A DNA stretch of 21,512 nucleotides from a virus, in the IMG/VR virus record IMGVR_UViG_3300030333_003585, positions 1 through 21,512 of that record; one strand, given 5' to 3'. Both the position numbers and the translations under genes were made by a program. Below are positions 1 through 21,512 of this stretch, piece after piece. The stretch's first letter is position 1; the number at the start of each line of letters is the position of its first letter. Below the pieces are notes generated by a model that saw only the letters and a list, made by a program, of their open reading frames with translations, was not told the DNA's origin and ran no database searches.

Positions 1-496
1 CCACCGCCGTAGCTATAAGTTTTCCGATGGTTGAATCATTGTTGGCCGAGATACTTGCAACATGTTCAATGTCTGCCACGCTCTTAACTGGTTGTGACAT
101 CTTTTTTAAGTTGTCTACCACTTCCCTAGCAGCCAAATCGATGCCACGTTGTAGCTCGATAGGAGAAATACCGGATGCAATGAATCGCTGGGATTCGCGC
201 AAGATGGCTCGCGCAAGGACCGTGGAAGTTGTGGTTCCGTCTCCTGCTTCGTTGTTCGTTTCAATAGCCGCTTGACGTAAGATTTGAGCGCCTGCATTTT
301 CAAATGGATCCTCTAGTGCTACAAAATGTGCAACCGTAACACCATCCTTAGTGATGAATGGTTGCTTACCTTTTTCCTTAAGCAGAACATTGCGACCTTT
401 CGGTCCAAGTGTTGACGCTACGTTATCTGCCAGTACGTTAGCGCCCTTAATAATCTTTTGTTGAAGAGTTTGATTGTCATCATATTCTCTACTCAT
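1..496 (-). CDS. groEL: GroEL chaperonin, N-terminal part (3' end beyond window)
   Basis: This is the first 165 residues of a group I chaperonin, the ATP-driven folding chamber subunit of the cytoplasm. The visible part is the equatorial ATPase domain and the beginning of the intermediate domain. Family motifs are intact: TLGPKGRNV at residues 29-37, KDGVTVA at 50-56 and GDGTTT at 85-90, which include the nucleotide-binding and catalytic Asp residues (D51 and D86, equivalent to E. coli D52 and D87). The ATG at 494-496 follows a GAGGGA ribosome site at 500-505 and a consensus promoter at 520-548, so the gene heads its own transcript. A GroES-like gene lies about 16.6 kb away instead of next to it. 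A phage chaperonin probably folds capsid or other abundant virion proteins (inference). The apical domain is outside the window, so intactness cannot be judged. Confidence 0.95.
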   Translation of the reverse strand, partial: MSREYDDNQTLQQKIIKGANVLADNVASTLGPKGRNVLLKEKGKQPFITKDGVTVAHFVALEDPFENAGAQILRQAAIETNNEAGDGTTTSTVLARAILRESQRFIASGISPIELQRGIDLAAREVVDNLKKMSQPVKSVADIEHVASISANNDSTIGKLIATAV

Positions 497-519
497 TAGT
501 CCCTCATGGTTAGATTTAT

Positions 520-548
520 ATTATAATCCCTGAATGGTTTTTTGTCAA
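520..548 (-). promoter_or_regulatory. Consensus sigma70 promoter for groEL
   Basis: On the minus strand, TTGACA (543-548) is followed after exactly 17 bases by TATAAT (520-525). Both hexamers are perfect matches to the bacterial sigma70 consensus. The start of transcription would be near 513, leaving a short leader with the GAGGGA ribosome site before the groEL ATG. The -35 box lies in the short gap just after the stop of the 512-residue gene. Confidence 0.85.
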
Positions 549-550
549 GT

Positions 551-2089
551 TTATTCTGCGGCTTTTTGTTCAATTGCTTCTTCAGGAATAACATCGTTAA
601 CCGCATCCCTAAGTTTTGTGGCATTTGTTTTAGCCTCAACGCCTTGTGATTTATCTCCAGCGATGAAATAACTATTGATATTGTCTGTCAGATCTCCCAA
701 CGCATTAAAGATATTAACAAGGCTTTGGTTTAGGGTTCTCGTATATTCCACCGCCTTGGCTTCGATCTTATCAGCGTTTAGATCTAGTGTTCCCTTATAA
801 CCTTTAGAATATTCCTTTTTGGTGATTGACCATTGGGCGCCACCAGCAACTTTGCTTCCGTAGCCTTTGGTTTGCTTGAGTGCGGCAAAAACATCACGAT
901 TAATCGAGGCTTGATCGGTGCTTTCTCCAAATTTAGCCATAATATCTCTATGTTGCTCGGGCGTATATAGCTTCAACGCAGAGGGCGCTAGTACATCTCG
1001 CATCTCGCCAGTTTTCTGAAACTTAAGAATAGTTTCGCCCTTTTCTATAGTAATCTTATCAGTAATTTCGGCGCCGGCTGGCGAACCATCAGGTAGTCTG
1101 AATTTGTGCTTGCCTCGGGCAGCGACTGGTGCGTTGTCACCAAACATATTTTTCTCTGGAGAGATTGTTGTTTTTCTAGCAGTTTGTACAGGCACATATC
1201 CCCACATTGGCACTTCTTTTGGCGCTCCAATCATCTGCATAAAGTTTTCGCGTGTCAATTCAAATTCATAGAAATGCAGTCTACCTGTCGCGACATTCTT
1301 GCCCTCTTTGTCCTTCTTGCCTTCTTTAATAACAACCAAGTATACAACCGAGTCAGACTTACGCTGGGGTGCAGGGTCGAGAAAGAAATCAACCAAGTTC
1401 TTAAAGGATCCGTGCACGACACCATCCTGTCTCAGAACCTTAAGACTATAGGGCACAATATCCCAGTTAGGCTCTGCATCAGGATTCTTAGATTGAGCTT
1501 TAAGTTGGACAAAAAGCTGGTTGTCCTCAATTGGGAGAGAGCCCTTTGCGCCAACCTGCTCGGGATCATCTACTTGGATTGAAGTACCCCCAAACAAAGC
1601 AGCAAGGAAAGCTTCAAAAAGAAAGCCGCTCACTGATGCGCCGTAATCGTTAATGATGCTAGCAAATGTATCCAAGAAGATTAAGTAAGACATAATCTTA
1701 GAAATGTCTCCTCCAAGTTCAGCTGGAGGATTATTTACAAAGTTGTTAACGCTTTGAATTTTATCTTCGACGGTGCCACCTTCAATTTGAGATAACAGAG
1801 ACTCCATAACTTGCCTGTCTACATTATCTGGGCTGCCCCAAGCCTCTGTAATTTTGATGACTGGGCGTCGGATTGTCTGTACGTCTTCATCATTTTCGTC
1901 CTCGCCAGTAATGTCAATAACATCTTCTTCTTCGGTCAAAGAGTATCCAGCTGTCTTTATGTGCGCGGCGTTGAGCGAGTTCATAGTCTGCTCAATCATC
2001 TCCATTAATAATTTGGGCGTAAGTTCTGTAACTTTTTCTACAGGTTTCTCTCTCACCTCAATAAACATATCTTTAATGTAATCTGACAT
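551..2089 (-). CDS. Large conserved-looking phage protein of unknown function
   Basis: I do not recognise a characterised family in this 512-residue protein. The first 120 residues are acidic and probably helical, with a strongly acidic patch at 52-70 (EEEDVIDITGEDENDEDV). A hydrophobic stretch follows, then GFLFEAFLAALFGG at 155-168, PIED at 186-189 and YSLKVL at 214-219. The order helix Glu (E159), Asp (D189), then S-x-K (K217) loosely resembles the PD-(D/E)XK nuclease fold, and similar stretches occur in marine phage proteins annotated as structural; both points are from memory and weak. The C-terminal 250 residues show no motif I can name. Its ATG (2087-2089) follows an AGGAA site overlapping the stop of the clpP-like gene, so the two are probably cotranscribed. 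Possible roles are virion protein or nuclease-like protein. Confidence 0.85.
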   Translation of the reverse strand: MSDYIKDMFIEVREKPVEKVTELTPKLLMEMIEQTMNSLNAAHIKTAGYSLTEEEDVIDITGEDENDEDVQTIRRPVIKITEAWGSPDNVDRQVMESLLSQIEGGTVEDKIQSVNNFVNNPPAELGGDISKIMSYLIFLDTFASIINDYGASVSGFLFEAFLAALFGGTSIQVDDPEQVGAKGSLPIEDNQLFVQLKAQSKNPDAEPNWDIVPYSLKVLRQDGVVHGSFKNLVDFFLDPAPQRKSDSVVYLVVIKEGKKDKEGKNVATGRLHFYEFELTRENFMQMIGAPKEVPMWGYVPVQTARKTTISPEKNMFGDNAPVAARGKHKFRLPDGSPAGAEITDKITIEKGETILKFQKTGEMRDVLAPSALKLYTPEQHRDIMAKFGESTDQASINRDVFAALKQTKGYGSKVAGGAQWSITKKEYSKGYKGTLDLNADKIEAKAVEYTRTLNQSLVNIFNALGDLTDNINSYFIAGDKSQGVEAKTNATKLRDAVNDVIPEEAIEQKAAE

Positions 2090-2099
2090 TTCTTAATTC

Positions 2100-2729
2100 C
2101 TATACAATAATATCTGCAATTCCAAGTTGAACTGCCTCTGTCGCAGATAGATAAACATTAACATTGCGGTTTAACATTTCTTTTATATCACCCTCAGTCA
2201 TGTTAGTTTCAGCAGCCAAGCAGCTTGTGTACATGTCTTGAAGATCTTGAATCGCTTCAAGCTCGTTTGTCAAGTCATGAAGGGCTCCTGCGTTACCAGC
2301 GGCCACCGAGTGTATCATAACCCGGCAGTTCTTTGCAATACGGCGTTTGCCCTTTGTGCCACCTGCCAACAGCAGAACGCCTGCCGACATTACCTTGCCT
2401 AACCCAAGAGTGTGGATTTCTGAGGTCTGGCGAATGCCGCGCATAATATCATAAAGAGCAAACATATCGTCTGCGCTGCCGCCGTATGTGGATAGATAAA
2501 ATTCAATGGGCTTTTTCTTCTCCGGATCTTTTTGCAACTTATTCATTTCATTTAAGTAAAGCATAGCGTGAATAATTTCTGCCACCTTTTCTTCATGGAC
2601 ATCGCAAAACATGCCAATAATTCTTAAATCTGGCTCTGGCGTACCGCCGCCCAGTGCCGATGGGTCAAGTAAAACTATTTTTTGTTCATCATCTGCCGAT
2701 GTGATTTTGTCTAGAATTTTCTTTATCAT
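2100..2729 (-). CDS. ClpP-like serine peptidase (Asn in place of triad Asp)
   Basis: This 209-residue protein matches the ClpP/crotonase fold. Segments in order are EFYLSTYGGSADDMFALYD (76-94), KVMSAGVLLLAGG (112-124) with the nucleophile Ser115, and RVMIHSV (136-142) with His140. The third position of the triad lies in NVYLSATEAVQLGIAD (191-206). Ordinary ClpP has Asp there (E. coli D171, in DRFLSAPEA), whereas Asn191 aligns here. ClpP normally forms a 14-subunit chamber with ClpX or ClpA; no Clp ATPase is visible in the window, so it may use a host unfoldase (inference). Its ATG overlaps the stop of the upstream membrane-protein gene by ATGA. It could be an active peptidase with a relaxed triad, a regulatory subunit, or a phage head-maturation protease of the ClpP type. 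The fold assignment is strong, the role is not. Confidence 0.9.
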   Translation of the reverse strand: MIKKILDKITSADDEQKIVLLDPSALGGGTPEPDLRIIGMFCDVHEEKVAEIIHAMLYLNEMNKLQKDPEKKKPIEFYLSTYGGSADDMFALYDIMRGIRQTSEIHTLGLGKVMSAGVLLLAGGTKGKRRIAKNCRVMIHSVAAGNAGALHDLTNELEAIQDLQDMYTSCLAAETNMTEGDIKEMLNRNVNVYLSATEAVQLGIADIIV

Positions 2730-3133
2730 TTTTTTCCTAAATTAAAAAAATTAACCATAAAGCCTTTGTTATCCTCCAAATACTTCATCCCTGAAGTCCA
2801 ATCGTCAAAATCAACAATTGGATCATAAAAATCAGGGTGCAAATCTAGCAATTGATTGATCGCGTTAACTTTATATTCCTTAATTTCGTTGTTAAAAGAT
2901 CTTCTCACGTCTTTAAGATCCTTATCGCTAGCACCAGCCTCTCTTAACTGTCTAAGTTTAGTTGTGTGCGAGTAATAAAGGTTCTCGATTGATTTAGTTA
3001 AAAGACCCAAACTAACTAGTTGCGACACACGTATTAAACCAATGCTTATTTTAACAGAGCGAAAGAAATAAAACGTTTTATGAGTCATATACCCAAATAT
3101 AAAAACTAAAACGTACATCCACCATGGACCCAT
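2726..3133 (-). CDS. Small membrane-anchored protein, unknown function
   Basis: The protein has 135 residues. Residues 3-25 are hydrophobic and aromatic (starting GPWWMYVLVFIFGYM) and should form one membrane helix, followed by basic residues. The rest (about 45-100) is a charged helical region that may form a coiled coil, and the C-terminus is rich in Asp and aromatic residues. No known domain is recognised. The ATG at 3131-3133 follows a good GGAGG ribosome site. It is the first gene after a terminator and promoter pair at 3143-3202 and overlaps the clpP-like gene by ATGA, so it heads a transcript with that gene. An inner-membrane accessory of the ClpP-like protein, or an unrelated lysis or membrane factor, are both possible. 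Confidence 0.8.
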   Translation of the reverse strand: MGPWWMYVLVFIFGYMTHKTFYFFRSVKISIGLIRVSQLVSLGLLTKSIENLYYSHTTKLRQLREAGASDKDLKDVRRSFNNEIKEYKVNAINQLLDLHPDFYDPIVDFDDWTSGMKYLEDNKGFMVNFFNLGKK

Positions 3134-3142
3134 GTATCCTCC

Positions 3143-3176
3143 AAAAAATTAACCACTGAGGTTATCAGTGGTTAAT
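3143..3176 (-). terminator. Rho-independent terminator after the acidic protein gene
   Basis: A perfect inverted repeat has arms at 3148-3159 and 3165-3176 (about 12 bp) around a 5-base loop (3160-3164). On the minus strand it is followed directly by a run of six T (3143-3148). It lies 28 bases past the stop of the acidic 282-residue gene. The run of T is on the minus-strand side only, so it acts on leftward transcription. It overlaps the -10 region of the next promoter. Confidence 0.85.
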
Positions 3177-3202
3177 GTATCATATAGAATTGTTTTTGTC
3201 AA
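3174..3202 (-). promoter_or_regulatory. Sigma70-like promoter overlapping the terminator
   Basis: Minus strand: TTGACA at 3197-3202, 17-base AT-rich spacer, TACATT at 3174-3179, preceded by TG one base upstream (extended -10). Transcription would begin near 3167, inside the terminator hairpin. Such an RNA would lack most of one stem arm and escape the terminator, while readthrough from the acidic gene would be stopped. It would serve the membrane protein and ClpP-like genes. Confidence 0.65.
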
Positions 3203-3203
3203 G

Positions 3204-4052
3204 CTACTTGTTAGTAAGTCTCTTCATAATTCGTTCGGCCAACTGATCAACCATTTGCTCGCGGTTATTTTCAGCTTGAAGTCTTGCAGCTACACGCTTA
3301 GCCACTTCGTTAACAATCTCCTCGTCCATACCTCTGTATGCACGTCCAGCAGACTTAGGTGCGCCGGATCGTCTCTTAGCCTTCTCGCCCTTACCGGCAC
3401 CAGCACCAGAGGCCATTGAATCTTCTTCTTCCTCATCGGGGGCGCCAAACTTACGTCCAGGGCCTTTATCCATTTTAGCCATCTTGTCGCGACGGGCTCT
3501 CATGTCGTCGGCTCGGCGCTCATCGAGTTCCTCTTCTTCACTCAAACCTTTTCTGCCCTCATCGCCGGCTTCTTTTTCAGCTTCATCGCGCTCTCTCTGA
3601 CGATCGCGCTTCTTTCTCATACGTTCAGCATCGCGCTCTTCCATCATGGGCTCTTCTTCTTCGCCACCCAGATCCATCGCTGGCTCTTCGCCACCCAGAT
3701 CCATGTCCATGTCTTCTTCGTCACCGGGCTCTTCGGAAACATCAGCTTCCTCACCTGTGACTTCTTCAATAGCTCGCTCAAGCGCAGACATGAAATCGTC
3801 CATAGAGACCATCTCACCACCGCCGGCGCCGGCGTCCATATCCATGTCCATGTCCATCTCTTCGTCGCCCATGTCTTCATCGCCCATTTCGGCATCCATT
3901 TCGACATCCATTTCAGCACCTGCATCATCATCGCGCTGGCCGGGCATGGGCATTCCCATCTCGCTAAGACGCTCCTGACCAATAGGGCGCAGATTTGCGA
4001 GCTTCATAAACTGGCGAATCTCGCCTTCTGTTAGTAGTTTCTTACGAGCCAT
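3204..4052 (-). CDS. Highly acidic, repetitive phage protein (possible scaffold or virion protein)
   Basis: This 282-residue protein has three parts. The N-terminus has KLLTEGEIRQFMKLANL (5-21), a pattern I associate with marine phage proteins of presumed structural role. Residues 40-140 are dominated by Asp, Glu, Met and Gly with MD/ED runs, including a 9-residue tandem repeat (GGEEPAMDL and neighbours). A highly charged segment (138-240) alternates Arg/Lys and Asp/Glu. The C-terminus (242-282) is an amphipathic helix pair ending LAERIMKRLTNK. Low complexity and strong charge suit a scaffolding or internal head protein, but no enzyme motif is present. The start is supported by AAGGAG upstream. 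It appears to be a one-gene transcript with its own promoter (4093-4121) and terminator, which fits high or separately timed expression. Function is inference. Confidence 0.85.
   Translation of the reverse strand: MARKKLLTEGEIRQFMKLANLRPIGQERLSEMGMPMPGQRDDDAGAEMDVEMDAEMGDEDMGDEEMDMDMDMDAGAGGGEMVSMDDFMSALERAIEEVTGEEADVSEEPGDEEDMDMDLGGEEPAMDLGGEEEEPMMEERDAERMRKKRDRQRERDEAEKEAGDEGRKGLSEEEELDERRADDMRARRDKMAKMDKGPGRKFGAPDEEEEDSMASGAGAGKGEKAKRRSGAPKSAGRAYRGMDEEIVNEVAKRVAARLQAENNREQMVDQLAERIMKRLTNK
3658..3704. repeat. 27-bp tandem repeat inside the acidic gene
   Basis: The 20-base word tcttcgccacccagatccat occurs at 3658-3677 and again at 3685-3704, a period of 27 bases (9 codons). It encodes the repeated MDLGGEE unit. 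The neighbouring ccatgtccat runs (about 3838-3858) encode the MDMDMD stretch. In-frame slippage probably shaped this region. Confidence 0.8.
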
Positions 4053-4092
4053 AGTTAATTCTCCTTGTTTAATTACATAAACTCAAAAATAA

Positions 4093-4121
4093 ATAGTAAC
4101 ATCTTTCTATAATAACCTCAA
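4093..4121 (-). promoter_or_regulatory. Probable sigma70-type promoter for the acidic gene
   Basis: Minus strand: TTGAGG (4116-4121), 17-base spacer, TACTAT (4093-4098). Both boxes have two or fewer mismatches to consensus. The predicted start near 4086 gives a leader of about 34 bases that includes the AAGGAG ribosome site of the acidic gene. The -35 box overlaps the stop codon of the sigma-like gene. Confidence 0.55.
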
Positions 4122-4378
4122 AATCGAAAACAACCTATTAAATTTAAAGACTTGAGCTTTTTGAGGGCTTTTGATTCAATTTGCTTGATTCTTGCGAAGG
4201 AGAGATGCTCTCTCTCGGCTACCTCTCTGAGAGTCATGGGCCCATTTTCATAAACAGAAACCAGAGTACAATTATATTCATCAGGATAATCCTGCCATAG
4301 TCTGCATTCTGTGTCTTTGCATTGTTTCTTTCTTTTCATACATCTACGAGCGCACGCACGTAAGCCATCCTCTTTCAT
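4118..4378 (-). CDS. Cys-rich small regulator with sigma70 region 4-like helix-turn-helix
   Basis: The 86-residue protein ends in GPMTLREVAEREHLSFARIK and QIESKALKKLK (46-76). This closely follows region 4.2 of sigma70 factors (MTLREVAERLGLSRERVRQIE type), the helix-turn-helix that contacts the -35 box. The front half has Cys at 9, 13, 20, 25 and 37, suggesting a zinc-binding or redox-sensitive module. It lacks sigma regions 2 and 3, so it cannot be a complete sigma factor. It could act as a DNA-binding regulator, a partial sigma or appropriator that redirects host polymerase, or a late-gene co-activator (inference). The start overlaps the upstream gene by ATGA. An internal ATG at residue 14 would keep most of the Cys pairs and is an alternative start. 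The motif match is good, the role uncertain. Confidence 0.85.
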   Translation of the reverse strand: MKEDGLRACARRCMKRKKQCKDTECRLWQDYPDEYNCTLVSVYENGPMTLREVAEREHLSFARIKQIESKALKKLKSLNLIGCFRF

Positions 4379-4701
4379 AACTCGGGGTGCTCCTCTTCAA
4401 TTAAATCAAATATATTTTCTATCTCTCCATCATTCAATCCAAAATCTTCCATTTTCTGCTTTCCTTTGTCTCTCAACTGCTTTGATTTTGCTTTCTTCTT
4501 TTTGTTCTGCGGCTTCATATCGTCAATGTAGCTTTGTATGCGCTCGTCGCCATCAAGATAACCAGCGATAATAGCGCGAAAGAACTTTGACTGGGTTACA
4601 CCATCATGCCGCAACTTTAAGATAAGCTTGGCGTGCTGGTGTGTGTTCTCGACAAACGCAACCTTCTTGTCCAAATGAGGATTGGCTACGTCATCGGACA
4701 T
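4375..4701 (-). CDS. Small charged protein, unknown (possible DNA-binding)
   Basis: I place the start at the ATG at 4699-4701, giving 108 residues, because it overlaps the stop of the guaB-like gene as TAATG; an in-frame TTG two codons earlier is less likely. The segment AKLILKLRHDGVTQSKFFRAIIAGYL (24-49) looks like a short beta strand followed by helices, as in ribbon-helix-helix proteins, but this is only a resemblance. A Lys-rich linker (63-82) and an acidic C-terminus (85-108) follow. No enzyme motif is seen. It lies between the nucleotide gene and the sigma-like regulator in one overlapping string, so a transcriptional accessory role is possible but unproven. Confidence 0.8.
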   Translation of the reverse strand: MSDDVANPHLDKKVAFVENTHQHAKLILKLRHDGVTQSKFFRAIIAGYLDGDERIQSYIDDMKPQNKKKKAKSKQLRDKGKQKMEDFGLNDGEIENIFDLIEEEHPEL

Positions 4702-5717
4702 TACCAAGCCCTCGTATTGATGTGAGTGCGACTCTCTGACAAGCCAGATGTGGTCTGTTCAACAAACTGTGCTTTAGTTTGAAGCTCTCTCAATGTGCGG
4801 GCGCCAGTATATGAAAAACCAGAGCGAATACCTTTTTCTAAATCTTCAAGTATAATACCAACAGGGCCACGATGTGGAACGCGGGTAGCCACACCCTCAA
4901 AAGAGGAATACTTTCCACGCCATTCTACTTGGGCCTCCTTAGAGGCCATTCCGCGATAAGTTTTCCACCGGTCACCCTTGGCACCCATAAATACTTCTCC
5001 AGGCGTCTCGGTGGTTCCTGCGAGTAAAGAGCCGACCATTACTGCATCAGCACCTGCGGCCAGTGCTTTGACCATATCGCCTGAGTTCTTGATGCCTCCG
5101 TCTGCGATAATTTTAACGTCTCTGTCTGTCTTAGCGCACTCGATGATTGTCTGTAATCCTGGCAATCCGTGACCAGTCTGTATGCGAGTAGAGCAGATAG
5201 AGCCGCCGCCAATGTTGCAGCGCACAGAGTCAGCGCCCCAGTCTGCAAGATCGTTGATGCCTTGAAGAGTTGCTACGTTTCCTGCCATAAGGTGATAATC
5301 GTTACCAAACAACTTCCTAAGCTCGCGCAGCGCCTCCTTCATCATAATATGGTGACCATGAGCAACGTCCACGCACAAAAAATCTGCGCCGGCCTCTACC
5401 AATGCGCCGGCACGATCAAGATAGTCGCCCGAGACACCAATGGCCGCACCAACAATACGCGGCGAACTAACTTTGTGAAGCTCGTTAACTTGTTCTTGGG
5501 CTGTGTTATATCTATGGATAATGGCACATGCACCATGGTTGATCATGGCACTGGCCATGGCGCTCTCTGATATTGTGTCCATCGGAGAGGCAAGAACTGG
5601 CAACTGAAGCAACACGCCCTTTCCTAAATCGGTAGATATATCAATTTCACTTCGCGAACGAATGTCTGAGTATTGGGGCTTTAACAATACGTCATCATAT
5701 GAAAGGGTCTTATTCAT
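4701..5717 (-). CDS. IMP dehydrogenase/GMP reductase family protein without CBS domains
   Basis: This 338-residue (beta/alpha)8 barrel enzyme works in guanine nucleotide supply, either IMP to XMP or GMP to IMP. Motifs include [15 protein letters not shown] (5-19), LASPMD (42-47), the catalytic loop [11 protein letters not shown] with Cys175, [10 protein letters not shown] (205-214), the flap YRGMASKEA (254-262) and [13 protein letters not shown] (274-286). Bacterial IMPDH is near 490 residues because of two CBS domains; here [12 protein letters not shown] (66-77) runs straight on, so they are absent. The ending [15 protein letters not shown] favours IMPDH over GMP reductase, but I cannot settle it. 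The ATG at 5715-5717 overlaps the thioredoxin stop (ATGA) and has GAGGGC at 5724-5729; a longer frame to 5765 lies wholly inside the thioredoxin gene and is rejected. Confidence 0.9.
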
Positions 5718-6079
5718 CTTGCTGCCCTCGCAATAAATTTTTGTATATCTTGTTCTGTGTACCATGTTTGCGGATCGGGGTCAGCTGGTTCTTGTAATAT
5801 GTCAACTCTCTTATTTTTTCCCGTGTGAATTGCACAAATAGACGGCGTGCCATCAACTTTAATATGATCACTTAAATCTGGTGCATCTCCAATATTAAAC
5901 GCAAAAAAATACAAACCTTCCTTATCTTTATGTGCTTGTGAAACTCTCTCGTATGTAAACTTAAGTGCGTGACATAAGTGACATCCGTTTGAATAAAACT
6001 TAACTACGCAAACTGCATCTTCTCCAACATCACCTTTCAATAATTGCAATAAGGTATCTTTTGAAATTCTTTCAACCAT
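5714..6079 (-). CDS. Thioredoxin-like protein with CHLC active site
   Basis: The 121-residue protein has the thioredoxin pattern: VCVVKFYSNGCHLCHALKF (23-41) with redox Cys33 and Cys36, a following helix, and the cis-proline loop DGTPSICAI (76-84). The CHLC active-site pair differs from the CGPC of standard thioredoxin, which should alter redox potential. Its likely job is to reduce disulfides, plausibly those of the phage ribonucleotide reductase, whose C-terminal Cys pair needs a reductant (inference). It overlaps the upstream zinc-ribbon gene by 8 bases and the downstream guaB-like gene by ATGA, so the three should be translated together. No signal peptide is seen, so it is cytoplasmic. 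Confidence 0.9.
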   Translation of the reverse strand: MVERISKDTLLQLLKGDVGEDAVCVVKFYSNGCHLCHALKFTYERVSQAHKDKEGLYFFAFNIGDAPDLSDHIKVDGTPSICAIHTGKNKRVDILQEPADPDPQTWYTEQDIQKFIARAAR

Positions 6080-6338
6080 TGATTCTTTCCTCCTTAAATC
6101 TGTCTATAATTTCAATTGCGGTGTCCCAACAATTTGGACAATAAAGCCTTACCGTATTTTTATCCTGCACAACCACGCTCCATGTCTTAACCATTTCATG
6201 ATTTTTCTTATCAAATGGCGTAGTGCATGCCAAACATTTGTCTGGCAACTGGTCAAACTGGAAAATTTTTTCGGCGAGTTTTTGCGAGTTTTCTTTACCC
6301 ACTTTCTTCTCCATGGCGCGCCGCTGCTTGCGATTCAT
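6072..6338 (-). CDS. Small zinc-ribbon-like protein
   Basis: The 88-residue protein starts with a very basic segment (MNRKQRRAMEKK), followed by a helix and two knuckles, CLAC (C35, C38) and CPNC (C67, C70). Four Cys in two CxxC pairs about 29 residues apart should bind one zinc ion. This suggests a nucleic-acid-binding or protein-binding accessory; no enzyme motif is present. The ATG overlaps the stop of the adenine methylase gene (ATGA). Its exact function is unknown. Confidence 0.8.
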   Translation of the reverse strand: MNRKQRRAMEKKVGKENSQKLAEKIFQFDQLPDKCLACTTPFDKKNHEMVKTWSVVVQDKNTVRLYCPNCWDTAIEIIDRFKEERING

Positions 6339-6805
6339 TTGTTCATCGCTCCAAAAATTTGCGGGCCACTGCCGCCAAACACTACAACCGCCGATGGGAA
6401 TGGAGCGCTATTGACGCTTCCACCAAACTTTAAACGGCCCTTGAGAAAATACACCTCGTTGGCTTTCATCACATAACTATGCCAATACTTTGTGTCTGTA
6501 CGCGCTGGAATAAGCATAACCACCTTGGAAACTCCATCCTTAGCAGTATTATATGCTTTCTGAATCCATTTGTCAATACCCCTTCCGTAAGGAGGGTTGA
6601 CAAAGGATACATGCCCAGACCAGTCTTTCGATAAGCCATCTTCTGCCTCAGTGTAGAAGTTGGCGCACTTTGTGTTGTGTGGATTCGCACATGGATCCAA
6701 ATCAAATGGCCCGAAGCGCCAGTTGAGCTTGTCAAAAAACTCTTGAGGGGTTGCCCACTCACCTGTCTTTGAACTAAACATTGTCTTTTGTGTTTCTTTA
6801 TTCAC
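6335..6805 (-). CDS. DNA N6-adenine methyltransferase, phage Dam type
   Basis: The 156-residue protein resembles the phage DNA N-6-adenine-methyltransferase family. It has the lead segment EWATPQEFFDKLNWRFGPFD, then DLDP (35-38, likely AdoMet-binding), the catalytic motif FVNPPYG (68-74) and FLKGRLKFGGS (120-130), all in the usual order and near the usual length. It transfers a methyl group from AdoMet to adenine in DNA. The start is a GTG at 6803-6805, chosen because AAGGAG (6811-6816) sits five bases upstream and overlaps the end of the second methylase gene; an ATG eight codons later is the alternative. A consensus promoter sequence lies inside this gene at 6548-6576. Confidence 0.9.
   Translation of the reverse strand: MNKETQKTMFSSKTGEWATPQEFFDKLNWRFGPFDLDPCANPHNTKCANFYTEAEDGLSKDWSGHVSFVNPPYGRGIDKWIQKAYNTAKDGVSKVVMLIPARTDTKYWHSYVMKANEVYFLKGRLKFGGSVNSAPFPSAVVVFGGSGPQIFGAMNK
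6548..6576 (-). promoter_or_regulatory. Perfect sigma70 consensus inside the methylase gene
   Basis: Minus strand: TTGACA (6571-6576), 17-base spacer, TATAAT (6548-6553), both exact. It encodes part of the methylase (around IDKWIQKAYNT), so it may be chance, but a perfect match with ideal spacing is rare. If used, it would start near 6541 and serve the zinc-ribbon, thioredoxin and guaB-like genes. Confidence 0.45.
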
Positions 6806-6806
6806 T

Positions 6807-7700
6807 TTAACTCCTTTTTACAATTAACAATTCGTGTGATTCTTTTTTAGTCTCGCCAGTCTCTTTGCGATTCTTGCCTATGCGAGTCTCTCCAAGCGAC
6901 ATTGAGTAATGCCAAGAGGGCTCTAGTATTTCAAAATCTGAATACCAATTCCTAACGACTTCACAATCATTATAAGACAAAACAAAGTCGCCTTGATGAT
7001 TCAAAAGCAAGTCTCTTAATTTAACATGATCAAAGTTATCATGATGCACAGGAATGTTTCGCATAGGATATATGCCTGAAAACATCTTGTTGTCTCTGTC
7101 GGGAGAAAGATAGTACGGCGGGTCAAGATAAAGAAAATCAGTTGAGTTGTTTTCTATCACCGCTTGAAAATCCGAATGCTTAACGGTCAAGTTTGGACAA
7201 CTGAACGATTTTACCCTGGCGATCGTTTTGTCCCACTTGTCTTGTTTCATGTAGATTTTTGATGGCCAACCTAAGAAACCAGGACCATACGAGCAATTAT
7301 GATTAAAGTAATAATACGCTGCGGCCTTAACATCGGGCAAGGTAATTACCTCGCGCCTGTAGTGATCCGATTTCCAGTCGTTCAGCATATCTTGGACTTC
7401 AGAGGTACACATTAGAACCTCCTTCACTATCTTATAGGCACTAGCGGTTGGCTCTATTCTCTCCAATTCGCGAGCTAACTCATCGGGCTTTTGAAGAAGT
7501 ACGTTCCAAAAGTTTACCAGCGTTGCAAAAATATCATAGCCAACCACAGTTTTGCCTGCGGATGCCCAATGCACCTCAAGAGATCCACCACCGATAAACG
7601 GAGACACTATCTTTTCGTAAGGCTCGACTAAAGGCGATATCTTGGCTAGTGCCTTTGATTTGCCGCCAGCATATCGTAGAATGGTCTTTTGGGGCTTCAT
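6807..7700 (-). CDS. DNA adenine methylase (D12 class, Dam/M.DpnII-like)
   Basis: The 297-residue protein has the D12-class layout. The AdoMet motif is at the N-terminus (ILRYAGGKSKALAKI, 7-21), then SPFIGGGSLEVHW (33-45), a variable target-recognition region, and the catalytic FLYLDPPYYLSP (189-200). Enzymes of this class methylate adenine, often in GATC, though the target here cannot be read. The ATG overlaps the stop of the upstream nuclease-like gene by ATGA. Two adjacent adenine methylases of different families suggest either two target sites or protection from host restriction. Length and motif order match functional family members. Confidence 0.93.
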   Translation of the reverse strand: MKPQKTILRYAGGKSKALAKISPLVEPYEKIVSPFIGGGSLEVHWASAGKTVVGYDIFATLVNFWNVLLQKPDELARELERIEPTASAYKIVKEVLMCTSEVQDMLNDWKSDHYRREVITLPDVKAAAYYYFNHNCSYGPGFLGWPSKIYMKQDKWDKTIARVKSFSCPNLTVKHSDFQAVIENNSTDFLYLDPPYYLSPDRDNKMFSGIYPMRNIPVHHDNFDHVKLRDLLLNHQGDFVLSYNDCEVVRNWYSDFEILEPSWHYSMSLGETRIGKNRKETGETKKESHELLIVKRS

Positions 7701-8350
7701 GCGATATAGTGCCTCAAGTTTGCTTTAAGTACCTCGATAAATTCACGACCCTTTGAGCCACCATGGGCACCTAGAACGAACGACTTCTTCTTAGAACGAT
7801 ACTCGTAGGTAAGAAGCTGCTTTTTAGAATTGCCACTAACAAAGTCTCCCTTAAGGCGGCCAGTATGCAACAAGCGCCACTCAATACGCTCACAGATAAA
7901 GTTAACCACGTCATCCATGTTGAAAAATACATGCTTTCCATCATCATATGAGTATGCCATAACATCACCTTTCTTAAGATACTTGTTCCAAAAACTCGGA
8001 GTCTTGAGAAAGTTTACCTGCTCTGCAAAAGAAACGCCATGATCTACGCATGTGGGACCATGACTTAGAATACGATATCTTTCCTTGTCCGTGAGTTCTG
8101 GCAAATTGCCTAGATGAATCTGGATCGTATTACCGCCCTTTACCGATACGCTTCGTGAAGACGAGCCAATATGACTATGCAGCTCTTCAAGAATCTCGTG
8201 ACCTTCGCGGATCTCGCAATCTGCTGAGGCACCAGAGTGGTTGATATCATCGTCTTCATATCCGTAAACGCGATTAAACTCTCTTTCTCTGGCATGGCCT
8301 CGTCGCTTTACTTGACTAGCTTGCTTAGATGACATTGCATGTCGGCTCAT
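7697..8350 (-). CDS. Unknown protein with PD-(D/E)XK nuclease-like pattern
   Basis: I do not recognise this 217-residue protein as a named family. The N-terminal third has features in the order expected of restriction-type nucleases: a helix with Glu24 (GHAREREFNRVYG), a strand with GASADCEI (Asp44), then SVSVKGGNTIQIHLG (67-81) with Lys71 and Gln77. The acidic residue normally two before Lys is Ser69. The remainder (90-217) is mixed and basic at the end, with SKKKSFVLGAHGG. It sits immediately before two adenine methylases with 4-base overlap, as a restriction enzyme gene might. It could be a restriction endonuclease, a DNA repair or recombination nuclease, or an inactive relative. The coding call is firm; the function is inference. 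Confidence 0.8.
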   Translation of the reverse strand: MSRHAMSSKQASQVKRRGHAREREFNRVYGYEDDDINHSGASADCEIREGHEILEELHSHIGSSSRSVSVKGGNTIQIHLGNLPELTDKERYRILSHGPTCVDHGVSFAEQVNFLKTPSFWNKYLKKGDVMAYSYDDGKHVFFNMDDVVNFICERIEWRLLHTGRLKGDFVSGNSKKQLLTYEYRSKKKSFVLGAHGGSKGREFIEVLKANLRHYIA

Positions 8351-8805
8351 TTGTCTGTGCTCCCTAGGGCTCCTGTGCCCCTGTTGCTAATTGTTTTAGG
8401 GTACTCATATAGTGTGCCCTCTGTATTTTCTTGCGGCTGGAAGTGTACAACCGGCATCATTACCAGTTGCGCGATCTTGTCGCCGTCTTGGATGACGCGA
8501 GTATCGCGCCCAACGTTATGGACATTGATGAACACTTCTCCATCGTAGCCCGAGTCAATCACACAAGCACCAACCACCAAGTTTAACTTGGCTGCCACGC
8601 TTGAACGATTCTTTACCTCCAGCATATAGCCGTGAGGCACACCAAAGCGCAAGCCAGTTGGCACCAGAGCGCTCTGGTTAGGGTGAACTGCGATAATCTC
8701 TCCCGGCTCCTTTGTTGAGTAGAACACATCTAGCCCAGCGTCCGATGGGTTCGCACGCTGTGGGCTGTGTGCATCTTCTCGCGTCTTGGTATATTCGATA
8801 ATCAC
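8347..8805 (-). CDS. dut: dUTPase (deoxyuridine 5'-triphosphate nucleotidohydrolase)
   Basis: The 152-residue trimeric dUTPase hydrolyses dUTP to dUMP and pyrophosphate, keeping uracil out of DNA and feeding dTMP synthesis. All five motifs are visible: DAGLD (22-26), NRSSVAAK (66-73), VIDSGYDGE (82-90) with the catalytic Asp84 and Tyr87, GDKIAQL (108-114), and RGTGALGST (142-150). In the last motif the usual Gly-Phe is Ala-Leu, so the base-stacking aromatic residue is missing. The start is a GTG (8803-8805) that overlaps the stop of the upstream gene as GTGA and follows a GGGAG site. Confidence 0.95.
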   Translation of the reverse strand: MIIEYTKTREDAHSPQRANPSDAGLDVFYSTKEPGEIIAVHPNQSALVPTGLRFGVPHGYMLEVKNRSSVAAKLNLVVGACVIDSGYDGEVFINVHNVGRDTRVIQDGDKIAQLVMMPVVHFQPQENTEGTLYEYPKTISNRGTGALGSTDK

Positions 8806-9050
8806 TCTTCTTCTCCCGAAAACATGTTGAAGTTCTCAACAACCTCGTCAATGTTTACCTTGCCCTTGTAAAGACGATATGCCTTCACAGCGGCTCGGAT
8901 CTCGTCAGTGTTGAGCCATCCGTTCTCACGGAACTCAGAACGAAGCTCTCGCTTCTGCTCCTTGTAGGGCTCGATACAATCTTCAATCGCCTTCAAGGAA
9001 CGAATGTATTCCTTGACATAGCGCTTTCTTTCTTCATTTGTTGCAGCCAT
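8802..9050 (-). CDS. Small helical protein, GapR/DUF2312-like pattern
   Basis: I place the start at the ATG at 9048-9050 (82 residues), because AGGAGGG lies just upstream at 9054-9060; a longer frame to 9104 would run through the promoter. Residues 5-42 form a charged helix likely to make a coiled coil, then GWLNTDEIRAAVKAYRLYKG (44-63) and a short acidic tail. The helix, Gly-aromatic, helix layout is reminiscent of the GapR/DUF2312 DNA-binding family, but this is a weak resemblance. It is the first gene behind the 9076-9104 promoter, followed by dUTPase, so it is likely made early. A nucleoid or DNA-binding role is inference. Confidence 0.8.
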   Translation of the reverse strand: MAATNEERKRYVKEYIRSLKAIEDCIEPYKEQKRELRSEFRENGWLNTDEIRAAVKAYRLYKGKVNIDEVVENFNMFSGEEE

Positions 9051-9053
9051 TAT

Positions 9054-9060
9054 CCCTCCT
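9054..9060 (-). promoter_or_regulatory. Ribosome binding site deciding an 82-residue start
   Basis: AGGAGGG on the minus strand, just before the ATG at 9048-9050. It shows that translation starts here and not at the longer in-frame start at 9104, which would lie upstream of the predicted transcription start. Confidence 0.8.
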
Positions 9061-9075
9061 ATTGGATACTTTATA

Positions 9076-9104
9076 AGTGTAGCAAAATGGCGGATGCCTG
9101 TCAA
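9076..9104 (-). promoter_or_regulatory. Strong sigma70-type promoter ahead of the dUTPase block
   Basis: Minus strand: TTGACA (9099-9104), 17-base spacer, TACACT (9076-9081), preceded by TGC (extended -10). The predicted start is near 9069. It is one of few true intergenic regions in the window and would drive the long string of overlapping genes down to the sigma-like regulator. Confidence 0.75.
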
Positions 9105-9111
9105 CGATTAT

Positions 9112-9804
9112 TTATAAATTAATGCCAAAAAGTTGTTGAACGAATTGACGGATGACATTATCTTTTTGCTCTTCAGTGTCAGCTTCGGAGAAGATATAAT
9201 TATACGTTCTTTTCTCGTTATCAATCTGCTGAGTAATATCATTCAATTTTGATTTCATCCATCTTGTTTGTTGATCATAGTTCTTTGGGAGCGGAATGTC
9301 AAGCCTCTCAGCAATATCAATCAGAATAAAATAATTCTTTTCTTTCAAAGCCGTGTTAGCGAGCTTAAAATCCTCTTCCATTGAACGCCTTTGCTTATAA
9401 TTATGTTTTAGAGGATCTATCTTATCAGGATGGATTTTCATCGCGATACTTTTAAATAATTTTGAGAACAAGTTGTGGATAGCGATTTCATCCTCAGTCA
9501 TTTGCACATCCTCGGTCTTTTCAGCGCTCATGGTAGAGGGCACTAAATCAGTACCGCTAGACTCAACTACAGGAACATCCCCTGATATTTCATCTTCAAT
9601 TCCGTATGCTTGTTTTATTTCTTCTTGATGTTTTTGATTTAATTCATCTAATGATACATCACGTTTCTTTAAAAAAGATTCATAGTATTCTTGAAAATCG
9701 GGTGCTGTCTCTCTATTCATACTTTTTGTCAGAGAAAGTTCCTCTTTCAAAAACTTGTATTCATTAAGAGTTTTTTTCCACTTTAATTTTTGATAAACAC
9801 CCAT
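9112..9804 (-). CDS. J-domain-like (DnaJ-type) protein
   Basis: The 230-residue protein carries the signature HPDK at residues 125-128 within LFKSIAMKIHPDKIDP, followed by a helix with FKLANTALKEKN, matching helices II and III of a J domain. That domain stimulates the ATPase of Hsp70 (DnaK). Here it is central: about 110 charged residues precede it and a helical tail follows, so it is unlike the usual DnaJ. It may recruit host DnaK to phage proteins or to the replication complex, as DnaJ does for phage lambda (inference). Its ATG (9802-9804) has no clear ribosome site, which is unusual in this window, so it may depend on coupling to the ClpP-like gene 18 bases upstream. J-domain identity rests mainly on the HPDK segment. 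Confidence 0.8.
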   Translation of the reverse strand: MGVYQKLKWKKTLNEYKFLKEELSLTKSMNRETAPDFQEYYESFLKKRDVSLDELNQKHQEEIKQAYGIEDEISGDVPVVESSGTDLVPSTMSAEKTEDVQMTEDEIAIHNLFSKLFKSIAMKIHPDKIDPLKHNYKQRRSMEEDFKLANTALKEKNYFILIDIAERLDIPLPKNYDQQTRWMKSKLNDITQQIDNEKRTYNYIFSEADTEEQKDNVIRQFVQQLFGINL

Positions 9805-9822
9805 GTCTATAAGTAGAACTTT

Positions 9823-10431
9823 TTATTTGAACTCAAAGTCTACTTTAACATCAATTTTCATTTCTGGAATCTTTAACTTGTTTGCCAGTTTATGCCGTTT
9901 AGCTTCTTTCGCGTCAAGAAACCAGTCTGCATGTCCTTTTTCATGAACAATATCAAGAAAATAATTTTCTTCATGGCCACAATTGGAAGCCATCATTTTA
10001 TACACCTTTTGATTTAGTCTCTCGACTTCTTTTGCATCAGCTTTGATCTCTTCGACTTTTCCCCACCCCATCGAACTAACATCGTGAATCATCACTGTAG
10101 CATCAGGGTCCATATACCTCATACCATCGAGGCCAAAGCTGAATAAAATAGCGCCACAAGACATGGCTTTGCCTTGCACAATCGTAGCTACCGGCAAAGT
10201 CGAGTGCTGGATGTCTGAGATCATAGACATAAGGCTATAAACCTGTCCTCCATAGCTATCAATAATAACGGGCACGACTGGCTGACCTGTGTTTTGAGCT
10301 TTCATCATTTGAGTTGAAAAATCCTTTGCGGAACTTTCATCAAACTTGTTAACGCGAATAATCACAGGAAGATTATCGTTTCTGAACTTCACCTCTTTAA
10401 GCAGAGGACTTGGTGTATAAATAATATTCAT
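9823..10431 (-). CDS. ClpP-like serine peptidase, complete catalytic triad
   Basis: This 202-residue protein is a second ClpP homologue. VVPVIIDSYGGQVYSLMSM (52-70) is followed by GKAMSCGAILFSFG (87-100) with nucleophile Ser91, ATVMIHDVSSMG (111-122) with His116, and HADWFLDAKEAKRHKLANK (167-185) with Asp169 in the triad position. All three catalytic residues are present, unlike the homologue at 2100-2729. The two are clearly diverged, not a recent duplication. ClpP peptidases act in a chamber with an unfoldase; none is visible here, so it may pair with a host ATPase or the other homologue (inference). It follows the polymerase gene by a few bases, with a weak AGGA site overlapping its end. 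Confidence 0.9.
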   Translation of the reverse strand: MNIIYTPSPLLKEVKFRNDNLPVIIRVNKFDESSAKDFSTQMMKAQNTGQPVVPVIIDSYGGQVYSLMSMISDIQHSTLPVATIVQGKAMSCGAILFSFGLDGMRYMDPDATVMIHDVSSMGWGKVEEIKADAKEVERLNQKVYKMMASNCGHEENYFLDIVHEKGHADWFLDAKEAKRHKLANKLKIPEMKIDVKVDFEFK

Positions 10432-10434
10432 TTT

Positions 10435-13400
10435 TTATCCTAATAGTCTGAATGTTTTACCTACAGCGTAGGTTGAAAAGCCCCAGTTGTCGTCGTACTT
10501 TAAGCGAGCCATATATGGGCGATTCAAGTGAATGCGATCCTTTTCGGGCTTAATGCCCCAACACCGGATGCGGGTGAGTTCATTGTTGCTGTCAATAACT
10601 TCAACAATCCAATAGTTCTTTCCGTTCTTTGTTTTTCTCGGAGTAATCTTGCGCGGGATAAACCAGCACACCTGTAACTCCTGATCAAACTCAGAGATCG
10701 GAGGCACAAACTTATCTTGTAGTCTCTGCACTGTGTCGGGTCGAATAACCAAGTTAATCGGGAATACGCCAGTCAAATCAGTCTTAAACTGGATAATCTC
10801 CTCCTCGGTGAAGTCGCCCTCTGGTCGGTAAAGTTCCAAATTCTCAGAAAATCTCTTGGGATTTTTTGGGCGGTCCACGATACAGGCAGACCAAAAGTGT
10901 TTTCTGCCAGTGAATCGATCGTCTACAATGTCATCTAGCGCACCACCACGACAGAGAGCATCAAGTGCCTTCTTGTTTAGCTTGCTGTATACGATCTCTT
11001 CTCGGAACAACAGATCCTCTGCGTTAGTGAACGGACGATGGGCGAGCACTTGTTCAATGGCCTTCTCCCCCAGTCCCTTGATAGATGTGAGTGGCTGGAT
11101 GAGCGTCTTCCCGTCTTCGCTGATCTCCCATACCTTCCCTGACTTGTTGATGTCCAGAGGCGCAATCTTAAAGCCGTACTTCTTCGCGATGTTGATTGCC
11201 TTTTCCTTTCTGCTCTCGGGCTCTTTGTCCAAGAACGCCGCCATCCACTCGGCAGGGTAGTAGTTGAACAGCCACGCACACTGGAACGAGATGATAGAAT
11301 AACTGACTGCATGAGACTTGTTGAAGCCATAGCCTGAGAAGAACTCAAACTTGTCCCATAGGTCTTGGGCAGCGTCACGGGGTATACCCTTGTCAACACA
11401 TCCTGTGATGAACTTCTTATGTAGCTTGCCTTTCACGCTGTTCTTTCCAGTCCCTTTCTTCGTCAAAACCTTCCGCAAAAGATTACCCTCGTCAAGAGTT
11501 AGACCACCCAGCTTGTGACCCAGCAGAGCAATCTGCTCTTGGAAAATCAGAAAGCCAAATGTCTCCTCTGTAATCTCGCGTGCCTCTTCCGATAGATAAG
11601 ACACATAGTGCGGCTGTTCCTTGGCATCGATGTAGTCTGCATCCACGCCAGCCGACAGAGGACCAGGGCGGAAGATAGACGTGATAGCCGAGATGTCAAT
11701 GATGCTGTTCGGCTTTGCCTTCGTGCAGAAGTTCTGTGCTCCGTGCTCTGTAAACTGGAAGACACCAGCCCACTTGCCTGGGTGAAAGATATTTTCATAC
11801 ACCTCTTGATCATTAAGATTTAACACATCAGGGTGCAGCTTCTCCATGTAGTAGTCTCGCACCTGTGCAAACGTTGGCTCTTCAACTCCGTGATGACGGC
11901 GCAGAATGTGATAGATTGCACCTTCCATCATCTTTAACGTAGACAGACCAAGCAAGTCAAACTTGATGAAGCCCATTGGCTCAAGGTGCCTGACGTTCTG
12001 ACCCTCTGCCCACGGAGCCTGTCGCACACCACCAGAGTTAATCAGCGGCATGCTGCTATCTAGGTTCTCTGCGATAACCACGCCACCAGCGTGACGTGAG
12101 CACGACCGCACCTGACCAACAAGACCTTCAACGTGCGCCCTGACTGCTGGATACTTGGCGAGGTAGCTTTGTAGCGATGGGGAGAACTCCATCACCTCTT
12201 CCCACGTGGGCGCATAGATACCAGCCTTGATGCCGTGCTTCTTCTTTGCCTCGGGTGTAGCCTCGCGCATCATCACGCCAGTCACTCGGTTTGCCTCGGT
12301 GAACGGGATGTCATAGAGCTTGGAGATGTCTTTAATCAACGATCTCAACTGAAGTGTGTTCCAGTTAGAGATTGGAGCAACGCAGTCGGCACCCCACATC
12401 TCCACCAGCTTCTCCTTCAGAGCCATACTATCGGACACATCATAGTCAATATCTGGGTAGTCTGTAGCATCTGACCGCAAGAAGCGAGAGAACAGCAGAC
12501 CATACTTGATAGGATCAACCTGCGTGATGCCCAGTGCATACGCCACCAGCGAACCAGCCGCAGAACCACGCCCAGGACCAGTCAGCATCATTGTGGACGC
12601 CACGTCAGCGATTGACTTCATGGTCAAGAAATACTTAGAGAAGCCTCGGTCATCAATAACATCTAGTTCGTGCTTAAGTCGCTGTACATACTCAGGGTTC
12701 TTATGTAGTTGTCGTTCCTTCAATCCCTCCAGCGCATACTGGACGAGTGCCTGTGTTGCCGTGTAGCCTGCTGGAACCACGAAGCTTGGGAGGCGCACCG
12801 TGTTGTCTGGAAAGAACTTTTCAATGCGGTCAAACGCAATACGATGCGACTCCTCAATGCTCTCGCGCACCAGCTCATCGTCGTATTCAAAGCCGCCCTC
12901 GGAAGCATACTTCTTATAGCTCTCCCACATCTGGTCGCCGTTCTTGGGATAAAGCTCGTAACCAACTTCTTCAACACCCTCGGGCAACTCAGACTCCATA
13001 TAATCTGGCAGTCCTCCCTTGCCTAGCCAGCCAAGACGAGTGTATAGTTCTCTGTCTCGCCAAGCATCTGGGTTGGGATAGTGGCTGTCGGCTGTGCTAA
13101 GAAGTTTAACGTTGTGCTTCTGCGCTGTCTGGATAATGTATTGGTTCAGCTTGTGTTGATCCTCTACGTTGTTCCATTGAATCTCGGCATACCAGCGATC
13201 ACCAAAGATATCTACCATCTTTTCAGTCGTCTCGCTCATCGCGTTAAGTACAGCCTCATCACCATCTTCGCGGTGCTCCCAGTAGTTTCCAGCATAGACC
13301 CCACCAAGACAAGCAGAGGCAGCGATGATGCCCTCGTTGTACTTCTTTAATAGCGCGTAATCAATGCGAGGATAGCGATAAAAGTTCTCTGGCTGGTAAG

Positions 13401-13863
13401 ACTCGGACACCAGTTTGAAGAGGTTGTTGAGCCCTGTCTGGTTCTGTGCGAGTAGCACAAGGTGACGACGGCGGCGAAGGATTCCTTGGACCTTCTTGCT
13501 TGCGCCTTCGTCCTCAACAGTCGCGCCTGACTGCTCGTCCTTCTTGATAGAGCGTGCACGCTTCTTGTCTTCCATAGCCTTCTCATATTCCTCTCGCCAC
13601 TCTTCCAGCGACGGGATGAAATACGCTTCGCAACCATAGATGGGCTTAAAGTCCTTGCCCTCTTCCTGCATCTTCTTGGCGTGCAGAACCTGATACGCTA
13701 GCCCGTTCATGTTTCCATGATCGGTGAGCGCCAATGCCTCTCCTCCATTCTCATAGCAAAAATCCATATGCGCCTGGGGATACCCAAGCGCATCAAAAAT
13801 AGAACCTGCTACACTATGAGCATGAAGGCCCACAAACTTGATCTTCGATGTCTTTCGACTCAT
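10435..13863 (-). CDS. dnaE: DNA polymerase III alpha subunit (DnaE type), with intact PHP site
   Basis: This 1142-residue replicative polymerase has the usual order: PHP domain (1-270), polymerase core, helix-hairpin-helix region (LTSIKGLGEKAIEQVL) and a C-terminal OB-fold (about 1040-1110). Core motifs are GPGRGSAAGSLVAY (429-442), PDIDYD (470-475) with catalytic Asp471 and Asp473, RHAGGVVI (590-597) and FDLLGL with Asp636. The PHP metal ligands appear complete: H14, H16, D24, H49, E79, H134, C185, D259, H261. Many dnaE relatives have lost some, so intrinsic 3'-5' proofreading is plausible. No separate exonuclease domain is inserted, so this is not PolC. The start is ATG 13861-13863 with GGGAG at 13869-13873; an upstream in-frame start at 13914 lies inside the previous gene. 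Confidence 0.95.
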   Translation of the reverse strand: MSRKTSKIKFVGLHAHSVAGSIFDALGYPQAHMDFCYENGGEALALTDHGNMNGLAYQVLHAKKMQEEGKDFKPIYGCEAYFIPSLEEWREEYEKAMEDKKRARSIKKDEQSGATVEDEGASKKVQGILRRRRHLVLLAQNQTGLNNLFKLVSESYQPENFYRYPRIDYALLKKYNEGIIAASACLGGVYAGNYWEHREDGDEAVLNAMSETTEKMVDIFGDRWYAEIQWNNVEDQHKLNQYIIQTAQKHNVKLLSTADSHYPNPDAWRDRELYTRLGWLGKGGLPDYMESELPEGVEEVGYELYPKNGDQMWESYKKYASEGGFEYDDELVRESIEESHRIAFDRIEKFFPDNTVRLPSFVVPAGYTATQALVQYALEGLKERQLHKNPEYVQRLKHELDVIDDRGFSKYFLTMKSIADVASTMMLTGPGRGSAAGSLVAYALGITQVDPIKYGLLFSRFLRSDATDYPDIDYDVSDSMALKEKLVEMWGADCVAPISNWNTLQLRSLIKDISKLYDIPFTEANRVTGVMMREATPEAKKKHGIKAGIYAPTWEEVMEFSPSLQSYLAKYPAVRAHVEGLVGQVRSCSRHAGGVVIAENLDSSMPLINSGGVRQAPWAEGQNVRHLEPMGFIKFDLLGLSTLKMMEGAIYHILRRHHGVEEPTFAQVRDYYMEKLHPDVLNLNDQEVYENIFHPGKWAGVFQFTEHGAQNFCTKAKPNSIIDISAITSIFRPGPLSAGVDADYIDAKEQPHYVSYLSEEAREITEETFGFLIFQEQIALLGHKLGGLTLDEGNLLRKVLTKKGTGKNSVKGKLHKKFITGCVDKGIPRDAAQDLWDKFEFFSGYGFNKSHAVSYSIISFQCAWLFNYYPAEWMAAFLDKEPESRKEKAINIAKKYGFKIAPLDINKSGKVWEISEDGKTLIQPLTSIKGLGEKAIEQVLAHRPFTNAEDLLFREEIVYSKLNKKALDALCRGGALDDIVDDRFTGRKHFWSACIVDRPKNPKRFSENLELYRPEGDFTEEEIIQFKTDLTGVFPINLVIRPDTVQRLQDKFVPPISEFDQELQVCWFIPRKITPRKTKNGKNYWIVEVIDSNNELTRIRCWGIKPEKDRIHLNRPYMARLKYDDNWGFSTYAVGKTFRLLG

Positions 13864-14149
13864 TCTTTCTCCCGGAAAATTTAATCCAAATACCCCATAG
13901 AATGGGGACTGCAATAGGGTGGAAGCACATTATCCAACTAATGGGTGCGCCCGTTAAGAACCAAGGATTGACGTTGTTTCCAAGCCAAATAAAGATTACA
14001 GGAAAGACAACATCTTCAACAATCTCCCATCCAATGAAAATTATCAAGAATGCTAGTCCGTGCTCTTTAAGAATGCTTTTAAAATGCGACCACTTAAAGT
14101 GATGTAGCTTATGGGTAATCCTATGCCACAAATTTTTAAGTATCTTCAT
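13814..14149 (-). CDS. Small integral membrane protein
   Basis: The 111-residue protein begins with a basic His-rich segment (1-28), then two hydrophobic stretches, about 31-57 and 64-90, that would span the membrane, and a charged tail with CGPSC near the end. No domain is recognised. It overlaps the polymerase gene by 50 bases and the upstream gene by 14, both unusually long overlaps here. The ATG (14147-14149) follows a GAGGAAGG site. A promoter-like sequence at 14173-14201 lies just before it. A membrane anchor for replication, a holin or a superinfection-exclusion protein are all conceivable; none is supported by motif. Confidence 0.7.
   Translation of the reverse strand: MKILKNLWHRITHKLHHFKWSHFKSILKEHGLAFLIIFIGWEIVEDVVFPVIFIWLGNNVNPWFLTGAPISWIMCFHPIAVPILWGIWIKFSGRKNESKDIEDQVCGPSCS
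13869..13873 (-). promoter_or_regulatory. Ribosome binding site deciding the dnaE start
   Basis: GGGAG on the minus strand, five bases before the ATG at 13861-13863. It fixes the polymerase start at the residue that precedes RKTSKIKFVGLHAHS, giving a normal-length PHP N-terminus. Confidence 0.8.
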
Positions 14150-15032
14150 TGCCTTCCTCGACCCTATATGGTATTTTAGCGTGTTTGTGAGCTGTTGTCA
14201 ATGGGTGTTTTGGTTTTTCTACAATATTTCTTGAACCTAAATAGGCTCGGTAGTCATCCCACTTAGAGATATTGTAGTACCAATCAACGCTTTTTACGAT
14301 CTTGTTTGTCTCGGATACTTTCTTGAATATCTTCTTCAGCGGGAACTGTCGTGCTGACCATCGCTCGTCGTATGGCAGTTTCTGCGTCGGGAAAGTTTGG
14401 CCTGGTAAACGGGGTAAATACTCCCGCGAGGTTGTTTGGTTTATGTGATTTCGGCATGCCTTAAAGTCTTCTCCATTAAATGTAAATGCTATAGGTAGTT
14501 CATCTTTGATGGTTTTACCATCGTAAGAAAGAAAAAAGTTCGCGTCCCGTGATGCAATTTCTAATCGATGTGTACGCAAAGAGGGCAAATCGTATGCAGA
14601 CATTGGGAAAGAAACGTAATACTTTTCTGGTAAAACCCATTTTGATATTTTGGCTGCGACTAACCATGCGCTATATGCTCCATAAAGAATAGACCACCCA
14701 TATGAATCACGTTTATCGCGGTCGTTAGGGTGGATAGGGACGTAATAAATAGGTATTTCTTTTCGGTTTTCCGATGGAAACATCGATTTTGTTTCATAAT
14801 AAACTGGATCATAGATCCATTCCCCCACGGTGCTTTTGATAATTGGTGCTAAATCATTGTTGGCGACAATCCATATTGTCTGGCATCCAACCATAGCACA
14901 CTCGTAAACTGACTTTTGAATAGCAGTAAAGCCTGCGTCAACAGGCATCATAACTTCTGGTAATTGTTGATTAAAATCAGTTTCTAAGCCGGCAACAGGT
15001 ATAATGCCAGCCATGTGAATATGCTGCGGCAT
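14136..15032 (-). CDS. Unknown protein with nucleotidyltransferase-like N-terminus
   Basis: The 298-residue protein opens with HMAGIIPVAGLETDFNQQLP (6-25) and then VMMPVDAGFTAIQKSVYECA and GCQTIWIVANNDLAPIIKS (49-67). The run of hydrophobic strand, AG-rich turn, P-x-x-MPV and later strand with D resembles GT-A type nucleotidyltransferases (AGIIPAAG, then P-KPM), though the classic G-x-G-x-R is replaced. The rest (100-298) is aromatic-rich and basic and unfamiliar. It overlaps the 294-residue gene upstream by one base (TAATG), so the two are surely cotranscribed. It may activate a sugar or nucleotide, or be a non-enzymatic relative. I remember similar sequences only as hypothetical proteins of marine phages. 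Confidence 0.8.
   Translation of the reverse strand: MPQHIHMAGIIPVAGLETDFNQQLPEVMMPVDAGFTAIQKSVYECAMVGCQTIWIVANNDLAPIIKSTVGEWIYDPVYYETKSMFPSENRKEIPIYYVPIHPNDRDKRDSYGWSILYGAYSAWLVAAKISKWVLPEKYYVSFPMSAYDLPSLRTHRLEIASRDANFFLSYDGKTIKDELPIAFTFNGEDFKACRNHINQTTSREYLPRLPGQTFPTQKLPYDERWSARQFPLKKIFKKVSETNKIVKSVDWYYNISKWDDYRAYLGSRNIVEKPKHPLTTAHKHAKIPYRVEEGNEDT
14173..14201 (-). promoter_or_regulatory. Sigma70-type promoter inside the end of the 298-residue gene
   Basis: Minus strand: TTGACA (14196-14201), 17-base spacer, TAAAAT (14173-14178, one mismatch). It lies in the last codons of the 298-residue gene, with a predicted start near 14166, just ahead of the 111-residue gene and dnaE. Its position right before a gene start makes it more credible than other internal matches. 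Confidence 0.6.
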
Positions 15033-15916
15033 TACAAATACCTTAGAAATCTATCGTAGGTGGCGCAAGACTCTGCAAGATTCTTGAGTAAAGATTTTTC
15101 CGATACTCTCGGAAGCGATACCCGATCGTCTGCTGATACAACCTCCACTGGATCTCTGCGTTTTGTTCGTCTGATAGGTGTTGTGCGAAACTTATAGTGT
15201 TTCGGGTTTCCGTTTGTTGAGTAGCCATTTTGCCTTCCTTTCATGCCTCTCATCTCCATCTCGGAGATCATTTTGAATCTAGCCATAGTTTCGCTGTAGT
15301 CAAACTCGGACAACTGATCTTGCGTCAGAGTTGATACAGCGCACGCATCCTTGACGGGAGAGTTGCCGCACATACGATCCGATGAGTAGAACCAGATTTC
15401 CTTAACAAAATCATCGCCCACCCAAATGTAATCGATTTCGTGCTTGCCCCCGCTATTGAATGCAATCCAATCATAGCACGTGTAGGTTGGATTTGCAAGC
15501 TCTTTCTCTTTTACCAATCCAGAAATGTTATCGTCACCAAAATAAAAGCAATTACTAAAGTTTAACGTAGCTATCTTGGAGTATTCATTGGAGCAGATTA
15601 AATGCTCTCCATCAAATCTCATAGACGTGCAGAGATTTGCAAGCGGAACTTTGCCATCGAGATTCAGCAGAAATATCAGTCGCTCCCACAGAAGTTCTGC
15701 CCTCGAACCAACAACTTTAACGCCATTAGTTCTAGTAAGTTCTAGCACACCTGCCCTAGTAAGTTTAACGCACCCTAAGTTTGTATTCGGTTCAAGGAAG
15801 TCGAATCGAAAAGGACGGCGAGGCTGAGAAAAAATGATGGGTAGATTATTATTGAAGGCGAACAATGTCGCCTTTAAATCACTACCAATAACTATGTCTT
15901 CGTACTCTAGTATCAA
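15032..15916 (-). CDS. Unknown protein, partner of the 298-residue gene
   Basis: The 294-residue protein starts YEDIVIGSDLKATLFAFNNN, which could be a strand-turn-helix nucleotide-binding unit, though no glycine-rich motif is complete. PRRPFRFDFLEPN follows at 32-44. The middle contains mixed strands with Cys and Tyr; the last 80 residues are basic and then acidic. I have no family name for it; comparable sequences exist, as far as I recall, only as hypothetical phage proteins. The start is a TTG at 15914-15916 overlapping the amidase stop (TTGA), with AAGGA nearby; no ATG is available close by. It is coupled by one base to the nucleotidyltransferase-like gene, so both probably serve one process. 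Confidence 0.8.
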   Translation of the reverse strand: MILEYEDIVIGSDLKATLFAFNNNLPIIFSQPRRPFRFDFLEPNTNLGCVKLTRAGVLELTRTNGVKVVGSRAELLWERLIFLLNLDGKVPLANLCTSMRFDGEHLICSNEYSKIATLNFSNCFYFGDDNISGLVKEKELANPTYTCYDWIAFNSGGKHEIDYIWVGDDFVKEIWFYSSDRMCGNSPVKDACAVSTLTQDQLSEFDYSETMARFKMISEMEMRGMKGRQNGYSTNGNPKHYKFRTTPIRRTKRRDPVEVVSADDRVSLPRVSEKSLLKNLAESCATYDRFLRYL

Positions 15917-16821
15917 TCGTCCTTCACTTGCTCAAGGAGCTTAACGATGTCTAAGCCAGCGCAATCAATTTTGTTCTTGCTGACGTGATAGTGGCTAATG
16001 AATCCAGAGAAGCTACCATACTTAACATCTTGCTCATACTTTGTGGAGGTAGTGCCGAACTGACTCTTGGGCGTCTCGTATGGAATCTCGGCTGCTTTGT
16101 GTATCGCCTTCCACAGAGCCTTGAGTGCCTCAAGCTGAACAGGGTAGAAGTCTAGGTGCTCTCCTAACTTGTTGCCATGAACCCAAGCGTCATCAACCAC
16201 GGGTCGTGGGCCGAATCCATTTCTCTCATACCAGTCTTGATACTTGGTGTAGTATGCGTTACTGATTTCGACACCAACCGATGCTCGGTTAACTCGCTCG
16301 GATCCTGCGTGCCATCCACCGTGCTGCATGTCGAGTGTTTGATAGATTGTGCCATCGTTGTCGATTAGAAAATGTACTGAAATACCACGCTTATCAAGCA
16401 CGCTTTGGCAAGAACGCGAGGATAGACACACGTCCCAATGATTAACAAACAAACGAATATTACGTTTAGGGCGCCCAGAGTAGTCGTAGTATGTACCAGA
16501 CTTAGCCTCTAATCCTCCCTCTTCTGACCAGAGCACCACCTTGTCCCATTCAATCGGAGTAAAGTTTCCCTGGTAAACAATGTAGTTTGAATACCGACAA
16601 GACTTAGGCTGGTAATCATCAATGTCTGCTTGTCTTTCAGTCCACAAACGACGAAAGGTTGCGGGGCCACATAAGCCATCGGCAGTTATTCCTTTATCCT
16701 TTTGCCATTTCTTGATGGCTCTCGTTAGTTTGTCGTCAAAATACTTTTCACCAAACCAAGTCGGATCCCATCCAAGCTTGGCTGCTGACGATTCATTGTA
16801 AAAGTTCTTGTCTATTGGCAT
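15913..16821 (-). CDS. N-acetylmuramoyl-L-alanine amidase with peptidoglycan-binding domain (endolysin)
   Basis: The 302-residue protein joins a peptidoglycan-binding domain (about 1-60, with AIKKWQKDKGITADGLCGPATFRRL in two halves) to an Amidase_2 domain (about 118-300). The amidase cuts the bond between N-acetylmuramic acid and L-alanine of the cell wall. Expected zinc ligands are His128 (VNHWD), His279 (ISHYH) and Cys287 (IDCAG), the last two eight residues apart as in T7 lysozyme. Other family segments are SVHFLIDNDGTIYQTLD (148-164) and GWHAG (169-173). No signal peptide is seen, so a holin would be needed, though none is identified nearby. The PG-binding domain at the N-terminus is a common endolysin layout. 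Its stop is coupled to the TTG of the next gene. It is likely expressed for host lysis. Confidence 0.93.
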   Translation of the reverse strand: MPIDKNFYNESSAAKLGWDPTWFGEKYFDDKLTRAIKKWQKDKGITADGLCGPATFRRLWTERQADIDDYQPKSCRYSNYIVYQGNFTPIEWDKVVLWSEEGGLEAKSGTYYDYSGRPKRNIRLFVNHWDVCLSSRSCQSVLDKRGISVHFLIDNDGTIYQTLDMQHGGWHAGSERVNRASVGVEISNAYYTKYQDWYERNGFGPRPVVDDAWVHGNKLGEHLDFYPVQLEALKALWKAIHKAAEIPYETPKSQFGTTSTKYEQDVKYGSFSGFISHYHVSKNKIDCAGLDIVKLLEQVKDD

Positions 16822-16838
16822 TGCACATTGTTCCCATT

Positions 16839-17126
16839 TTATTTAATAATCCCCACTACATAATTATCAAGAACAACGTTTATTTTACTATTATTTATAG
16901 TAATTTCTTCAACCATTGATTTGTCTACAATGACAGATGTTCCAACACCGCCACACATTACTAGCTGATCTTTGAACCTAACGTCTGCGGCATACGCAAC
17001 TACTTTTGCTGTTACGTGCCTCTCTTCTGTTGGCTTATAATCATCAGGCAGTACAAGGCTGCTTTCTGGTTTGGACTTGGGCTTTGGTAAGCTTATGTGA
17101 ATATATCTATTGACTGGTTTAAACAT
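16839..17126 (-). CDS. GroES-like co-chaperonin
   Basis: Starting at ATG 17124-17126, supported by GAGGT at 17131-17135, this is a 95-residue protein. A longer frame to 17273 lies within the reductase gene and is rejected. It begins FKPVNRYIHISLPKPK, like the KPLxDRVIV strand of GroES. SKPESSLVLPDDYKPTEERH (18-37) corresponds to the mobile loop, with LVL in place of the IVL tripeptide that docks GroEL. Then come VTAKVVAYAADVRFKDQLVM and a C-terminal strand ending NYVVGII, as in GroES. It should cap the GroEL ring and may set chamber size for phage proteins, as T4 gp31 does (established for gp31; inference here). It is cotranscribed with the reductase and far from the groEL gene. Confidence 0.85.
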   Translation of the reverse strand: MFKPVNRYIHISLPKPKSKPESSLVLPDDYKPTEERHVTAKVVAYAADVRFKDQLVMCGGVGTSVIVDKSMVEEITINNSKINVVLDNYVVGIIK

Positions 17127-17130
17127 TTCT

Positions 17131-17135
17131 ACCTC
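17131..17135 (-). promoter_or_regulatory. Ribosome binding site deciding the GroES-like start
   Basis: GAGGT on the minus strand, four bases before the ATG at 17124-17126 and overlapping the reductase stop codon. It shows that the 95-residue product is the real GroES-like protein. Confidence 0.75.
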
Positions 17136-19101
17136 ATATTGTACAGCTATCGTTTGTGCAAAATTTAGATCCGCTTCCGCCTTCTTCAGTATCAAATCTC
17201 TGAATAGGTTGGATGTTTTTAACAAGCTTCTCGTATTGCTTTTTAGTAATTGGTTCATAGGGTGCTTGGGCATACCCAGTTTCCTCGTATTTTAGAAACG
17301 AAACTGCTTTAAGTCGAGTTTCGTACATCTCTAATGCATCTTTTAATTGGCTGGCCTCTTCAGGTTTAAAGGTAACCGTAATTGATACCGAGTTGTCTGC
17401 CCAATAATGTTGATACTGCGCTGCCATTTCCAATTGCTCCCACATCGAGACCGATCTCTTACCTTTTTGGAAATAAGGTTCATGGACAGGAAATTCAACA
17501 CACACGGTATTGGGCGAATATTGATCTTCTTCCATATTATATCCTGCTTCTGCTAAAGTTTTAAGTAATTCTGAATCTTTTCCAAACCTGATCCGTCTAA
17601 TATAATATTCATCCTCTGGGAAGTGAATACCGGGAGTTGAGCCATTTAGCAGAGACACAGTGCCGCTTGGCTTAATGCTGGTCATTCTGATAGACTTAGG
17701 GATACAAAGCCAGTTAGAATATTCCTGATCAAGTTGCTGAACATACTCATAGGCATTGTCGCACCAGTCTAGCATTTGGCGCTTGCCGTGCTTGTTAAAC
17801 GCCTGCACAACACCAGACTGCGACAAGCCGATTCGTCTGTTTTTGAGCATCTTTGCATTAGTCTCCGGCCAGTGTGTATTGGACAGGGTAATGGTCTTGC
17901 CATACAGATACGCAATCTTTAGCGTTCTAAGGTAATCTTCGTAGTCGTCGTGCTTCGCCGGGAATGTCTCCACAAGACAGCACAACTCCGCATCCTCTAG
18001 TTGCTGCTCAACACAAGGATTAAAACCAGCAACGTTGATATCATCAAAGCGGGGGCCATCTTTAAAGCGCCCACGTGTGCGGGCATTATCTAGCCAGATG
18101 TACCCTGGCTCTCCATTCTTTTGTGACTGCTCTGCGTGCCAAGTATAGTCCATCCCCACCACAGCGTTAAAAGAGTTGTTTGATCCCCATCGGTGATGGT
18201 AAAGTTTCTCTTGATCGTTCTTCATCTCAAGATACTGACGATCGTCGTGCGCGCCCATCGCTAGCGCAGCTGAACGCCGCACATTGCCAGCAACCACACA
18301 GCGACCAATAAGGTTCTCTGTGTCCACAATGTCTACAGATGTGATAGGCTCGCCAACTTTAGCTGTATACAACTCCGTTAGATTATTGTGCAGCTCGATT
18401 AGTGGGCCGGCGCCAGAAGATGTACCGCCAAAGCCACGGATGGGGGCACCTTCGGGGCGAATCGCAGAGTAATCAAACTTAGGCACTTTGTTGCCAAAAA
18501 AGAAACCATCCAACAAGGTGTGTACTGAGTCAACCCAGCCTTCACGCGAGTCATCTATGACTAGTGTATCGTTGGTGTATTGGGGCTCTTTGATTGTAAT
18601 GCTGTTCTCGCCCTCAGTATCAAAACCCACGCCAATGCCAACCATCAGCGCATCCATCATCCACGCGAATAGATAGCCACCCTTAGTTGCAAGATCGCGC
18701 GTCGAACGAAAAGCACAATTGAACAATCCTGCGGCTGTACGCTCTTCGATGAACTTAGTGCCCATCATCCACAGCCCTCGGCCAGGAGGGGTCCACTTAA
18801 GATTAAACAATCGATCGTATGCCTCCTTGGCTGTACGTTGTGCTTTGCTGTCATTCCATTCCAAGCCAAGCATAAAGACATGTTGTTTTTGCATGTTGAA
18901 CATTCCCTCAACAACACGTCGGCAAGTTTGCCACCATTCTTCTGTACCGGTCGCATCAGGGTCAAATTCGTTCAGGCGCCTAGCATAAGTGCGCTTGAAC
19001 GTAACGTATCCTAATGGACCCCAAGGCACTTCTTGCTGTTTGTAAGGTTCGATAAATGTGTCCGATAATCTAAATCTGCGGATATTCTCCAGTGTTCTCA
19101 T
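17134..19101 (-). CDS. nrdJ: Class II (adenosylcobalamin-dependent) ribonucleotide reductase
   Basis: The 655-residue enzyme makes deoxynucleotides from ribonucleotides using a B12-generated radical, so it works with or without oxygen. It resembles the monomeric triphosphate reductase of Lactobacillus leichmannii (739 residues). The thiyl-radical Cys363 lies in FNPCVEQ (360-366) with general-base Glu365. The disulfide pair is probably Cys129 (GLFNCAF) and Cys374 or Cys375 (ELCCLVE). SLLNGSTPGIHFPE (483-496) and ADNSVSITVTFKPEEA (568-583) are family signatures, and the C-terminal CTNDSC (648-653) carries the relay cysteines reduced by thioredoxin. Its start overlaps the helicase stop by ATGA. 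A phage thioredoxin and dUTPase elsewhere in the window complete dNTP supply. It depends on host cobalamin. Confidence 0.95.
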   Translation of the reverse strand: MRTLENIRRFRLSDTFIEPYKQQEVPWGPLGYVTFKRTYARRLNEFDPDATGTEEWWQTCRRVVEGMFNMQKQHVFMLGLEWNDSKAQRTAKEAYDRLFNLKWTPPGRGLWMMGTKFIEERTAAGLFNCAFRSTRDLATKGGYLFAWMMDALMVGIGVGFDTEGENSITIKEPQYTNDTLVIDDSREGWVDSVHTLLDGFFFGNKVPKFDYSAIRPEGAPIRGFGGTSSGAGPLIELHNNLTELYTAKVGEPITSVDIVDTENLIGRCVVAGNVRRSAALAMGAHDDRQYLEMKNDQEKLYHHRWGSNNSFNAVVGMDYTWHAEQSQKNGEPGYIWLDNARTRGRFKDGPRFDDINVAGFNPCVEQQLEDAELCCLVETFPAKHDDYEDYLRTLKIAYLYGKTITLSNTHWPETNAKMLKNRRIGLSQSGVVQAFNKHGKRQMLDWCDNAYEYVQQLDQEYSNWLCIPKSIRMTSIKPSGTVSLLNGSTPGIHFPEDEYYIRRIRFGKDSELLKTLAEAGYNMEEDQYSPNTVCVEFPVHEPYFQKGKRSVSMWEQLEMAAQYQHYWADNSVSITVTFKPEEASQLKDALEMYETRLKAVSFLKYEETGYAQAPYEPITKKQYEKLVKNIQPIQRFDTEEGGSGSKFCTNDSCTI

Positions 19102-20489
19102 TTGCGTTTTCCTTTTCGTAATTTAGTATATTTAGCTGATAGTAACTGCTTCTGTGCTGCCGGGTCCAGAGCCACAGGTGCAGTAACAACCTGAGTTTGC
19201 CCTTGTGTATTGGCGACGGGCGGCTTGGGTAGTATTTTAATTTTAACATTGGACGTGTCCATAAAAATAGGATACACCATTCCATCAGGCCCATTTCTGT
19301 TTTTGGCAATAAATATCTTGCCTTGATTGTTTTGCTTGTCCTCGATTGTGCGAGAGACTGAGAATATGAAGTCTGCCACAAAGCACTTGTTGAATGCTTC
19401 TGAAATCTGCTCCATTGTAATAACTTCCGCGCTCAATCCTGAGCGGTTTGTTTGTGATGCGGTCCAAATAGGACATTGAAACTCCGTAGATAATGCGCGT
19501 AGCTCTTCGTAAATAGATTCTAGTTCTGCTCGTTTCTCTTTTCTTACCGTTACTGGCTTTAAAAGATCTGCGTAATCTACAATCACCATACCGGGCTTGA
19601 TGCCGCGCTTGATTAAACGAGATAAGTGTGCTCGGATTGTATTCGTAGATGCTGATTTGGTAGGATATTCTTTAATATAAAGCGAGCCATCTAGTTCTTT
19701 AATTTCTTCATAAATCTCATCTTTAAAGTTTTTAATATCAGTGAGTGGGTATCCTGTCAAGCAGCTATCATAGCGATTAGCAATTACGGTGTCTTGTAGT
19801 TCTAAAGTATAATGTATTACGGTTTTGCCCTCACGTAGTGCATTAGTGCCAAGATGAACCAGCAACATACTCTTACCGGCACCAGTGGGAGCAATCACAA
19901 CTCCCAGCTCACTCTTTCCTAAACCACCACCAACGATTGCATCAATATCTTTCCAGCCCGTGCTCACAGGATTTCTATGCTTTATTTTAAAGCGCTCTTC
20001 AAAGTCAGCCATATAATCATAGCCAAAATTGTTTTCAGAGCCAAGTTTAAGTGAGTCATTAATGACCTTAGAAATCTCATCAAATGAGCAAGTCTGAAGC
20101 AGTCCAACAGATTTCATCATCGCTTCTTTGAGATTTTGTTTGCGACAAAAATCTAGCGATGTTTCTTTAATGTAATCATTATCTTGAAGTTCGCGAGTGT
20201 GCATACGAGCAAAATACTCGCGCACCATTTTTTGTGTTACTTCATCCTCACTATCTAATTCTGTGCGAACGATTGTAGTCATCGCATCAATTGAAGGGTG
20301 GGTGTTATATTTAGCTCTATATGTAAGAACTTTGCGTAGGAAAACTTGAAGATATTCAAGCTCCAAAAAGTTAGTGTCCAGCACCTCTGTGATCTGATCC
20401 GCAAATGGTCTATCCTCAAAGATAAGCTGAACAAGTCCTTCTTGAAAGGTTTTTCCGTACCTTCCAAAGTTTTCCTTTTCTGCTGTCAT
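19098..20489 (-). CDS. Replicative DNA helicase, DnaB/RecA-fold
   Basis: The 463-residue protein has a helical N-terminal domain (1-150) and a RecA-type ATPase. Walker A is APTGAGKS (200-207) after GGGLGKSELGVVI; Walker B is VIVDYADLL (302-310, Asp305); SQTNRS (345-350) is the sensor-like motif H3/H4; KNRNG (396-400) matches the arginine finger loop of DnaB. It unwinds DNA as a ring at the fork, working with the DnaE-type polymerase in the same region. No primase domain is fused. The tail (420-463) is Pro/Gln-rich then basic and probably disordered. The ATG follows GAGGGC (20494-20499) and a strong promoter. Family members with the same layout occur in many phages. Confidence 0.93.
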   Translation of the reverse strand: MTAEKENFGRYGKTFQEGLVQLIFEDRPFADQITEVLDTNFLELEYLQVFLRKVLTYRAKYNTHPSIDAMTTIVRTELDSEDEVTQKMVREYFARMHTRELQDNDYIKETSLDFCRKQNLKEAMMKSVGLLQTCSFDEISKVINDSLKLGSENNFGYDYMADFEERFKIKHRNPVSTGWKDIDAIVGGGLGKSELGVVIAPTGAGKSMLLVHLGTNALREGKTVIHYTLELQDTVIANRYDSCLTGYPLTDIKNFKDEIYEEIKELDGSLYIKEYPTKSASTNTIRAHLSRLIKRGIKPGMVIVDYADLLKPVTVRKEKRAELESIYEELRALSTEFQCPIWTASQTNRSGLSAEVITMEQISEAFNKCFVADFIFSVSRTIEDKQNNQGKIFIAKNRNGPDGMVYPIFMDTSNVKIKILPKPPVANTQGQTQVVTAPVALDPAAQKQLLSAKYTKLRKGKRK

Positions 20490-20512
20490 TAATGCCCTCT
20501 ATGTGTTTTGTA

Positions 20513-20540
20513 ATTATAGCTGATCTTTCCCGAATGTCAA
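20513..20540 (-). promoter_or_regulatory. Strong sigma70 promoter for helicase-reductase genes
   Basis: Minus strand: TTGACA (20535-20540), 16-base spacer, TATAAT (20513-20518), both boxes perfect. Predicted start near 20506, 17 bases before the helicase ATG. It should drive helicase, nrdJ, GroES-like and perhaps amidase genes. Confidence 0.8.
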
Positions 20541-20546
20541 GGTAAG

Positions 20547-20574
20547 ATTAAAATTTATTAGTTTGCGCTGTCAA
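20547..20574 (-). promoter_or_regulatory. Weaker upstream promoter-like sequence
   Basis: Minus strand: TTGACA (20569-20574), 16-base spacer, TTTAAT (20547-20552, one mismatch). It overlaps the end of the exonuclease gene and would form a tandem pair with the promoter at 20513-20540. Less certain, since the -35 box is coding. Confidence 0.35.
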
Positions 20575-21512
20575 CACATTCATAGTTGATCTTGTTCAGC
20601 TGTGACTTAAGATCTTCCCAGTTTAACTCACCAAATCCGTCTTCACGCATCATGCGAATTAGCTCTGTCCTGTTGAAATCACACTCAAAATTCTCTACTG
20701 CCTCTTGTGTAAACTGCTTTGCTTGAACAGACATTTGGGGCGCGTAAAGTTGCATCATTTTATAGTTATGTTCCACCAACTTTTTATTCTCAATAACATT
20801 ATTATAAAACTGAACGCGTGATCCTTTTGTGTTCTTGATACAATAGTCTAGAACGTCAGGAATGTTATAATCCTTATCCTCAGATAAAAATGGCAGGCGC
20901 TTTTGGATTGTCTTAAGTCCTGCACCCTTAATACCGGGCAGATTATCAGACGCATCGCCAGCCATCGCACGTGCTAACGCCATGTTACGAGGATGCACAC
21001 CAGTTGTCTCAACAATGCGCTTTGTGTTAAGCATCTCGTTAACAGTAGGGCGCCACAAAACTGTCTCGTCGTCGCACAACTGCATGAAATCTCTATCGTT
21101 TGACACAATAATCTTCTGCCAGCCGTCGTAATGCTTCATCTGCGTTACATAAGAGATGATGTCATCCGCCTCAATCTGTGGAATAAGAACTTGGATGATT
21201 GGCATCTCGTTCATATACTCGATGATGCGCTTCTGCTGCCACATCTTGTTGGCAAGTTCTTCGTCTTCCGTTAGGTTGCGGATAGCACGATTAAGACGGA
21301 TAGGCTTTCTACCAGCCTTGTAGTTCTTATCCATAGTCTTGCGCTTGCGGGAACCATCAGGGCCATCCCACGCAATGATAATGTTGTCTGGCTTCGTCTC
21401 GCGAACCAGCTTCTGTAAAATCTTGATGAACCCCTTTAGTCCACCAATCGGTTGCCCGTTAGATGAAATAGATGGGTCAACAATATATGCGCGTAGGTAT
21501 GCGTTTAGCGCG
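20558..21512 (-). CDS. 5'-3' exonuclease / flap nuclease (RNase H-like), 5' end beyond window
   Basis: The frame is open to the right edge, so the start is not seen; 317 residues are visible. Reading in from the edge, it has NIIIAWDGPDGSRKRKT followed by NYKAGRKP, the FEN-type active-site lead with basic residues. Counting from the first visible Met (21334), IEADDIISYV (53-62) and IIVSNDRDFMQL (75-86) carry metal-binding acids, and GDASDNLPGIKGAGLKTIQK (127-146) is the helix-three-turn DNA clamp with the conserved GDxSDN. This family removes RNA primers and 5' flaps, and the T4 RNase H and the N-terminal domain of DNA polymerase I belong to it. No polymerase domain follows, so it is a stand-alone nuclease. 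It lies directly upstream of the helicase, as expected for a replication cluster. Confidence 0.92.
   Translation of the reverse strand, partial: ALNAYLRAYIVDPSISSNGQPIGGLKGFIKILQKLVRETKPDNIIIAWDGPDGSRKRKTMDKNYKAGRKPIRLNRAIRNLTEDEELANKMWQQKRIIEYMNEMPIIQVLIPQIEADDIISYVTQMKHYDGWQKIIVSNDRDFMQLCDDETVLWRPTVNEMLNTKRIVETTGVHPRNMALARAMAGDASDNLPGIKGAGLKTIQKRLPFLSEDKDYNIPDVLDYCIKNTKGSRVQFYNNVIENKKLVEHNYKMMQLYAPQMSVQAKQFTQEAVENFECDFNRTELIRMMREDGFGELNWEDLKSQLNKINYECVDSAN

Follow-up and report, generated by a model that had tools for sequence, protein, structure and literature searches.

The ClpP1 subunit of Listeria is described as carrying a Ser-His-Asn triad, in which Asn172 selects an inactive heptamer while the site has the active arrangement inside the ClpP1/2 complex (PMC5361862). 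ClpPs with a Ser-His-Asn triad are described as rare in bacteria (PMC12900304), and the ClpR subunit is described as being without the catalytic triad (PMC4673316). Here we set beside these systems two ClpP-fold proteins, ClpP-N and ClpP-D, encoded in a 21,512-base virus record (the window, by which we mean the whole stretch of DNA analysed). The window also codes for DNA polymerase III alpha, a DnaB-type helicase, ribonucleotide reductase, IMP dehydrogenase, dUTPase, two DNA methylases, an amidase, and the start of GroEL. The phage collection contained no near match to the window, and relatives of the ClpP-N/ClpP-D lineage, which is a group of large ocean phages, are abundant in IMG/VR. One family-alignment scan of bacterial and archaeal genomes, made with narrow patterns and not implying absence, matched 28 stretches, none of them a relative; the defence library matched neither protein. 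Judged by titles and abstract openings, the literature searched contained no work on an Asn-triad ClpP in phages, and exact phrases returned none.

Translation of the open reading frame, profile comparison, alignment, and AlphaFold2 prediction define ClpP-N (2100..2729, minus strand) as a 209-residue ClpP-fold subunit with the residues Ser115 (codon at 2385-2387), His140 (2310-2312), and Asn191 (codon AAT, 2157..2159, minus strand). The original prediction, that the serine and histidine are intact and that an asparagine stands in the place of the triad aspartate, is confirmed: translation gives both residues, and alignment puts Asn191 on Asp171 of E. coli ClpP, immediately after a 2-residue insertion in ClpP-N. 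The protein scores 109.9 bits against the Pfam family CLP_protease (PF00574, cut-off 20.2) and 81.4 bits against the NCBIfam equivalog for canonical ClpP (TIGR00493), below the cut-off of 308.6. The AlphaFold2 model (mean pLDDT 85.4) contains a long handle helix at residues 150-174 and a strand starting at residue 191, and superimposes on human ClpP (1tg6_E) with a Z score of 24.5 and an rmsd of 1.5 Å over 164 residues. Sequence identity to solved cellular ClpPs is approximately 24-31%.

ClpP-D (9823..10431, minus strand) is identified by translation, profile, and predicted fold as a 202-residue ClpP-fold subunit, and the full Ser91-His116-Asp169 set claimed for it is indeed present. The canonical Ser-His-Asp triad is thus found in ClpP-D alone of the two proteins, and its third residue is Asp in all 81 rows of the alignment. 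ClpP-D scores 85.3 bits against PF00574 (cut-off 20.2) and 64.1 bits against TIGR00493, again below 308.6. Its Foldseek match to 4u0g_D has an E-value of 4e-14 and a TM score of 0.69-0.71, with model residues 119-129 at pLDDT below 50. The Foldseek and VIA-align lists for the two proteins are filled by ClpP; the rows listed include none of the Listeria entries that PMC12900304 names, a result that carries no weight.

The reading that we prefer, and hold tentatively as a whole, is that ClpP-N and ClpP-D belong to different phage branches of the ClpP (S14) fold, with ClpP-N a core, competent Ser-His-Asn subunit having its own ring and ClpP-D a dispensable second subunit. Specifically, ClpP-N would probably be catalytically competent, as a Ser-His-Asn protein of the Listeria ClpP1 kind, with sites that are slow or gated by assembly, not dead; with nucleophile and base kept, its asparagine is better read as slowing or gating catalysis than as killing it. 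ClpP-N would most likely form its own ring or a partial ring, and may be tethered near the membrane by the small protein of an overlapping gene. ClpP-D, when present, may join ClpP-N or may function by itself. Because the lineage yielded no Clp ATPase, the substrates of the two ClpPs would be loose protein or protein unfolded by the host, among them possibly proteins that bear the tag of a phage tmRNA.

The triad residues were followed in an enlarged ClpP-N set of 174 distinct viral-contig DNA sequences, the window's own included, obtained from 312 ORFs by collapsing identical 3′ ends and dropping ORFs shorter than 450 bases; the lineage records are fragments. Ser and His are each present in 174/174 sequences, and the third residue is Asn in 172, Asp in one, and a gap in one. 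In the first ClpP-N set, Asn is found in 87 of 94 distinct proteins, with one Asp and six gaps, and the codons at this position are AAT (78), AAC (49), and GAT (1). The synonymous variation between AAT and AAC, with Asn retained though one transition gives Asp, points to selection. The sole Asp191 variant (L078) is placed within the ClpP-N clade, on a tree whose root serves for drawing only, and so appears to be derived from Asn and not ancestral. The L078 locus is without ClpP-D.

The two genes usually co-occur, the pairing is not obligate, and the Asn subunit is retained more consistently than the other. Exactly two PF00574 genes are present in 19 of 20 long lineage records (the twentieth has ClpP-N near the contig end) and in five of six further records. 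The place of ClpP-D was judged by a marker gene, that for DNA polymerase III alpha just upstream (10435..13914, minus strand). By this measure, ClpP-D lies upstream in 80 of the 174 ClpP-N loci, the polymerase gene stands without it in eight, and the remaining 86 do not extend far enough to judge. ClpP-N is thus not constantly paired with a Ser-His-Asp ClpP, being kept without one in 8/88 readable loci, a figure that is not an unbiased rate, later scans having been partly aimed at ClpP-D-less relatives. A search of the whole records for those eight found a single PF00574 gene each, that of ClpP-N, and in one of the records (G021, 189,712 bases) DnaE and the J-like gene abut where ClpP-D would stand. 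On the ClpP-N tree the presence or absence of ClpP-D requires five changes, at least two of them forced by well-supported branches. In the reverse direction, 23 of 100 distinct ClpP-D genes could not be read and the other 77 are all followed by ClpP-N, giving no case of ClpP-D without ClpP-N among the 77 readable loci of the lineage; a lone Asp-type relative is found in a distant phage of 595 kb. In a distance-matrix correlation over 53 distinct loci, ClpP-D correlates best with ClpP-N (r 0.62), but ClpP-N correlates best with IMP dehydrogenase (r 0.70).

These counts bear on the proposal that an altered and an active homologue together resemble the ClpP/ClpR type of mixed ring. What stands of it is that an altered and an ordinary ClpP are usually found in the same phage; the likeness to ClpR does not, Ser and His being invariant here. 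An altered subunit that merely regulated the ring of another should not outlive its partner, yet eight of the 88 loci keep ClpP-N alone, which speaks against that part of the proposal. The usual co-occurrence (80/88) fits a joint complex equally well, and a mixed ClpP-N/ClpP-D complex is possible, though not obligate. In particular, a mixed tetradecamer as in Listeria ClpP1/ClpP2, with the Asn subunit inactive until it meets the Asp subunit, is an alternative that we regard as possible but rather unlikely. It draws on the Listeria precedent for the asparagine, on the joint presence of both genes in most long records, on the presence of ClpP-N at every readable ClpP-D locus, and on a second Asp/Asn pair in another lineage, that of Bacillus phage FADO. 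The only Asp revertant also lies in a locus without ClpP-D, as would be expected if an Asp partner relaxed the need for Asp in ClpP-N; a single case proves nothing, and the association of Asp191 with ClpP-D loss (1/8 against 0/80, one locus) is not significant. Against an obligately mixed ring, ClpP-N persists where ClpP-D is absent, and the third residue, Asn in all 80 loci with ClpP-D, is still Asn in seven of the eight loci without it and Asp in one.

The surroundings of ClpP-N are conserved. The gene immediately upstream (2726..3133, minus strand), whose stop overlaps the ClpP-N start (ATGA), codes for a 135-residue protein with a hydrophobic N-terminus, a putative membrane anchor, and adjoins ClpP-N in 172/173 readable loci. 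Of 135 relatives of this protein, 95 pass the hydropathy threshold, which makes a membrane anchor plausible but not firm. A very acidic 282-residue protein whose N-terminus bears a strongly conserved motif of the MARKKLLTEGEIRQFMKLANL type (3204..4052, minus strand) is encoded upstream of ClpP-N in 173/173 readable loci and has no match in the phage collection. A capsid-targeting signal in its MARKKLLTEGEIRQFMKLANL motif was considered and dropped, a motif search of two lineage records (G001 and G002) having found that protein only. Further upstream, an 86-residue protein (4118-4378, minus strand) has a sigma-70 region 4 domain (PF04545, 33.5 bits) and is a possible phage transcription factor. 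On the other side, between ClpP-N and GroEL, lies the gene for a 512-residue protein of no known family (551..2089, minus strand), which follows ClpP-N in 74/75 readable loci; its best relative in G002 is located elsewhere (89759-91456). The N-terminal part of GroEL (1..496, minus strand) is cut by the window edge, and GroEL lies at most 2.5 kb downstream of ClpP-N in 105/106 readable loci. Directly downstream of ClpP-D is the gene for a J-domain-like protein with an HPD motif (9112..9804, minus strand; Pfam DnaJ E 0.022, under the cut-off). The motif is present in 53/53 distinct relatives found by similarity, and the gene was detected downstream of 49 of 78 ClpP-D genes in an earlier set. A GroES-like protein (16839..17273, minus strand) is a weak assignment, Pfam Cpn10 being below cut-off.

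Twenty lineage records contain no Clp ATPase matching AAA_2 over the cut-off, with three weak matches below it; by comparison, AAA_2 ATPases over the cut-off are present in 9 of 17 named ClpP-bearing phage records. A divergent unfoldase could escape PF07724. The pocket of E. coli ClpP that receives the unfoldase loop comprises positions that we take to include Tyr60, Phe82, Phe112, and Leu114. At eight E. coli-type pocket sites, hydrophobic residues number four in ClpP-N, three in ClpP-D, and eight in E. coli ClpP. ClpP-N relatives have mostly E/D, variable residues, K/R, and G/A, respectively, at the places of the four residues named. As far as sequence can indicate, the canonical unfoldase-loop pocket is largely lost in both phage ClpPs, and another docking mode may take its place. 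Since no ATPase was found in the lineage, cleavage of peptides or unfolded protein, or an unfamiliar mode of docking, is likelier than ordinary ClpXP work. Separately, G002 codes for what we read as a MoxR-type AAA protein beside a metallopeptidase/vWA-like protein, a pair described in jumbo phages (PMC7824862).

Full-length tmRNA genes score over the Rfam cut-off in all four lineage records of at least 189 kb (G001, G002, G021, and G023) and in the huge phage LR756511.1. They include G001 29469-29890 (plus strand; L161:9469-9890) and G002 75409-75752 (minus strand; L174:15409-15752), with further tmRNA genes in L313, L316, and L312. The other 22 of the 26 lineage records searched, all shorter than 116 kb, have none over the cut-off. 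The lineage tags (ANNNNNFESVRLAA, ANNNNHFESVRLAA, ANNNNHYDEVRLAA, and ANNNNHFEQRLAA) end in RLAA, and the LR756511.1 tag is ANPEFAMAA. SmpB was found in none of eight records. As a yardstick, tmRNA is over the cut-off in 5 of the 17 named ClpP-bearing phages, and one phage survey reports it in 402 of 18,146 genomes, stated as 2.3% (PMC9004378); in both comparisons genome size is a confounder. The data point to a possible phage-encoded tag-and-degrade set, in which tmRNA and ClpP may be functionally linked. More speculatively, and with rather little confidence, we suggest that ClpP-N is the core of a phage-owned, membrane-linked module in which ClpP-D is optional, and which, with tmRNA (RLAA tags), GroEL, and the J-like protein, would act on host or stalled proteins by tagging, holding, and destroying them; where ClpP-D is lost, Asn could revert to Asp.

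The same observations could be read as a dependence on the host, in which ClpP-N would join or poison host ClpP rings and redirect host ClpXP or ClpAP, with the phage tmRNA supplying tags. The lack of a Clp ATPase in the 20 records and of SmpB in the eight would mean that host partners are needed for ATP-driven degradation and trans-translation, and both the retention of ClpP-N without ClpP-D and the tmRNA genes of all four long records are consistent with such a role. The low identity of ClpP-N to cellular ClpPs, the insertion near the ring-ring contact, the changed handle, and the mostly lost pocket speak against this explanation, which we consider unlikely.

Somewhat less probable still is that ClpP-N is a catalytically dead structural subunit. 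The loss of the triad acid would suggest this, but the invariance of Ser and His across the 174 sequences argues against a dead, ClpR-like subunit, as do the active arrangement described for the Asn-triad sites of Listeria ClpP1 in its complex (PMC5361862) and the low, Ser/His-dependent activity that a Ser-His-Pro ClpP is described as retaining (PMC12900304). A restored triad, in which another acid replaces Asp171, is very doubtful. The candidate, Asp87, at the place of E. coli Thr71, is present in 174/174 sequences, has no counterpart in E. coli ClpP, and is matched by an Asp at that place in the Asn-type protein of LR756508; nevertheless, L078 keeps the DD motif alongside its Asp191, and the Asn-type FADO_b is without an acid there. 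Least probable of all is that ClpP-N, ClpP-D, or both are head maturation proteases, as the names of the PHROGs families matching them (8e-15 and 1e-19) would have it, because 5 of 20 lineage records (the other 15 being fragments) encode a prohead protease of the T4 gp21 type (PF03420) together with both ClpPs, because in G002 the PF03420 gene lies near the T4-type portal and terminase with the ClpP genes tens of kb away, and because the scores against the ClpP-related NCBIfam head maturation family NF045542 (55.6 and 59.1 bits) are below its cut-off of 120.

On this evidence of location and profiles, it is most likely that neither ClpP is the head protease. For phage ClpPs of this kind, the label of head maturation protease given in databases is probably mistaken when the phage also has a gp21-type protease. 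Phage ClpP-like head maturation proteases share the fold and the PHROGs matches with the proteins described here, but this lineage has its separate gp21-type prohead protease. Among other phages, the ClpP of LR756511.1 is 55% identical to ClpP-D and likewise accompanied by tmRNA, but no ClpP-N was found in that phage, and it codes for a ClpX with an IGF loop. Since LR756511.1 pairs its ClpP-D relative with ClpX, that relative may work with ClpX.

A wider survey covered 26 ClpPs from the 17 named phage records (27 matches, one of which fell below the cut-off and was excluded). Of these, 23 carry Asp as the third residue, FADO_b and LR756508 carry Asn, and one copy from a Vibrio phage carries Glu; in two contigs filed as Listeria phage, both ClpPs have Asp. 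Contigs L261, L259, and L260, filed as Escherichia phage EC22.5-2 and Listeria phage LM 4-14-1, carry bacterial-looking ClpP genes. Since the EC22.5-2 protein matches E. coli ClpP exactly, host DNA is probably included in these phage records. Bacillus phage FADO (L262, L307) resembles the present lineage in having a divergent pair of ClpPs, with Ser-His-Asn in one and Ser-His-Asp in the other, and in that no AAA_2 ATPase was found. Its Asn-type ClpP differs in branching elsewhere in the tree, next to an Asp-type sister from phage vB_BcoS-136, so that the asparagine of FADO probably has an independent origin.

With the ClpP3/ClpR systems of cyanobacteria and plastids, the phage pair shares the presence of at least two ClpP-fold subunits, one of them altered. 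The analogy is rejected for ClpP-N, in which Ser115 and His140 are retained in all 174 sequences: ClpR has lost the triad, whereas in ClpP-N the third residue alone is changed. The proper comparison, and the closest precedent, is Listeria ClpP1, which we compared through the published papers. ClpP-N differs from it in being phage-encoded, in having the 2-residue insertion before the asparagine, in being kept when the Asp partner is absent, in the overlapping gene for a putative membrane protein, and in that no Clp ATPase of its own was found. The likeness to Listeria monocytogenes ClpP1/ClpP2 is that of a Ser-His-Asn ClpP accompanied, within one genome, by another ClpP with Ser-His-Asp, and the phages present it as a large natural Asn-triad family (172/174) in which the Asp partner is variably present, a natural test of the dependence of an Asn triad on an Asp partner.
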